Below, piece by piece: positions 1 through 64,000 of a stretch of 64,000 nucleotides of DNA. The DNA comes from Fuerstiella sp. (GTDB lineage: Bacteria; Planctomycetota; Planctomycetia; Planctomycetales; Planctomycetaceae). The stretch lies in contig JAKVAZ010000004.1 of the NCBI GenBank assembly GCA_022447225.1, positions 1 to 64,000 on the forward strand, in the 5' to 3' direction. The stretch's first letter is position 1; each line of letters begins with the position of its first letter. Under the pieces are notes generated by a model. The model saw only the letters and a list, made by a program, of their open reading frames with translations. It did not search any database and had not been told where the DNA came from. The translations under genes and the position numbers were made by a program.

Positions 1-117
1 GCGCATGATCAAAAAACGCAGTATCGTAAGAGATACGGAAGAGACTGCTGACCGTGCCGCGTAACTGGTACAGGGCTGAGCCCCGCTACTGAATCCGTAC
101 ATATTGAAAAGCATTGT
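1..117. other. Window-edge segment without an identifiable gene
   Basis: On the plus strand a reading frame is open from base 2 and ends at TAA 62-64. It could be the last 20 codons of a gene lying mostly outside the window, but so short a tail matches nothing I recognise. Bases 65-117 show no clear promoter or hairpin. Confidence 0.2.
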
Positions 118-207
118 ATGACTTCCGATACAATTTCATCGCTTCCTGTCACCGTTTTGATCGCGGCGAAGAATGAGGAAGACGCTGCTGAACGAAAGGC
201 GGCCTGA
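118..207 (+). pseudogene. Remnant of a family-2 glycosyltransferase start
   Basis: A 29-codon frame starts with ATG at 118 and ends with TGA at 205-207. Residues 10-20 (PVTVLIAAKNE) are the typical first beta strand and nucleotide-binding turn of a GT-A family-2 glycosyltransferase. The frame then runs into a short charged tail and stops. It is in the same reading frame as the intact glycosyltransferase that starts at 211, three bases after the stop, and that protein opens with the same kind of strand (VSVLILTLDEE). The simplest reading is an upstream tandem glycosyltransferase gene reduced to its first codons, perhaps joined to its own last codons by an internal deletion. Alternatively the stop is recent or a sequencing error and translation once ran through. 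The sequence alone does not separate these. Confidence 0.45.
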
Positions 208-210
208 ACG

Positions 211-1086
211 ATGGCAGGTGTCTCAGTTCTTATTCTTACCTTGGATGAAGAGAAGAATCTGCCCGCATGTTTATCAGCACTTTCCTGGTGCGATGACATC
301 CATATTGTTGATTCATTCAGTTCCGATGCAACTGTCAGCATCGCCCGGTCAGCGGATGCTCAGGTCATACAGCGAGCCTTTGACAGCTTCGCAGGGCAAA
401 GAAACTACGCACTTGACAGGATAAAATTTAAGCATGACTGGGTACTTCATCTGGATGCGGATGAAATCTGTACAGAGGAGCTTCGACGTGAGGTCTGTGA
501 GCAGACAGAGGAAACCGAATATGATGCTTTTCGTATCCCATCCAAAATGATGTTCATGGAAAAGTGGCTTAAGTTCTCTGGCATGTATCCCACGTATCAG
601 GTGCGACTGGGGCGACAGGACGGTTTTCGATTCAAACAGGTTGGCCACGGGCAACGGGAGGATCTCGATCCATCGTGTATCGGAACACTGCAAAGCCCAT
701 ACTGGCATTATTCATTTTCAAAGGGACTCGACGAGTGGTTTGATAAACATAATCGGTACTCGACACAGGAAGCTCTGAGGGTGGACGGCGCCGTCAATTT
801 GGATCTGGCAGGACTGTTCTCTCTTTCAGACACAACACGAAGAAGGCGTGCATTGAAGCAACTGTCCTTTCGGCTGCCCTTTCGTCCGACGCTCCGATTT
901 CTGTACATGTACCTGCTTCGCAGAGGAATTCTTGATGGAGTTGCCGGATACCGTTACTGCCGTCTTCTGTCGGTATACGAAGCGATGATTGATGCAAAAG
1001 TTGCCGTATCTCATCAACACACGGCAACGTTGCCATTGGAACGAAATACGGCAGACTATCACTTAACAGGCAGAAAAACGGCGTAG
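211..1086 (+). CDS. Glycosyltransferase family 2 (LPS-core WaaE/KdtX-like)
   Basis: This 291-aa protein has the GT-A glycosyltransferase layout. An N-terminal strand (VSVLILTLDEEKNL, residues 4-17) is followed by the IVDSFSSD nucleotide-binding turn near residue 34 and the metal-binding DADE motif (HLDADEICTEEL) near residue 80. The short length and the C-terminal region with repeated aromatic and arginine residues resemble WaaE/KdtX-type heptose or Kdo beta-1,4-glucosyltransferases that act at the cytoplasmic face of the inner membrane on lipopolysaccharide core. That sub-family is inference and the sugar and acceptor cannot be read from sequence. The ATG at 211 lies three bases after the stop of an upstream glycosyltransferase stub in the same frame. 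The gene converges with the helicase gene ending at 1143. Confidence 0.85.
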   Translation: MAGVSVLILTLDEEKNLPACLSALSWCDDIHIVDSFSSDATVSIARSADAQVIQRAFDSFAGQRNYALDRIKFKHDWVLHLDADEICTEELRREVCEQTEETEYDAFRIPSKMMFMEKWLKFSGMYPTYQVRLGRQDGFRFKQVGHGQREDLDPSCIGTLQSPYWHYSFSKGLDEWFDKHNRYSTQEALRVDGAVNLDLAGLFSLSDTTRRRRALKQLSFRLPFRPTLRFLYMYLLRRGILDGVAGYRYCRLLSVYEAMIDAKVAVSHQHTATLPLERNTADYHLTGRKTA

Positions 1087-1142
1087 TTTCCTGTGTTGAT
1101 TTTCTCTTTGCTGCTCTTCAGATTCCATAACGGCATCATCCG

Positions 1143-2972
1143 TCATGCGGCGTTAGATTGCGTCGGACCGATGGAACGGGCGCCATCATCGCTGCGGGCC
1201 CTGAGATCGAACAAACCAAAGATTTCATCCGCATTCAGACTCAGCGACACGTCATCGTTGTCTCCGTCCCCCAGAATCGAATCAAACAGTTCGCGTTTTT
1301 CCCGCAGTACTCGGTCGATGCGTTCTTCGATTGTGTTCGCGCAGATGAATCGAGTAACAATCACAGGATTCTGCTGGCCAATGCGATGGGCTCGGTTGAT
1401 CGCCTGATCTTCAACGGCCGGATTCCACCATCGATCGAATAAGAATACGTAAGCAGCGAATTGCAGATTCAGTCCGACTGCACCTGTACCGTAGCTCATT
1501 AACAGCAGATGAGCATCCGGATCGTGCTGGAACTGGTCCAGAATAGGCTCACGTTTTTTCGACGGAACACCACCGTGATAGATCAACGGATTGAATGGCT
1601 GTAATCGTGTTTCCAGCCAGTCAAGGGATTTGGTCCACTGACTAAACAGGATCGCTTTTCCGCCGCTGGCCGATATTTCTTCCATGTCAGCCATCAGTCG
1701 TTCCAGCTTCGTACTTTCGCCAGTCAGCGGATCAAAGTTGGTGATCTGTTTCAAACGAAGCACAAGTTCAAATACATGCTGTACGGTGATGGCGTCCCCA
1801 AGATCATTTAGCTGCACGATCCCTTCTTTTTCCGCTGTACGGTATGCCGATTCCTGAGCGTCTGAGAGCTGAAGTTCAGCGTCGCGGTCGATGCGAGGCG
1901 GCATGTCCGTCATCACGAGGTCTTTGGTTCGACGCAGGATGTGTTCGTTGGCAAGTTTTGACAATTGGCGCAAATCCGGAACAGCTTGATTTGGAACGAC
2001 TTCCAGAAATTCGAAGAGGGAAACCAGTTCCTCCGGACGATTCTCAATCGGTGTCCCTGTGAGTGCCCAGTTTCGACGGCGTTCGATGTTTCGGGCAACC
2101 TGAGCCGTCCGCGAGTTGCGGTTTTTGATTCTTTGGGCTTCGTCCAATACGAGCAGGTCGAACTTCGGCCGCTCTTCGTCAGGTATTTCCGGCAGGTCAC
2201 GTGTCATGAGTTCGTAGTTTGCAATGAGAATCGGGACCCCGGGCATTGTCCACAACATACGACGTCGAGTGGAATTTCCTTCTATCGTGACGACGGGTAG
2301 TTCCTCCGCCCACATACGGAACTCACGCTGCCAGTTTGGAATCAGCGGTTTCGGGCAAATCAGCAGGATCCTCCGGATCTGACCGGCTCGCAGCAGCAGG
2401 CGGATCCCCGTAATGGTTTGCATTGTTTTTCCCAGACCCATCTCATCTGCCAGCAGAGCAGAATGTCGTGCAAACAGCCATGCGATCCCTTCGTACTGAT
2501 AAGGAAACGGTTCGAACGGCATGATCAGTTCCTGGCCCGCCAGCCATGTTTCCAAGGGCGGCTGCAGCAGATAAAACAGGCGATCCTGCAGCGAAACAGC
2601 TCCCGGCGGTGGTTTTACTCGCGTACGTTTATGCTGGCGGCTGTTGGATGATGCTGTTGTAGAATTTCTCCTGGATTCAATTTTGCGCAGGTTTGTTCCG
2701 TCACTGGCAGTTTCAGTCACATCTCCCGTGGGCAGGAATTCAGCTCCTTCCGGAAGGGTCAGGCCTATACACCTCACAGGAATTTTACGCGGTTTCCACG
2801 AGGGCACGAAAGCCGGTTCCATCCCCAGTGGGACTGCCTGAACGTCCAGTCGAGGTAGTCGCTGCAGGGCCGGATTGAAACCAGACGCAATGGTGTCAAT
2901 ATCCAGCGACAAATCAACTTTGGCGCATGTAACGTTTTGCGCCGCCAACCCTGGAGTGCCTGCTTTAGTCAT
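1143..2972 (-). CDS. SNF2-family DEAD/DEAH-box helicase
   Basis: This 609-aa ATP-dependent DNA translocase carries the full SNF2 motif set. It has Walker A DEMGLGKT (about 176-183), the DEAQ box (277-280), motif [13 protein letters not shown] (about 303-312), and the C-terminal helicase lobe ending in motif [14 protein letters not shown] (about 531-542), which is characteristic of SNF2/RapA-like remodellers. Residues 1-130 lack the usual SNF2 accessory domain and are low in recognisable motifs. A basic serine-rich linker lies around 100-122. The start ATG overlaps the stop of the upstream 172-aa gene (ATGA at 2969-2972), which implies translational coupling. Its exact role (repair, transcription recycling or nucleoid remodelling) is unknown. 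Confidence 0.93.
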
Positions 2973-3487
2973 CGCGTCAGCACCGATTTGACGGTTTCAC
3001 TCAGAGCTGCATGGACACGTTCCATAGGCTCTTCAAGATCGGCCTGATCGGGTACCAGATGTATCCGGCCCTCAAGCAGGTCCGCATCAGCGGTGTGATC
3101 ACTGTGGAAGTGCAGGCACCTTCCGCCCATCATCCGGGTTATTGTGGCACCGGCCGCAGCAGTATCGCTGAGATACGCGACGGGTGTTTCAGTGTGGTTC
3201 CGCAGTTCAAGCATTTCTTCATCACGAACAACCACCAGATCCGGCTTAATTCCAACTCGCTGCAACAGTGTACTGCCGATCAGTTCACCAAGAAGCCAGG
3301 ATTTGAGTGCCCGTCCGTAGAGAATTTCCTGGGTGCGGTCGGGTTTGACCGGAGTGGTGCACTGAAATTCGAGTGGCCGACCGTTGTGGCTGGTGACAAG
3401 CAGCCCACCCACGTGGCCTCGACCGTCCACTTCAAGTGCCGCCATGAAACCCAGGCGAAACTTCTCTGCCGTACGAATGGCCGACAT
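2969..3487 (-). CDS. Uncharacterised protein coupled to the SNF2 helicase
   Basis: This 172-aa soluble protein has no signal peptide or membrane segment. I do not recognise the family. It reads as an alternating alpha/beta fold. The middle has a hydrophobic strand ([12 protein letters not shown]) followed by a small-residue turn with several Ala and Thr, and a histidine-rich stretch (HFHSDH) lies around residues 125-130, which could bind metal. The stop codon overlaps the helicase start by four bases, so the two proteins are probably made together and may work together. Placing it as a helicase partner is inference from coupling only. Confidence 0.7.
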
Positions 3488-3660
3488 TCAACGTCTTTCG
3501 CTGCGAGGTCTGACCGGCAGATTCTGCCGGTGTTGTTCCCACGGTTTTGCGGTAGCAGTGAATCTGTGTGAGTCATCGACGTAACGGATATGACGGCTTT
3601 AGCGGTTCGGCAATCCACCGGGGTTGTCGTCAAAGATGGCGGCAGTCGACGCCTGTCTTT

Positions 3661-4713
3661 CTACCCGTCCAGATGTTGTGCAAACCATCTGCGAACCTGC
3701 TGCCACATCGCTTCAGAGAGTACATGACCGGCACCGGTTTCAATGTATGAACTAAACTGAGCCGATGCATCCTGATCGGCATAGACCTGAGAAATTCGCC
3801 GGATTCCTTCGCGGGCATGCTCGATCGGAGACCCCGTGTCGTTCTCACCCAGATTCAGATGCAACGCTCGAGGAGCAATGAGTGAAGCGATTTCAGGAGT
3901 GTCACCGTACCGAAACCAGCCTGGCACAAAGTTGGGAAAACAATGCAGCAGATGGTGGTCGTGGATAGCCGAATAGGTTGGCAGACAGCAATTGCTAACC
4001 AGTGCCTTGAGGCGAGGTTCATGAGGTCCCACGAGCCAAGTGTGAGTAGACCCCATGGAGTGGCCGTAACAACCCAGGTGATCGGCATCGACCTCCGGCC
4101 TTTCACACAGAAAATCGACCGCGCGACGCATATCCAGGATGTTCTTCCACGCCATACAACGTCCGTCAACGATGTATCGCAAAAACTCAAATCGTTCGTA
4201 CTTCATTCCGGGCAGCCTGCCGGTTGGATCCCGACGTTCTTCAAAGCACAGTGCATCCGGGCACAGCGTAACGTATCCTTGTTTTGCGAGTGCAACTCCC
4301 GTGTGATGCATGGAATTTCCGGCGAATCCCGCAGGTTCGGATTTTCCCAGCTCGTATTGTCCTGCGTGCTGATGCCAGACCGCCACAGCGGGAGCCGGAT
4401 TTTCGGCATCCACACCGTCCGGAATCAGCAGATACGCTGCAACCCGGTCACCTGGCTCAACCTCATACGTAACCGACTCAATTCGATATCCATTTTTATG
4501 AATTGTTTCACGAAGTTGTGGTCTCAACGGACATGGATCCGGCCACGGTCCACCCAGGCACTGCACCAGCTGTCTGCGAAGCTGATCAGGAGACAATTCT
4601 GCAGCATCGTTACGACCTGTGCCGGCATGCGAAATTTCTGCCGTTAACCCGCCTGACAGCACACCAGCTGCCGTTAGTTTGATGATATTGCGCCGCGTCT
4701 GAATGTCCTGCAT
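3661..4713 (-). CDS. TAT-exported alpha/beta hydrolase (dienelactone hydrolase/acetyl-xylan-esterase-like)
   Basis: The 350-aa product begins with a twin-arginine-like leader: TRRNIIKLTAAG at residues 6-17 followed by a hydrophobic Ala/Gly run, so export in folded form is likely. The body is an alpha/beta hydrolase. The nucleophile elbow GHSMGS lies near residue 218, a candidate acid is in the NLGENDTGSP segment near 292, and the catalytic His is probably GAGHVLSE near 328. A WHQHAG motif lies on the oxyanion side. Such proteins are common in planctomycetes near polysaccharide and sulfatase genes and often act as esterases. The substrate here is unknown. The gene stands alone on its strand, with about 170 bases to the next gene downstream. 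Confidence 0.82.
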   Translation of the reverse strand: MQDIQTRRNIIKLTAAGVLSGGLTAEISHAGTGRNDAAELSPDQLRRQLVQCLGGPWPDPCPLRPQLRETIHKNGYRIESVTYEVEPGDRVAAYLLIPDGVDAENPAPAVAVWHQHAGQYELGKSEPAGFAGNSMHHTGVALAKQGYVTLCPDALCFEERRDPTGRLPGMKYERFEFLRYIVDGRCMAWKNILDMRRAVDFLCERPEVDADHLGCYGHSMGSTHTWLVGPHEPRLKALVSNCCLPTYSAIHDHHLLHCFPNFVPGWFRYGDTPEIASLIAPRALHLNLGENDTGSPIEHAREGIRRISQVYADQDASAQFSSYIETGAGHVLSEAMWQQVRRWFAQHLDG

Positions 4714-5020
4714 CTTAGATCTGTCCAGGTTTGGCTGATAGAATTTCGAAAATCGAGATACGTTACATCCCGGATACGCTGACCGGAATCACCTGGCAGA
4801 ACAGGATCCAGACTGCTGGTTTCTGTTCCTGCGAAACTGAGTTGCCGAAAGACTTCCGAAACTCACATAGAAGCTGTGGTGCGATGGAAACTGACCAGGT
4901 TTCAATATCAGCAGAGTGGTATAATGAAAAAATTCAGTCCATTCACCCTCCGGAGAACATCCGGCCTGTCGTACCAGGACAGAACTGCTTGCGGTTGGGT
5001 TCGCCCCTGGCGGGGAACCA
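4714..5020. other. Intergenic region between hydrolase and MaoC-like gene
   Basis: These 307 bases lie downstream of the MaoC-like gene and upstream of the hydrolase gene, both on the minus strand. I see no RNA gene, strong hairpin with a T-run, or convincing open frame. It presumably holds the hydrolase promoter. Confidence 0.4.
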
Positions 5021-5494
5021 TTACCGCATGTAGAGCGTCAGCATTCGATACAGCACGGACGGAGTATCTTCTCCTACAACATGAACCGCGACGGACGTTT
5101 TCACGAGCGTTCCTGTATCTTTTTCCAAAGCCTTCAACAATCGAGCACGTGCATGAACGCGGGATCCGCTCGGAACCGGCGCCACGAATCTCAGTGTATC
5201 TGCTCCGTAATTGACAATATTTCGCCAACCAACGATCGGAAGCTGCCCCAGAACCAGTTTAGGTACCAGACTGAGGGTCAGAAATCCGTGTGCAATCGTA
5301 CCACCAAAGGGACCTGTACTCGCACGATCAGTGTCAACATGGATCCACTGATGATCACCTGTCACATTGGCAAAGGTATTGATCATTTCCTGTGTGACAT
5401 CCATCGACTGACCAAACTCACCGAAATCATGAGTGTTTGCTGCAAACTCATTGATCGCTTCAATATCGTCAAATTCAAGTTGAGTCATTGGCAT
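5021..5494 (-). CDS. MaoC-like (R)-specific enoyl-CoA hydratase
   Basis: This 157-aa single hot-dog-fold protein has the MaoC/PhaJ hydratase motif. TGDHQWIHVD around residues 44-53 supplies the catalytic Asp and His, and FGGTIAHGFLTLSL follows about ten residues later, forming the central helix of the hot dog. The length is typical for the small dimeric enzymes that hydrate trans-2-enoyl-CoA to (R)-3-hydroxyacyl-CoA. No fatty-acid or polyhydroxyalkanoate gene is adjacent, so the pathway is open. Two ATG codons lie six bases apart at the start, and either could be used. Confidence 0.87.
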   Translation of the reverse strand: MPMTQLEFDDIEAINEFAANTHDFGEFGQSMDVTQEMINTFANVTGDHQWIHVDTDRASTGPFGGTIAHGFLTLSLVPKLVLGQLPIVGWRNIVNYGADTLRFVAPVPSGSRVHARARLLKALEKDTGTLVKTSVAVHVVGEDTPSVLYRMLTLYMR

Positions 5495-5811
5495 CGGGTC
5501 TTAGCTGAATCTTCCAGGCATTCGGTCAGACTGAAATGGATCCGGGGTCACCTGTGGCACCTCAGACACCACGTAATGTACCAGCTATGTTGGCTCATGC
5601 CACATACGCTGAATCAGGAGCAAAAAAAAACGACGCAGTCCACACCAGACTCACTGTTGCTCTGGTTTCCATGATTTGGCGGACTTACCTCAGACCATTT
5701 TCCTCGATACACTAATAATGGGAGTCCATATGTGTATGCGCTCGACAATCCCGGTGACAACGTGCCACCCGCTTCACTTTTTCCGAACCTGCACCAACTA
5801 AAAAGACTGTC
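5495..5811. other. Divergent intergenic region (MaoC-like / HtrA-like genes)
   Basis: About 317 bases separate two divergently oriented genes, so promoters for both are expected here. An A-run lies around 5621-5629. I could not pick out confident -35/-10 elements or an operator. Confidence 0.35.
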
Positions 5812-7755
5812 TTGACCCGACAAAATCTGATGATTCTCGGAATTGCGGCACTCACGCTGCCGAACTGTGCGGCCGATCAACTCGGTTCGGCAGTTCGGTC
5901 GGCAATCATAAAGGTCAGCCCCTCTGTCGTACGTATTCAGATCGTCGGCACTCCGGATCGTTCCGGAAAAATTGCTTCGCGGGTGACCACGGGAGTTGTG
6001 GTCTCCGCTGATGGTGAAATTATCTCAAGCAGCTTTTGTTTTGGCAGTGAAATTTCTGCTGTATTTGTCAGTACCGGCGATGGCCGGCGCCACAGTGCCG
6101 AGGTCGTGGCAACAGATCATGTCCGTAAATTGACACTGCTTCGAACGAGTGCGCGGCAACTCATTCCCCCTGCCTGGGCTTTGAAAAATCCCTCTGTCGG
6201 TGCGTGGGCAGTTGCAGTCGGAAGATTCTATGACTCTTCGAAACCGTCTGCATCCCTGGGAGTGATCAGTGCTGTCAACAGAATTCACGGCCTGGCGATC
6301 CAGACAGACGCAAAGGTCTCACCGATCAACTACGGCGGGCCATTACTCGCCATGGATGGACGTGTGTCCGGGATTCTTGTTCCACTGGCTCCGGGAAATA
6401 CGTCGACCGGCGTTGCTGCCGGTGTACAGTGGTACGATTCAGGAATTGGATTCGCTATTCCGTCCGAAGATGTTCTGGACAGTGCTCAACGTCTGCGACC
6501 GGGCATCGACCGCAGGCATGGATTCCTAGGAATCAACCTTGCTACACCTAACCCACTGTCTGCAAAGACTGAGGTGAAAAATATACATCCAGGTTCACCG
6601 GCTGATGTCGGAGGCATAAAAGCTGGAGATCAGATCCTGTCCGTAAATGGTCACAAACTCCAACGTGCGGGAATATTCCAAAGTATTCTCAGGAGCGCCT
6701 GGGCAGGAAATTCAATGTCATTCATCGTGCGTCGTGGCAGCGAAGAAAGACACATCGATGTGACACTGTCAGACGAGGTCTCCGTCCCCGAACGCGGGTG
6801 GCTGGGAGTGCTGGCATTGACAACGGCAGGAAATGAGGAGGAGCAGGGGGTTGTGGTGGGAGTTCCCGGCAACTCACCCGCTTCCGCTGCCGGAATGCCG
6901 GCCCGCTGCATCGTGACTCAGGTGGATGGAATTGAAGTCGGTCACCTTAATCAATTCCGAGATGTTCTGAAGGAAGTCACCGCAGGATCAACACATCAAC
7001 TTACCTTTGCTTTGGCCGATCGGTCAGGAAAAATTCGGACAGTATCGATTGTGGCCGAAAGCACGCAGGAGCGGGACGTTTCACTGCTGACACAGGAACT
7101 TGCTGCCATTCAGACGATTGTACCGGCTGATGCCACTGCACCTGACTGGACACAATCCGTTGTCAGTCTCAGCCAGGGCGGACAGGTTTGGCTTCTGGGA
7201 CCGAAAAAACGCCTGGTCGGAGTTGAACCGGGTGTCGTGATCATGCTTCATGACGGACCACCGGTAACAGAAACACTCGTACAGGACTGGCGCAGAGTGT
7301 GTCAGCAGTACCAAATGGTACTGGCGGTCGTATATCATGACGATGCAGTTCCAATGGATACGTTCAACGTACCCGGAAGTGTGATGGCCGTTGTAGGGAA
7401 TTTTGGAACAATTGATCCGGATCGAATCGCTCTCCTCACACGTCAGTCTCACGCAGAGTTTGTCACTCAGCTGTTTCTGGATCCGCGTCTGCCCCAAATG
7501 CGACATGCGATATTTCTTGGATGCCGACCACTGATCGTCGGAGTGTCCCTTCAAAACGTCTACCAAAAGAATTCGTCATTACTTTTCTTTCGTAACGATA
7601 GCGACAAACAGTCCCAAGCACTGTCGACAGCTGCCGTTGCAGCACTGCAGAACGCCGGAGCCACCGTTGTCGTGAGTCCTTCTTCAGCTGACATTCCAGG
7701 TATTGAGCTGGCCGATGAGATTGCAGGCTGGATGCTGCTGCAGACACTCCGATAG
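5812..7755 (+). CDS. HtrA-like two-PDZ protein lacking the protease catalytic triad
   Basis: The 647-aa protein starts at TTG 5812, which gives a usable signal peptide (Arg at position 3, hydrophobic core 7-16). An ATG six codons on would remove the positive charge. Residues 28-225 follow the trypsin/HtrA fold, but the catalytic residues are gone. The usual His segment reads SSSFCF (about 72-77), the Asp position is Lys or Leu (RKLTLL, 105-110), and the GNSGGP serine is tyrosine (INYGGPLL, Tyr174). Two PDZ domains follow, about 237-318 and 329-412, each with a GSPA/NSPA carboxylate-binding neighbourhood. Residues 420-647 are an extra domain I do not recognise. It is probably a periplasmic binding or scaffold protein, not a protease. 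uppP begins 11 bases downstream and is likely co-transcribed. Confidence 0.85.
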   Translation: MTRQNLMILGIAALTLPNCAADQLGSAVRSAIIKVSPSVVRIQIVGTPDRSGKIASRVTTGVVVSADGEIISSSFCFGSEISAVFVSTGDGRRHSAEVVATDHVRKLTLLRTSARQLIPPAWALKNPSVGAWAVAVGRFYDSSKPSASLGVISAVNRIHGLAIQTDAKVSPINYGGPLLAMDGRVSGILVPLAPGNTSTGVAAGVQWYDSGIGFAIPSEDVLDSAQRLRPGIDRRHGFLGINLATPNPLSAKTEVKNIHPGSPADVGGIKAGDQILSVNGHKLQRAGIFQSILRSAWAGNSMSFIVRRGSEERHIDVTLSDEVSVPERGWLGVLALTTAGNEEEQGVVVGVPGNSPASAAGMPARCIVTQVDGIEVGHLNQFRDVLKEVTAGSTHQLTFALADRSGKIRTVSIVAESTQERDVSLLTQELAAIQTIVPADATAPDWTQSVVSLSQGGQVWLLGPKKRLVGVEPGVVIMLHDGPPVTETLVQDWRRVCQQYQMVLAVVYHDDAVPMDTFNVPGSVMAVVGNFGTIDPDRIALLTRQSHAEFVTQLFLDPRLPQMRHAIFLGCRPLIVGVSLQNVYQKNSSLLFFRNDSDKQSQALSTAAVAALQNAGATVVVSPSSADIPGIELADEIAGWMLLQTLR

Positions 7756-7766
7756 GGTCCTCAACA

Positions 7767-8663
7767 ATGATGGAATACTTTCATGCAGCGATACTGGGGA
7801 TCGTGCAGGGCATTGCGGAATTCCTCCCTGTCAGCTCTTCCGGACATCTTGTGATCGTGGATGAACTGCTCAAACACTATAGTGGGACGACAATTCCAAC
7901 AGAATCAGTGACGATGTCCGTCTCGCTGCACTTTGGCACACTACTTTCAATTTTGGTTGTTTATCGCAGCGAATTGTCAGGAATTGTAAAGAACAAGCAC
8001 CTGATGGGGCTCATTGTACTGGCAACGATTCCAGTTGGCATGGCGGGCATATTTCTGCATGATCGGGTTGATTCACTGTTTAACACACCGTTACCGGCAG
8101 GTGGAGCATTGATTGTAACGGCCGTCCTGCTTGTGGCAGGACGACAACTTCAACGTCAGCAGCAGCAAACAAGACAACTCAGCGTTTCAACAGCCGGGAT
8201 TGTCGGCCTGTTTCAGGCAATTGCTATCGTTCCAGGTATTTCACGATCCGGCAGTACGATTGCCGCCGGACTGGCCTGCGGACTGAATCGCGAACAGGCA
8301 GCAAGGTTTTCATTTCTGATCGCGGTCCCCGCTGTCGCCGGCGCAGCCTTCGTTAAAGCCAAAAGCCTGGCTACCGGAGAAACCTCCGTCGAAGCGAATC
8401 TGCTTCCAGTGGCTCTGGGAACTCTGCTGGCATTCCTGGTCGGAATAGCAACACTGTCCTGGCTGTTGACAATTGTGACGGCTGATCGTCTGCACTGGTT
8501 CGCCGGCTACTGTGCGCTGGCCGGAATAACCACGATCCTGTGGCAGCTGTCGCTTACGTCATCAGATGGACATGAATCTGCGTCCCATCCCGTACGAAAC
8601 CACGTTGCACAAAAAGCATTGCATTCTGTCAGACAGTCAGACCGGACGTTGCTGTTCCCCTGA
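7767..8663 (+). CDS. uppP: Undecaprenyl-diphosphatase
   Basis: This 298-aa polytopic inner-membrane enzyme removes a phosphate from undecaprenyl diphosphate so the lipid carrier can be reused for peptidoglycan and surface polysaccharides. Both BacA/UppP signatures are present: GIAEFLPVSSSGH near residues 15-27 (catalytic Glu and SSSGH) and PGISRSGSTI near 153-162 (catalytic Arg). About seven to eight hydrophobic segments are visible. The last roughly 30 residues form a hydrophilic tail. The gene follows the HtrA-like gene after 11 bases. Its last 27 bases overlap the end of the convergent giant gene on the other strand. Confidence 0.95.
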   Translation: MMEYFHAAILGIVQGIAEFLPVSSSGHLVIVDELLKHYSGTTIPTESVTMSVSLHFGTLLSILVVYRSELSGIVKNKHLMGLIVLATIPVGMAGIFLHDRVDSLFNTPLPAGGALIVTAVLLVAGRQLQRQQQQTRQLSVSTAGIVGLFQAIAIVPGISRSGSTIAAGLACGLNREQAARFSFLIAVPAVAGAAFVKAKSLATGETSVEANLLPVALGTLLAFLVGIATLSWLLTIVTADRLHWFAGYCALAGITTILWQLSLTSSDGHESASHPVRNHVAQKALHSVRQSDRTLLFP

Positions 8664-11600
8664 TACAGAGGAATCGCTGTCGGAAGCTGACTCTGTGTCT
8701 GAACGTGTTTGAGAAGTATCGGATGAGTCCCGGACGCCGGTAATTGCAGCTTCTCCCTCCCGATACCGAAAGATCCGATGGCCTCCACTAACGATCACAA
8801 CAAAGCACAACCCAATCACCGGAAGCAGCTGAGGCCAGGGTAGTCGACGCCGACTGCGAGTCATTATCACCGCCGGAGCAATGACTTCGAACAGCTGAAC
8901 ATCGTCTGAAACTGTTAATTGTCGGTCTTCAAGAAATCCGGATACCGTTTTAGCCGTCCGGACATCTCTGGTTTGGGTGATTGCATCATCGGGCAAATGT
9001 GAAACCGAAAATGTGGCCAGTACCTGTGCCACCAGCTGTGCCGTAGTCACCCGGAGCAACGAGTGATCCACAGACCATACCTGATCAGCAGGTGAATGCA
9101 TCGTGAGAAACACCTTCTGCCGGATTGCAGCCAGTGAAGGAACCAGAAGACGCAGTTCACGAGGAAAAACACCAATACCTGGCCGACGGATCAACCAGTG
9201 AATCCTCAGTCGCTGTACTGCCGACTGACGTTTGACTTCAATAATGTTCGGATCCGCACCACAAGGCAATTCAACATCGTCCAGTCGACAGCTAACAATC
9301 TTCAAGCCCTGAGGAATCACACAACGAGACTCATCAGCCTCTCCAAATTCCACCAGAATATCAGTTATCCCGGACACGATGTCTGATGCCGGATATAATG
9401 TGGTGACTGCTACACTTTGCTCCGGCTGCCGGACGATACTGATGGCTGCGGAAGGTCTCGTCGGGGGAATCAAGTCAATACGAACGGAATTATCCGGGGC
9501 ATCATAATGGTCTGGCCCACCAAGCTGACTCCATCCGGAAAGAGGTAAGATCGGACTATCACTCTCCATTGACTCCGTCATCCAGGTGACACGAGACCGG
9601 TCGGATGTTTTTGAACTCATCTGCTGTCCGAAAACCAGCACACTGTCGATCGGAACCTTCGGTTCCACAATTGGCAGAGGAATTCGTCGTGCCGTTTCGG
9701 TGGCAATAACCGAAACCTCCGTGAGTATCAGCATAGCCTGTTGTCCAGGCGTCAGTCGCACTGCAGGCAGTTCGGCACCTTCGAGTGTCAACGGCGTAAC
9801 GGTTTCATCAATGATCCACTTAGCCGAATTATGTCTGAGTGAATCGGGCAGTCGAATTCTTCCAAACCATCCCTGGTCGCCGGCCCTGATCCGGATGCCA
9901 ACATCAGCGCCCCGATTCAAGGCATGATCCTGAGTGAGTACCAGCATTCTCGCTGCAGTCAATTGCTGTCTGCGAACGTTAAGTTTAAGAACCCCGTCTT
10001 CATCGACGACCGTTGCTCGTTCAGCATCAATATTCAGTGTTGGTCCGTCTGCAGTTTCCAGAGTCACCGTTGCCTCGCTGGTTGATAAGAGTGACACCGT
10101 GGATTTCAGCACTTCGGTGGCCTCCAGCCGAACCGGAGTCACCTGGAGTTTTCCCCCCGTCGGCACCGGCATCGTCCCCTCAAAAACCAACTCAAAGCTG
10201 CCTCGCGTGCCTTCTCGAAAAGAAATCAGCAGCAACCCGTCGTGGTATGACCAGGAACGCAGGCGATTGGCATCGCCTGACGATACATCTACCTGATCAA
10301 CGAGAAATTCCGACTGAACCTGAATGCACTGTCGGAATATTTCCGGACCTGTCGTTTGAATGTCACAGTGGCACGACCAGCTGATTTCGTCCACATCAGC
10401 AGTGATCCTGCTGGTCAACTGAGCCGTTTGGCGTGTGGTGCGCATTCTCAGCTTCAGATGTATGTCATCGGGAATCGATCCGATTTCATACACCTCGTCG
10501 GTCCGTGTCAATTCAAGTGATTTCCGTTCTTCCTCGCCGGGATGCGATTCAATCAGCTTCTGTCCCGAAATCGCAACGGCTTCAACTTCGAGCGGATTCG
10601 AAGCTTCTACCCCAATAAGAATTCGCCGAACACTGCATCTTTCAGGGGCGTGCAGTGCGGCTGCCGGAATCAGTCTGTCAACGGTCATCTCTGCATTTTT
10701 CGCTTCCCAGGACACGTGAAAATCCGCAAGCTGGTCCGGACTTCCCTGAACAACCTGACGCCCGTCAATCCGGGCCAATTGCAGCGGAACACCCTCTCTA
10801 CTCAGAACATCAACAGGCTCATACCCGGGTACAGGCGATAGAATGAGTTCTGTTGGTAGTTGCTGCCGGGACGTCAGTTGATAACGACAAATCAGCTTTG
10901 TCTCTGAGTAGGAAAGTTCCGCTCGACAAATCACTGTTGCCAGACATGCGACTTCCGAAGATTTAGACTGAGAGTTTCGCGTTTCGATGCTGATATCAAG
11001 TGAACCACGATTGTATTGTGGCGGAAATTCGACCAGTCCCGATGCTTCCGGAACAGCCAGCATCCCGTATGGCTCAACCAGACCGGCTGTCAGTACCTGA
11101 TCATCGATTGTTTCCAACGTCACCTGGCTGCGGACTGAGAACGGCAGGGGCACACGAATGTTATAGTGTCCCGGAGCCGGTCTAACATTCGTGCGAAGAG
11201 TATATTTGATGGTGTGGCGGTACCAGCCGTTTTCAGCGGTTGTGGATTCGTTGACATCGGACTGTACCGGGATGACCAGCTGTGGATTGCCTCGCGGCCC
11301 ACGAGACGGAGAAACCTGTACGTCATCCAGTGAACAATCCGTCAACGTTGCGGATGCTGTGGGCAGGCTGAATGTTGATGCATGACCAGTCAAAGGACTG
11401 GCAACGGTCGCGTTGACCGTGATTTCGGCCCCACCTTCCTGTTCGACACGTACATGAGCCTCGACACCCAGAACACGGACATCTGCCTCCACAACACCCT
11501 CTACTGCCGGCAGAATATTCCTGCGAACATAAACAAAGGGCAGGGTCGTTTGTACTTCTTCATTCACCAGAACCGGTGGCAAGTCCGCAGGTAACGGTGT

Positions 11601-14600
11601 CTGACCGGTCAGCAGCAGCGCAATAGCAGCAGAGGCCGCTGAAGGTATCGAAACCACAGCACGATGCCGGTCCCCTTCCGGCAGTACCTGATTGCCGGGA
11701 TTGTTCGCCGGTTGCCAACACTTACGAATCAGAAGACAAACCGCTAACCCAAAATTCGATCCAAACAACAACGAGGAACCCAGCGGTCCTGCGAATACTG
11801 AAAGCACGGTTCCTGTCACCATCAGAACTGCGACCGTTCGCAGCCGCAGCCGTGCAAAAAATCGACTTCCAATAACAACACACCAGAACACCAGAATCGC
11901 CCCGCAGTACGTCGACCGACGTGACACCATACTCACGTGGATCTGCCCGTTTTCAGTTGAACAAAAAGTTCTCGCCGCCCCCGACTGTTCTGCCAGACGC
12001 CAACGCATCATAAAATCCCTGACTGGTGTGTTCTCTGTCACTATTTGGCACCAGTCGTGAACTCCCAAATTCGAACCATCTGAAATACCGGACGTTGATA
12101 AAGACGATGCATAAACGTCCGGCGGCAACTGGACGATATGTGCCAGATCGACGTTCACATCAGACTCAAACGTGGGCAGGGTAATGGTACCGGAACGAAT
12201 GACTCTTCCAGTCTCTGTCAGGGGACTCGTCCAAAGGATACGGACACCTGTAGTTGTTTGATTCTTCGGCAGTAAGATCCGTGTGACAGATTCCTTAACC
12301 GGATAGATGACCGGCTGATTATCAATGTATATTCTGATATCGGTGGCTTCTGCCCACTTAACAGCCATGTATTCCGCTTCAACTGATCCCGTTCGACTGA
12401 CGACCAAGTCTGCAAAGCACTCACATTTTTCACCGTCAGGTTCAGGCGACGCAGCGAACCAGGCCGTTCCGCGAACACCAAGAAACGGCTTCTTGTCACT
12501 TGTACGGGAAAACCGGATTCTAAACTGACTCCCGAACTTCGGGACCATCACCGGATTGCCTGGTTGAAGAACAAGACTTTCAAAATCACTACTGTCCGGC
12601 TCTCCGGTGACAAGCGCAATGTTTGCAAACTCGCCTGCGGTGGCTGTGCTACTCCGAACAGTCAGTGACACTCCGGAATCATTTGGCAGTCGAGGGATGG
12701 CAGCAAATTCAGCACTGGCAAGCGGACGAACGGCACGCAGATTAAAGGTATGCACCGAGTCATCGGTTCGCGTAGCCGGAAAACTCAGCAACCATTCCTG
12801 CCATTGGTCATTCGTGAGTCTTCCCGTTTTGGACAAGATACCGGTCGTGGCCGGGCCGTCCGACTTAAGATCAATTCCTTTAGGAAACACCAAAACAACG
12901 GCCCCGGGCAGCTGCTCAGTTGGATCCAGTCGAATCTGCAGATTTTCAATCAATTGAATTTCCGTTAACTGCAACTCGTAGTTCAGCACTGCATCCTGAA
13001 TGACAGTCTGCGACACCACTGGATCGGCTGACACCGGCAGCAGACGATCTGTCTTTGTCATCTGCAGTTCTTCCGGCTCGGAGATGTCAAGCATTGTCCA
13101 GGCGAACTCATTCTGCAGCTCTGCCGCAATATCCGTGACAACCTTCATCGGACCGTTTGTCGCAAACGGGACGGCGTCTGAATCCAGTATCCAGTTACCC
13201 ACAGTCGGATATTCGTCATTGACCAAAACCGGAAGCGACGACTTCAGTGGTGTAACAGCCTGTGTGGAGCGAAACTCAATTCTTAACCACGCTGGCTGGA
13301 AGGATGTGGCCGCAGAGCGGAATTCGATCTGTAATTGATCGCTCGTTCTATCGTCGGACGGTCGGACGCGCAGGTAGACCGGCAAATTTGTCCGTATATC
13401 GTCCACGCTGACCGGGCGCCACGGTCCTGAGATATCCCACTCAGCTTTGTAAACATCATCGTTATCGCTGCATGGTTCCAACTCAGCATACACCGTGACA
13501 AGCTCAGGCGTTTCCGGATGCCGATGAATCAGCAGTTTCTGGCGGAGGGGTGCGGTTGACGGTAGCACATGAATGGCCCCCGATGCGTCAACATCCAACT
13601 GTCGCAATTCAATGACCTGTTCACCAGCGGAGTTAAAACTGACATCCTGCTGATACAGTCCTTCAAGATCGAGGCGGCGTACGGCAAGTCCCCGAGTAAC
13701 TACTAACCGAAGTCCTGTTGACCTCAGCGGCAGTACAGGTCCCGTGTCTTCCGATAACTGCTGCTGTGCCTTCGTCAAAAGCGGAAGAACCAGACCTCCG
13801 TGGTGTTCCGCATCCGAAGAACCATGAATAACAACCGTCCCGCCGGCCCTGAGTCCCGAAACAATCAATTGGCGACTCGACTCCCCGGACAGTCTCCAGA
13901 TGTGACGACGCCCCGATTGACTGGCGACATCTGTAATGTGGCAATTGCCACTGAACGTTACAGTTGCGGATGAATCATCCAGTTCCGGAGGGACCACGAA
14001 AGTCCATTCCGCAAATATGGTTTTACCGGCAACAGTGAGCGTCGTATCAACCGCAACAGCAGACATCTCGTATGAATCCGCGGCCGTTGACACAGGCTGG
14101 CAAAGAAAGGTTACTGTGTGGCTGCTGCGAGGAGAAAGAAACCACGTCAATCTACCTGCATTTGATTCTGACCACACGACTGCGTTTGGACTGGTGATGT
14201 GAATATCGGCGGCTGTCTCAACCTGTAACTCAGTCACCGTCGCGGGTGGCAACTGCAATTCGAACAGAATTCCGTCTGAGTTCCGGACACCCCTGGCAGA
14301 CCATGTAGCTTCAAGCTCCGTAATCTCACCATCCGGCAGCAATGACAAACGACCATCGGACAGTGCCGCGGAAGCAACAGGACGTCCATCGACCTGGAAT
14401 TCAAGTTCACTCAGATTCGTTTGCCCGAGAACACGGGAATTGACATCCTTTGACGCGTTAAGTTGCAGGTGAAGCGTACCTCTGATCAGTGAGTTATCAG
14501 TCAGTACAGCGCTATACCGGGCCGCAGCGGCTGCCGTAACAGATGGCAGCTCGATGCCGGTCCGCACCTGTCCATTCGAAGACAAGCGATGCAGATTGGC

Positions 14601-14900
14601 TCGATAAAACAGGACATACTCTCCGGAATCAACGGCCCGCTGAATCGTGTCAGCTGTAACCGGGACAATCTGCAACGTATCGGGGTTCGTTGTATCGGAT
14701 CCATCACTGACCACCCGAATGCTTAACGGACTCCTCTGAACAGCAGAGGGATCGTCACCTACCGAATCTGCAGACTCCAAACCGGCAGCCTGGGTAATGT
14801 CACCTAAACTGGAAACATTGTCCTGAGCTGTCGACGGTACTCCCCATGACAGAGCAATACAAATCAGGCAGCCTGAGGTAATGCCGGAAGCAATTTTCAT
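8637..14900 (-). CDS. Giant exported beta-rich protein with internal membrane region
   Basis: This 2087-aa protein is of no family I recognise. It starts with a signal peptide (hydrophobic core about residues 8-24, Ala-Gln cleavage region near 26). A long region rich in short beta strands, Thr, Ser and Val follows to about residue 980, with several stretches reading like repeated extracellular beta-sandwich units. Residues 985-1060 contain two or three transmembrane segments, and another hydrophobic stretch near 1090-1100 leads into a second beta-rich half. A final transmembrane helix lies near 2015-2032, followed by an acidic Ser/Asp/Thr tail. It looks like two exported units joined through a membrane region. 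It lies 51 bases downstream of the 1091-aa gene, which has a similar style, so the two probably form one operon and perhaps one envelope structure. The function is unknown. Confidence 0.8.
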   Translation of the reverse strand: MKIASGITSGCLICIALSWGVPSTAQDNVSSLGDITQAAGLESADSVGDDPSAVQRSPLSIRVVSDGSDTTNPDTLQIVPVTADTIQRAVDSGEYVLFYRANLHRLSSNGQVRTGIELPSVTAAAAARYSAVLTDNSLIRGTLHLQLNASKDVNSRVLGQTNLSELEFQVDGRPVASAALSDGRLSLLPDGEITELEATWSARGVRNSDGILFELQLPPATVTELQVETAADIHITSPNAVVWSESNAGRLTWFLSPRSSHTVTFLCQPVSTAADSYEMSAVAVDTTLTVAGKTIFAEWTFVVPPELDDSSATVTFSGNCHITDVASQSGRRHIWRLSGESSRQLIVSGLRAGGTVVIHGSSDAEHHGGLVLPLLTKAQQQLSEDTGPVLPLRSTGLRLVVTRGLAVRRLDLEGLYQQDVSFNSAGEQVIELRQLDVDASGAIHVLPSTAPLRQKLLIHRHPETPELVTVYAELEPCSDNDDVYKAEWDISGPWRPVSVDDIRTNLPVYLRVRPSDDRTSDQLQIEFRSAATSFQPAWLRIEFRSTQAVTPLKSSLPVLVNDEYPTVGNWILDSDAVPFATNGPMKVVTDIAAELQNEFAWTMLDISEPEELQMTKTDRLLPVSADPVVSQTVIQDAVLNYELQLTEIQLIENLQIRLDPTEQLPGAVVLVFPKGIDLKSDGPATTGILSKTGRLTNDQWQEWLLSFPATRTDDSVHTFNLRAVRPLASAEFAAIPRLPNDSGVSLTVRSSTATAGEFANIALVTGEPDSSDFESLVLQPGNPVMVPKFGSQFRIRFSRTSDKKPFLGVRGTAWFAASPEPDGEKCECFADLVVSRTGSVEAEYMAVKWAEATDIRIYIDNQPVIYPVKESVTRILLPKNQTTTGVRILWTSPLTETGRVIRSGTITLPTFESDVNVDLAHIVQLPPDVYASSLSTSGISDGSNLGVHDWCQIVTENTPVRDFMMRWRLAEQSGAARTFCSTENGQIHVSMVSRRSTYCGAILVFWCVVIGSRFFARLRLRTVAVLMVTGTVLSVFAGPLGSSLLFGSNFGLAVCLLIRKCWQPANNPGNQVLPEGDRHRAVVSIPSAASAAIALLLTGQTPLPADLPPVLVNEEVQTTLPFVYVRRNILPAVEGVVEADVRVLGVEAHVRVEQEGGAEITVNATVASPLTGHASTFSLPTASATLTDCSLDDVQVSPSRGPRGNPQLVIPVQSDVNESTTAENGWYRHTIKYTLRTNVRPAPGHYNIRVPLPFSVRSQVTLETIDDQVLTAGLVEPYGMLAVPEASGLVEFPPQYNRGSLDISIETRNSQSKSSEVACLATVICRAELSYSETKLICRYQLTSRQQLPTELILSPVPGYEPVDVLSREGVPLQLARIDGRQVVQGSPDQLADFHVSWEAKNAEMTVDRLIPAAALHAPERCSVRRILIGVEASNPLEVEAVAISGQKLIESHPGEEERKSLELTRTDEVYEIGSIPDDIHLKLRMRTTRQTAQLTSRITADVDEISWSCHCDIQTTGPEIFRQCIQVQSEFLVDQVDVSSGDANRLRSWSYHDGLLLISFREGTRGSFELVFEGTMPVPTGGKLQVTPVRLEATEVLKSTVSLLSTSEATVTLETADGPTLNIDAERATVVDEDGVLKLNVRRQQLTAARMLVLTQDHALNRGADVGIRIRAGDQGWFGRIRLPDSLRHNSAKWIIDETVTPLTLEGAELPAVRLTPGQQAMLILTEVSVIATETARRIPLPIVEPKVPIDSVLVFGQQMSSKTSDRSRVTWMTESMESDSPILPLSGWSQLGGPDHYDAPDNSVRIDLIPPTRPSAAISIVRQPEQSVAVTTLYPASDIVSGITDILVEFGEADESRCVIPQGLKIVSCRLDDVELPCGADPNIIEVKRQSAVQRLRIHWLIRRPGIGVFPRELRLLVPSLAAIRQKVFLTMHSPADQVWSVDHSLLRVTTAQLVAQVLATFSVSHLPDDAITQTRDVRTAKTVSGFLEDRQLTVSDDVQLFEVIAPAVIMTRSRRRLPWPQLLPVIGLCFVVIVSGGHRIFRYREGEAAITGVRDSSDTSQTRSDTESASDSDSSVSGEQQRPV

Positions 14901-14951
14901 TTTAAGGTACGCTTACGAATCTTGACCGTCTTACACCGGTCATCAGTAGTT

Positions 14952-17900
14952 CTAGGGAACAGCAGGTTCGGGCTCTGAAGTTGGAGCCGCAGGAACCAGT
15001 TCACGCGATGCCGCCGGCTTCGAAGGAATACGCGAAACTGCAGAAAATATGGACTTTCCACGTCGCCGGCGGGGGCGCGACCTTCCGGACGGCACCATTA
15101 ACCGACGAATGCCCCAGGCAGTTGAAGCAAGGACAACAGCTGTCAAAACCGGCATCAGCAATGCCAGAGTTTGTTGGGGCAGAACCACCCACATGACAGC
15201 GCAGACTGGAATCATAACCGCAGACAACAGCTGCAGATGCCCGCGGAGAGTTACAAGCGTGACATAGAACAGAACACCCAGACCGGCTGACACGACCCAC
15301 GCCACTGCCCGGGAATAAATCATGACTCTGAGAGTCCGGAGTCTCGGTCCACCGATAAACGCCAGTGAGGCCTGCTGCCTGAAATAAGCATCGTTCAGCT
15401 GTCGGTGGACATGCATGCGTACCTCATCAGAAAACCCGGCAAAAAGTGATTCCACCGAGTCCTCTCCGCGATCGGTCGCAGCCGACAGGAGAACGTCCGC
15501 TATTCCCTGAGGCAAAACTGACTGTTGGTGTGTATCAAGCGAAATCAGACGGTTGTCATCGGATGTACCCACCAACCAGACAGTTGTTAACCAGCCAGGC
15601 GCATCATGAACTCGGGCATATCTGGTCTCCTGTCTCGACAGAAGATGGTGATGCGGGTCTCTGGGAGTCCTGCAGACCAGACTGATTCGCACCGGACCAT
15701 CTGAGAATTCCTGAGCGACAGAAACCAGTCTCAATTCAACTGAATCTGTCCGGTCCGCGCTGATGCGCGGGACATTAACTTCGATTCCGTCTACCCGAGC
15801 ATTCACGCCGACATTCACCGGAACCTGAAAGATTACTGCTTCGGGTGGTTTTTCGTAGATGACAGTGGTAGTCGTTGTCACGTTCGCCGAACCAATATAC
15901 GTCTGGACCAGGCAAATCAAAGGTTCATGAATCTGCCGATGGAGAAGTGGCTCAGGAATGCGCAACCTTACGTATCTGCGAATTTCCTTCGTGGACCATG
16001 CCGTCCGAAAGTCCGAAGAGAACTGCCGATAAAGTGAATCGTCCTGCACCACACTCAAAACTTTCGGTGCATTTGTACCAATTATTATCGAATCGACACC
16101 ACTGGAGGGCAGCACCAGAGGAAGCTGATAGTCATCGGATTCCGCGGCAGGCGTCCAGAAATATTTAATGGTCGCTTTGTGCTCCCCGCGGATTGGTTCC
16201 GGAAGCTGCCACGTGATTTGATCGCCATCCACATCTCCCGGTGGTTCCGGAGCTGCGCGACCAATGAGCTGCAGTACCGGATCGATTCCGTCGGGTGCGG
16301 TGAATGTCAGCTTTTGAAGATCGCGGTGACGAACGTTGATCGTCAGTTCTGTACAGACATAAATACTGTCCTGGTTTGCTTCCAGTGCGACGACGGCCCG
16401 CGAACTGACTTCCTGAGTCTGGCGTAACTGACGGATTCGGACAGAACGACCTGATTCGTTGACTCGCCATACGGTAACACGCTGCAGGTTTTCCTGTCCC
16501 GGCAACTGCCGAGGCGGCACAAACGAAAATGCGTTATTGCCGAGCGTATCCGTCATTGACAGTGAATAGGTATCAGATTCGGTCAGAGACACAATTGTTG
16601 GATGAGCATCGGACGCTGTGATGTCGGGAAGCGAAAATGTAACGTCGGTTTCATTGGAGCCTTCGTCCAGACCTCGAAAGGCTTTAAACTCCACGAGAAA
16701 CTGTCCTGACTGGACATTCCCCAGCTGAAGCTGGATTTCATCTTCTGTCTGCTCATACCGGATCCTGCTGCGTTTCCCGTCATCTTCCATCAGGAAGATG
16801 GATCCGGTTTCAATTTGCCATCCATCTTGAAGATGCTGTTTCCAGTCAATTCGCAATTCGTCGAGTGATCCCAGACTGACATTCACAGGAAATTTTGCCA
16901 ACAGTCGCAGAGTTCGGACATCGGTTGAGAATTCCAGACGCGGTGCCACAGCGAAACTCGCTTCAACAGTATTGACGTCCAGTCTCAGTCGGGCTTCCGT
17001 GGAGAGCAGATCGAAAGCGATGGCTTCATTACGCTGATCTGAATTTGACTCAACTCGCGTCCGACGTGTATGTCCGGCCGGAACGATATCCACTTCCAGA
17101 CCTCGTGGAATTCGGATCTCAACCTTCGCTGACTGCTGAGTGATCCCGACAACGTCGGGAACAGACACAGAAATCCGGGGCGTGGTATCATTCAGTGCAA
17201 GTTCAAAATGCAGGTCTATACGTCCACGAACGGGCCTGGCAAACACGATATCCGCAGTGGATCCCGATTCAGTCATCGAAACATTGTCCGTCCGTACAAT
17301 GAGGGTGCTGTCTTCATCCCGCGCAGTAACATCGACTCCGCCATAGCCAGGTGGCAACCGGACCTGGAGTCGATCTGTCGCACCCTCCGTAATATCGATT
17401 GTCTGATCACAGACAAGTACCGGTGTACTGCTGGAGAGATCCAGCACCATTAATGCCGGGGTGGGTGCGCTCATCACCGTGACGTTGTCTCCACTCAGGT
17501 CCGACGATTGCCAGCTGATTTCAGTTTCGGACTGAAGCCCCCAGAATTTGACCGTCATCGGCTGACCGAATGAAGTGGATCTTCGTGAATGAGCAGCATT
17601 GTCAATTATACGTTCGACGGACTGATCGAATGTCAGTTCCAGTTCTGACGTCATCGCATCGGGCAGGGACAGTTTCAATCGATGTCGATCCTTTTCCTGA
17701 TCCCGAACTTCTCCGATCAGATCCAGTGACAGTTCGTGCCGTCCGCGTCCTTTCAGAAGCCATTGATGACTGTCGGAGGCACTGGAAGGACTCCCAAGGA
17801 ATCGCGATTCTAAATCCAGATTTTCCGGACCGTGTACAGCACTGGTGGGGACCCAGGATCCCAGCCCCACATCAACACGAACCCATTCGTCGTCAGCGTG

Positions 17901-18227
17901 AACCTTAATTTTCAGATCCACATGGATCTTCGCAAGTCCGTCCTGAACTGTTCCGAACGCATCAAGATCAGCAAACTCGAAGCTCCGGACACTTAGCTGC
18001 GCAGTTACAGACTCCAGGATACGGTCAACTTTTTCTGACGGAATCAGATCATCAAGAGGGACTGTTCTGCCATCATCCCGACGTATCAGGATCTGGCCCT
18101 GAGGGAGTTCATCCGGTGCCGTCGATGGTTCCTGACCATACAGCACTCCAGCAATACTGAACGTCAGAACAACGGGTAGTATCCCGCGGCTGACAGCAGG
18201 TCGCTGAACAATATATGGACGATTCAT
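14952..18227 (-). CDS. Large exported beta-rich protein with C-terminal membrane anchors
   Basis: This 1091-aa protein has an N-terminal signal peptide (hydrophobic core about residues 15-29, cleavage near YGQE). A long beta-strand-rich region follows with no catalytic motif I can identify. Near the C terminus there are about three transmembrane segments (roughly 975-995 and 1003-1045). The last 40 residues are basic and then Pro/Ala/Glu-rich, probably cytoplasmic. An early motif, QGQILIRRDDGRTVPLDDLI around residues 43-62, looks like a short conserved header. The neighbouring 2087-aa protein has the same plan (exported beta-rich region, late membrane anchors). The gene follows the inositol-monophosphatase gene after 118 bases. 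Function unknown. Confidence 0.8.
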   Translation of the reverse strand: MNRPYIVQRPAVSRGILPVVLTFSIAGVLYGQEPSTAPDELPQGQILIRRDDGRTVPLDDLIPSEKVDRILESVTAQLSVRSFEFADLDAFGTVQDGLAKIHVDLKIKVHADDEWVRVDVGLGSWVPTSAVHGPENLDLESRFLGSPSSASDSHQWLLKGRGRHELSLDLIGEVRDQEKDRHRLKLSLPDAMTSELELTFDQSVERIIDNAAHSRRSTSFGQPMTVKFWGLQSETEISWQSSDLSGDNVTVMSAPTPALMVLDLSSSTPVLVCDQTIDITEGATDRLQVRLPPGYGGVDVTARDEDSTLIVRTDNVSMTESGSTADIVFARPVRGRIDLHFELALNDTTPRISVSVPDVVGITQQSAKVEIRIPRGLEVDIVPAGHTRRTRVESNSDQRNEAIAFDLLSTEARLRLDVNTVEASFAVAPRLEFSTDVRTLRLLAKFPVNVSLGSLDELRIDWKQHLQDGWQIETGSIFLMEDDGKRSRIRYEQTEDEIQLQLGNVQSGQFLVEFKAFRGLDEGSNETDVTFSLPDITASDAHPTIVSLTESDTYSLSMTDTLGNNAFSFVPPRQLPGQENLQRVTVWRVNESGRSVRIRQLRQTQEVSSRAVVALEANQDSIYVCTELTINVRHRDLQKLTFTAPDGIDPVLQLIGRAAPEPPGDVDGDQITWQLPEPIRGEHKATIKYFWTPAAESDDYQLPLVLPSSGVDSIIIGTNAPKVLSVVQDDSLYRQFSSDFRTAWSTKEIRRYVRLRIPEPLLHRQIHEPLICLVQTYIGSANVTTTTTVIYEKPPEAVIFQVPVNVGVNARVDGIEVNVPRISADRTDSVELRLVSVAQEFSDGPVRISLVCRTPRDPHHHLLSRQETRYARVHDAPGWLTTVWLVGTSDDNRLISLDTHQQSVLPQGIADVLLSAATDRGEDSVESLFAGFSDEVRMHVHRQLNDAYFRQQASLAFIGGPRLRTLRVMIYSRAVAWVVSAGLGVLFYVTLVTLRGHLQLLSAVMIPVCAVMWVVLPQQTLALLMPVLTAVVLASTAWGIRRLMVPSGRSRPRRRRGKSIFSAVSRIPSKPAASRELVPAAPTSEPEPAVP

Positions 18228-18345
18228 AAGTCCACTGGTCCACGGCAGAAAAGAAGACAGGAACCACCAAGCGGTTCTACTCCGGGCAACGCACGATTTT
18301 ATCCGGCACGCAGACCATAGAGAAGACTTAGGAATGGTGTGCTGC

Positions 18346-19134
18346 TCAATTCATTACGTCTAAGAGATCCTGCCGGATTTTGCTGGTACTGGCAGCAACA
18401 AGCGATGGAACCATTATATCGACACTGTCGCCTGCCATATTTGTAACGGTTCCGCCTGCTTCGATCACCAGTAAAACTCCGGCCGCCACATCCCACGGAT
18501 GCAGACTCGTCGACCAGAACACGTCGACCCGACCGGCGGCCACAGCTGCCAGATTGAGTGCGGCAGACCCGGTTCGCTGAACTGTCTGCAGATGCTGCAG
18601 CCCTGTGAGAAACCGCCGGACCGCCGGATCGTTGGGATCAGTTGCTACCGGAAGACTGGCCATGCCCATCGCCTGGTTCAATTCAGACTCGCCGCTCGTA
18701 CAGATAGGCTCGCCATTCAGAAACGCTCCACTTTCCGCAATGGCCGTGAACATTTCCAGCCGGTTTGGATCGTAGATCACACCGATCAGAAGTTCCTCTT
18801 TTCGCTTCAGTGCAATCGATACCGCGTAGTAAGGGAAACCATGGACGTAGTTCGATGTTCCGTCGAGAGGATCGATGACCCACTGGAATTCAGAATTTCG
18901 TGGGTTCTCCTCAAGGCCTTCTTCACCAAGAAACCCGTGTTCCGGAAACCTCTCATGAATGTAATCGTAAATTGCCTGCTGCGACGCCTCGTCAGCTTCA
19001 GTCACAAGATTCGCCCGACTTTTCTCACGGACAGAAAAGCGACCGCGCCAGTCCAGCAGAATATTTCCTGCCTGCTGCGCTGCGTCACAGGCTGTTTTCA
19101 GACAGTCCTCTAGAAATTCCGACGATTTGCACAT
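18346..19134 (-). CDS. Inositol monophosphatase family protein (SuhB-like)
   Basis: This 262-aa Mg-dependent phosphatase has the family signatures. The first metal-binding acid is in the GEEGLEEN region near residue 70, the DPLDGTSNYVHGFP motif lies around 88-101, and the second-site WDVAAG lies near 213-218. Members dephosphorylate inositol-1-phosphate or related sugar phosphates (histidinol phosphate, PAP). The exact substrate cannot be read. The start ATG at 19134 is preceded on its own strand by three copies of a 7-mer instead of a Shine-Dalgarno sequence. It lies upstream of the two giant-protein genes on the same strand. Confidence 0.9.
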   Translation of the reverse strand: MCKSSEFLEDCLKTACDAAQQAGNILLDWRGRFSVREKSRANLVTEADEASQQAIYDYIHERFPEHGFLGEEGLEENPRNSEFQWVIDPLDGTSNYVHGFPYYAVSIALKRKEELLIGVIYDPNRLEMFTAIAESGAFLNGEPICTSGESELNQAMGMASLPVATDPNDPAVRRFLTGLQHLQTVQRTGSAALNLAAVAAGRVDVFWSTSLHPWDVAAGVLLVIEAGGTVTNMAGDSVDIMVPSLVAASTSKIRQDLLDVMN

Positions 19135-19135
19135 T

Positions 19136-19156
19136 GGAGTATGGAGTATGGAGTAT
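19136..19156. repeat. Three tandem 7-bp repeats (GGAGTAT) abutting the SuhB-like start
   Basis: GGAGTAT occurs three times in direct succession. On the strand of the gene this reads ATACTCC three times and ends one base before the ATG at 19134, where a ribosome-binding site would be expected. A perfect short tandem repeat like this can change copy number by slippage. Confidence 0.8.
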
Positions 19157-19314
19157 TAAATTTTTGTCAGCGGGTGAATGCCCTGTCTGTCCCGCTTACC
19201 GAATATATAGTTTGCTCTGATTCTTTTAACTTCGCAGAAAAACACAACTCGCAGGAGAGCTGAATGGCCGGAAATCTGAACAGCTGAGGTAATTCCGGTT
19301 CCAGGATTAGAGCG

Positions 19315-19614
19315 ATGTCATCCGATCCACTCGTGCAAACCGGAACGAGCGTCGCACAGGCTCTCACGAACTACAGTGGCATTATGCGGAACACAAATCG
19401 TGAACGAGCTGATCTCCGCGCAAACGCGGCTTCATTGAAACGGCTGTTCCCGACTATCCTGTGTTTGTTACCGACGGTATTTATGTTTCTGCCGGGGCCG
19501 GCAGTCATCCCCATGAGCGACTTCTTTCGTAGTACAGCCGGCGAACTGCTGAAAGAATACGACAATGCACTCGACTCACCTGAACAGGGACCATCGCTCG
19601 TCGAACCACAGTAG
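19315..19614 (+). CDS. Possible small membrane protein, uncertain
   Basis: This 99-aa frame has a hydrophobic segment around residues 44-68 (Leu, Phe and Pro rich) and a hydrophilic C terminus. A weak AGGA lies about 10 bases before the ATG. I recognise no family, and it is the only frame of any substance in the 570-base gap between the SuhB-like gene and purL. It may equally be non-coding. Confidence 0.22.
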   Translation: MSSDPLVQTGTSVAQALTNYSGIMRNTNRERADLRANAASLKRLFPTILCLLPTVFMFLPGPAVIPMSDFFRSTAGELLKEYDNALDSPEQGPSLVEPQ

Positions 19615-19656
19615 ATTTCGACAGCAAGTCTCCGGTCGACGCGTTATTGCGACAGC

Positions 19657-19684
19657 AAAAAGCCCCGAACGGCTCCTGCCGGGC
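19657..19684 (-). terminator. Probable Rho-independent terminator after purL
   Basis: Read on the minus strand, just past the purL stop, bases 19684-19662 fold into a GCCC/GGGC outer stem with an inner GGC/GCC stem and a small bulge. Five T residues follow (19661-19657). The position fits the end of the purL transcript. The bulge makes it less than ideal. Confidence 0.5.
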
Positions 19685-19706
19685 GACTGAGATCGTCACG
19701 TGGCAA

Positions 19707-22622
19707 CTACATTTGACCAAAAGGGCTTTGCCAGGCCCGCTTCAGAGCCGCGAGTGTGCTGTCGATGAGTGGAACTCCGGATTCGTTTTCAATAACCAGG
19801 CGGTCAGTGTTCGTTACATCGCCAATACTGCTGAAAGGAATCCCGGACAGGTGGGACTCGAATTCTGAAGCATGGCATATCGGGACTTCCATGAGAAATC
19901 GTGAATTGCTTTCCGAGAACAGGGTGACAGCGTCTTCCAGATGGCTGGCGATCCCGGAAAGAGAAAGCCTGGCTCCCAAGCCCCCTGCAAATGCCATTTC
20001 CGCAGCCGAAACCGCCAGACCTCCTTCAGAGAGATCGTGACAACTACGGACGACTCCTGAGTGAATGGCCTGGTGGACTGCTCGAAATATCGAGAGAGCC
20101 TGTTCAGGATACATTCGTGGAACAAAGCCTCCGGACAGCCCGTTCACCAGAGAAAGATGACTACCACCAAGCTCATCGTGAGTTTCTCCGACGAGATACA
20201 ATCGATTTCCGGCTTCCTTCAGGTCCATCGTCACACACTGTTGAACATCGTCAACCTGACCGAGCGCACTGATCAGCAGGGTGGACGGAATGGCCACTGT
20301 CTGACGCTCTCCACGGTCGTCGTCCCACGAGAATTCATTATTGAGACTGTCTTTTCCGCTGATAAACGGTGTCCCCAAAACAACGGATACTTCATGACAC
20401 GCCATGGCGGCCCGTACCAGCGTTCCCAATGTCTCCGCCCGTTCTGTATTTCCCCAGCAGAAATTATCCAGAATCGCGATTCGATCCGGGTCTGCACCGA
20501 CCGCCACGCAGTTCCGAACCGCTTCGTCAATCGCTGCAGCGGCCATCCACCAGGGATCAAGATCACCAAAATGAGGATTCATCCCGCAGGAAATGACGAG
20601 CCCGCGTGATGATGCCAGATCGGGACGCACAACTGCGGCATCTGAGGGGCCGTCATTTGCGGCGCCAACCAGTGGCTTGACCACACTGCCGGCCTGTACT
20701 TCATGATCGTACTGACGAATGATCCATTCCTTGCTGGCCACATTCATTGAACTCAGAATGGCTTTGAGATCCTCATCCCAGCGTTTTCTCCGGGGCAGGG
20801 GACAGGGCATTTCAGACGGAATCTCGAACTCAGCATTTCGAATGACCGGCGGCCGACCGTCGTGAAGGAATGACATCCCGAGCCGTCCCACTTCCTGTTG
20901 ACCGAATTTTAATACCAGCTCCTGTGTATCCGTAAACCGGCCGATGACCGTACATTCCACACCTTCTGATTCGCACAGTTGCAGAAATTCATCACGATGA
21001 CATTCCGGTACCGCCAAAACCATCCGTTCCTGTGCTTCTGAAATCCAGATTTCCGTGTACGACAGGCCGGAGTATTTGAGCGGGCAACGGTCAAGCCATA
21101 CCTCAGCCCCGGTCGCTTCACCCATCTCGCCGACGGCGCTGCTGAAACCACCGGCTCCGCAGTCGGTGATTGCTGTGTAAAGATCGCGATCACGTGCCTG
21201 CAACAGTACGTCCAGTACCATTTTTTCGACCACCGGGTTCCCGATCTGAACGGAACCTCCACTGATCGACTCACTGTCTTCCGTGAGCTCAGCAGATGAA
21301 AAAGTTGCTCCGTGAATCCCGTCCCGGCCTGTCCGTCCTCCCACCGCCACAATCAGATCGTTCGGCTGCATGTGCCCTTCACATTTGCCGTTGGGAATCA
21401 TCGCCACATTGCCACAGTAAACCAGCGGGTTCCCAAGGTAGCGATCATCGAAATAAACGGCTCCATTGACCGTAGGAATTCCCATGCGGTTGCCATAGTC
21501 ACGCACCCCCGCAATGACACCCTGCATCACAGCCCGCGGATGTAGAATACCCGGGGGGAGCTGGTCCACGGGGAAATCCGGTCGGGCAAAACAGAAGACA
21601 TCGGTGCTGCAAACCGGCCGGGCGCCCAGTCCGGTGCCCATTGGATCGCGGATCACTCCACCAAGCCCCGTGTTGGCTCCGCCGTACGGCTCAATAGCAG
21701 ACGGATGATTGTGTGTCTCAACCTTGAAACACACGCTCTGCTGGTCGTCAAATTTCACCACACCGGCATTGTCACGAAAGACACTCACGCACCAGTCGCT
21801 TTCTCCGAGTCGTTCGCGGATCTGCTGTGTGGCACGAAAGATCGTTTCCTGCAGCATATTGTCGAATCGGACTTCGCGTAATATTTCACCTTCGGAGTGC
21901 TCACGATAGTGAATTCGCCCGCCAAGCGTCTTGTGAGAACAGTGTTCGCTCCATGTTTGCGCAAGTGTTTCAAGTTCGATGTCGGTGGGATCCCGTCCGA
22001 GCGAGCGAAAATACTCCTGAATTGTCTGCATTTCCACCAGGCTCAGATACAGCTGTCCTTCATCGCTCAGACGTTCAAGTGCCGAATCATCCATGTCCCG
22101 AACTGCAATACACACCTTCTGAAATTCATACCTGCTGCCGACGGACAGATCCGTGAGCTGCAAAGGTCCCTCCAGCACATATTCAATCGCATCATTTGCC
22201 AGCACTCGTGAAACAAGCTGGCTGCGATCACCTTCACTGAGTTCACCTGTAAGTCGATACTTGCGACACGTTGCCACGGCTGTCACATTTAAACTGCGGC
22301 GAGTCAGGGCGTCCGCCGCATTTCGGGCAATGCTGTCTGTCACGCCCGGATGAAGCAGGACATTGATGCAGTCACTGCCGTGATCTGCGGACGCATTCGG
22401 CAGCGGGATAATCTTCATTTGCTCGACAACACGATCGCACAACAGTCCTGACGCCGTCTCAGCGATCTGTGATTGATCGATGTCTCCCTGAACCAGAAAG
22501 GATCTGGCAGAGCCCACAGCAGTCAGTCCCTGGATTCCCAGACTTTTCGCGTCATCCAGAACCCGCTGACCTTCGTGGTCAGTCTCGGTCACTGCCGGCA
22601 GAATCTCTACTTCCCACAACAT
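19707..22622 (-). CDS. purL: Phosphoribosylformylglycinamidine synthase PurL with two N-terminal PurS-like domains
   Basis: This 971-aa enzyme carries out the ATP-dependent amidation of FGAR to FGAM in purine synthesis. The synthase body has the catalytic SEHCSHKT motif near residue 222, the [20 protein letters not shown] nucleotide-binding motif near 299-318, and the two-fold repeated AIRS-type ATP-grasp-like halves. No C-terminal glutaminase domain is present, so a separate PurQ is required. Ahead of the body are about 190 extra residues. They read as two successive PurS-like units, roughly 1-75 and 84-160, the second with the PurS-type strand order ([15 protein letters not shown]). Bacterial PurS is normally a separate 80-aa protein, so fusion with duplication is notable. 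The gene is monocistronic by position, with a likely terminator downstream. Confidence 0.93.
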
Positions 22623-22916
22623 GCTGACATCGATCCTTTAGCCACAATTGGCACCGCAAACAAAACCATACAAGAATTCAGAGAATGTCTATACCTGCAC
22701 TGCCGAATCAGATGTCGTCTGACAACAAAACGTCTTTCGGCGACAGGCGTGTACCGGAACAGGTAATCAGAAAGAGCTCGGACAGCGCGAAGTATTCCAG
22801 ACCAAGCTTCAACTCGCCACGCGACACGTGAGAAATTCCGGTTTATATTACGAGGATGCTCGACTTTGCGACTTTCGTTCTCAACGAGTCAGTCCTGAAT
22901 CTCTGCTCCGTTAAAA

Positions 22917-23720
22917 TTACGTCTGCTTCCGGCTGACATCGCCACCCCGGATCGGCCACTTCAGATCGACAGATACCGGTGCATGATCGCTGACTTCCAG
23001 CCCACCTTCACGGTGCACAATCACCTTCTGAACGAACGGTTTCAGAACAGAATTCACCATTAGATAGTCAATTCGCCAGCCTCGGTCCAGCTCTCGGGCC
23101 CGGCCACGGTTGGACCACCAGGAGTACGGACCATGCACGTCACCGAAATACTCCCGGGTTGTGTCATGCCAGCCGGACTTAAGTAGCCGACTGAACCAAG
23201 CTCGTTCATGAGGTAAATACCCGGAGGTGTTCTCGTTCGACTTAGCATAATAAATGTCCCGGGCTGTGTGCGCTATGTTGAGGTCACCACCGAACAGAAA
23301 CGGCCTGTCATCTCGTCGAGACGTCGCCCATCGGCGAAATCGCTTCATCCAGCGATCTTTGACTCGTTGCCGGTGTTCACCTGACGAACCGGACGGCAGA
23401 TAGACACTGGCAATTCCCAGACCGTTGACCGTTGCTTCAATCAGGCGACCTTCGTTGTCTCCGGCTTTATCGACATCCAGTGAATTCAACTGCAAGGGTT
23501 GTCGTGAGAGGATTGCCGTTCCTGAATAGCCTTTTTTCTCAGCTGGATTCCAGATGACGTGCCAATCATCCAGTCCTTCCCAGCCTGGCGGCAGTTGTTC
23601 CCGGACTGCTCGCACTTCCTGGAGCAACAGCACATCCGGGGCGATTTCGGCGACGTGGTCGTCTAAGCCTTTTCGAATGGCTGCTCGTATCCCGTTGACA
23701 TTCCACGTGGTGATTCGCAT
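22917..23720 (-). CDS. xthA: Exodeoxyribonuclease III
   Basis: This 267-aa member of the exonuclease/endonuclease/phosphatase family carries TWNVNGIRAA at residues 4-13, the metal-binding Glu in LLLQEVRA (about 35), GGDLNIAH near 143-150, and the C-terminal SDHAPVSVDL (about 245). It cleaves at abasic sites and degrades 3' ends in base-excision repair. Length and motif order are those of bacterial XthA. It lies 77 bases downstream of korB on the same strand, and may be carried on the same transcript without a functional link. Confidence 0.93.
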   Translation of the reverse strand: MRITTWNVNGIRAAIRKGLDDHVAEIAPDVLLLQEVRAVREQLPPGWEGLDDWHVIWNPAEKKGYSGTAILSRQPLQLNSLDVDKAGDNEGRLIEATVNGLGIASVYLPSGSSGEHRQRVKDRWMKRFRRWATSRRDDRPFLFGGDLNIAHTARDIYYAKSNENTSGYLPHERAWFSRLLKSGWHDTTREYFGDVHGPYSWWSNRGRARELDRGWRIDYLMVNSVLKPFVQKVIVHREGGLEVSDHAPVSVDLKWPIRGGDVSRKQT

Positions 23721-23797
23721 GTTAAGCGGTCACTGGATCGAACGGCGTTACGACAGCATGTGACACGACACTGAAGTTTGTCAGACGTCTTCTGTTT

Positions 23798-24841
23798 CTA
23801 TTCTTCCACAACCCAGGTGTCACCACTGTTAAACAAATCTTCAAGATTTCCTTCACCCTTAACATCAATAGCATGGGCCATCTGTGCTTCAACACCTTCG
23901 TCGTATCGCGGCAAATCAACATCTCGGAGAACACCAAGTGGTTCGGGAAATTCCGGATAATGCATCTGGGCGAGTGTGAATGCGATGCCGGCATTTTCTG
24001 CATGCTCGTCGTGGAACAAAAGATCATCTTCTGTTATGCCGTTTCCTAATTCCACAACCTCAGGACGACCTTCGATTAGACGAATACCCTTATCATTCTT
24101 TTCCCCAAAGATCAGTGGCTTGCCTTGCTCGAGGTAAACAACATTTTCTGATTTTGGCTTAAGGCCTTTTTCCGGGTTACCACGCTTGTTTGCGGCGTAG
24201 TCGAACGCCATCGAGTTAAAAACGTTACAGTCTTGATAAACTTCCACAAAAGACGTGCCCTTGTGATGGGCGGCTCGAGTCAGAATTTCGATCAAATGTT
24301 TCGTGTCCATATCCACCGCACGCGCTACAAAGGTCGCTTCAGAACCCAGTGCAACTGCAAGTGGATTCAGCGGGTTATCGATTGATCCAAGTGGGGTACT
24401 TTTAGTTTTCTTTCCGACTTCACTCGTCGGAGAATACTGACCTTTGGTCAGCCCGTAGATTCGGTTATTGAACAGGATAATATTAAGATCTACATTGCGA
24501 CGAATCGCATGCATAAGATGGTTCCCGCCAATCGAAAGGGCATCACCGTCACCCGTGATAACCCAAACGCTCAACTCAGGATTGGCAAGCTTCACGCCGG
24601 TTGCCACAGCTGGAGCTCTTCCATGAATGCTGTGAAATCCGTATGTATCAACGTAATATGGAAAACGGCTGGAGCAGCCAATGCCGGATACAAAACAGAA
24701 GTTCTCCTTGGGAATACCAAGGGTTGGAAGCACGCGTTTCATCTGCGCCAGAATCGAATAGTCGCCGCATCGCGGACACCACCGAACCTCCTGATCACTG
24801 GCAAAATCCTTAGGAGTCAAAACTGGCAGAGCAGTAGACAT
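23798..24841 (-). CDS. korB: 2-oxoacid:ferredoxin oxidoreductase, beta subunit
   Basis: This roughly 347-aa TPP-binding subunit of a 2-oxoglutarate or 2-oxoacid ferredoxin oxidoreductase oxidatively decarboxylates 2-oxoacids to acyl-CoA while reducing ferredoxin. WCPRCGDYSIL at about 21-31 and GIGCSS at about 54-59 supply [4Fe-4S] cysteines. The TPP motif reads GDGDALSIGGNH near 98-109, with NNRIYGLTKGQ near 126. An ATG at 24841 directly follows a TTG, and the ATG is preferred. The alpha subunit lies 58 bases upstream. The kor assignment over por follows from the fused gamma-alpha partner and the two-subunit layout. Substrate preference is inferred. Confidence 0.9.
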   Translation of the reverse strand: MSTALPVLTPKDFASDQEVRWCPRCGDYSILAQMKRVLPTLGIPKENFCFVSGIGCSSRFPYYVDTYGFHSIHGRAPAVATGVKLANPELSVWVITGDGDALSIGGNHLMHAIRRNVDLNIILFNNRIYGLTKGQYSPTSEVGKKTKSTPLGSIDNPLNPLAVALGSEATFVARAVDMDTKHLIEILTRAAHHKGTSFVEVYQDCNVFNSMAFDYAANKRGNPEKGLKPKSENVVYLEQGKPLIFGEKNDKGIRLIEGRPEVVELGNGITEDDLLFHDEHAENAGIAFTLAQMHYPEFPEPLGVLRDVDLPRYDEGVEAQMAHAIDVKGEGNLEDLFNSGDTWVVEE

Positions 24842-24899
24842 CAATTTGAACTTTCGATTGAGTGAATTCCGGGCTTTGCAGACCAGTTTCAGAGGAACA

Positions 24900-26768
24900 C
24901 TACTGAAGCATGGAATTGATTTTCTCGACGACTTCGCTGATCTTAAACGGCTTTCCCTGAATCTTGTTCAATCCCTGAGCATCACAGAGAAATTTCCCCC
25001 GAATTAAAAATTTCAGCTGCCCCATGTTGAGTTCAGGAACCAGCACCTGTTTGAAGTTGCCCAAAATCTCACCCAGATTTTTGGGGAATGGGTGGACATA
25101 ACTTACATGAGCATGCCCGACACTCCTGCCGGCATTAATGCACTGATTGACGGCAGCTCGAACCGAGCCAAAAGTCCCCCCCCAGCTCAACACCAGTAGA
25201 TCTCCCGTCTGGACCCCGTGAACATCCTGTTCCGGAATACTCTCAGCAATGTTATCTACCTTTTGCTGACGAGTAAGCGTCATGTGGTGATGGTTGGCCG
25301 GATCATACTCCACGTTACCAGTCACATCCGCCTTTTCGAGTCCGCCAATCCGGTGCTCAAGTCCCGGTGTCCCTGGTATTGCCCATGGCCGGACAAGACG
25401 GTCATCCCGCAGATAAGGCATGAACTCGCCATCCTTATTGGGCTCGGAAAGATACTTGACGTCAAGACTGCGGAGATTGTCTATCTCTGGAATCTTCCAA
25501 GGTTCAGATCCGTTTGCAACATAACCATCTGAGAGGAAAATCACCGGTGTCATGAACTCGACAGCAATTCGCATTGCTTCCATAGCCATATGAAAACAAT
25601 CACCTGGAGTCGCCGCGGCGACTACGGGAAGCGGTGATTCGCCGTTACGACCATACATCGAGAGCAAAAGGTCCGACTGTTCGGTCTTTGTCGGCAGCCC
25701 CGTGCTCGGCCCCCCGCGTTGAACATTCAAAATCACCATCGGAAGCTCGGCAATCATGCCCAGTCCCATGGCTTCACCTTTTAGACAAATGCCGGGACCA
25801 CTGGAAGCCGTGACCGTCAGGGCACCTGCATAAGAGGCACCGACAAGGCTGCACATAGCGGCGATTTCGTCCTCAGCCTGAAACGTTTTTACTCCGAAGT
25901 GCTTGAGACCAGCCAGGTAATGCAGGACGTCACTTGCCGGTGTGATCGGATAACCGCAATAGACCAGTTCTCGACCAGCCAGTTTGGCGGAGGCCGCCAA
26001 TCCCCAGGCAGTGGCTTCGTTGCCCATAATTTTACGGTATTTGCCAGGTTCCAGCTGAGCCGGGGCAACTTTGTAATGGACAGTAAATGCTTCTGTGCTG
26101 AACCCGTAATTATAGCCGCCATCCAGTGCAAGTGTGTTGGCCTCGATAAGCTCAGGCTTATGCGCGAACTTCTTATCCAGAAATTCAAGCGTCGGCTTCT
26201 TGTCACGATCGTACAGCCAGTAGACCAGTCCCAGCGCAAAAAAGTTCTTGCAGCGATCTTTATCTTTGGTGGATTTCAATGCATCGCCGACGGCGTCACG
26301 AGTGAGACGCGTCATTGGCACTTTGAACAAACGATATTTTGACAACGATTCCGCATCTTCCAGCGGATTGGATTCGTACTTTGCCTTCTTGAGGTTGCTT
26401 GGTTCAAATGCGTCCTCATTGACAATCAGCGTTCCACCGACTTTCAGGTCCTGAATATTAGTTTTGAAGGCAGCAGGATTCATCGCCACCAGTGTGTCAA
26501 CTTCATCGCCCGGTGTATAAATATCCTGGCTGGAAAAACACAGCTGGAATCCGGAAACGCCGAATAATGTTCCGGCGGGAGCACGGATCTCAGCCGGAAA
26601 GTCCGGCAGAGTGCTCACATCATTACCAAACGCTGCTGAAGCATTCGTGAACTGAGTTCCGGTCAACTGCATACCGTCGCCACTATCGCCGCAAAAGCGG
26701 ACGACAACCGTATCGACTTGTTCGTGCTGGCGACCTTCGGGAGCGGACGGAGTATCAACGGCCGACAT
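24900..26768 (-). CDS. korA: 2-oxoacid:ferredoxin oxidoreductase, fused gamma-alpha subunit
   Basis: This 622-aa protein joins the gamma domain to the alpha domain. The gamma domain (about 20-200) starts with [16 protein letters not shown] and includes [10 protein letters not shown]. The alpha (pyrimidine-binding) domain (about 225-610) has [19 protein letters not shown] near 230-248, [11 protein letters not shown] near 253, the catalytic Glu in [10 protein letters not shown], and [12 protein letters not shown] near 318. This layout is typical of two-subunit 2-oxoglutarate:ferredoxin oxidoreductases, which feed the reductive or bypass TCA cycle. A GAAGG element lies about 10 bases before the ATG. 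Upstream is a 1-kb gene-poor stretch with several inverted repeats that may be its leader. Confidence 0.92.
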
Positions 26769-27099
26769 GGGAGAACCTTCGGGGCTGGAAGTGGGGTCTG
26801 AACCGTTCCAGATATCTATTACTTTCAGAGGTGAGGGAAGTGCCGGGCCAGGAAGTCAGAGACCTCTTCGACCGACCCCTGCCGAAGTAGCCATCGACGA
26901 TCCCGCTGGAAGGCCAATCGGTGGAATCCCACCGTAACATTGTGACAAGACGTCCCATCCAATGCATCGTGCCAAAACCGGCAATTCCCATGGATTTTCA
27001 CCAGTATCAAAATCCGGAATGAGAGCCTTGTATCGTTCGACGCTTTCGGAGGCAACTTCAATCCCCGTTCTGACTGAAGGTTAACCTGTTTTCCACATT

Positions 27100-27127
27100 C
27101 CACCGTTCGATACGGTGGTATCGAACG
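27100..27127. repeat. Two overlapping, mutually exclusive inverted repeats
   Basis: CGTTCGATAC (27104-27113) and GTATCGAACG (27118-27127) form a perfect 10-bp inverted repeat around the loop GGTG. The same bases also allow a shorter stem, CCACCG (27100-27105) with CGGTGG (27113-27118). Only one of the two can form at a time. No T-run follows on either strand, so it is not an intrinsic terminator. An operator or RNA switch element is possible. It lies about 330 bases before korA. Confidence 0.6.
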
Positions 27128-27279
27128 AGACGCCGTATCCGCGGATGAATTCCCCGCTTCGGAAGTTGCCCCGTGATGCAATTCTGCGACCTGAACCCCG
27201 CCATTGCAGGCATGCCGTTCCTCGTGTACCCCGCCGACAGGCCTCAATGGCAGAGTCCGGACCACATCGACAACACACC

Positions 27280-27299
27280 TCAGGACGAATCAGTCCTGA
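27280..27299. repeat. 7-bp inverted repeat
   Basis: TCAGGAC (27280-27286) and GTCCTGA (27293-27299) flank the 6-base loop GAATCA, giving a perfect short hairpin on either strand. No T-run follows. It lies between the 7-codon frame and the overlapping inverted repeats, in the same gene-poor stretch. Confidence 0.55.
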
Positions 27300-27333
27300 T
27301 GAAATGGAGAACATCAAAAATGTAGCGTGAAAA

Positions 27334-27357
27334 TCAAACATCCAGGGTGGTGGGCAT
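27334..27357 (-). CDS. Possible 7-codon leader peptide behind a strong Shine-Dalgarno
   Basis: On the minus strand AAAGGAGGA (27369-27361) lies four bases before an ATG at 27357. The frame reads MPTTLDV and stops at TGA 27336-27334. The ribosome-binding site is the best I see in the window, which is odd in front of so short a frame. A second ATG at 27341 overlaps the stop and opens an 86-codon cysteine-containing frame ending at 27081, which could be coupled, but it matches nothing I know. Whether either is translated cannot be judged from sequence. Confidence 0.3.
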   Translation of the reverse strand: MPTTLDV

Positions 27358-27801
27358 TCTTCCTCCTTTGATTGTTAAACGGCCTGGTGGCCCTCACCCG
27401 TACCAACGAACGGAGCCAGACAGGGGCGGCCATTGGGTTCGGCCGGTCCACAGGGCAACAAAATGGCTCGCTCCGATCAGTTAGGACGGTTTTCCCAAAA
27501 CTCATAACAGGAATACTCAGGCATCACTGACCGCCGTTTCAGCAAACGCCTGTTCTCTCCGGATTTCTGTCATCATGGCGCAGTCCAGACAGTTGCCGTG
27601 AATTTCTGCGGAAGAAGCAAGAAGATGGCATGGAAGCAGTACGTGAGGTCGTCCATTCTGCGGTCGCTGCCAGAACATCCTTCTGTCGGAAGTACCGACA
27701 TTGTTGTGACGCTCTGACAGATATGACGATCTCATCCGTTGTCGGCGCTCCGGGCAGGACCAACAAAATCAGCCCCTGCATCGTTGTACGATACCGCTGA
27801 A

Positions 27802-28491
27802 TCAGACGGTGAACCCCAGCGTGCTCTTAATCCCTGCATCGAGGGCTGCGCAATGCTCCTCGAAATTGAGCATATCCAGCAAACTCCTGCCCTCGGCCAT
27901 ATTCCTCAGTAACTGAACTTCCTTTCGGTGAATCTGTTCAGCCAGGGGTAATATTTCTGCAAATTCAGCAAGCGTTGCAATGACGATCCCGTCATCATCC
28001 CCCAGAAGAATGTCACCGGGGTGAACGACGACACCGCCGCAGTCAACAGGAATCTGTGTCTCGAACATCTGAGACGTCGTCCCGGCAATCGGCACCACGG
28101 TTCGCGCATAGTACGGCAGACTGAGCGAGCGGATGGTTGTCGTATCACGGCACGGGCCGTCAACAACGATCCCCGCCAGTCCCTTCCGGCTCGCTTCGGT
28201 TGGAAATAAACCTCCGGTAACAGCGCAGTCACTGTTCCTGGAATCGATCACCAGTACTTCCCCTGGTACGGCGTCACGCAGTGCCTTGATCACTGTCAGA
28301 AAATCATTGTGGCAGGAAACAGTATGAGCCCTTCCTACAAGCATCCGTCCTGTCTGAACGGGACGAATGGCTGAATCGACAATACGATACTCACTGATGT
28401 TGGAATCACGGGCTCTTTGCGCCTTGTTCGCGTCACAGACACAGGCGGTACTCAACTTCAACAGTCGGTCTCTCAATTCTTCGAACAACAT
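27802..28491 (-). CDS. RraA-like / 4-hydroxy-4-methyl-2-oxoglutarate aldolase family protein
   Basis: This 229-aa protein is of the RraA/HMG-aldolase family (once misnamed demethylmenaquinone methyltransferase). Visible family features are the N-terminal SxxxCDA-like start (STACVCDAN, about 14-22), the GGLFPTEASRKGLAGIVVDG segment near 93-112 and the catalytic Arg-Asp pair in GPCRDT near 112-117. PGDILLGDDDGIVI lies near 158-171. Members either cleave 4-hydroxy-4-methyl-2-oxoglutarate or decarboxylate oxaloacetate, and a few inhibit RNase E. The presence of the R-D pair favours the aldolase type. It is transcribed divergently from a short-chain dehydrogenase gene 97 bases away. Confidence 0.87.
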   Translation of the reverse strand: MLFEELRDRLLKLSTACVCDANKAQRARDSNISEYRIVDSAIRPVQTGRMLVGRAHTVSCHNDFLTVIKALRDAVPGEVLVIDSRNSDCAVTGGLFPTEASRKGLAGIVVDGPCRDTTTIRSLSLPYYARTVVPIAGTTSQMFETQIPVDCGGVVVHPGDILLGDDDGIVIATLAEFAEILPLAEQIHRKEVQLLRNMAEGRSLLDMLNFEEHCAALDAGIKSTLGFTV

Positions 28492-28588
28492 ACTGGTTCA
28501 CTCCCCACGGGCTGGCAACTGTTTGCCAATCGAATATGTTCAAAGTACTTTTCGAGGAATATCCGAAACCATTCCGGAACCACAAGAC
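28492..28588. promoter_or_regulatory. Divergent promoter region
   Basis: Only 97 bases separate the starts of the RraA-like gene (minus) and the short-chain dehydrogenase gene (plus), so promoters for both must lie here or overlap the coding ends. I could not define boxes. The layout suggests joint control of a small catabolic pair. Confidence 0.4.
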
Positions 28589-29383
28589 ATGAGTGAGCGA
28601 TTAGCTAACAAAGTAGCGATTGTCACGGGAGCCGGCTCGTCGGGACCTGGCTGGGGCAATGGAAAGGCGACCGCCGTGCTGTTTGCTCGTGAAGGCGCCA
28701 AAGTATTTGCCATCGACATCAATGGCGAAGCCCTCGCTGAAACTCAGCAGATCATCAGAAGTGAAGGCGGCGACTGCGCCGTGAGACAGGTTGATGTCAC
28801 CCGGTCAGATCAGGTCGAATCGATGGTCAACTGCTGCATCGAGACTTACGGCGGTATCGATATCCTGCACAACAATGTCGGTATTCTGGATGTAGGCGGC
28901 CCCGTCGAATCGAGCGAAGAAAGCTGGGATCGTGTTGTGGCCGTCAACCTTAAAAGCATGTTTTTAACGTGTAAATACACGCTGCCTCACATGGAACAAC
29001 ATGGTGGTGTCATCGTCAATATTTCGTCGATCGTGGGTATTCGTTATCTGGGCGTGCCCTACGTCTCTTACAGCGCCACCAAAGCAGCCGTCCTGCAACT
29101 GACCCAAAGTGTTGCCCTGCAGTATGCTGACAGGAATGTTCGGGCCAACACAATTCTTCCCGGTCTGATGAATACACCAATGATCATTGAACCTCTGAAG
29201 AATGCTTACGCGGACGGCGACATCGGCCGCATGCTCGAAATGCGGAACAATCAGGTTCCCATGAAACGGATGGGAGATGCCTGGGACGTCGCTCATGCTG
29301 CACTGTTTCTGGCATCAGACGAGGCTAAATATATCACGGGTGCCCAACTGGTAGTTGACGGCGGACTGACCTGCAAATCCTGA
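28589..29383 (+). CDS. Short-chain dehydrogenase/reductase (SDR)
   Basis: This 264-aa classical SDR has the cofactor motif TGAGSSGPGWGNGKA (about 14-28), longer than the usual TGxxxGIG. It also has HNNVGI near 95 (NNAG equivalent), the catalytic Ser in ISSIVG near 150, and YSATKAAV (Tyr and Lys) near 167. The C-terminal AQLVVDGGLTCK is typical. The frame stays open about 220 bases further upstream, but the ATG at 28589 places the Rossmann motif at the normal distance from the N terminus and avoids overlap with the divergent gene. The reaction is NAD(P)-dependent alcohol/ketone interconversion, substrate unknown. It may act on the same pathway as the neighbouring aldolase. Confidence 0.9.
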   Translation: MSERLANKVAIVTGAGSSGPGWGNGKATAVLFAREGAKVFAIDINGEALAETQQIIRSEGGDCAVRQVDVTRSDQVESMVNCCIETYGGIDILHNNVGILDVGGPVESSEESWDRVVAVNLKSMFLTCKYTLPHMEQHGGVIVNISSIVGIRYLGVPYVSYSATKAAVLQLTQSVALQYADRNVRANTILPGLMNTPMIIEPLKNAYADGDIGRMLEMRNNQVPMKRMGDAWDVAHAALFLASDEAKYITGAQLVVDGGLTCKS

Positions 29384-29604
29384 CAGACGTGTCTCCCCGT
29401 GCACCAGCAACACTCAACGATCAAAAATACAAAAATAGCGAGACCTGTTATCTGCGGGTTCCGAACAATCGAAATTTCATTTTCCGATGATTAAGCTGGC
29501 TGTGATTCAGTGGATCAACGAGAGACGCACTCCCCAAAGTCATTTGATCGGGCGAGGTTCTCCGGATATTGTCAAAGTAGGAAACTCTATTACAGGAGTC
29601 TGAA

Positions 29605-30337
29605 ATGCCAAACTATCCGGTTTCGGAGTTGCGAAACGTTGTCCTTGTAGGAAACGGAAATTCCGGAAAAACATCGCTGGCTGATCTCATTCTGTTCAAG
29701 GCCGGAGAAACAGACAAACCAGGGTCTCCGGATGAGTACTTCACCAAAGAAAAGTTTCCAAACCTGCGGGAATTTCATTTTGACCCGGAACTGAATTTCT
29801 GTTTTGTTGACAGTATCAGCAGTGGATCTGTGTCCAATCAGTTCATCCCTGCTGTTGAGAAGGGCGTCCGCGAGCAGATGAGCCGGGGAGTACTTGCCGG
29901 ATACCAGGTGCAGAATGTGATTGTTGAACTGTTCTATGGCAAAGATCACACGGTAGACAGCAACGAAACAGCATTCAAAACAGCAGGTGTGGCCTGCTTC
30001 TGCGATTTGTTCAAACAGGCAGAACCTGCGATTCTGGAACCATTTGTATCAATGGAGATAACAGTTCCGAACGACGGGATTGGTGATGTCACCAGCGACC
30101 TGAATCCCCGGCGGGGCCAGGTAGAAGGATTCGACAAAATTCCCGGTGGCCTGACGATCATCCACGCAAAAGTACCGCTTGCGCGGCGTAATGACCTATG
30201 CCCACTCCATTTCAAGTCTGACGCGTGGTCAGGGCTCATTCACAATGGACTTCAGCTCGTATGAATTTGTACCTGCAAACGAGCAGGCGGCGATTGTGGT
30301 CCAACACAATGAGAAACAGGAATCCACTGCACGGTAA
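29605..30337 (+). pseudogene. Degraded elongation factor G: P-loop joined to domains IV/V, then frameshift
   Basis: A good AGGAG precedes ATG 29605. Residues 1-37 match the EF-G/TypA N terminus with the P-loop (GNGNSGKTSL, 16-25; the usual His residues are Asn). From about residue 50 the protein matches EF-G domain IV and V (FVDSISSGSVSNQFIPAVEK at 67-86, then GDVTSDLNPRRGQVEG at 160-175). Most of the GTPase domain and domains II-III, roughly 430 residues, is absent. At about 30184 one extra base shifts the frame. The genuine EF-G end (MTYAHSISSLTRGQGSFTMD onward) continues in the other frame from 30188 to TAA 30335. In the original frame the product would end at 30264 with an unrelated tail. 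This is a decaying EF-G paralogue. A functional gene must lie elsewhere. Confidence 0.85.
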
Positions 30338-30378
30338 ACCATGTCATTGAACGACCGTTATAGAAATGAACTGAACCT

Positions 30379-31647
30379 ATGCCCCAACTGTGTACGCTGA
30401 TCACCGGCTTCCTGACGGTCACACTTACAATAGCTCACGCTGCTGACTGGCAGCAGTTTCGAGGCCCCGACGGTTCCGGAATCTCGCACGAGAAAAACAT
30501 TCCCGTCACCTGGGGACCGGAAGAGAACATCGCCTGGCAGTCCCCGCTGCCAGGTCCAGGCAATAGTAGTCCCATCGTTTCCAACGGCCGGGTATTTGTC
30601 ACCTGTGCAACAGACCAGGGTAAAAATCGCGGGCTGCACTGTTTTGATCGCAGAGACGGTACAGAACTTTGGAACCGAACGGTCCGATACGCCAAAATCA
30701 CCCCCACGCACGCACAGAATCCGTATGGGGCGTCAACACCGGTTGCTGATGGTCGACATGTTGTGGTTTGGCACGGAACACTCGGTTTGTACTGCTATGA
30801 CTTCAACGGCCATGAACTTTGGCACACAGACCTGGGAGAATTCAGCCATGTGTATGGCTATGCCTCTTCTCCCGTCATTCACGATGCCAAAGTTATCCTG
30901 AATTTCGGACCAGGTGAACGAACGTTTATGACAGCAGTTGACCTGCACACCGGTGAAATACTGTGGCAGACGAAAGAACCAGGAGGCTTCAGTACACGAA
31001 AGCCGAAAATCGTCGGCTCATTCAGCACGCCGATGATTGTCGAGGTCGACGGGCGGGAACAGATCATCTGCACCATGCCCACCCGGGTTGTCGCTTACGA
31101 TCCGCATTCAGGAGACATCATCTGGACCTGCGACGGACTTCCCAATCCATCCACGGATCTTGTCTACACATCACCCCTGATTGCTGATGGAATTGGCGTC
31201 GCCATGACGGGTGCACGTGGACCGGCATTCGCTTTTCGACTCGGCGGTTCGGGAAATGTAACTGACACCAATCGTCTTTGGGGCGTCGACAGCGGCCAGC
31301 CTGACCGTCTTGGTTCGGGTGTGATCATTGAAGACCACATCTATGTTGCCAACGCAGATGTGGGAACCGCGCAGTGTCTGGAACTGCAAACAGGCAATCT
31401 GGTCTGGAGAGCTCGACTGCCCGGAGCCAACTGGGGATCGATCGTATACGCCGACGGAAGAATGTATGTCACGGGTCGCAACGGCACAACAAGCGTCTTT
31501 GTGCCCAATCCGGCAGAGATGGAACTGGTTGCCAGCAATAAACTTGACGAACCAAGTGATTCCACACCCGCCATCTCCAACGGACAGATTTTTTTGCGGA
31601 CTGATCTGCACTTGTTCTGTATCGGGCAGAGCGGCGACAGTCGGTGA
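30379..31647 (+). CDS. Secreted PQQ-like beta-propeller repeat protein
   Basis: This 422-aa protein has a signal peptide (hydrophobic core about 4-20, cleavage near AHAAD) and then the header WQQFRGPDGSGIS typical of planctomycete PQQ-repeat proteins. At least five blade repeats follow, each with a tryptophan-containing strand such as GTELWNR, HELWHTD, EILWQTK, DIIWTCD and NLVWRAR. There is no dehydrogenase active site, so it is probably a structural or binding propeller (BamB-like) acting outside the inner membrane. It starts 41 bases after the EF-G remnant on the same strand. Confidence 0.88.
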   Translation: MPQLCTLITGFLTVTLTIAHAADWQQFRGPDGSGISHEKNIPVTWGPEENIAWQSPLPGPGNSSPIVSNGRVFVTCATDQGKNRGLHCFDRRDGTELWNRTVRYAKITPTHAQNPYGASTPVADGRHVVVWHGTLGLYCYDFNGHELWHTDLGEFSHVYGYASSPVIHDAKVILNFGPGERTFMTAVDLHTGEILWQTKEPGGFSTRKPKIVGSFSTPMIVEVDGREQIICTMPTRVVAYDPHSGDIIWTCDGLPNPSTDLVYTSPLIADGIGVAMTGARGPAFAFRLGGSGNVTDTNRLWGVDSGQPDRLGSGVIIEDHIYVANADVGTAQCLELQTGNLVWRARLPGANWGSIVYADGRMYVTGRNGTTSVFVPNPAEMELVASNKLDEPSDSTPAISNGQIFLRTDLHLFCIGQSGDSR

Positions 31648-31903
31648 ACGACCCTCAGCAATCGCCGAACTTATGTCTGTAATTCCGGCAGCAGTTGGAC
31701 ACGCAGACCATACGGCATGTGCGCATCGAACGAATCATGTTCTCGAAATATTTCCGGGGTGTCAGACGTTTTTTGACACGATTCATACCAAACCCGGTGC
31801 CGGATGTCTTCGCGTACTGGTATTGGTCAGCTGTCTGTTCTGCGAACCAAACAGTACAGAACAACCGAAGACACCGACAGCTTTCCGGCAGCCGGTCAAT
31901 CGA

Positions 31904-34900
31904 CTAAACCTCGTCGTCAAGCATCTCTGCCAGCTGACGGTCCAGGTCTCTTTGTGTCATATGTTTAAATTCCGCAGCATCAAGAACTGACGGTTCAATG
32001 CCATCGAGCTGGTCCCGAATCCTTACCTGTTCCCGACCAAGACTGTTCATCCATTCCGGTGTTTCAATTCCGGACCCCTGCCGGCCTTCCATGTAATCAT
32101 CGATTTCATCTCTCAGAAGCTCGAAATTCCTTTCGGCTTCCTGTTCAGACACATTCGGAAGTTCAGGATTGCACAGAGCGACGCGAGCCGTCATTCGATT
32201 GACCTGAAGTGGACCGATCAGACGGTCACCAATCAAATCGTGCATCGTTGGCAGACGCACTCCGTAAGTAACTTCCAGATCATGCAGTTCATTTACCAGT
32301 GACTCTGCTGATTCACGTGTTTCATCAGCGAGCTCTTGCTCAATCCTCGTACCCATATCCGCCACGCCAGTCCGCACAATAACTTCGTGAACAAAATGAT
32401 AGGGTAAGTGATTCCATTCAAAACGATCGTAAAGGGATTTGACCCGCAGGAAGTCCAGCAGGCAGTACAAACGATTGCCATAGTCGGACTGGGTTGTTGT
32501 CGTGTTGTATTCCAGAAACAGATCAAAATTGTCCACCACCGACTCATATACAAATTCCATGATGTCGACGGCATGTTCGCGTTCGATCCGTCCCTCCTGC
32601 AAATCCTCGATAATACGAATTTTTCGGTAGGGAGCAACATTGTCCTCAAGCTCATTCAGCAGTGATTCTGCACCGTGCACCACGATAGCCCGGGCGTTGC
32701 CCAGGGTGAGCATTCTCGTGTGGAAAAGCTCATCTCCGTATGCCTCGATGAACTCACGTACCTCCAGGCAACGTTCTTCGTCGTGCAGTTCTTCCACGAT
32801 GGACAGTCGCATTGAACTGCTATGCTGAGCCCACAGCATCCCGTAGGAATCCATCAGTCGCTGAATGCGGCGGTAAGCTTTCTTGCGTTGTGTGGTCGTT
32901 TCCAGTTTCCAGCGTTGTGCGGCGTGCATCATTGACTCGACCGAACAGGTCAGCCCCATCCGAAACAATCGATCAAACTCAGTGACTGCCTGCCCCGGCG
33001 GCCTTCGGCTCCGCTCCATTCGGCAGGCCGTCTGCAGCAGCTGATAAGTCTGCCGCAGCAGACCTAAGCGTGGAAGCTGCCCCAAAAGCAGTCGGATAAC
33101 GGCCTGCAAAGTACGTGCTCGAAGAATATCTCGAGGATTGCCACCGTTTTCGAACGGTACATACAGCAGCGGACGTCGTCTCAACTGTTTGAGGAATTCC
33201 GGGAAGACCTGCCTGACCGCCGAACTGTTGTCAGTCAGCACAGATCTTAGAAGTCGAATCAGACAATCGCTGAACTGTGAATCTCCCTCCGTATTGTTTT
33301 CACGCGACTCAGGCAGCAGAGCTCCAAGAAGACGTTCCGCCAGCAGGAACTGGACTGTGGTCGAAATCACATTCTGCATCAACAGAAAACGCGACTGCAT
33401 CTGGACGTCAAAATCGATATTGGCTTCCAGATCGGCCGACAATGTCTGAATTTCAAAGTCACTGATTTCTCTCAACAGAACCGAAAGATGCTCGAGGAAA
33501 TGACGTATCGCAGAATCCCATTCGTGCAGATGCATCTGGATTTCATCAGATGACAGATCCTGTGGGGTGCGTCGTGCCAGCCCAATTGCGGCATTGCTGA
33601 ATAATGATCCGAGTGTATGCAGGAATTTCAGCCGCGGTTCGATCTGCCGATACAGAATCTCAAACTCTGTTGTTCCGGGTGATAACCCTTCATCCATCGT
33701 ATCCGATTCGTTGCCGTCGTCCGTACTGTCTCGATACACAATGCCCTCGAAGGCCGATTCCCGCCAGGCCTCGTCTTCCGACTGATCGTCATCAAACAGA
33801 TGGTCGAAATCTGTTTGCGGATCATCGGCAGAATTAACACTTCGGTGACGATCAGCAAATTCACCAAGCGATGGAACCTGCCAGTATTCGCCCGCATTGG
33901 CTTCCAGGAAAGAGAACAGACGACGCAGCAACTGCCATTGATCGGAAAGATCATTTCTTTGCATCATCAGATTCATAAGCCGCAGAAACTGCGTGTGAAT
34001 CGAATGTCGGCCCGATTCAAGTCCAAACACTTCCGCCTGGCTCAGCCACTGGATCAGCAGGCCGGTTGCTGCAACCAGATCGTCACGATCAAGCAACGCG
34101 GAAACGACCTGGGAAAAACTTCGGGCGGATGCAAAACGACCGACGTGATTCTTCCAGAACGACATATCAGCAGCAGCTTCGCCTGCCGTCCGCCATTCCG
34201 CCAGCGCCGCGGCAACGTGCTCCGCAGCAGCGACAGATTCACGGCCACGAATTTCAGGCAAGTCTGTTACAGTGGTAGTGGCGTATTGATCCCACTGGTC
34301 TGCCAGTTTTTGAAAATCCTGATAGACGATGTGGTGATAATCGTTCTGCCCCGCCGCGGCAGCTTCGGCCATCACAAAGGAACAGGAATCAAAGATTTGT
34401 TCCATCAGATCCATCAGGATTTCTATACGATTGTCAGGAATGGCATCTTCACGTGCCGTGAACAGGGGAAACATTCCCTGAAACCCAAGGATGTTCCAGG
34501 GGTCAACGAAGCCTCCGCACCGAATACCGGACTGTAAAAGCTTGTGGCAGGTCTGAAGCTGTTCCACGGCATCTGCGAGCTGATCGCTGCGAACCAGACG
34601 ATGGATCAGCATGAGCCTTGAGCAGATTTCGGATTCAAACCGGGCGGAGGTACAGGGGATAACTCCCGCTTCTTCACGGCTGGCAGCTTCAAATCCCATG
34701 GAAGCATACAACCATGAAAGATGCCGATGCTGCACCTGTTGTGCTCCATAGCGAGACAGGTTCATGTTGAGTTCATGCCGAACGTGACCGAACGGCTGTC
34801 GGGATTCTTCTGTCTGTCGTTGGAGACGTTTGCCACGTTCACCCTGTGCAGCATCCAGAAGCGTCTGGTAAAATGCATCACGCTGCCGGGCAACCTTAGG

Positions 34901-35854
34901 CAGTAAAGAGGTCAGTGAGACTCCGGAATCGAATGTCTGTGGCCCCGAACCACTGATCGACGACGCCATCAGAATGGTGCCCGCAAGAACGGCTGAGGAA
35001 TCAAAGAGACGTTCTTCTGAAGATGTCCCGTTGTCGGTGTGCAGCCAGTCGAGAAGAGAATCCAGAATGATCCTGCGGATCACGAAGCGACAATAGAATC
35101 CCTTGATACTGATGAAATCCGGGTCCCATTCGCCAAACATATAGTTCGTACGTTTGTTTACCGGATGCAGATGATCGTGTGCCCGCACATCCAGAGACAA
35201 TTCCTCCATGCGATCCAGACTGAAGTGAGCCGGTGCGGTCAGGTCTTCCGGAAGCTCTCTGAGAAAATCGAGTGTCGATTCGAGTAGCCGTTTCCATGGA
35301 CCGAAAGCAACTCCGACACCACGCAGGTACAACGGAATCGAACAAAACCGTTCCCCGCCGTAGACTTCGGCTTTACGATCGTTTTCCAGCACAGCGACCG
35401 GACGATAGCCAACAAACTGATTAAGAAATTCGAGCGCAGCGGTAGACAAATCCGTATTCTCATTCCAGCCATGCAGACTGCCGGCGCGCAGAGTCGCTTC
35501 AAAAACACGTCCAATGAAAAACGGAGAAAAGAAATCAGCATCGCTCAGATGAATCAGAAGATCCGAGTGATGCCGGCGATACGCGGGGATCACTTCACCG
35601 AGTGCCACTGAAATCGCGTTGGTGGCCTGCATCGTATCGTTAAAGCCGGGCGTGTCGCCGGCCTGCAGTCGGGTCAGAGCTGAAAGCAGCCGATCCCTGA
35701 GATCCTCCGGACGCAACGGGGCACTGACTTCGCTGAACAGACCATTGAGGGCTGTTTGGAATGAAGGACTGGGGGTGCCATCGGAGAAATTCAAATAGCC
35801 CAGCAATTCACGGCAGGCATCGGGCTGAATCGATTCGGATGTGTCCACGGACAT
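31904..35854 (-). CDS. Large soluble protein of unknown function
   Basis: This 1316-aa protein has no signal peptide or transmembrane segment. It is helical throughout and rich in Leu, Arg, Glu and Gln, with many amphipathic stretches. An acidic linker lies around residues 690-725 (DDPQTDFDHLFDDDQSEDE). I see no nucleotide-binding loop, metal-binding cluster or catalytic motif. The helical-repeat character suggests a scaffold or solenoid, but this is impression only. It starts 152 bases downstream of the RNase Y gene on the same strand, so the two may be co-transcribed. The codon use and length give no sign of transfer. Confidence 0.75.
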   Translation of the reverse strand: MSVDTSESIQPDACRELLGYLNFSDGTPSPSFQTALNGLFSEVSAPLRPEDLRDRLLSALTRLQAGDTPGFNDTMQATNAISVALGEVIPAYRRHHSDLLIHLSDADFFSPFFIGRVFEATLRAGSLHGWNENTDLSTAALEFLNQFVGYRPVAVLENDRKAEVYGGERFCSIPLYLRGVGVAFGPWKRLLESTLDFLRELPEDLTAPAHFSLDRMEELSLDVRAHDHLHPVNKRTNYMFGEWDPDFISIKGFYCRFVIRRIILDSLLDWLHTDNGTSSEERLFDSSAVLAGTILMASSISGSGPQTFDSGVSLTSLLPKVARQRDAFYQTLLDAAQGERGKRLQRQTEESRQPFGHVRHELNMNLSRYGAQQVQHRHLSWLYASMGFEAASREEAGVIPCTSARFESEICSRLMLIHRLVRSDQLADAVEQLQTCHKLLQSGIRCGGFVDPWNILGFQGMFPLFTAREDAIPDNRIEILMDLMEQIFDSCSFVMAEAAAAGQNDYHHIVYQDFQKLADQWDQYATTTVTDLPEIRGRESVAAAEHVAAALAEWRTAGEAAADMSFWKNHVGRFASARSFSQVVSALLDRDDLVAATGLLIQWLSQAEVFGLESGRHSIHTQFLRLMNLMMQRNDLSDQWQLLRRLFSFLEANAGEYWQVPSLGEFADRHRSVNSADDPQTDFDHLFDDDQSEDEAWRESAFEGIVYRDSTDDGNESDTMDEGLSPGTTEFEILYRQIEPRLKFLHTLGSLFSNAAIGLARRTPQDLSSDEIQMHLHEWDSAIRHFLEHLSVLLREISDFEIQTLSADLEANIDFDVQMQSRFLLMQNVISTTVQFLLAERLLGALLPESRENNTEGDSQFSDCLIRLLRSVLTDNSSAVRQVFPEFLKQLRRRPLLYVPFENGGNPRDILRARTLQAVIRLLLGQLPRLGLLRQTYQLLQTACRMERSRRPPGQAVTEFDRLFRMGLTCSVESMMHAAQRWKLETTTQRKKAYRRIQRLMDSYGMLWAQHSSSMRLSIVEELHDEERCLEVREFIEAYGDELFHTRMLTLGNARAIVVHGAESLLNELEDNVAPYRKIRIIEDLQEGRIEREHAVDIMEFVYESVVDNFDLFLEYNTTTTQSDYGNRLYCLLDFLRVKSLYDRFEWNHLPYHFVHEVIVRTGVADMGTRIEQELADETRESAESLVNELHDLEVTYGVRLPTMHDLIGDRLIGPLQVNRMTARVALCNPELPNVSEQEAERNFELLRDEIDDYMEGRQGSGIETPEWMNSLGREQVRIRDQLDGIEPSVLDAAEFKHMTQRDLDRQLAEMLDDEV

Positions 35855-36006
35855 TCAAACGGCTTGACGATCAATGTGAATATCGAAACAAAGGACATTG
35901 GGGGCAATGAGGAAGTCGGCACGAAAACAGAACCATCGTACCTCACGGAGCGTTAAACGACAGCACCAGCCCCCGTAACAGATGCGAACATTTCAGTTGT
36001 CTGAGG

Positions 36007-37554
36007 TTACTTTGCATATTCAACGGCACGCGTTTCGCGCAATACAGTGACTTTCACTTCACCCGGATAGGTTAAAGTCTGTTCGATGGCCCCTGCGACG
36101 TCACGACTCAGTTTTTTGGCCTGCCGATCATTCACGTAGGACGAATCCACCAGAATGCGGACTTCGCGTCCGGCCTGTACAGCAAAAGCATGATCGACTC
36201 CCGGAAATCCACAGGCCAGCGTTTCCAGCTCTTCGAGACGTCGAACATACTTCTCAAGGGTTTCCCGACGAGCACCGGGACGGGCTGCGGAAATCGCGTC
36301 GGCCGCTGCAACAAGAACCGTATAGATGTATTCCGGACGGATATCATCATGGTGGCCCGCCGCCGCATGCACGACTTCTTCACCTTCGCCGTAACGTCTG
36401 AGTAATTCCGCCCCGACTGCAGGATGCCCGCCTTCCATTTCGTGGTCGGCCGCCTTTCCCAAATCGTGTAGAAATCCGCAGCGCCGAGCGAGTGTTCCAT
36501 CCAGTCCCAGTTGTTCTGCCATCATTCCTGTCAGATGAGCAACCTCAATCGAATGCTGCCTGACATTCTGGCTGTAACTGGTTCGAAACTGCAGTCGGCC
36601 CATCAGGTCAACCAGCTTCTTATGCAGTCCGCGCACGCCGGCTTCCTCACAGGCTTCCAATCCCATTCTTCGGATATGTTCCTGCATTTCCTTCTGAGTT
36701 TCCTGGACGACTTCTTCAATTCGAGAGGGATGAATACGACCATCCTGAATCAACCGTGTGAGTGACAGCTTGCCAACTTCGCGGCGGACATTGTCAAACG
36801 CCGAGACGATAACAACACCCGGTGTGTCATCAACAATCACATCGACACCGGTCGCTTTTTCAAACGCGCGAATATTTCGGCCCTCGCGTCCGATGATCCG
36901 GCCCTTCATTTCATCACTGGGAATGTCCACACTTGAGACGGTCGTCTCAGAAACATGCGTTGATGCATAACGCTGAACGGCCATTCCAATGATTTCACGC
37001 GCCTGTTTTTCACACTCACCTTTGACTTCATCTTCGTGCTTCATGATCAACGCACCGACTTCGTCGGCCAGATCGCGTTCAATTCGTCGAAGCAGCTGCT
37101 CGGATGCCTGTTCTTTGGTGAGACCGCTGATCTTGTAGAGCTGTTCCCGTTCTTCGTTCAGCAGCCGGTCAAGCTCCTTTTGTCGAGCGTCGGTAGCTTT
37201 ACTGCGTTCTGTCAGTTTCAACTGGGTTGCCTGAAGCATTTGCTCCTTTTTGGTGATGCCATTTTGGAGTTCCCTGAGCTGAGACTCACGTTTGTCGACA
37301 CCGCGTTCCCGGTCGCGAATTTTGTCCCGAAGTTGCTCCAGTTTTTGCTCCTGCTCTTCGCGGCGTTTGAGCATCTCCTCTTTCAGGACAATTTCTTCGT
37401 TACGACGATTGTTTTCAGCATCTCTTCTCGCCTGCTCAAGAATTTCATCACGACCCTGATATGCGCTACCCTTGCGCAAACGGTCGAAAAAGAATCCAAG
37501 TGCGATGCCAGCCAGCCCGGCGGCAACAGCAGCTCCGACAACAGAAGGGTCCAT
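36007..37554 (-). CDS. rny: Ribonuclease Y
   Basis: This 515-aa membrane-anchored endoribonuclease initiates mRNA decay. An N-terminal transmembrane helix (about 5-24) is followed by a long charged coiled coil (about 35-180). A KH domain follows, with the [11 protein letters not shown] loop near 225-235, and then the HD domain with the catalytic pair in FLHDLGKA near 359-366. The C-terminal VREIRAVEY-like end is typical. The frame is open 87 bases further to a TTG at 37641, but starting at ATG 37554 puts the membrane helix at the N terminus and gives the normal family length. Confidence 0.95.
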
Positions 37555-37667
37555 GGAAACGTCCCAATTTGTGACGGTTCCTGACGACCTGACTTCAGAC
37601 TCGAATTCACTTATGGAACGGCCCCAAACGCCGTTAGTCAAATCGGTGAATCGACCCTGATTAAAAG

Positions 37668-37943
37668 CTAAACACGCAGGCGAATCGCCGAATTTTCAAA
37701 AAATCCAAACAGATCAGCCAACGTCACTTTGTGTAACCCCGGTGGTACCCCGGCCTGGTACACGGCTGCATACGAACAGTCCGCGTTCGAAGTCGCCGGC
37801 TGGAATGACATAGCGGACCGCCAGTCAATACAGGTCCAAACGCACTCTCCACTTTCGCGGTTACGTTCAGACCACTGGCGCAGAACGCTGACTTGAATCA
37901 GTATTAAGGCCAGCAGCGAAAAAAGGAGCAGTAAGGAAAACAT
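37668..37943 (-). CDS. Possible small membrane protein upstream of rny
   Basis: From ATG 37943 the frame encodes 91 residues beginning with a strongly hydrophobic segment (residues 2-19, mostly Leu, Ile and Phe). A hydrophilic part with three cysteines follows. The frame extends further upstream, but that part has no membrane character and runs close to tilS. I recognise no family. It is on the same strand as rny, 113 bases before it. The ribosome-binding site is weak. Confidence 0.4.
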
Positions 37944-38184
37944 GTCGTGCGTCGGTGATCTGGAATCGATCTTTCGGGCAAACTCAAACGAACCGCTCCT
38001 GCGAGCTAGTCTGTGTGTCAAGTTCACGTCAGGATCCGAAGACCTGATGGTTATCCTGCCATGTGCATTGTCGTAATCTGACGATGTCCACAGCCAAGTT
38101 TCCCATGCTAACACAGCGAGAAATTCGGTCAACCACCGGCAGAATCCGGTGGTTCCTGCCGTCGTTCTCCCGTCCGGACTGTCA

Positions 38185-39201
38185 ATGAGCGTGAATGTAA
38201 ACGCTAAATTCCTGATATCACTGAAAACCGGCTATGCCGACTGCGGCATCTCGGTACCGGACAACGGGCTGCTGCTGGCTGTCTCCGGCGGGGCGGACAG
38301 TATGGCTCTTCTGCATGGGACTGCACAACTGTGGCCGGACAACACATCCCGGTTTGTTGTGGCACACGTCAATCACAATCTTCGAGGAGGTCAGAGCAGG
38401 GCAGATGCCACATTTGTCGAGACCGCAGCGGAAAAGCTGGGTTTGCAGTTCGTGCTTCTCAGCGGCGATACAGTCGGTGAGCAGCAAATGTCCGGAGGAA
38501 GCACTGAAGAAGTTGCTCGACGGATTCGCTATCAGATGCTTCAGGATTCTGCTCAGTCTGCAGAAGTCGGGCACGTTGTCTGCGCCCACCAGCGTAACGA
38601 TCAGGCAGAAACAATTCTGCACAACATCATTCGTGGTACAGGTTTGCGAGGCCTGACAGGAATGTGCAGAAGGCGCCAACTGAATCACAGGGTTGAGCTG
38701 ATTCGTCCGATGCTGGACATCTCAAGATCTTCCATTGAAGAATTTCTTCATGACCTGGATCAGAAATGGCGTTTCGATGAATCCAATTCATCCGCCATAT
38801 ACACCCGAAACAGGATCCGGAATGATCTGATTCCGACACTGGCCAGGGAATACAACCCGCAGGTTACCGACAGTTTGCTTCGACTGGCGAGTCACGCCAC
38901 TGAAGTCGAAAAACTGTCTGGTCAGGTAGCCCATCGCTGTCTTGACGATGTTATTCTCGAATTGCAGCCAGGCGTTTGCCGGCTAAAACGAAACAAACTA
39001 GCACTTTGGCCGGAATCCGTAGTTCGAACGGCATTGCGACTGATCTGGGATCAGCAGATGTGGCCTCAACAGGGAATGACACAGTCACACTGGAACAATC
39101 TGGCTAAAACGATCCGGCAAGCAGACGGCCAACCAGGCAACTGTCCGGGCATTAAGATCTCCGTCACCCCAACGATCGTTCGTATTTTTCGCTTAAGCTG
39201 A
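38185..39201 (+). CDS. tilS: tRNA(Ile)-lysidine synthase
   Basis: This 338-aa PP-loop ATPase adds lysine to C34 of the CAU-anticodon tRNA-Ile so it reads AUA. The PP-loop motif AVSGGADSMALLHG lies about 31-44. It is followed by AHVNHNLRG near 65 and AHQRNDQAETILHNIIRG near 137-154, both typical of TilS. The C terminus contains a short extra domain and is shorter than in E. coli TilS. The ATG at 38185 was preferred over a GTG 36 bases earlier because it keeps the PP-loop near the usual distance. Confidence 0.93.
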   Translation: MSVNVNAKFLISLKTGYADCGISVPDNGLLLAVSGGADSMALLHGTAQLWPDNTSRFVVAHVNHNLRGGQSRADATFVETAAEKLGLQFVLLSGDTVGEQQMSGGSTEEVARRIRYQMLQDSAQSAEVGHVVCAHQRNDQAETILHNIIRGTGLRGLTGMCRRRQLNHRVELIRPMLDISRSSIEEFLHDLDQKWRFDESNSSAIYTRNRIRNDLIPTLAREYNPQVTDSLLRLASHATEVEKLSGQVAHRCLDDVILELQPGVCRLKRNKLALWPESVVRTALRLIWDQQMWPQQGMTQSHWNNLAKTIRQADGQPGNCPGIKISVTPTIVRIFRLS

Positions 39202-39443
39202 TCGATACCAGACGAATTCGATTTGCATCCAGTGAAACAGGGCAGGTCAATAGAAAACCAAAATACTGCCTGATATCGTGAACATCTGGCAGTGTCCTGC
39301 AGATAGCTCGACTAATCGCATTTCGTGTTAAAACGTTGAAGTTATCGCAGAAATTTTCGTGAACCACTGGACCACACTGCTGAGGTCTGCAGACCCGCAG
39401 TTGTTATAAAATCGATCAAGTGCCAAAACGGCAGGAGACATTA

Positions 39444-40997
39444 ATGGAACACAAGATCAAACGCGGAACGCTGCTCATCGCCAGCTTCCTGACACTTGTC
39501 GCAGCGGGTGCCGGATTTGCGACACGAGGTGCGGCAGGTCCGGCCTGGGCCAAAATGGGAATCGGCCCCGGCGAATTTGGATCGATCATGGGCGCCGGTT
39601 TCATCGGGTTCGGGTTTGTCATCATGATCGGTGGAATTCTGGTAGAAAAATTTGGATATAAGAAACTGCTGCTGCTGGCCGTCGGTTTGCACCTGGTCAG
39701 TGCCGCCATGATGTTCATGACACCATCATTGTACGATGGCTGGGTGGAGTCTGCAGGACAGTCGGAAGCCACAAATGGGGCCATTCAACTGCTTTGGATC
39801 AGCGTGTTGATATTCTCGATTTGTGCGGGCCTCTACGAAGCAGTCATCAATCCGCTGGTCGGACAACTTTACCCGGAGAATCAAACGCACTATCTGAATG
39901 TGCTGCATGCAGGTTGGCCGGGTGGATTGATTGTAGGTGGGCTGGTTGCTGCCGCCTTTCAGAACGAAACAGCCTGGGTACAGGAGATTCCCTGGCATTA
40001 CGCACTTTCGGCATACTCACTTGTTCTCGTGCTTATCACACTAATGGTGATTAGTCAGCAATTCCCGAAATCGGTTTCCGAAAGTGGAAAATCGTCGTTC
40101 GGCGTTCTGTTTAGCTGCTTCGCTTCCATTCCTTTTCTGCTGCTGTTGGTGCTGCATGCGTTGATCGGCTACATGGAACTTGGCGTTGACTCATGGATGA
40201 CGCGTCTGATGGAGAACCTTGTCGAGAACTCTGTCACGGTCTTGATCTACACGTCGGTGTTAATGTTCGTGCTGCGGTTCTTTGCAGGGCCGATTGTCCA
40301 CAAGATCAATCCGATCGGCCTTCTGCTGGCCAGTTCCGTGATTGCGGTGCTGGGACTGCTATGGTTGGGTACTGAAATTAAGAGCGTGGCAGTCATCTTC
40401 GCTGCAGCCACTCTTTACAGCTTCGGCAAAGCCTTTCTATGGCCAACCATGCTTGCAGTTGCCGGAGAACGTTATCCCCAATGCGGTGCTGTATCAATGA
40501 GTGCGCTTGGTGCTGCAGGAATGATCTCAGTTGGATTTGTAGGTGGGGCAATGATCGGTGCTCAGCAGAGTGAATCAATGAATTTAGCCCTGGAGGAAAG
40601 CTCCCCTGAAACCTACAGTCGCTACTTTGAAGGAACACAGGAAAAGTTTCTCGGATACGATTTCCGTATACTGAACCCCGGACTTCAACAGGCAGCAATG
40701 GAAGACAAGCTGGATGAGGCTCTGGTCAATATTGACGGTCGAGAAGGAATGTCCGACGAAGACAAATCTGCACGGAAAGAACTCATTCAGAACAACTTTG
40801 AAGCTGACAGTCAGGCAATCAAGATGGCGTTCAACGCCGGTGGACGTCGCGCACTAACGCTCACGGCTACGGTTCCGGGGGCAATGGTCATCGGTTTTTT
40901 GATTCTGGCCCTCTATTACAAGTCGATTGGAGGTTATAAAGTTATTCGTCTGGATGAACAGAATGGCGAGTCGGCGACGTCGGTTGAATCAACCTGA
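39444..40997 (+). CDS. Major facilitator superfamily transporter with a large late loop
   Basis: This 517-aa polytopic membrane protein has about 12 hydrophobic segments. AGGAG lies eight bases before ATG 39444, so this start is preferred over GTG 39420. The first half shows a loop-2-like sequence (GGILVEKFGYKK near 71-82). Between the last two membrane segments (about residues 380-470) is a hydrophilic insert of roughly 90 residues rich in Glu, Asp and Gln, which most MFS proteins lack. The substrate is unknown. Sugar or sugar-acid uptake is plausible in this phylum but not shown by the neighbours. Confidence 0.85.
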   Translation: MEHKIKRGTLLIASFLTLVAAGAGFATRGAAGPAWAKMGIGPGEFGSIMGAGFIGFGFVIMIGGILVEKFGYKKLLLLAVGLHLVSAAMMFMTPSLYDGWVESAGQSEATNGAIQLLWISVLIFSICAGLYEAVINPLVGQLYPENQTHYLNVLHAGWPGGLIVGGLVAAAFQNETAWVQEIPWHYALSAYSLVLVLITLMVISQQFPKSVSESGKSSFGVLFSCFASIPFLLLLVLHALIGYMELGVDSWMTRLMENLVENSVTVLIYTSVLMFVLRFFAGPIVHKINPIGLLLASSVIAVLGLLWLGTEIKSVAVIFAAATLYSFGKAFLWPTMLAVAGERYPQCGAVSMSALGAAGMISVGFVGGAMIGAQQSESMNLALEESSPETYSRYFEGTQEKFLGYDFRILNPGLQQAAMEDKLDEALVNIDGREGMSDEDKSARKELIQNNFEADSQAIKMAFNAGGRRALTLTATVPGAMVIGFLILALYYKSIGGYKVIRLDEQNGESATSVEST

Positions 40998-41582
40998 GAC
41001 TGATTGCGGAACTTCGCACATCAGAGATCTGATTCAATCTCTCGGCCCTCATTTTTTGCATACGTCCCGTTCGAATTCCTTATCAACGGCTAAACCCATA
41101 AACCCAGGTGTGCTTCCGTCGCGCCGCAGGTGTTATTGCATTACTGAGTGTCTGCCGTTTCCGTGGTTCTGCCATGAATCCGGCGTACCGCCGCAAAACG
41201 TTACCGTGTAAAATTGGTTCCTCGCCGACAGTTTATTTCCGTGGTGGGGACAAACCGGACACAATCCGTCTTAGTCAGACAGGTCGTCGTCAAATGGCAG
41301 AATATGTCTGCTATCTGACTGACGCTGCCTTCGATTCTCAGATGCCGTGAATCAGGTCATTTTCGCGACCAAATCAACAGCAGTCCGAATCGCAATGACA
41401 TCAATTCCTGGGTAACGACAGTTTTATATTGCAGCCGTCCGTCTGTCTTCAACGTCCTTCGAATGAATGAACCCGCTAATAACAATCGGAATCCGGCCGT
41501 CAATCGGTGTCTGCGATTGCGGAATCCAAATGATGTGGTCACGATCTGAGGAACTGCTCGAACACTGTTCAGGACTTCTCTT
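40998..41582. other. Intergenic region before mtaB
   Basis: These 585 bases hold no frame I can support. The best is an 80-codon plus-strand frame at 41108-41350 with no ribosome-binding site or recognisable motif. I see no strong hairpin, T-run or RNA gene. The mtaB promoter must lie here. Confidence 0.4.
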
Positions 41583-42875
41583 GTGGTGACTGCCGAACGC
41601 ACAGCCCGACTGGTAACTTTAGGTTGCAAAGTAAACCAGTACGAAACCCAACTGGTCCGCGAATCACTGCGCGCCAGTGGATATCGCGAGGCCACTGAAG
41701 ACGAATCGGCCGATCTGTGTATCGTTAACACATGTACTGTAACAAATACCGGCGACTCGAAATCCCGACAGGTAATTCGCCAGCTGGCTCGAAAGAATCC
41801 CGGCACCAGGACGATCGTCATGGGTTGCTATGCGACTCGTGACCCTCAGACAGTCAGTGAGTTACCAAATGTGATTGAGGTCGTGACTGACAAACGGGAG
41901 TTGCCGGATGTACTGAGTCGATTCGGCATTGTGGATATGCCGACGGGAATCAGTGGGTTTGAAGGTCGGCACCGCGCTTTTGTGAAGGTCCAGGACGGCT
42001 GTATCCTGAAGTGTTCTTACTGCATTATTCCGACCGTGCGTCCGGGACTGCACAGTCGTCGCCCTGTGGATATTGAAGATGAGTTGCGCCGACTGATTGA
42101 CAACGGATATCGTGAAATCGTCATTAGCGGTGTCCACATCGGCCACTACGGCATCGACACGAATCATCTCAAACCGGGAACAAAGCCGGAACGTCTCTGG
42201 GATTTACTCCGCCGACTCGACCGAATTCCAGGAAATTGGCGGATGCGGCTGTCCAGTATCGAGATGATCGAAGTCAATGATGACTTTATCAGAGCCGCTC
42301 GTGACTGTGAACACCTGTGCCCGCAGTTTCACCCGGCGCTACAGAGTGGTTCCGAAGCGGTCCTCAATCGTATGAAGCGGCGATATCGAGTGTCAGGATT
42401 CCTGAAACGGATTGACCAGGTTCGCCAGATGCTGGGAGACGATCCGGCAATGACAACCGACGTTATTGTTGGTTTTCCCGGTGAGACAGATCAGGAATTC
42501 CAGGAGACTCTGGAAACATGTCGTCAGGCTCGGTTCATGAAAGTACACGTATTTCCGTTCAGTCGTCGTGACGGTACTCAGGCTGCCGAGTTCCCGGATC
42601 AGGTTCACGGAAATGTGATTCGGGATCGGGTACAGCAACTGAGCAACCTGGAACGTGATCTGGCGTTGAGATTCTACAACAGCCGTATCGATAGTGGAGC
42701 GGAGTTGCAGGTACTCGCAGAACGAGTGTCAGAACAAACACCGGGGTACGTTCGGGGTACGGATCAATGGTATATGCCGGTAGAATTTCCTGGTGGTGAT
42801 TCAGACTTGGGTCGGTTCGTCAGTTGCAGAGCAATATCAGCGACTCGACATGGCGTCTCCGCAGTGCGAATTTAG
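41583..42875 (+). CDS. mtaB: tRNA (N6-threonylcarbamoyladenosine-37-C2)-methylthiotransferase
   Basis: This 430-aa radical-SAM methylthiotransferase converts t6A37 to ms2t6A37 in tRNA. The N-terminal UPF0004 domain supplies one cluster through Cys15, Cys51 and Cys82 (GCKVNQYE, VNTCTVTN, MGCYATR). The radical-SAM triad is CILKCSYC at 140-147. FPGETDQEF near 302 and a C-terminal TRAM-like region complete the family layout. CKVNQYET rather than CQMN places it with MtaB, not MiaB. The start is GTG at 41583, and a second GTG follows immediately. Confidence 0.93.
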   Translation: MVTAERTARLVTLGCKVNQYETQLVRESLRASGYREATEDESADLCIVNTCTVTNTGDSKSRQVIRQLARKNPGTRTIVMGCYATRDPQTVSELPNVIEVVTDKRELPDVLSRFGIVDMPTGISGFEGRHRAFVKVQDGCILKCSYCIIPTVRPGLHSRRPVDIEDELRRLIDNGYREIVISGVHIGHYGIDTNHLKPGTKPERLWDLLRRLDRIPGNWRMRLSSIEMIEVNDDFIRAARDCEHLCPQFHPALQSGSEAVLNRMKRRYRVSGFLKRIDQVRQMLGDDPAMTTDVIVGFPGETDQEFQETLETCRQARFMKVHVFPFSRRDGTQAAEFPDQVHGNVIRDRVQQLSNLERDLALRFYNSRIDSGAELQVLAERVSEQTPGYVRGTDQWYMPVEFPGGDSDLGRFVSCRAISATRHGVSAVRI

Positions 42876-43043
42876 TTACCGTTGTCGAATATCTGCGATT
42901 TAGGACGGTAGTCTCATATCCGTTCATTAACGGATCGATATTCTCCTGGATAACATTACGACTGTCAGGGAAACCGGCGGTCAGTCATTACGCAGGGTCG
43001 AAAAACGCCGGAACCGACTGAATTACGACGAGGGGCCTGTTCG

Positions 43044-43748
43044 ATGACGGTATTGATTGCGATCGAAGGGATCGACGGGGCCGGAAAAGGGACTCAGGCC
43101 GGACTGATCACCCGACGACTGCGTGATCTCGGTTATCAAACTGATTCGATTCAGTTCCCGCGTTATTCGGCCACTTCGTTCGGCGAAGCGATAGGTGATT
43201 TTCTGAATGGTCGCTTCGGCTCACTTGAAGACGTCCATCCTCAACTTGCGGCCGTCCTGTATGCCGGTGACCGATTTGAATCGCTGAGTGTGTTGCAGGA
43301 ATCAATGAAGTCAAACGATGTCGTGGTGCTGGATCGATTTACTGCGAGCAACTTTGCTCATCAGTCTGCCAAATTACCGGGACCAGAACGCGCCAAACTC
43401 GTCGACTGGATCGATGACATCGAACACCGTGTGTTCGGTCTGCCTCGTCCGAATCTCAACGTCCTGCTGGAAATTTCATCCAGCTGGAGTCGAGAACTGG
43501 TAGGTCGCAAAAATGAGCGGGACTACACTTCAGACGAGGCTGACATTCAGGAAGACGATCAGTCATATTTGGAACGCGTGCGAGAGTGTTACCTCAGCAT
43601 TGCAGAATCGCAGCCGAACTGGCGTGTTGTGGAGTGCCTTGGCGAAGCTGGAGATTTGCGAGCCGTTCAGGAAATCAGTGACGACATTCTCGCATGTGTC
43701 AGGCCGCTTTTAAGTGATCTACCGAATCAGGCGGCTCGTTCTCACTAA
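43044..43748 (+). CDS. tmk: Thymidylate kinase
   Basis: This 234-aa kinase phosphorylates dTMP to dTDP. The P-loop is EGIDGAGKGTQA (8-19), with lysine following the second glycine pair. The DR(F/Y) motif is VLDRFTASNFAHQ near 96-108 and lines the dTMP site. A lid segment rich in Arg and Asp lies around 150-165. Its last 50 bases overlap the end of scpB on the opposite strand. Confidence 0.92.
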   Translation: MTVLIAIEGIDGAGKGTQAGLITRRLRDLGYQTDSIQFPRYSATSFGEAIGDFLNGRFGSLEDVHPQLAAVLYAGDRFESLSVLQESMKSNDVVVLDRFTASNFAHQSAKLPGPERAKLVDWIDDIEHRVFGLPRPNLNVLLEISSSWSRELVGRKNERDYTSDEADIQEDDQSYLERVRECYLSIAESQPNWRVVECLGEAGDLRAVQEISDDILACVRPLLSDLPNQAARSH

Positions 43749-44523
43749 GTGGCTCGGCATCATCGGCGATATCGTCATCTCGTGTATCAACCTTAGTCCT
43801 GATCCCGTTACCAGTGTCAGGAAAAGTACGTTGACGGGGGTTTCGAGACAGTGAAGCATAGTCCGGAAGATCCTCAAGTCGACGAAGTCCAAACATGTCC
43901 AGAAAGGCGCGAGTCGTAGCATACAAAAACGGCCGGCCCAGCGAATCGTCTTCCCCCGCCACTCGAATAAGACCTCGATCAATGAGCTGACGAATCAGAT
44001 CCGTGGACTGTACGCCCCGTACAGCTTCTACGTCAGCACGGGTAACCGGTTGCTGGTAGGCAATGATCGTGAGAGTCTCCTGCGCCGGCTGGGACAACTT
44101 CATACGGTTCTGTCGTTGGTGCAGTCGATCCAGCCATCCCGCCAGGGCAGGGCGGGTCAACAGCTGATAACCCGCCGCAGTTTGCTGTATCCGGAAAGCC
44201 GACAGACACCGATCATAACTGGCATTGAGTAGAGCCGTCAGCTGATGAACTTCTGCAGCATCGACGAGACGTGCCACTCGCGCCAGACGACTCGCTGATG
44301 CTGAGCGTGTGATGATCAGAGCAGCCTCAAGCCGCGCCATCCGGTTCGACCGCAGCAGAGACCCGTCCGGACGCATCAGTGAAGTATCAATCGTGTGCCG
44401 CAGACGGAAACGCGGCTCACACAGTAATGCTATCCGCAAACGTTCACTGGTGTTTGCAGAGCCTGAGACACAACGGCTACGAAGTGTGGTTCCCGGTTGC
44501 TGCAACCGAATCGCAGACAACAT
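43699..44523 (-). CDS. scpB: Segregation and condensation protein B
   Basis: This 274-aa winged-helix protein partners ScpA and SMC in chromosome condensation. The diagnostic stretch SQPAQETLTIIAYQQPVTRADVEAVRGV lies about 140-167, followed by the second winged helix (LIRVAGEDDSLGRPFLYATT, 184-203). The protein is longer than usual, with about 65 extra N-terminal residues and an acidic C-terminal tail. scpA is not adjacent. Its ATG overlaps the stop of the upstream 197-aa gene by one base, so the two are translationally coupled. It is convergent with tmk, with a 50-base overlap. Confidence 0.9.
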   Translation of the reverse strand: MLSAIRLQQPGTTLRSRCVSGSANTSERLRIALLCEPRFRLRHTIDTSLMRPDGSLLRSNRMARLEAALIITRSASASRLARVARLVDAAEVHQLTALLNASYDRCLSAFRIQQTAAGYQLLTRPALAGWLDRLHQRQNRMKLSQPAQETLTIIAYQQPVTRADVEAVRGVQSTDLIRQLIDRGLIRVAGEDDSLGRPFLYATTRAFLDMFGLRRLEDLPDYASLSRNPRQRTFPDTGNGIRTKVDTRDDDIADDAEPLSENEPPDSVDHLKAA

Positions 44524-45116
44524 CAGTTCTCTCGACGATCAGGAATGTCAGGGTGTGTTGAATGCCATTCCTCAATTTGATGAACAACGTCCGCTACAAC
44601 CTGTCGGTCGGAGCTGCCAATAGATGCAAAGCGGTACTGAACACTCTGATTCCGTGTCGGAACAAACGCCGCAAATCCCACTGAACCCGGCTCTCCTGGC
44701 GTGAACCATACTGTTCTGGTAACCCCCAAATGAGACAGATTCAGGAGTCCACGAGTGGCACTCCGCACCTCTGATGTTGCTGGTGAGTCTGCAGGATTGT
44801 TGTGTGTCGACCTGGTCAGACCAGGAATCTCCATTGTCGATTCCACCTCACCAACATCAGAACGTGAAGCATCCAGAAGTTCGACTTCGAATTCCGCTGG
44901 CTGTTCGTGTCGGGAGCTCAGGCCCGTGGAATCGCCAAACATGGATTCAAAATCATCGGGATCTCCGGAAAATTCATGATTCTCCGCGGCACCCAGGTCT
45001 GTATTTCCAAACCCGGTGTCCTTTTCGGGTGGCCGAAGAAGAACTAATGCCGGAACCACGATAAGCGGCATCATCAGAATCAGCGTAGACAGCGGTCCGC
45101 CACGTGAGGAATCCAT
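44523..45116 (-). CDS. Uncharacterised membrane-anchored protein coupled to scpB
   Basis: This 197-aa protein has one N-terminal hydrophobic segment (about residues 8-27, SxLILMMPLIVVPALVLL). A long acidic, Ser/Thr-rich low-complexity stretch follows to about 115, then a more ordered C-terminal domain with WFTPGEPGSVGFAAF near 140. I do not recognise the family. ATG 45116 is preferred over GTG 45125. Its stop overlaps the scpB start, so the products may be needed together, perhaps at the division or segregation site (inference). Confidence 0.6.
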   Translation of the reverse strand: MDSSRGGPLSTLILMMPLIVVPALVLLRPPEKDTGFGNTDLGAAENHEFSGDPDDFESMFGDSTGLSSRHEQPAEFEVELLDASRSDVGEVESTMEIPGLTRSTHNNPADSPATSEVRSATRGLLNLSHLGVTRTVWFTPGEPGSVGFAAFVPTRNQSVQYRFASIGSSDRQVVADVVHQIEEWHSTHPDIPDRREN

Positions 45117-45300
45117 TCCATACACCGTTTCATGTGCGGGAGAGCGATCTGCAGGAGAGGCAGATATTGCCGAAATCTACAAACATCGGCAGAATGTCAC
45201 AATATCATTCACAGGGTGACCCAACAGTGGGTCTGCGGACCGGGTCCCAGAAGACTCTGATTCAGAATGTGTGTGTCTGTGTGTTGAGGAGAAGTAGGGA

Positions 45301-46074
45301 ATGCGGAACTTACGGGAATCCATAACCTGTTTACTGGTCACAGGTCTGCTCGCAGTCGTTGATGTGAAGATTTCGGTCGCCGGGGAAACCAAACAGCACC
45401 CGCTCAGACCTGCCCTGCGTGTTCTTGAGAAAAGTCTCAAAAAAATCCAGGCAATCCCGGCTTACGAGGCCACATTCACTAAGACGGAACGTGTCAATGA
45501 TCGCATGGTCTCTCAAAACATGAAAATGAAGTTTCGCCGGAAACCATTCAGTGTGTATCTGTATTTTATGGGAGAAAACAAGGGTCGAGAAGTAATTTAC
45601 GTTGAGGGGAGCAACAACGGCAACCTCCTTGTTCACGAAACAGGTATCGCCAGCTTTGCCGGAACGCTGAGACTGGCCCCCGGTGATAATCTTGTCATGG
45701 CTGAAAATCGACACCCAATTACAGGGGCAGGTATCGAAAAATTCCTGCTTGTACTGCGAAAGCAGTGGACAAAGGAATCGAAATACGGTGAAACAAGTGT
45801 AAAGTATTTTCGCAACGCGAAACTCGCAGAGATGACCTGCCGGCGAATTGTTGTGACTCATCCGCGACCGCGTCGCCAGTTTCCATTTCACAAAACCGTT
45901 TTATGGATCGACGACGAAAGCGGACTCGCCGTACGACTGCAACAATTCGGATTTCCTGTTCGCAACGATGCAGAACCTCCCGTCGTTGAGGACTATACCT
46001 ATACAGATCTGCGATCAAACGTCCGTATTTCTGATCGTGACTTTGACGAAAACAACCCGAAATATAATTATTAG
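45301..46074 (+). CDS. DUF1571-family secreted protein
   Basis: This 257-aa protein has a signal peptide (hydrophobic core about 9-24) and then a single domain matching the DUF1571 pattern as I recall it. It has an early YEATFTKTERVN strand near 54-65 and MKMKFRRKPFSVYLYF near 73-88. EVIYVEGSNNGNLLVHETG lies near 97-115, and the C terminus is rich in aromatic residues (YTYTDLRSNV). The domain is frequent in planctomycetes and is thought to be an envelope protein with a LolA-like barrel, but no function is established. A purine-rich ribosome-binding site precedes ATG 45301. It may share a transcript with panC. Confidence 0.85.
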   Translation: MRNLRESITCLLVTGLLAVVDVKISVAGETKQHPLRPALRVLEKSLKKIQAIPAYEATFTKTERVNDRMVSQNMKMKFRRKPFSVYLYFMGENKGREVIYVEGSNNGNLLVHETGIASFAGTLRLAPGDNLVMAENRHPITGAGIEKFLLVLRKQWTKESKYGETSVKYFRNAKLAEMTCRRIVVTHPRPRRQFPFHKTVLWIDDESGLAVRLQQFGFPVRNDAEPPVVEDYTYTDLRSNVRISDRDFDENNPKYNY

Positions 46075-46195
46075 TTTCACTCCGTCTGGTCCATCGACGC
46101 AGCCATCCGGAAGACAACCCAGGCTGCCCGTGAGTTCTGTCTCTGTGGTGTTCCGTTTAGTGTTTTGACATTCTGCACTGGTAATTTTCCTGTCC

Positions 46196-47047
46196 ATGGA
46201 CGTTGTTCAGCATCCAGCCGACATACAACAGAGTATTTGTGACCGACGTCGGTCGGGACAAACGATCGGCCTGGTGCCGACGATGGGAGCACTGCATCAA
46301 GGGCATCTAAGCCTGGTTGCTGCAGCGAGGGCTGCATGCGATTGCGTGGTCACCACAATCTTTGTGAACCCGAAGCAGTTTGCCGCCGGAGAAGATTTCG
46401 AGGATTACCCTCGAACGATGGAATCCGATCTGGACTTATGCCGGGCTGCAGACACCGACCTGGTGTTCGCTCCCGCTGCGGGTGACATGTATTTGCCTGA
46501 CTGCCTCACAAAAGTGGAGGTGGCCGACATGGCAAAACTTCTTGAGGGAGAGTCCCGTCCGAACCATTTTAACGGTGTCACGACGATCGTGGCAAAATTA
46601 TTCAACATCACCCTTCCGGACCGGGCATATTTCGGCCAGAAAGATTACCAGCAGCAGATGATTATCCGACGGATGGTCAGGGACCTCAACTGGAATATAG
46701 ACATTGTCACATGCCCAACGATCCGTGAACCGGACGGCCTCGCAATGAGCAGCCGAAACCGATATTTGAGCCCCGTGGAAAGAGACCAGGCCTTAATATT
46801 GAACCGCGTACTTGAACAGGCAGATCGGCTGGCATCAGCCGGTGGGATGAATCCTCAGGCGATTCAAACGGGAATGACCAAAACCCTTAGCAATGCCGAA
46901 GGACTCGAACCGGACTATGCCGTCGTGGTGGATCCGGAGTCTCTGCGCCCGATGGAGAAAGAATCTGGAAACGCGGTTGCACTGCTGGCTGTCCGGGTCG
47001 GCAACACACGTCTGATCGATAACAGAATGCTGACATTCGCTGAGTGA
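46196..47047 (+). CDS. panC: Pantothenate synthetase
   Basis: This 283-aa enzyme joins pantoate and beta-alanine with ATP to make pantothenate for coenzyme A. The nucleotidyltransferase signatures are PTMGALHQGHLSLV (about 28-41) and the KMSKS-like MSSRNRYLSPVE (about 184-195). FGQKDYQQ near 149 is the family's third motif. Length is standard. No panB or panD is next to it. It lies 121 bases after the DUF1571 gene on the same strand. Confidence 0.96.
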   Translation: MDVVQHPADIQQSICDRRRSGQTIGLVPTMGALHQGHLSLVAAARAACDCVVTTIFVNPKQFAAGEDFEDYPRTMESDLDLCRAADTDLVFAPAAGDMYLPDCLTKVEVADMAKLLEGESRPNHFNGVTTIVAKLFNITLPDRAYFGQKDYQQQMIIRRMVRDLNWNIDIVTCPTIREPDGLAMSSRNRYLSPVERDQALILNRVLEQADRLASAGGMNPQAIQTGMTKTLSNAEGLEPDYAVVVDPESLRPMEKESGNAVALLAVRVGNTRLIDNRMLTFAE

Positions 47048-47283
47048 CCGGAATTCGCTACAGTCTGTATTACTGTTGTCAGACTAAATCCCGGTTGGCC
47101 AGGTCAAACCACTTCTTCCCCAGGAACCCGAGTGTTATCCCAACCCGAATGATTACTCAGAAGTAGATCATTGGTCACGCATCACCGACGCTTCAGATTA
47201 CCTTATGACCAGGAGTGACAAGTTCTGCCAGTCACCGCTCATGTAATCCCGGATCCCCCGTCGCTCTCATTTCTGATTCAAAT

Positions 47284-48351
47284 ATGCGAAAAGTGCTTTT
47301 GCGGCTTGTCTACGAACATTTCTGGCAGGTTCGTCCGGTCGGCAACGAGTTACACGTTGGTATCGGATGGTTATATGTCCTTTGGATGGTAGTGGCATTC
47401 GTCTGCGCGCTGATACTGTGGCGAAAAACCCGCAGTATCAGTGAGGTATGCGTCTCACTTGGATTCTGGTCACTGATTCCGGCGGGCCTGATACTGACTG
47501 GCCTTACCGACAGTGAAATCGTTCAACACGGGATTCCGGTATTCGGTTACGGTTTTATGATGTTCGTTGGATTCTCAGCCGGAACGTTACTGGCAGTGCA
47601 TCATGCGAAATACATCGGCATGGATCCTGCGGTGATCATGGACCTGATGATGTGGCTGTTGATCCCGGGACTGGTCGGAGCTCGTTTATTCTATGTATGT
47701 CAGTATCCGGACCGTATCTTTGGACTTCCCGACCGGAATCCACTGTGGTCATTGATGGCACTGTGGGACGGAGGTTTAGTGTTCTACGGGGCTGTCATCG
47801 GCGGCGCGTTCGGCGGCTGGATTTTTTGCCGTCGCCGAAAAATCCGCCCGCTTTTGCTCGGGGATGTTGTCGCTCCGTCGCTGCTTATCGGATCCGGATT
47901 CGGACGCATTGGCTGTTTCCTGTACGGATGCTGTTACGGTGGGGCATGCAGTCTACCCTGGGCCGTACGGTTTCCACCGGACAGCCTGACCTATCAGGTA
48001 CAGCTGAACACAGGAGTCATTCAATCGGGTGCGGTGTCCACTACATCCCTGCATCCAACACAAATCTACAGTTCACTGCTGGCTTTTTGTCTGGCTGGAT
48101 TCCTGACGTGGTGCTTCAGAAGACGAAAGTTCGAAGGCTTTGTGGTGGGATTGACATTCACAATGTACCCAATCAATCGTTTTTTGATTGAGTTCATTCG
48201 TAATGATGAACAGGGACAGCTGGGAACAAGTCTGACAATTTCTCAATGGATCAGTATCGCTTTGTTCACCGGCGGCATCACCATGCTGGTCTGGCTGTCA
48301 AAAACAAATGATTCATTCCAGGTAAACAAACGTAACACTCAACCCGGATAA
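47284..48351 (+). CDS. lgt: Prolipoprotein diacylglyceryl transferase
   Basis: This 355-aa inner-membrane enzyme moves a diacylglyceryl group from phosphatidylglycerol to the lipobox cysteine of prelipoproteins. About seven membrane helices are visible. Family motifs are DGGLVFYGAVIGG near 161-173 and the Lgt signature GSGFGRIGCFLYGCCYGG near 202-219, followed by HPTQIYSS near 257. The Cys-rich variant of the signature (CFLYGCCYGG) is common outside proteobacteria. ATG 47284 was chosen over 47215 because the first helix then lies near the N terminus. A likely substrate is the lipoprotein encoded at 49048-49965. Confidence 0.94.
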   Translation: MRKVLLRLVYEHFWQVRPVGNELHVGIGWLYVLWMVVAFVCALILWRKTRSISEVCVSLGFWSLIPAGLILTGLTDSEIVQHGIPVFGYGFMMFVGFSAGTLLAVHHAKYIGMDPAVIMDLMMWLLIPGLVGARLFYVCQYPDRIFGLPDRNPLWSLMALWDGGLVFYGAVIGGAFGGWIFCRRRKIRPLLLGDVVAPSLLIGSGFGRIGCFLYGCCYGGACSLPWAVRFPPDSLTYQVQLNTGVIQSGAVSTTSLHPTQIYSSLLAFCLAGFLTWCFRRRKFEGFVVGLTFTMYPINRFLIEFIRNDEQGQLGTSLTISQWISIALFTGGITMLVWLSKTNDSFQVNKRNTQPG

Positions 48352-48422
48352 TCTGTTCTCCGCTGCAGTTTGTCTGTCGTCGCTGCTCTCACAATGTATT
48401 TTTGTACCGTGGCAATTGATTC

Positions 48423-48998
48423 GTGTTGAATGAACCTACAGATTACGAACTCATTGACCAAACGCTCGCGGGCCGGACTGACGCATTTGACGCGATTGTT
48501 CACCGACACCAGGCGCGGCTGGTACACAGTCTTGAGCACGCGTTCGGATCGCGGGAAGACGCCCTTGAGGCAGCACAACAGGCGTTCGTTTCGGCCTGGA
48601 AAAATCTGGCGAAGTTCCGGCGTGACGCGGCATTTTATTCATGGTTGTATCGCATTGCATTTAACGCGGCGAAAACAAATCGAAACCGACAACGTATCAG
48701 GACAACGTCACTCAATCGACTTCATGAGTCCGGCCGTCTTCCGTCGGACTCAAATACGGCCACACAACCTGAGGAAACGGCTGCATCAGAAGAACGCGTC
48801 GAACTGGTTCAGCAGGCCATAAGGTCGATTGCCGAGGAATACCGACAGCCGCTTGTACTGCGGGAGATTGACGGAATGTCTTACGATGAGATCGCCCAAA
48901 CGCTCGGAATTCCCGTCGGAACGGTTCGCAGCCGGATCTTTCGAGCCCGTCACGAATTGACTGATCGCCTGAAGCGACTGTTTCCCGACGAAAGGTGA
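48423..48998 (+). CDS. ECF RNA polymerase sigma factor
   Basis: This 191-aa sigma-70 family protein consists of regions 2 and 4 only. Region 2 includes DAFDAIVHRHQARLV near 17-31 and the -10-binding helix FYSWLYRIAFNAAK near 71-84. Region 4 has EYRQPLVLREIDGMSYDEIAQTLGIPVGTVRSRIFRAR (about 140-177), the helix-turn-helix that reads the -35 element. The start is GTG 48423 or TTG 48426. There is no adjacent anti-sigma factor, so its signal is unknown. It follows lgt after 71 bases on the same strand. Confidence 0.9.
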   Translation: MLNEPTDYELIDQTLAGRTDAFDAIVHRHQARLVHSLEHAFGSREDALEAAQQAFVSAWKNLAKFRRDAAFYSWLYRIAFNAAKTNRNRQRIRTTSLNRLHESGRLPSDSNTATQPEETAASEERVELVQQAIRSIAEEYRQPLVLREIDGMSYDEIAQTLGIPVGTVRSRIFRARHELTDRLKRLFPDER

Positions 48999-49047
48999 CA
49001 AAACGACCTGACTGTCGGGCATTCCCCGCATCTGTTTACGACGCTGG

Positions 49048-49965
49048 TCAGTACTTCCGATAATTGACCTGAACAGACGGCCGTCCGGTAATCGATTCGA
49101 TCTGTGAGACCTGCAGTGTCAGCAGATGCTCCGTAGCACTGGTCACTGAATCTGTCTGGAAAAAGAACTGACCAATGGTCCACTGATCCTGCACCGAATG
49201 GCCCACAACAACCACGTCGTCTTTGCGCAGCTTGATTTCAAACTGCTGATCAAACAGTGGCACAATCTTTTGACGAATGGGAAGGTGGTCGCCGGCATCC
49301 TTAACCGTCAGACGCATTGTTGCACGACCAAACTGCAGTTCCGGTACGAATTGCAGCAGCATCCAGTCGTCCCCGGTTTCGATCGTTTTGATTCTCAGAA
49401 CACAGCGGATTTCATCACCTGCATCGACTCCCGTCATCCCGGGAATCACCACATCATTCGGAATCTCGGCCCTGGTTCCGCGACGGATTTCAACCAGGGA
49501 TTCACTGCCGTCCGGAATAACAATCGGCAAACCGGACTGTCCGGAGGCGGAAAAGTACATGTGACCTGAGCCAGATCTGCGTCGCGAGTTCTCCTGCTGG
49601 ATCTGATTCTGTGAGGTACTCAGCAGACTTTGAAGTGCCCATGGGTATGGTGGCTGTGACACTCCAACCCGAAAACCACTCTCATTTAATACTCGCCGGG
49701 CCTGCCACTTTTGCAGAACACTCTCACACATTTGCCGCCAAACAGCCTGCCGCACCCGATTTTCTGACACTGGCTGATCGATGACTGATGCAGTCAAACG
49801 CACGATTCGCTTGACCGGCACGCCCTCCGAGGGCTTTGCATCGAGCTCTAAGCGCTGTTCTTTTAGCTTCTGCCGAAGATGATCTGCGGTGTCACCGCGA
49901 AACAATGCGCAGCCGCCGATACATCCGAACAGCAGCAAAACATAAAGTTCAGTTCGAAAACGCAT
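49048..49965 (-). CDS. Uncharacterised lipoprotein
   Basis: The 305-aa product starts with a lipoprotein signal: basic residues, a hydrophobic run at 7-15, then CIGGC with the lipobox cysteine near position 19. Anchoring after processing by Lgt is therefore expected. The rest has no motif I know. It is moderately beta-rich, with a Pro- and Ser-rich middle (about 100-140) and a C-terminal part rich in Val. It converges with the sigma-factor gene (49 bases apart) and is divergent from ispF. Confidence 0.75.
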   Translation of the reverse strand: MRFRTELYVLLLFGCIGGCALFRGDTADHLRQKLKEQRLELDAKPSEGVPVKRIVRLTASVIDQPVSENRVRQAVWRQMCESVLQKWQARRVLNESGFRVGVSQPPYPWALQSLLSTSQNQIQQENSRRRSGSGHMYFSASGQSGLPIVIPDGSESLVEIRRGTRAEIPNDVVIPGMTGVDAGDEIRCVLRIKTIETGDDWMLLQFVPELQFGRATMRLTVKDAGDHLPIRQKIVPLFDQQFEIKLRKDDVVVVGHSVQDQWTIGQFFFQTDSVTSATEHLLTLQVSQIESITGRPSVQVNYRKY

Positions 49966-50173
49966 GGACGGATTTCAGGCGGTGTGACAGGATTCCGGAT
50001 ATATCCGGAACGTGTGGCTGCGGAAACCTGACTAAATGCTGTGAATTGGGCGGAGGCTACGGATCAGTCGCTGCCTCCGTCAACGTCAGACGCCTCCGGC
50101 AGTAAATAAATCCTCAGTGCTTTCTGACACCTCCAGGCGTCACAGTCAGAATTATCGAAAGCGATCCCAAGAC

Positions 50174-50683
50174 ATGCAGAATCCGCCGGTTTATCGTATT
50201 GGCGAAGGACATGATCGTCACCGCACTGTGGAAGGCCGCCCCCTGATGATTGGTGGTGTTGATGTGGAGGCATCATTCGGCCTCGATGGTCACAGTGATG
50301 CCGACGTGCTGATTCATGCCGTAATCGACGCATTACTTGGAGCGACCGGTTACGGTGATATTGGTGAATGGTTTCCGGACACCGATGAAAACTGGAAATC
50401 CACTGATTCGGGCGACCTCCTGCGACATGTACGTGAATCTGTTGTAGACGGGAAATGGAAAATTCAGAATCTGGACTGTACGATTTCTGCGGAACAGCCA
50501 AAGCTGTCCGACTGGAAACCTGTCATTCGGAAGCGACTTGCCGCATTACTGGAGGTGAGCACGTCCGTATTGAACGTCAAAGCCAAGTCCGGAGAGAAAG
50601 TCGGACCGATCGGGCGAGGCGAGGCAATTGAAGCAGATGTTGTTGTGCTGCTATGTCAGGAATCGCCGAAAGAATCAGTGTAG
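50174..50683 (+). CDS. ispF: 2-C-methyl-D-erythritol 2,4-cyclodiphosphate synthase
   Basis: This 169-aa trimeric zinc enzyme of the non-mevalonate isoprenoid pathway cyclises CDP-methylerythritol 2-phosphate. The diagnostic string YRIGEGHDRH near 7-16 gives the first metal ligands. GLDGHSDADVLIHAVIDALLG near 36-56, GDIGEWFPDTD near 60-70 and SGEKVGPIGRGEAI near 139-152 follow. The ATG at 50174 was preferred because the upstream frame adds only unrelated residues. The next two genes (ruvC, ruvA) follow at 53 and 66 bases on the same strand. Confidence 0.94.
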   Translation: MQNPPVYRIGEGHDRHRTVEGRPLMIGGVDVEASFGLDGHSDADVLIHAVIDALLGATGYGDIGEWFPDTDENWKSTDSGDLLRHVRESVVDGKWKIQNLDCTISAEQPKLSDWKPVIRKRLAALLEVSTSVLNVKAKSGEKVGPIGRGEAIEADVVVLLCQESPKESV

Positions 50684-50736
50684 TCTGCTGTCGAACTTTC
50701 ATTGCTGCCCACAAGTGCATCGCTACGGAAACAACC

Positions 50737-51261
50737 ATGTCGTTTGCCGACAGCCCGCATCCCTGCACGAATCAGTATTCACGCTATCTTGGAATTGACC
50801 CAGGACTAAACCGTACCGGCTACGCTCTGCTGGAGCGTCATGCGGATGGACCGACTCTTCTCGAAGGTGGAATCATTCGAACTTCCCCCAAAGATTCGCT
50901 CCAGCATCGGGTCCACGAAATTGCAGCCGGAATACGCGAAATAGCTGATGAATTTTCCCCCGAAGTCGTTGCAATGGAACAGATTTTTTCTCACGGACAG
51001 AATCTCAAAACAGCGCTTCAGCTCGCTCATGTTCGAGGGGCAATTCTGGTCACACTGGCGGACGTTGCTATTTCGGTCGTCCATTATTCTCCGACTCAGG
51101 TCAAACGACTGCTGACCGGCAGTGGTCGGGCTCCCAAGGAACAGATTCAACATGCCGTCAGAGCAGAACTTAAACTGTCTGAAATTCCCGAACCGAACGA
51201 TGTAGCCGACGCTTCCGCCGTCGCACTGTGTTTGTATCATTCCGTACGGTTTGCTGCCTGA
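50737..51261 (+). CDS. ruvC: Holliday junction resolvase RuvC
   Basis: This 174-aa endonuclease resolves four-way junctions. Acidic metal-binding residues are visible in YLGIDPGLNRTGYAL (Asp near 19), AMEQIF (Glu near 83), and the C-terminal DVADASAVALC (two Asp, about 155-165). The frame extends upstream into the end of ispF. ATG 50737 gives the family length. ruvA follows directly, but ruvB is not in the window. Confidence 0.95.
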   Translation: MSFADSPHPCTNQYSRYLGIDPGLNRTGYALLERHADGPTLLEGGIIRTSPKDSLQHRVHEIAAGIREIADEFSPEVVAMEQIFSHGQNLKTALQLAHVRGAILVTLADVAISVVHYSPTQVKRLLTGSGRAPKEQIQHAVRAELKLSEIPEPNDVADASAVALCLYHSVRFAA

Positions 51262-51327
51262 AGTCGGCAGTTTGTCCGGAAACCAAATCCCCACCGGATT
51301 CACCGCCTATTCATCAGGAAACTTGTC

Positions 51328-51945
51328 TTGATTACCCGCATCACGGGAGTACTTGTCGGTCTCAACGATGTTTGCGCAACACTGCGTATCGGAGGCATGG
51401 ACCACGAAGTGTTGGTGCCGGACCTTGTCCGCCGACAACTGCAGTCAAAGCTGAACGAAGAAATCAGCCTCAGGACCATTGAATTTCTGGAAGGCAATCC
51501 TCAGCAGGGTCGACTGGTACCGCGAATGGTTGGGTTTGCCGGTGATGCCGAAAAGGAATTCTTCGAATTATTTTGTTCAGTCGACGGAGTGGGCGTACGC
51601 AAAGCTTTGCGAGCCATGATTCGACCGGTGCGGGAAGTCGCAGAAGCAATTGAAGAACGTGACATCAAACAGCTCAGTACACTCCCTGGAGTTGGACCGG
51701 CGGTCGCCGAACGGATCGTGGCAAAACTACGTCGGAAGATGGCCAAATTCGCGATGATGGTTGCCACGGAAGTTCCGAACAGCACCGATCGAGACATGTT
51801 TATGGAGGCTTACGAAGCGCTCGTCAGCATTGGACACACACCACAGGATGCCCGCAGTCGGATTGATACCGTGCGAGAGTCGAAGAAGAAGTACAAGTCT
51901 GTCGAAGAGATCCTGGCGCAGATCTACCAGAATCTGCGAGGATGA
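51328..51945 (+). CDS. ruvA: Holliday junction DNA helicase subunit RuvA
   Basis: This 205-aa protein has the RuvA layout. An N-terminal OB-like domain begins [13 protein letters not shown] (TTG start at 51328). Helix-hairpin-helix DNA-binding motifs follow ([13 protein letters not shown] near 90 and [20 protein letters not shown] near 125-144). The C-terminal domain III ([25 protein letters not shown] near 152-177) binds RuvB. It forms the tetramer that holds the junction for RuvB branch migration. It converges with greA after 197 bases. Confidence 0.94.
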
Positions 51946-52142
51946 GCTGACTCATCCGCTAGCATTAAGATCTTGGGAAATTCTCCGGTTGTAAAGCTGA
52001 CTCTCCGCATAATGAACACCAGCAGGGAGAAGCGAGTTACAAAGTCTTCCGATACGCAATACAGCAGGAGAAATCCGATATTTAGAAACTGACTTTCGAG
52101 CGAGAATCACTGACTAGTACCTGGTAATCGTTTTTGCTCGAC

Positions 52143-52628
52143 TTAGTCGTCAGCATCCCCGATTGCCGTAATCTCGAAATTCAATGTTCCGACCGGCACT
52201 TCTGTTTCAAATTTATCGCCGACTTTCTTGCCCAACATCGCCTGAGCAATCGGACTGGAGGTAAGAATCTTCATCACGTCGCCGTCATAGTCTTCTTCCC
52301 CGGGACCGACAAGTTCGTATTGCTCCACCTCACCGTCGGAAAGGTCCCGAACTGTGACCAAAGAACCGAAATTAACAACTCCCCTGGGCATATCTGACTT
52401 TTCGACGATTCGACAGTTGGCCAGCTTCGTTTTAAGCTGGCTGACTTTTGCCTGGATATACCCCTGCTGCTCTCGTGCCGCATGGTACTCAGCATTTTCC
52501 TTCAGATCGCCTTCGTCACGAGCCAGCTTGATACGTTCCGTGACAGCCGGCAGCTGGTCTTCTTCCAGTACACGGATTTCTTCGCGAATTTTGTCATAAC
52601 CAGCACGGGAAATCGGATGAGGATCCAT
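52143..52628 (-). CDS. greA: Transcription elongation factor GreA
   Basis: This 161-aa protein enters the RNA polymerase secondary channel and stimulates cleavage of backtracked RNA. The N-terminal coiled coil carries the acidic tip [21 protein letters not shown] (about 36-56), the GreA signature. The C-terminal FKBP-like domain contains [11 protein letters not shown] and [14 protein letters not shown] (about 124-137). ATG 52628 was chosen over a TTG 18 bases upstream. A strong hairpin lies about 100 bases ahead of the start. Confidence 0.95.
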
Positions 52629-52948
52629 GATTTGACTCGGGATCAAAATGGTGAGAGGTATAACGTTGCGAATAAATTCCAGTCGACTCTTCCGGCTGAG
52701 TTCGCACTTTGATCATCGTTCAATAGCAACGGCGGCTAAGAGAAGGTTTTCTCAGCCGCCGAACATTCACAAAAGTAAAATAAGTGTACCCGTCCACGAA
52801 CGGAAAGGACAGAGTACCGGTGATTCCCTGGCTTCGTACGCCCACCCCCGCGCACACGGTCACAGACTGAGTATGTTCATCCGGAATTCCGAAACCCTCA
52901 GAACGAATTTACCGAACGGTGATCGTCAGCCCACTCTGTCAACACCGG
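52629..52948. other. Intergenic region between sugar cluster and greA
   Basis: These 320 bases contain the GC-rich hairpin at 52730-52761 and otherwise show no convincing frame or RNA gene. The greA promoter is expected between the hairpin and 52628 or just before the hairpin. Confidence 0.4.
52730..52761. terminator. Strong GC-rich hairpin between the Gfo/Idh gene and greA
   Basis: CGGCGGCT at one end pairs with AGCCGCCG at the other. The inner GAGAA/TTCTC continues the stem with a 2-base bulge. Downstream on the minus strand there is only a weak T-rich stretch (TTGCTATTG), so a classical intrinsic terminator is not certain. It could end the upstream sugar cluster or sit in the greA 5' leader. 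Confidence 0.55.
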
Positions 52949-54094
52949 TCATTGAACGTTGATCCACTGACGGGTCCGGGCACTTTCCAAAACGGCGTCG
53001 CAGACCCACTGCGTCTCCTGAGCTTCCCGGAATGTCGGACTACAGCGTTCTCCGGACTCCAGACTCTGGAGAAAATCGGCAACCTGATGAACAAAGGTGT
53101 GCTCATAACCAATCTGTAGACCGGGAACCCACCACTTGTCCATGTATGGCATGTCTCCGTCAGTCACATGCACTGAACGCCATCCCCGAACAACCGAATC
53201 ATCGCGGTGATCGAAGTATTCCAGTCGGTGCAAATCATGGAGATCCCAGCGAATTGAAGCATGCTCACCATTGATCTCGAACGTATACAAAGCCTTATGA
53301 CCGCGTGCGTAGCGTGTTGATTCAAACAGCCCCAGTGATCCATTTTGGAAGTGACAGAGAAATGCACAAGCATCATCAATTCCGACTGGTTCAACTTTGC
53401 CCGTCAAATTGTGCAGGCGTTCCTTGACAAACGTTTCCGTCATCGCGGTCACGTCAGTGACAGACCCGTTGAGCCAGATGGCAGTGTCGATGCAGTGAGC
53501 CAACAGATCACCTGTCACACCGGAACCGGCCGCATTAACGTCCAGTCGCCACAAGGCTTCGCCACCCTGCGGCAGGTCTTCCGCAATCGTCCAGTCCTGT
53601 AAAAAATTTGCCCGGTAATGAAAGATTCGCCCCAGTCGTCCATCATCAATCAGCTGTTTAGCCAGAGTGACTGCCGGAACACGTCGGTAATTGTACCAGA
53701 CGGTGTTAAGAACTCCGGCTTTCTCCACAGCCTCAACCATCTGCTCTCCCTCAGCAGGATTGAGCGCGAGAGGTTTTTCACAAAGGATTATCTTGCCGGC
53801 TTCAGCCGCAGCAACAGCGATTTCAGCGTGTGCGTTATTGGGTGTACAGATGTCAATCGCATCAATGTCATCCCGTCTGATAAGTTCGCGCCAGTCGGTT
53901 TCTGTGGTTTCGTATTGCCACTGATCGGCAAAGGCCGTGACCCTGTCTTTGTTGCGTCCACATACGGCTTTAAGTACAGGTCGATGACTCAGTTCAGGAA
54001 AAAAATCATTGACTCGTTTGTACCCGTTGGTGTGGGTACGTCCCATGAATCCGTAACCAACAAGTCCAATATTGATCGGTTTCTGATTTTCCAT
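52949..54094 (-). CDS. Gfo/Idh/MocA family oxidoreductase (sugar cluster)
   Basis: This 381-aa NAD(P)-dependent sugar or inositol dehydrogenase has an N-terminal Rossmann domain ([18 protein letters not shown], about 8-25). [20 protein letters not shown] lies near 75-94, and the family signature EKPLALN lies near 105-111 with the catalytic Lys. The C-terminal alpha/beta domain follows. It is the last gene of a three-gene minus-strand run with a TIM-barrel isomerase (67-base gap) and a phosphomannose-isomerase-like cupin. Together these suggest oxidation of an imported sugar or polyol. The substrate is not known. Confidence 0.9.
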
Positions 54095-54161
54095 AGCGTA
54101 GTAACCTGTTGTAAATCCGCTGTGATCTCAATGTTTCGAATCTGGGGTCGGAAAACAGACC

Positions 54162-55181
54162 TCAGGCAGCCCCATGGACGTCCCGAACTTTGATCATCGC
54201 ATCCAGAATCGTATTCCATGTCTGCTGTTCTTCCAGCATCGCGTTGGGGAACATACATCCGTCCCAGCAGATATGTTGAATACCACGTTCCGCGGCACCG
54301 TCCAACCAGTAACCGGAACACTTCGTAATGTCCAGTTTTCCATTGGGATCATCAGCCGGACAGTGTTTTCCGGTCTTGTCATGGGACCCCGCTCCGTGAA
54401 CTTTGCCATCGTTCTGAGCGACATGGAAATCAATAGTCCACGGACGCAACCTGTCGGTCATCGTCCGGTAGGCAGAATAAAAATCTTCTTCAGTGTAATC
54501 GTCCTGCACCAGCGCATGTTCCGGAGCATTGTAGCCAAGCAGGTACAAATAGGTGTGTGCAAGATCTGCCTGGAATCCCAGGGTTTCCGGCATATCGACC
54601 TCTTCCAGTAAATCCAGCATGTCCTTCCAGCTGTGCATACCGGCCCAACAGATCTCACCCTCAGCGGCAAGTCGTTCTCCGTGATCGGCTGCGATCTTCG
54701 CAGCCGATCTAAACGTCGCTGCAATCTTCGCTGTATTCGCTTTGGGATCCCTGCGCCATGCGTCCACGCCGAATTCTGCAGAGTCAATGCGGATGACGCC
54801 GTACTGCCGGATTCCGTGGTCATTAAATATTCCGGCAATTCGACAGGCCATTGTAACCGCGCTGAGAAATTTCTCGGTGGATTCTTTGTCTCCCATCGCA
54901 GAGTCTCCGACGGTCCCTGGCCATATAGGAGCCACCAGTGATCCAACACGAAATCCGTAACCGGCAATCAGGTCTGCAATCCTCTTCAAGTCATCGTCAC
55001 TGGCGTTCGGATCGGTATGGGGCAGGAAAAGAAAGTAGTCAATCCCATCAAATTTTTGTCCGTTGACTTCGGCACCAGCCGTTAATTCCAGCATCCGCTC
55101 AAGATTGATAGGAGGTTCCTGCCCGTCTTCGTCCCCTTTACCAACGAGACCGGGCCACATGGCATTGTGCAGTTTCAACAT
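54162..55181 (-). CDS. Xylose-isomerase-like TIM-barrel sugar isomerase/epimerase
   Basis: This 339-aa TIM-barrel protein belongs to the AP-endonuclease-2/xylose-isomerase-like superfamily. Candidate metal ligands at the ends of strands are Glu in [10 protein letters not shown] (about 172), Asp in GFQADLAHT (about 204), His in DFHVAQNDG (about 251) and an acid in [10 protein letters not shown] (about 307). Such enzymes isomerise or epimerise keto-sugars. There is no signal peptide. It lies between the cupin and the dehydrogenase genes on the same strand. Confidence 0.85.
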
Positions 55182-55320
55182 TGTCCTGTTTCCTTACTTC
55201 CGTTCATACATTCGGCAAATTTTCGGTCAGGAAACAAATCCTGAATTTCTGCTTCGATGTGTTCTTCAGGGCCAGGCCGCCATGCAAAGCCGCATGGCGT
55301 CGTGTACCACGGCACCACCA

Positions 55321-56538
55321 CTAATCTTTCCAGGCATTCTGTGCGGGAGCATCCGGCTGTGTGTCCGGACCGAAGTATCTGAGTCCAACCAGCGGCTCAG
55401 TTCCGGTATTTTCAAAACGGACACCTTCAGACGCACGAGCGGCAACCACAAACACCTCGTCTTCGGTCATTTCTCCGAAACGAATCATCACCGGTGACTG
55501 TAGATTCATGTCACCGATTCTGCCCATACCCTGAACCGTAATCCAGCAGTACGCCCCAGGATCCCTGATGGTACAGTTCGCACCCGGCTGTAATGTCAGT
55601 TCCTTCGCTGTAAAAAACTGTGTGCCATCCACCTGACCGTAAACAATCCACCGGTCGCACCACCCGTCGCCTTCTTCACTGACGACCGGCTCAAGATAGT
55701 TATTATCTTTAAAACTAACATCCACATTCTTGTCCCAGTCCAGCGCATCAACGAGGTACACATTGTCATCGTGACGCTCTGCCGGAAAATCCTTTGTCAG
55801 CAGTGCGCGAGGAACTTCGCGGCCTTCCACAAGGTTCTGGTACATCGCAAAAACGTCACTGCCCCACTGTGGCTCATAAGTAACCAGTGAGCCCGGTGCA
55901 TGAAGCACACATGGCGGAATGAGCCAACCGGTTCCAGGTTTCAGACGATAGGCTTTGGACAGATCCAGCAAACCGTTTTCGCATTCATTCCAGCGATTCA
56001 GACAGTCGATCACATCCTGTTTTGTAGTTCCAGGTTCCAGCCCCATGAATGTATACGGAAAGTTATTTCCGATCTGATTCATCTGAGGAGGAAAATAGTA
56101 GCTTTCCGGCTTGCCTTCCTGTCCCACCAGTGCAGCCTGTTCAGCATTCTGATGCATGTGATGAGGGATCGGCCCCATGTTGTCAAAGAACTTTGAATAC
56201 ACAGGCCATTTGTGAAAAGAATTCCAGATGTGATCGCCGATCACCTGATCCTTGAGTTCAGCAACGACATCACGCAGCAGGAACCGTTCCCCGTTGTAAA
56301 CACAGTACGACAGTCCTTCATCCTCGTTGCGATTATCGTTGGCCGCTTCCGTTGTCGAACCAAACCATCGTTCATCGATGCCGCCTCGATGCATCCCCAG
56401 GGCATAGTAGTCGTCCGGATGGAGTTTCAGACGGCGACCGGGCTGTAAAAACGAACGCGGAACCCACGTTGGCGCAAGTCTGAGAATACCGTTTCCGGCG
56501 GTGAGTGCATCGGCGGCAAGTTTTGCAGTATTCGACAT
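55321..56538 (-). CDS. Mannose-6-phosphate-isomerase-like cupin protein
   Basis: This 405-aa two-cupin protein has a class-I phosphomannose-isomerase-like metal site. The first cupin has HHMHQNAEQ (His127, His129) and KPESYYF with Glu145. A later IPPCVLHAPG near 219-228 supplies a further His. A second cupin lies about 310-345 (LQPGANCTIRDPGAYCWITVQG). The protein diverges strongly from housekeeping ManA, so it may act on a different sugar. It is the first gene of the minus-strand cluster. Its start is 295 bases from argC, which is divergent. Confidence 0.75.
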   Translation of the reverse strand: MSNTAKLAADALTAGNGILRLAPTWVPRSFLQPGRRLKLHPDDYYALGMHRGGIDERWFGSTTEAANDNRNEDEGLSYCVYNGERFLLRDVVAELKDQVIGDHIWNSFHKWPVYSKFFDNMGPIPHHMHQNAEQAALVGQEGKPESYYFPPQMNQIGNNFPYTFMGLEPGTTKQDVIDCLNRWNECENGLLDLSKAYRLKPGTGWLIPPCVLHAPGSLVTYEPQWGSDVFAMYQNLVEGREVPRALLTKDFPAERHDDNVYLVDALDWDKNVDVSFKDNNYLEPVVSEEGDGWCDRWIVYGQVDGTQFFTAKELTLQPGANCTIRDPGAYCWITVQGMGRIGDMNLQSPVMIRFGEMTEDEVFVVAARASEGVRFENTGTEPLVGLRYFGPDTQPDAPAQNAWKD

Positions 56539-56833
56539 AACGAAGCTTTGAGATTCGCTGGGCTGTGGCTAAAGAACAGTTTGAATTCCGACAGATAGCC
56601 GGAAACATACGAAACTATCCCGCCAGCATGGAGTCTGATCGAAGTAAAGTGCGCCATTTTGACGGAGGAGCCTATGTTTGGAAAGCCCACGGTCAATTTC
56701 GTCTGAGCCACTCCGGATCCAGCAGACATAAAAGTCTGGTTCGGGCCTGGTTGCGAGCAGTCTTTGGTGTCGTAGAATGTCCGGACAGGCCCATGCTCGA
56801 CAACTGTCAGACAATTCAGCGAACGTAATCCCT

Positions 56834-57844
56834 ATGACTAAAGTTGCTATTCTGGGAGCCACCGGTTACACGGCTCTGGAACTGCTCAAAATCCTGGCGC
56901 GTCACCCTCAGTCGGATGTGGTTGCTCTGACAACACGTCAAAAGCACAACCCGCCGGTCACTGAAGTGCATCCGTCACTCACCGGTCTGTTCGACCTGCC
57001 GTGTGAAGATCTTTCGCATGCAGAAGTCGGCAAAAGGGCCGACATTGTCTTTTGCGCCCTTCCACACACAGCCAGCATGGAGGCTGTCCCTCAGTTGCTG
57101 GATGCCGGGTGTCGCGTCATTGATCTCAGTGCTGACTACAGGCTGGATGATCCCGGTGTGTACGAAGAATGGTATGGCAATGTCCATACAGATCCGACGC
57201 GGCTAAGGAATACGGTTTATGGTCTGCCGGAATTGTTTCAGGATCAAATCCCCGACGCAGACCTGGTGGCAAATCCCGGGTGCTACACAAGTACGTCCAT
57301 TCTGGGACTTGCACCACTGCTGGCAGAGGGATTCATCGAACCCCATGGCATCATTATTGATGCAAAGAGCGGCGTCAGCGGAGCAGGACGGAAGCCAAAA
57401 CAGGGGACCTTGTATGCAGAGTGTAACGAGTCGGTAACGGCCTATGGCATCGGTAACCATCGACACACCCCGGAAATTGAACAGGTACTCAGCGTCGTAT
57501 CCGGTGGCTCCGTCAGCGTTGCGTTTAATCCACATTTGATCCCGATGGATCGGGGAATCCTGTGTTCCATGTATCCTCGGCTCAAATCCAGGGTATCTGC
57601 GGATGAGATACTGGCAGCGTGCCGTGACTTCTATTCAGAGCAGCCGTTCGTCCGGGTGGTGGAACATATTCCGGCAACCAAACATGTAGCACATACAAAT
57701 TACTGTGATATCAGCATCAGGATGAATCGCGGTCAACTGGTGGTCTTTTCGGCCACTGACAATCTGATCAAGGGAGCCAGCGGTGTCGCGGTTCAAAATT
57801 TGAACCTCATGCTGGGGCTGGATCAACAGACGGGATTGATCTAA
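56834..57844 (+). CDS. argC: N-acetyl-gamma-glutamyl-phosphate reductase
   Basis: This 336-aa enzyme of arginine synthesis uses NADPH to reduce N-acetylglutamyl phosphate to the semialdehyde. The N-terminal Rossmann motif is [18 protein letters not shown] (3-20). The catalytic cysteine is in [17 protein letters not shown] near 147-163, and a His is in HRHTPEIEQ near 200. The ATG at 56834 follows a weak purine stretch. The frame extends 57 bases further, but that part lacks homology. argJ follows 112 bases downstream, so this is an arg pair. Confidence 0.95.
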
Positions 57845-57956
57845 ATGTCCGCTCCGGAGAATCCGGAATCGACTCGGGTCGTGAACCCACTTTCCCTGAC
57901 CGTATACCACAGCTAAATTGGCTGTCGCAATATTATACCTTCAAACATCACAATAG

Positions 57957-59189
57957 TTGTCAGTCAGCTCGTCAGGTTTTCCAGTGGACACAACGCACGA
58001 ACTTCCAAAGAAATTTCGGGCTTCAGGTTCAACTTGTGGCATCAAGGACAGCGGTCAGCCGGATTTGGCTCTGTTTATTAGTGACACCCCGGCGGCAGCT
58101 GCCGGGGTGTTCACAACCAATCGTGTTATTGGAGCTCCCGTCGACGTTTCAAGGAGCCGAGTGCCGGCCGAATCCATCCGGGCGGTCGTCATCAATTCCG
58201 GAAACGCTAATGCATGTACGGGTGAAGACGGCCGACAGGCGGCCCTGACCATGACCGCCGACGTCGCTTCAGCCTTAAGATGTAATCCGGAACAGGTACT
58301 TGTGTGTTCAACCGGGATTATCGGTGTGCCACTACCAATTGGTGCGATTACTGCCGGACTTCCGAAAGCGATCACCGGTTCACAGGCAGACAGACAAAGT
58401 TTCCGCGATGCTGCTGTCGCCATGATGACCACGGATACATTTCCCAAACTCGCTTCATCTGATGTAGTCACAGCCACTGGTAAAATTCGTGTCTCCGGCG
58501 CTGGTAAAGGAGCTGCAATGATCGCTCCCAATATGGCAACCATGCTGGCAGTGATCATGACGGACGCGTCGCTCAACTCGGCCCAGTGCGATGCGATCCT
58601 GCGATATGCAGTAGATCGATCATTCAACTGCATCAGCGTCGATGGCCACATGAGTACAAGTGACACCGTACTTCTGCTGGCAAACGGGGCTTCCGAATCA
58701 CCTGTCAAGACAGGTTCGGATGAAGCGGCAGTTCGTGTCGCCGTGGCTGAAGTATGCCAGCAACTTGCGACAGACATCATTCGGGACGCCGAAGGAGCAG
58801 GGCACTTTATTACGGTTGATGTGTTCGGATTTGATACTCGCCGGACTGCGTTTCAGGTCGCTAAAGAAGTCGCAGAAAGCGTACTGGTTAAGACGGCCAT
58901 TACCGGAAACGACCCAAACTGGGGACGCATCACTTCCGCAGCCGGTTACGCGGGGGTCGAATTCGACTCCGATTATCTGTCACTGACAATCAACGGAACA
59001 CCGGTCTATCGTTTTGGCAGTCCTGTTCCCTTCGACGTCACGGCGCTGTCTCAAAAGATGCAGCAGGAAGAAGTGCATCTACTGCTGGAATTGTCAGGTG
59101 GTCCCCGATCCGGAAACCATTCCGTCCGATTCTGGACGTCCGATTTGACTCAGGACTACGTCCGACTGAATTCGGACTACACTACTTAA
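57957..59189 (+). CDS. argJ: Bifunctional ornithine acetyltransferase / N-acetylglutamate synthase
   Basis: This 410-aa ArgJ recycles the acetyl group between N-acetylornithine and glutamate. Visible family landmarks are INSGNANACTGEDGRQAA near 79-96 and the autocleavage site in KGAAMIAPNMATMLAV near 184-199, where the bond before Thr (A-T-M) is cut to give alpha and beta chains. KTAITGNDPNWGRITSAAGYAG lies near 309-330. The start is TTG 57957 or GTG 57984, and neither has a clear Shine-Dalgarno. It lies downstream of argC and upstream of a nucleosidase-fold gene. Confidence 0.95.
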   Translation: MSVSSSGFPVDTTHELPKKFRASGSTCGIKDSGQPDLALFISDTPAAAAGVFTTNRVIGAPVDVSRSRVPAESIRAVVINSGNANACTGEDGRQAALTMTADVASALRCNPEQVLVCSTGIIGVPLPIGAITAGLPKAITGSQADRQSFRDAAVAMMTTDTFPKLASSDVVTATGKIRVSGAGKGAAMIAPNMATMLAVIMTDASLNSAQCDAILRYAVDRSFNCISVDGHMSTSDTVLLLANGASESPVKTGSDEAAVRVAVAEVCQQLATDIIRDAEGAGHFITVDVFGFDTRRTAFQVAKEVAESVLVKTAITGNDPNWGRITSAAGYAGVEFDSDYLSLTINGTPVYRFGSPVPFDVTALSQKMQQEEVHLLLELSGGPRSGNHSVRFWTSDLTQDYVRLNSDYTT

Positions 59190-59250
59190 CTATTGCAGAC
59201 ACAATCACCTGCAACCTGTCGCCTCGAATTCCCGTGATAATGCGTTTGGC

Positions 59251-60051
59251 ATGTCTTCCGATTCTTCCATTGAAACTGACTCTTCCACGGGTGAAGAAAA
59301 AACGCCTGATCGTTCTACGGCGCACGTCGGTCTCGTCTGCACACACGGGCGGGAACTGACGTCACTGCTCAGCCGACTGGATCGTCGCCGGTGTTATTCC
59401 CAGGAACAAATGCGATTTACGGGCGGTTTTTTCGACACCGATATTCGAGTCGCCATCGTCGAAGCCGGAGCTGGATTTGCAGCTCATCGCAAAGCCACAG
59501 AAGTTCTGGTCAAGGAACATGCACCGGCATGGGTCGTTTCCACAGGATTCAGTTCATCGCTCGCAAAAGATGTCCGGGCGGGAGATCTCTCTCTGGCCGA
59601 CACGATCCGCGACACTCACCGGCAGTGCCTCAAACTCAACTGTCCCATTCCGGAATCAAAACATGCCACAATCAGAACCCATCTGGTCACAGACAGTCAT
59701 CCGGCCACCTCGGAACAAAAACAGCAATGGTCGGCAGAAACGGCCGCCTCGGCTGTGGATACCACAAGTCTGGCGGTTGCTCAGATCTGTCAGGCTTCCC
59801 ATATCCCATGTCTTTCAATTCGAGCCATCATTGACGATCTGCAGGAAGAGATGCCGGAGTCTGTGCTGAATGCTCTGTTCGAACCGGATTCACCATCAGC
59901 AGGTAATCCAATCAGTCGCTGGGTCTCGAACCTGCGACAGTCCAAAGAAGAAAAACAGTGGTTCGCTCGCGCGGAATCCGCAGCACAACATCTTGACCGA
60001 TTCCTTTCAGGAGTCATTCGGCAACTAGGTGACCATCTGGAACCCGTGTGA
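59251..60051 (+). CDS. Nucleoside-phosphorylase-fold protein with altered active site
   Basis: This 266-aa protein has the MTA/SAH-nucleosidase (PNP_UDP) fold. The glycine-rich VSTGFSSSLAKDVRAGDLSLADT near 93-115 corresponds to the phosphate/purine loop, and IRAIIDD near 194-200 carries the catalytic Asp. The usual DME motif that binds ribose hydroxyls reads VDTTS near 170-174, with Met and Glu both replaced by Thr. It may therefore act on an unusual nucleoside or on a hopanoid-type substrate, as some relatives do. The first 30 residues are Ser/Thr-rich and disordered in appearance. It lies 62 bases after argJ on the same strand. Confidence 0.75.
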   Translation: MSSDSSIETDSSTGEEKTPDRSTAHVGLVCTHGRELTSLLSRLDRRRCYSQEQMRFTGGFFDTDIRVAIVEAGAGFAAHRKATEVLVKEHAPAWVVSTGFSSSLAKDVRAGDLSLADTIRDTHRQCLKLNCPIPESKHATIRTHLVTDSHPATSEQKQQWSAETAASAVDTTSLAVAQICQASHIPCLSIRAIIDDLQEEMPESVLNALFEPDSPSAGNPISRWVSNLRQSKEEKQWFARAESAAQHLDRFLSGVIRQLGDHLEPV

Positions 60052-60179
60052 AATTTCCGGGTAACACAGTTTTTTCGGCTATCGTTTCCAGCCTGGCTGC
60101 CATTCCATCACACGACTAAACCGACAGCTTGATCCGCTCCGGAGTCACAGATATCATCTTCGCACTGGTTTTTTATTTT

Positions 60180-60254
60180 GGTGGCTATAGCTCAGTTGGT
60201 TAGAGCGCTGGATTGTGGTTCCAGAGGTCGCCGGTTCAAATCCGGTTAGCCACC
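60180..60254 (+). tRNA. tRNA-His (GTG)
   Basis: A full cloverleaf is present. The acceptor stem GTGGCTA (60181-60187) pairs with TAGCCAC (60247-60253). The D arm contains AGCTCAGTTGGTTAGAGC, the anticodon stem is CTGGA/TCCAG with loop TTGTGGT (anticodon GTG), and the T arm is CCGG TTCAAAT CCGG. The extra G at 60180 is encoded and pairs with C at 60254, the -1/73 pair that marks tRNA-His. The CCA end is not fully encoded and would be added. A clean terminator follows 13 bases later. Confidence 0.96.
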
Positions 60255-60266
60255 CATCTCTCTATG

Positions 60267-60297
60267 AACGTCTGCTCAATACAGCAGACGTTTTTTT
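60267..60297 (+). terminator. Rho-independent terminator after tRNA-His
   Basis: AACGTCTGCT (60267-60276) and AGCAGACGTT (60283-60292) form a perfect 10-bp stem with loop CAATAC, followed directly by a run of T residues to 60297. It ends the tRNA-His transcript. Confidence 0.93.
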
Positions 60298-60589
60298 GTG
60301 ATTTGGACAATCCAGCATATGTCCGGTCCGGGACTTCTCTGACATTCCGAATGCCGTTTCGCACACAAAAATGTGTTGCATGAAACGCTCCGGTTCCGAT
60401 GCTCTTTCAGGATTTTTGATTGTCGAACGAGTTTTTGACTGATAAACTCAGCCTATTCTCGTTTAAGAGAACGATCATTCTCAATCCTGTCAGCAACCCC
60501 TTCAGAGACGGCCGTCGAGTACTCATCAGTGTCTTCAACTCACTGGTGGCTCGGTTCATCACATTCTGTTATTCCGCACGAGGTGAACG

Positions 60590-61039
60590 ATGGCGTCGGC
60601 AACACCGGCCTCCACAGACTCATTACGCAGGATCTCCGAGCTGGAATACATCCTGATAGGCGACTTACGTGATTTGCTCGATTCACCGATTGATGAACAA
60701 AACCTTCGCTGGGTATCCGCTGTTGTGGATGCGATTCTGGAAACACTTCCGAAACAATTTGAGCTCAAGCAGCAACAGGGTGGCTATCTGCAGGAAGTTC
60801 TCAACGTACAGCCCAATTGGGAGTGCCATGTATTGTCACTGGAGGTCGAGCACGCACAAATCTGCCACCGCCTGCGGCAGTTGCGAAATCAGTTGCCGCA
60901 AGCGGTAAAAGTGAAGATTCTGGCGCGCTCCCTTCGTCGGGAACTCAAGAGCTGGATGCAGGCGTTTGTTGCACACAGTCGTCGCGAGTCGCGACTTTTG
61001 CAAACAGCAATGAATCTGGAGGTCGGCTGCGGAGACTAA
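60590..61039 (+). CDS. Small helical protein, possibly hemerythrin-like
   Basis: This 149-aa, all-helical, soluble protein contains regularly spaced acids and histidines: a WECHVLSLEVEHAQICHRL stretch near 76-94 and a C-terminal FVAHSRRESRLLQ near 124-136. The pattern recalls the fourth helix of hemerythrin-type four-helix bundles (HxxxE). Not all di-iron ligands can be placed, so this is a guess. ATG 60590 has the weak sequence GAGGTGAACG before it. It converges with the next gene. Confidence 0.55.
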   Translation: MASATPASTDSLRRISELEYILIGDLRDLLDSPIDEQNLRWVSAVVDAILETLPKQFELKQQQGGYLQEVLNVQPNWECHVLSLEVEHAQICHRLRQLRNQLPQAVKVKILARSLRRELKSWMQAFVAHSRRESRLLQTAMNLEVGCGD

Positions 61040-61144
61040 GTCTAGAACTTGGATGGAGCGAAAGTCATGGAGACTTTCCTCGATGAGTTATTCAGGTCCA
61101 AACTCTCCGCGAGTTTCCCTGTGTTGAGCCTCCCGACGGATGCA

Positions 61145-62218
61145 CTAACTCGTTGGTGGTTTCGGGTCACTCTTGAGTGGCAGCTTCACAGTCTTGCCGC
61201 TCCACGCTGCCTTGTAGATTGCCAAAATGAGCTCCACACTTCGGCGTCCTTCGACTCCGTCTACCACAGGGTCGGTTCCGTTTCTAATGGCGTTGACAAA
61301 ATCCTGCAGTTGATCCTGGTGTCCCTTGAACGAAATCGCGGACGGGTCGGCCGCTCCACCGGAATTACCAGTGTCCGCAGAGTACTTGCGCCGAATTGAT
61401 GCATCGCGTCGACTCTTCTTTTCAAATTTCCAATACAGGATATTGTCCTGTTCCACGATGACGGTTCCCTGCGTTCCATGGATCTCCGTCTTTTTTTGCA
61501 AGCCAGGCCATGCAGCCGTCGTGGCTTCAATAACTCCGACTGCACCATTGGCGAAACGCAGAGTCGCCACCCCGACGTCTTCGACTTCGATTCTCTTGTG
61601 CGCAATTGTGTTAGTCATTCCATTGACCTCGACAACATCACCCATCATCCAGCTGAGTAGGTCGACCTGATGAATTGCCTGATTCATGTAGGCTCCACCG
61701 CCGTCCATCTGCCACGTGCCTCGCCATCCTCCGCTGTCGTAGTATTCCTGAGTCCGCCACCATTTCACGTAGGTGTCCCCAAGTGTCAGCCTGCCGAATC
61801 GGCCTTCGTCAATTGCCGATTTCAGTTCTCGGTTCACAGGACTAAATCGTGATGGCAGAATCGTACACAGCCGCACTCCGTTATTTTCACACGCTTTGAT
61901 GATCCTGTCACAACGCTTCAGTGTAATTTCCAGTGGCTTTTCCACAGCCACATGTTTGCCGGCATTCGCGGCCGCGACGGCCGGTTCCATGTGAGCACCA
62001 CTGGGAGTACAGATATTGACGATGTCAACATCCGGGTCCGACAGCATTTCCTCAAGCGTATCAAAGGCCGTACAGCCGTGTTGTTCGGCAAAGGCATGAG
62101 CATACTTCGGCAGATGATCGAAACATGCGACAAGTTTTGCACCGCGCATGGCGGCGATCGCTTTTGCGTGAAAGTGTGAAATCATGCCCGTTCCGACGAG
62201 GGCAAATCCGACAGCCAT
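61145..62218 (-). CDS. Gfo/Idh/MocA family oxidoreductase
   Basis: This 357-aa NAD(P)-dependent dehydrogenase has a Rossmann motif FALVGTGMISHFHAKAI (5-21). DIVNICTPSGAHMEPAVAAANAGKHVAVEKPLE follows around 66-98 with the EKP signature lysine. The C-terminal substrate domain includes MDGGGAYMNQAIHQVDLLSW near 171-190, with the conserved His of many sugar dehydrogenases. The sequence is only distantly similar to the other family member at 52949-54094. Substrate unknown. It lies 33 bases downstream of tyrS on the same strand. Confidence 0.9.
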   Translation of the reverse strand: MAVGFALVGTGMISHFHAKAIAAMRGAKLVACFDHLPKYAHAFAEQHGCTAFDTLEEMLSDPDVDIVNICTPSGAHMEPAVAAANAGKHVAVEKPLEITLKRCDRIIKACENNGVRLCTILPSRFSPVNRELKSAIDEGRFGRLTLGDTYVKWWRTQEYYDSGGWRGTWQMDGGGAYMNQAIHQVDLLSWMMGDVVEVNGMTNTIAHKRIEVEDVGVATLRFANGAVGVIEATTAAWPGLQKKTEIHGTQGTVIVEQDNILYWKFEKKSRRDASIRRKYSADTGNSGGAADPSAISFKGHQDQLQDFVNAIRNGTDPVVDGVEGRRSVELILAIYKAAWSGKTVKLPLKSDPKPPTS

Positions 62219-62251
62219 AATGGATCCTCAAACTTCAATGTCGACAAAGCG

Positions 62252-63478
62252 TCACACAAGGTTGACTCTACAGAATTTTTTCCTGCCAGCCCAGACGAGC
62301 AAGCCGTTTTCGAGAGGGATCTGTTCAACAGGATCTTTGATCACCGTCTTGTCTTCGCCCAGCTTGGCACCTCCCTGAGCGATCAGCCTGCGAGCTTCAC
62401 CGTTGGACTTTTGCAGTCCTAGTTTTGTCAGCAGCAGAAAAGCGGGCAGGGCACCGTCTTCAAGATCGATTGAGGGAAGATCGACAGTAGGAATGTCGGC
62501 CGGCAGTCCTCCGGCACCGATTTCCTGTTGCCACCGTTGAGCTGCCGTATCAGCTTCAGCGGTCGAGTGATACTGGCTGATGATGATTTTGGCCAGATGG
62601 ATTTTGGTATCACGCGGGTGTCCGCTGAGCAGGGTGTTAACTTCTTCCATTGGCAATTCTGTCAGCAGTTCGAAGTACATCTTCATGACCTCGTCAGGCA
62701 ACTGCATGAATTTCTTTATCATCTCATATGGATCTTCACTTATACCGATGTAGTTACCGAGACTCTTGCCCATACGGCGCACACCATCCAGACCGACGAG
62801 AATCGGTGACATCATTCCGATCTGTTGATTCAGTCCTTCCTGAGACTGCAGGTCTCGAGCCAGCATGAAACTGTAAAGCTGCTCCGTCCCGCCCAGTTCA
62901 ACATCTGATTTAATCTCAACGGAATCCCACGCCTGCATAACGGGGTACAGGCACTCATGCAGGAAAATGGGTTTTTCGTCCGTGTAGCGTTTAGCAAAGT
63001 CATCTCGCGTCAGCAGCTGTGCGACGGTCACTCGACCACAAAGTTGCAGAATTTCGGCAAGGCCCATTTCGCCGAACCAGTCACCGTTGCGGTGCACTTC
63101 TGCTCGGTCCAGATCCACCACTTTGCTGACCTGTTGCAGATAGTCATGAGCATTGGCTTCAACTTCTTCTTCTGTCAGACGTTTGCTGCGAACTTCGTCA
63201 CGCCCGCTGGGATCGCCCACCATAGCTGTCGCATTGCCAATAATAATGACTGCCTTGTGGCCCAAATCCTGAAACTGACGAATCTTACGTAGAGGAACAG
63301 TGTGCCCCAGATGGACATCGATTCCGGTCGGATCGATGCCATACTTTACGCGAAGAGGTATGCCGGTATCGAAACTGCGCTGCAACTTCTGTGTGAGTTC
63401 CTCTTCCGGAACAATTTTCTCAATGCCACGGCGGATAACTCGGAGTTGTTTTTCGACAGAAGGAAAAGAAGTGGACAC
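62252..63478 (-). CDS. tyrS: Tyrosine--tRNA ligase
   Basis: This 408-aa class-I synthetase charges tRNA-Tyr. The HIGH-type motif is GIDPTGIDVHLGHTVPLRK near 45-63. The KMSKS position reads RRMGKSLGNYIG near 235-246 (a known TyrRS variant). A C-terminal S4-like RNA-binding domain (about 345-405) starts at LLTKLGLQKSNGEARRLIAQGG. The start is GTG at 63478. It lies 170 bases downstream of the dnaA end and directly upstream of a Gfo/Idh/MocA gene. Confidence 0.95.
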   Translation of the reverse strand: MSTSFPSVEKQLRVIRRGIEKIVPEEELTQKLQRSFDTGIPLRVKYGIDPTGIDVHLGHTVPLRKIRQFQDLGHKAVIIIGNATAMVGDPSGRDEVRSKRLTEEEVEANAHDYLQQVSKVVDLDRAEVHRNGDWFGEMGLAEILQLCGRVTVAQLLTRDDFAKRYTDEKPIFLHECLYPVMQAWDSVEIKSDVELGGTEQLYSFMLARDLQSQEGLNQQIGMMSPILVGLDGVRRMGKSLGNYIGISEDPYEMIKKFMQLPDEVMKMYFELLTELPMEEVNTLLSGHPRDTKIHLAKIIISQYHSTAEADTAAQRWQQEIGAGGLPADIPTVDLPSIDLEDGALPAFLLLTKLGLQKSNGEARRLIAQGGAKLGEDKTVIKDPVEQIPLENGLLVWAGRKKFCRVNLV

Positions 63479-63648
63479 GACAGATCACCGATAACGGTCA
63501 AAAATGATTGCAAAGCCGGGAGCCTATCAACTTATATACAGGACCAACAGCTCGCTGTCGCCGTATGAACTCTTTAATCGAGAGAGTCTCACGGGTCATC
63601 TGGCGCTGCATGTGAATTGAACCACGGTGAACAGTGCCCGTATGGAAT

Positions 63649-64000
63649 TCACGAAGCAATCGCCATCAGACGTTCTTCAATTTCCTGGACGACTTCACCC
63701 CACGTTGTACCACGGCATGAATTCGGCAAATCAACCTGGGTTCGTTCGCTGATCCAAACATCAACCCGCTTCGCCGCAGCCACAACAGTACTGTGATCGC
63801 GACCACCGAAATAACGACCGATCTCGCGCCAGGCGGCCCTGGTCAGTTTACGGGAAACGTACATAGCAATTGAACGAGGGCAACTAACGGACTTACGGCG
63901 GGTTTTGGACCGCATATCCACAACTGAAACACCGAATGCCTCGCACACAATGCGTTCGACATCATTGATCCGCACCAGATGGTGACACTCATCTTTGAGT
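63649..64000 (-). CDS. dnaA: Chromosomal replication initiator DnaA, C-terminal part (runs off window)
   Basis: The frame runs to the window edge without a stop, so only the last roughly 117 codons are seen. They contain DnaA domain IV: an opening helix (INDVERIVCEAFGVSVVDM), then SKTRRKSVSCPRSIAMYVSRKLT and GRYFGGRDHSTVVAAAKRV. The last contains the helix-turn-helix signature that contacts DnaA boxes (GGRDHSTV). The region after it, about 35 residues, is longer than in most DnaA proteins. Genes usually found after dnaA, such as dnaN, are not present. tyrS follows instead. Confidence 0.9.
   Translation of the reverse strand, partial: LKDECHHLVRINDVERIVCEAFGVSVVDMRSKTRRKSVSCPRSIAMYVSRKLTRAAWREIGRYFGGRDHSTVVAAAKRVDVWISERTQVDLPNSCRGTTWGEVVQEIEERLMAIAS

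Follow-up and report, generated by a model that had tools for sequence, protein, structure and literature searches.

HtrA proteases are textbook homo-oligomers, and the locus described here raises the question of what an HtrA-like protein does for its cell once all three residues of the catalytic triad have been lost. The window, meaning the whole stretch of 64,000 nucleotides analysed from a contig of Fuerstiella sp., contains an open reading frame for such a protein, hereafter gene C, exactly where the first-pass annotation had placed it. The features of gene C and of its downstream neighbour were as follows.

5812..7755, plus strand: gene C, HtrA-family pseudoprotease of 647 aa; open reading frame with Pfam Trypsin_2 plus PDZ matches
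5917..6462, plus strand: dead trypsin-like domain, aa about 36-217; Trypsin_2 at E 1.4e-19, model resembling DegQ/DegS
6034..6036, plus strand: Phe75, in the column of the catalytic His; F, W or Y (aromatic) in 66/68 orthologues, His in none
6127..6129, plus strand: Lys106 at the catalytic Asp column; Asp in 0/68 orthologues
6289..6345, plus strand: L1 loop (aa 160-178); its Tyr174, codon 6331-6333, takes the catalytic Ser position and is Tyr in 68/68
6421..6462, plus strand: L2 loop, aa 204-217, with the C-specific signature WYDSGIGFA; Tyr208 and Asp209 in 68/68
6508..6777, plus strand: PDZ1, aa about 233-322; carboxylate-binding loop GFLGI retained, Gly237 and Gly240 invariant
6778..7065, plus strand: PDZ2, aa about 323-418; loop GWLGV retained, Gly332 invariant
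7147..7752, plus strand: C-terminal domain, aa 446-647, alpha/beta-hydrolase-like by family profile against the PDB; elbow column occupied by Gln545
7767..8663, plus strand: uppP/bacA, 11 bp downstream of gene C; BacA at E 1.1e-69, a recurrent neighbour of gene C

Gene C starts at a TTG codon and its product has an exported-looking N-terminus. The same TTG start was kept in Fuerstiella sp. ALOHA_ZT_14 (L037, 73% identity), the closest named relative, where internal codon 7 is ATA versus ATG in the window. Gene C and uppP are probably co-transcribed. Further along the window, on the minus strand, are two genes encoding proteins of 2087 aa (8637-14900) and 1091 aa (14952-18227) with no Pfam match at E 0.01.

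Loss of the catalytic triad and retention of the fold

Matches to Trypsin_2 (aa 60-188, 71.7 bits against a curated cut-off of 27.6) and, over two stretches, to PDZ_2 (63.5 bits against 27) bore out the earlier description of a protease fold with two PDZ domains, and the binding loops of both PDZ domains were found to be kept together with their invariant Gly residues. A DegP-like match was obtained by sequence alone at E 1.2e-18, and gene C fell below the cut-offs of the curated HtrA subfamilies in NCBIfam (TIGR02037 Do, DegS and HhoA), the best score being 139.9 versus 416.2 bits.

A 35-row alignment was made of residues 1-421 of the gene C product, its L037 orthologue and 33 HtrA proteins encoded on IMG/VR contigs. 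His, Asp and Ser occupied columns 75, 106 and 174, respectively, in 90% or more of the sequences, and the corresponding residues of gene C were Phe75, Lys106 and Tyr174. The first-pass annotation had proposed the loss of all three catalytic residues, and the alignment supported this for Tyr174 at the Ser position and for the SSSFCF stretch, the Phe of which occupies the His position, while its "Lys or Leu" for the Asp position was narrowed to Lys106 and Leu was discarded. The His-Asp-Ser triad of an active protease was likewise missing from every orthologue found. In addition, the oxyanion-hole position 193 is Ile172 in gene C, and Gly was present there in 0 of 68 orthologues. Relocated catalytic residues were sought over aa 30-234, where no His or Cys reached 30% conservation among the 68 orthologues, and a displaced triad in the core of gene C was ruled out on this basis.

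An AlphaFold2 monomer prediction of residues 1-421 gave a mean pLDDT of 79, with most of the trypsin core between 85 and 98 and low confidence over PDZ2 residues 323-345; the alignment behind it includes active HtrAs, which biases the model towards the HtrA fold. It replaced a model made from the window and L037 sequences alone (pLDDT 30), the alignment with IMG/VR HtrA relatives being used instead. The model matched DegQ, DegP and DegS in Foldseek at E 1e-29 to 1e-22 and gave VIA Z scores of 28-30 (DegQ 29.9, DegS 28) covering the protease and PDZ domains, so that the modelled fold is that of a trypsin-like DegQ/DegS relative. Gene C was confirmed as an HtrA-like protein that lacks the catalytic triad and retains the trypsin-like fold.

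Conservation of the dead site and the added C-terminal domain

Gene C was compared with its L037 orthologue (73% identical), and dN/dS was about 0.13 over the trypsin domain and lowest, at about 0.08, over the L1/L2 loops. These loops also had the lowest entropy in the protein (about 0.63 bits, compared with 1.6-2.4 bits for most other regions), and the dead site is therefore the most protected part of protein C. A sequencing error or a recent pseudogene was ruled out by the dN/dS of about 0.13 and by the changes being common to all orthologues. It is scarcely conceivable that gene C is a functionless, decaying relic. Such a reading could draw on the lost triad and on the separation of C from its usual partners in the source genome (see below), but it is opposed by the dN/dS values of both regions and by the conservation of C over the phylum. 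The earlier reading of a pseudoenzyme agrees with the loss of the whole triad, the retained fold and this strong selection. Monophyly of the C trypsin core received moderate support (0.78), and this was only moderate because the trypsin domain is short. The L1/L2 loops would form a surface for binding or contact, not an active site, and the PDZ domains would recruit substrates or the C-termini of partners.

The added C-terminal domain that had been noted at first pass was delimited to aa 446-647 and searched separately. A profile of 36 such domains matched alpha/beta-hydrolase esterases in the PDB (LC-Est1C, E 1.1e-18), and many single members matched alpha/beta-hydrolase (ABH) Pfam families, although the window copy had no match to these families. 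Of the 46 aligned members in which the nucleophile-elbow column is occupied, four have Ser (L062, L061, L063 and L072); the window copy has Gln545, and Gly, Ala, Glu or Lys is found in most others. Judged from these profiles, the domain has an alpha/beta-hydrolase fold with the nucleophile lost in most members, including the window copy, and together with the lost triad this makes most of these members doubly degenerate. The hydrolase may be active in some lineages that keep the elbow Ser. Outside class Planctomycetia gene C is usually about 340-420 aa and mostly without this domain, so that the domain is mainly an addition of the class (plus L112) and neither a part of ancestral C nor the core of C function.

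A different catalytic activity was considered, either from a site rebuilt around Tyr174, Tyr208 and Asp209 or from the hydrolase domain. The invariance of these three residues in all 68 orthologues and the elbow Ser of the four members would be in keeping with it, but neither His nor Cys is conserved anywhere in the C core, the elbow is degenerate in the window copy and in most other members, and the hydrolase domain is mostly missing outside the class. We regard it as very improbable.

The three-gene HtrA locus

Where family profiles were used, they were clean ones built from alignments A1-A4. Of 59 related genomes, 49 had a gene C orthologue, and in a sample of 195 genomes from across Planctomycetota a family profile detected it in 44 with a score of 280 bits or higher. 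The checked genomes without gene C had best matches of at most 207 bits, and those inspected were ordinary HtrAs with GNSGG and TNxHV motifs. No relatives of gene C were found in a viral contig collection, and the Fuerstiella relative was the only match in the contig search.

In most relatives gene C closes a tandem array of three HtrA-like genes, and the order A-B-C was found in most loci within and beyond class Planctomycetia, often with 4-bp stop/start overlaps, that between B and C being common. Paralogue A (about 600 aa) has an intact triad, with Asp in 52/52, Ser in 52/52 and His in 51/52 sequences (one gap). Paralogue B (about 345 aa) has Ser in 0/52 (Ala in 23, Gly in 12, others), mostly Ser or Asn at the His position, and Gly193 in 52/52. 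In five loci (L099, L100, L101, L104 and L106), which belong to families f32, f37 and f59, one continuous open reading frame encodes both of these paralogues, with A N-terminal and B C-terminal; fusions always joined A with B, and C was fused in none. Upstream of A lies gene X, with an NPCBM domain, often preceded by the conserved genes Y and Z; neighbour families were limited to those confirmed after clustering of neighbouring ORFs. At L085 (8576-12335, minus strand) the genes upstream of A are X with its NPCBM domain and a gene for a 615-aa coiled, acidic protein, and these recur beside the trio. The operon has split in the source genome, where X, A and B are together on contig C1 (L085) and gene C is with uppP on contig C4, which holds the window.

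Immediately downstream of C, uppP was found in the window, in L008/L037 and, within the class, at eight further loci (L038, L043, L054, L057, L059, L063, L065 and L113). The first-pass annotation had suggested that C may regulate the neighbouring UppP or envelope stress. The recurrent adjacency is in keeping with UppP as a putative target, but the constant partners are A and B, which lie directly upstream of C in most relatives, although on another contig in the source genome. A direct effect of C on UppP is possible. That its role is to regulate UppP, and with it lipid-carrier recycling and peptidoglycan, appears improbable, as most C loci have no adjoining uppP while A and B adjoin C in most, and protein C carries no sequence evidence of membrane or UppP contact.

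Counted as genomes and uncorrected for phylogeny, A was present in 49, B in 50 and C in 49 of the 59 relatives, in identical sets except for G048, and nine of the 59 were without A, B and C. G048 (89% complete) had X and B with neither A nor C detected, the sole clear exception to co-occurrence of the trio. Within its locus (L195, 4552-6796) X is followed directly by B and A is absent between them. In the phylum sample (n=195), B was present in 43 genomes from 11 families, all 43 with C, and C occurred without B only in G106, whose contig stops a short way upstream of C. Both genes were also retained together where they are unlinked, as in the single-contig genomes G134 and G224, in G030 and in the source genome. 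Presence and absence follow families, so the independent co-occurrence events are fewer than the genome count, and the many genomes of the phylum without the trio indicate that it is not essential to planctomycete life.

HtrA proteins can work as chaperones, and C might act as a stand-alone envelope chaperone or peptide-binding scaffold that takes up misfolded proteins or C-termini independently of A and B, its operon reflecting co-regulation only. The retained PDZ loops and the separation of C from A and B in the source genome and several others are consistent with this, but C accompanies B almost without exception, and A likewise in the class sample, even where the genes are unlinked, and constraint is strongest in the dead-site loops rather than in the PDZ domains. 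A stand-alone role is considered unlikely.

Proposed partnership with protease A and comparison with known systems

The trio is nearly always kept together, which suggests that the dead copies may help to control or build the working protease. Our preferred explanation, held with moderate confidence, is that C is a non-catalytic subunit or allosteric activator of protease A, acting with B in the cell envelope. C would be exported to the envelope and form a physical complex with A and B, in which C and B would activate, gate or target A. B retains Gly193 without the Ser; C has neither the triad nor Gly193. A more extreme arrangement is a tentative possibility, namely an HtrA hetero-oligomer for which A, B and C are all obligatory, at its limit a 1:1:1 heterotrimer that has just one active site. 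The two dead paralogues would then be dedicated structural and allosteric subunits, and the assembly, if true, would parallel among HtrA proteins the homo- to hetero-oligomer transition of ClpP/ClpR or the proteasome. Trp132 of C lies at what we take to be a trimer-contact position (Phe278 in HTRA1, Tyr163 in DegP), and Trp was found there in 61/68 C and 34/52 A sequences, B having mostly Arg or others. As evidence for a trimer interface this position is mixed.

The pairing of C with an active A resembles that of MamO with the active MamE in magnetotactic bacteria. Inactive MamO is required, without catalysis of its own, for MamE proteolysis, which it activates although physical contact was undetected, and crystallography of MamO led to the argument that its non-Gly residue at 193 keeps the oxyanion hole from forming (PMC4794232). 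In both systems an HtrA-type pseudoprotease is clustered with an active HtrA paralogue and has a residue other than Gly at position 193. The trio differs in having two dead paralogues and no tie to magnetosomes, and C has PDZ domains and a hydrolase-like C-terminus where MamO has a TauE transporter. MamO also has a di-histidine metal site, whereas no His in C reaches the 30% level over aa 30-234. Gene C had no match to the MamO NCBIfam model at E up to 1 and scored 75 bits against the MamE cut-off of 800. In mixed trimers of HTRA1, an inactive S328A subunit restores the activity of its partner (PMC11252331). C resembles DegP, DegQ, DegS and HTRA1 in fold, domain order and PDZ loops, but these are active homo-oligomers and C lacks the triad and Gly193.

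The Csp proteins, subtilases with CspB as the active member of CspBAC, offer a second parallel. In Clostridioides, CspB, CspA and CspC are three clustered paralogues, two of them pseudoproteases, with a fused CspBA (PMC6464247). One active and two dead paralogues are thus clustered in both cases and an active/pseudo fusion occurs in both (CspBA and the A-B fusion here), although CspBAC is subtilisin-like, unrelated in sequence, lacks PDZ domains and serves spore germination. Streptomyces lividans, like the trio, has three HtrA paralogues, with interdependent functions and a shared complex proposed without proof (PMC5157995); unlike the trio they were described as proteases, without a family-wide pseudoprotease pattern.

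The pairing of an HtrA pseudoprotease with an active paralogue is already known, and here it takes the form of a three-part set spread over much of a phylum. A literature search found no description of the trio and covered few subscription papers, and it is weak evidence of absence. The numerous HtrA/PDZ genes of planctomycetes have been noted and left unexplained (PMC6411480), and the trio would account for part of them. If the preferred explanation is true, the trio would be a natural system for testing how an HtrA protease is turned on or off by its dead subunits, and whether HtrA trimers evolved into hetero-complexes.

Other HtrA-like genes were observed during the searches. At least 80 IMG/VR contigs (L115-L194) encode HtrA-like proteases with mostly intact triad columns, and contig C242 of G106 carries a further cluster of several HtrA-like genes (about 6597-11995). 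Another tandem HtrA-like triple is located in G062 (L114, 3787-7237), and one of its genes combines an aromatic residue in the His column with the Ser of NYGNSGG, a possible intermediate or parallel case.
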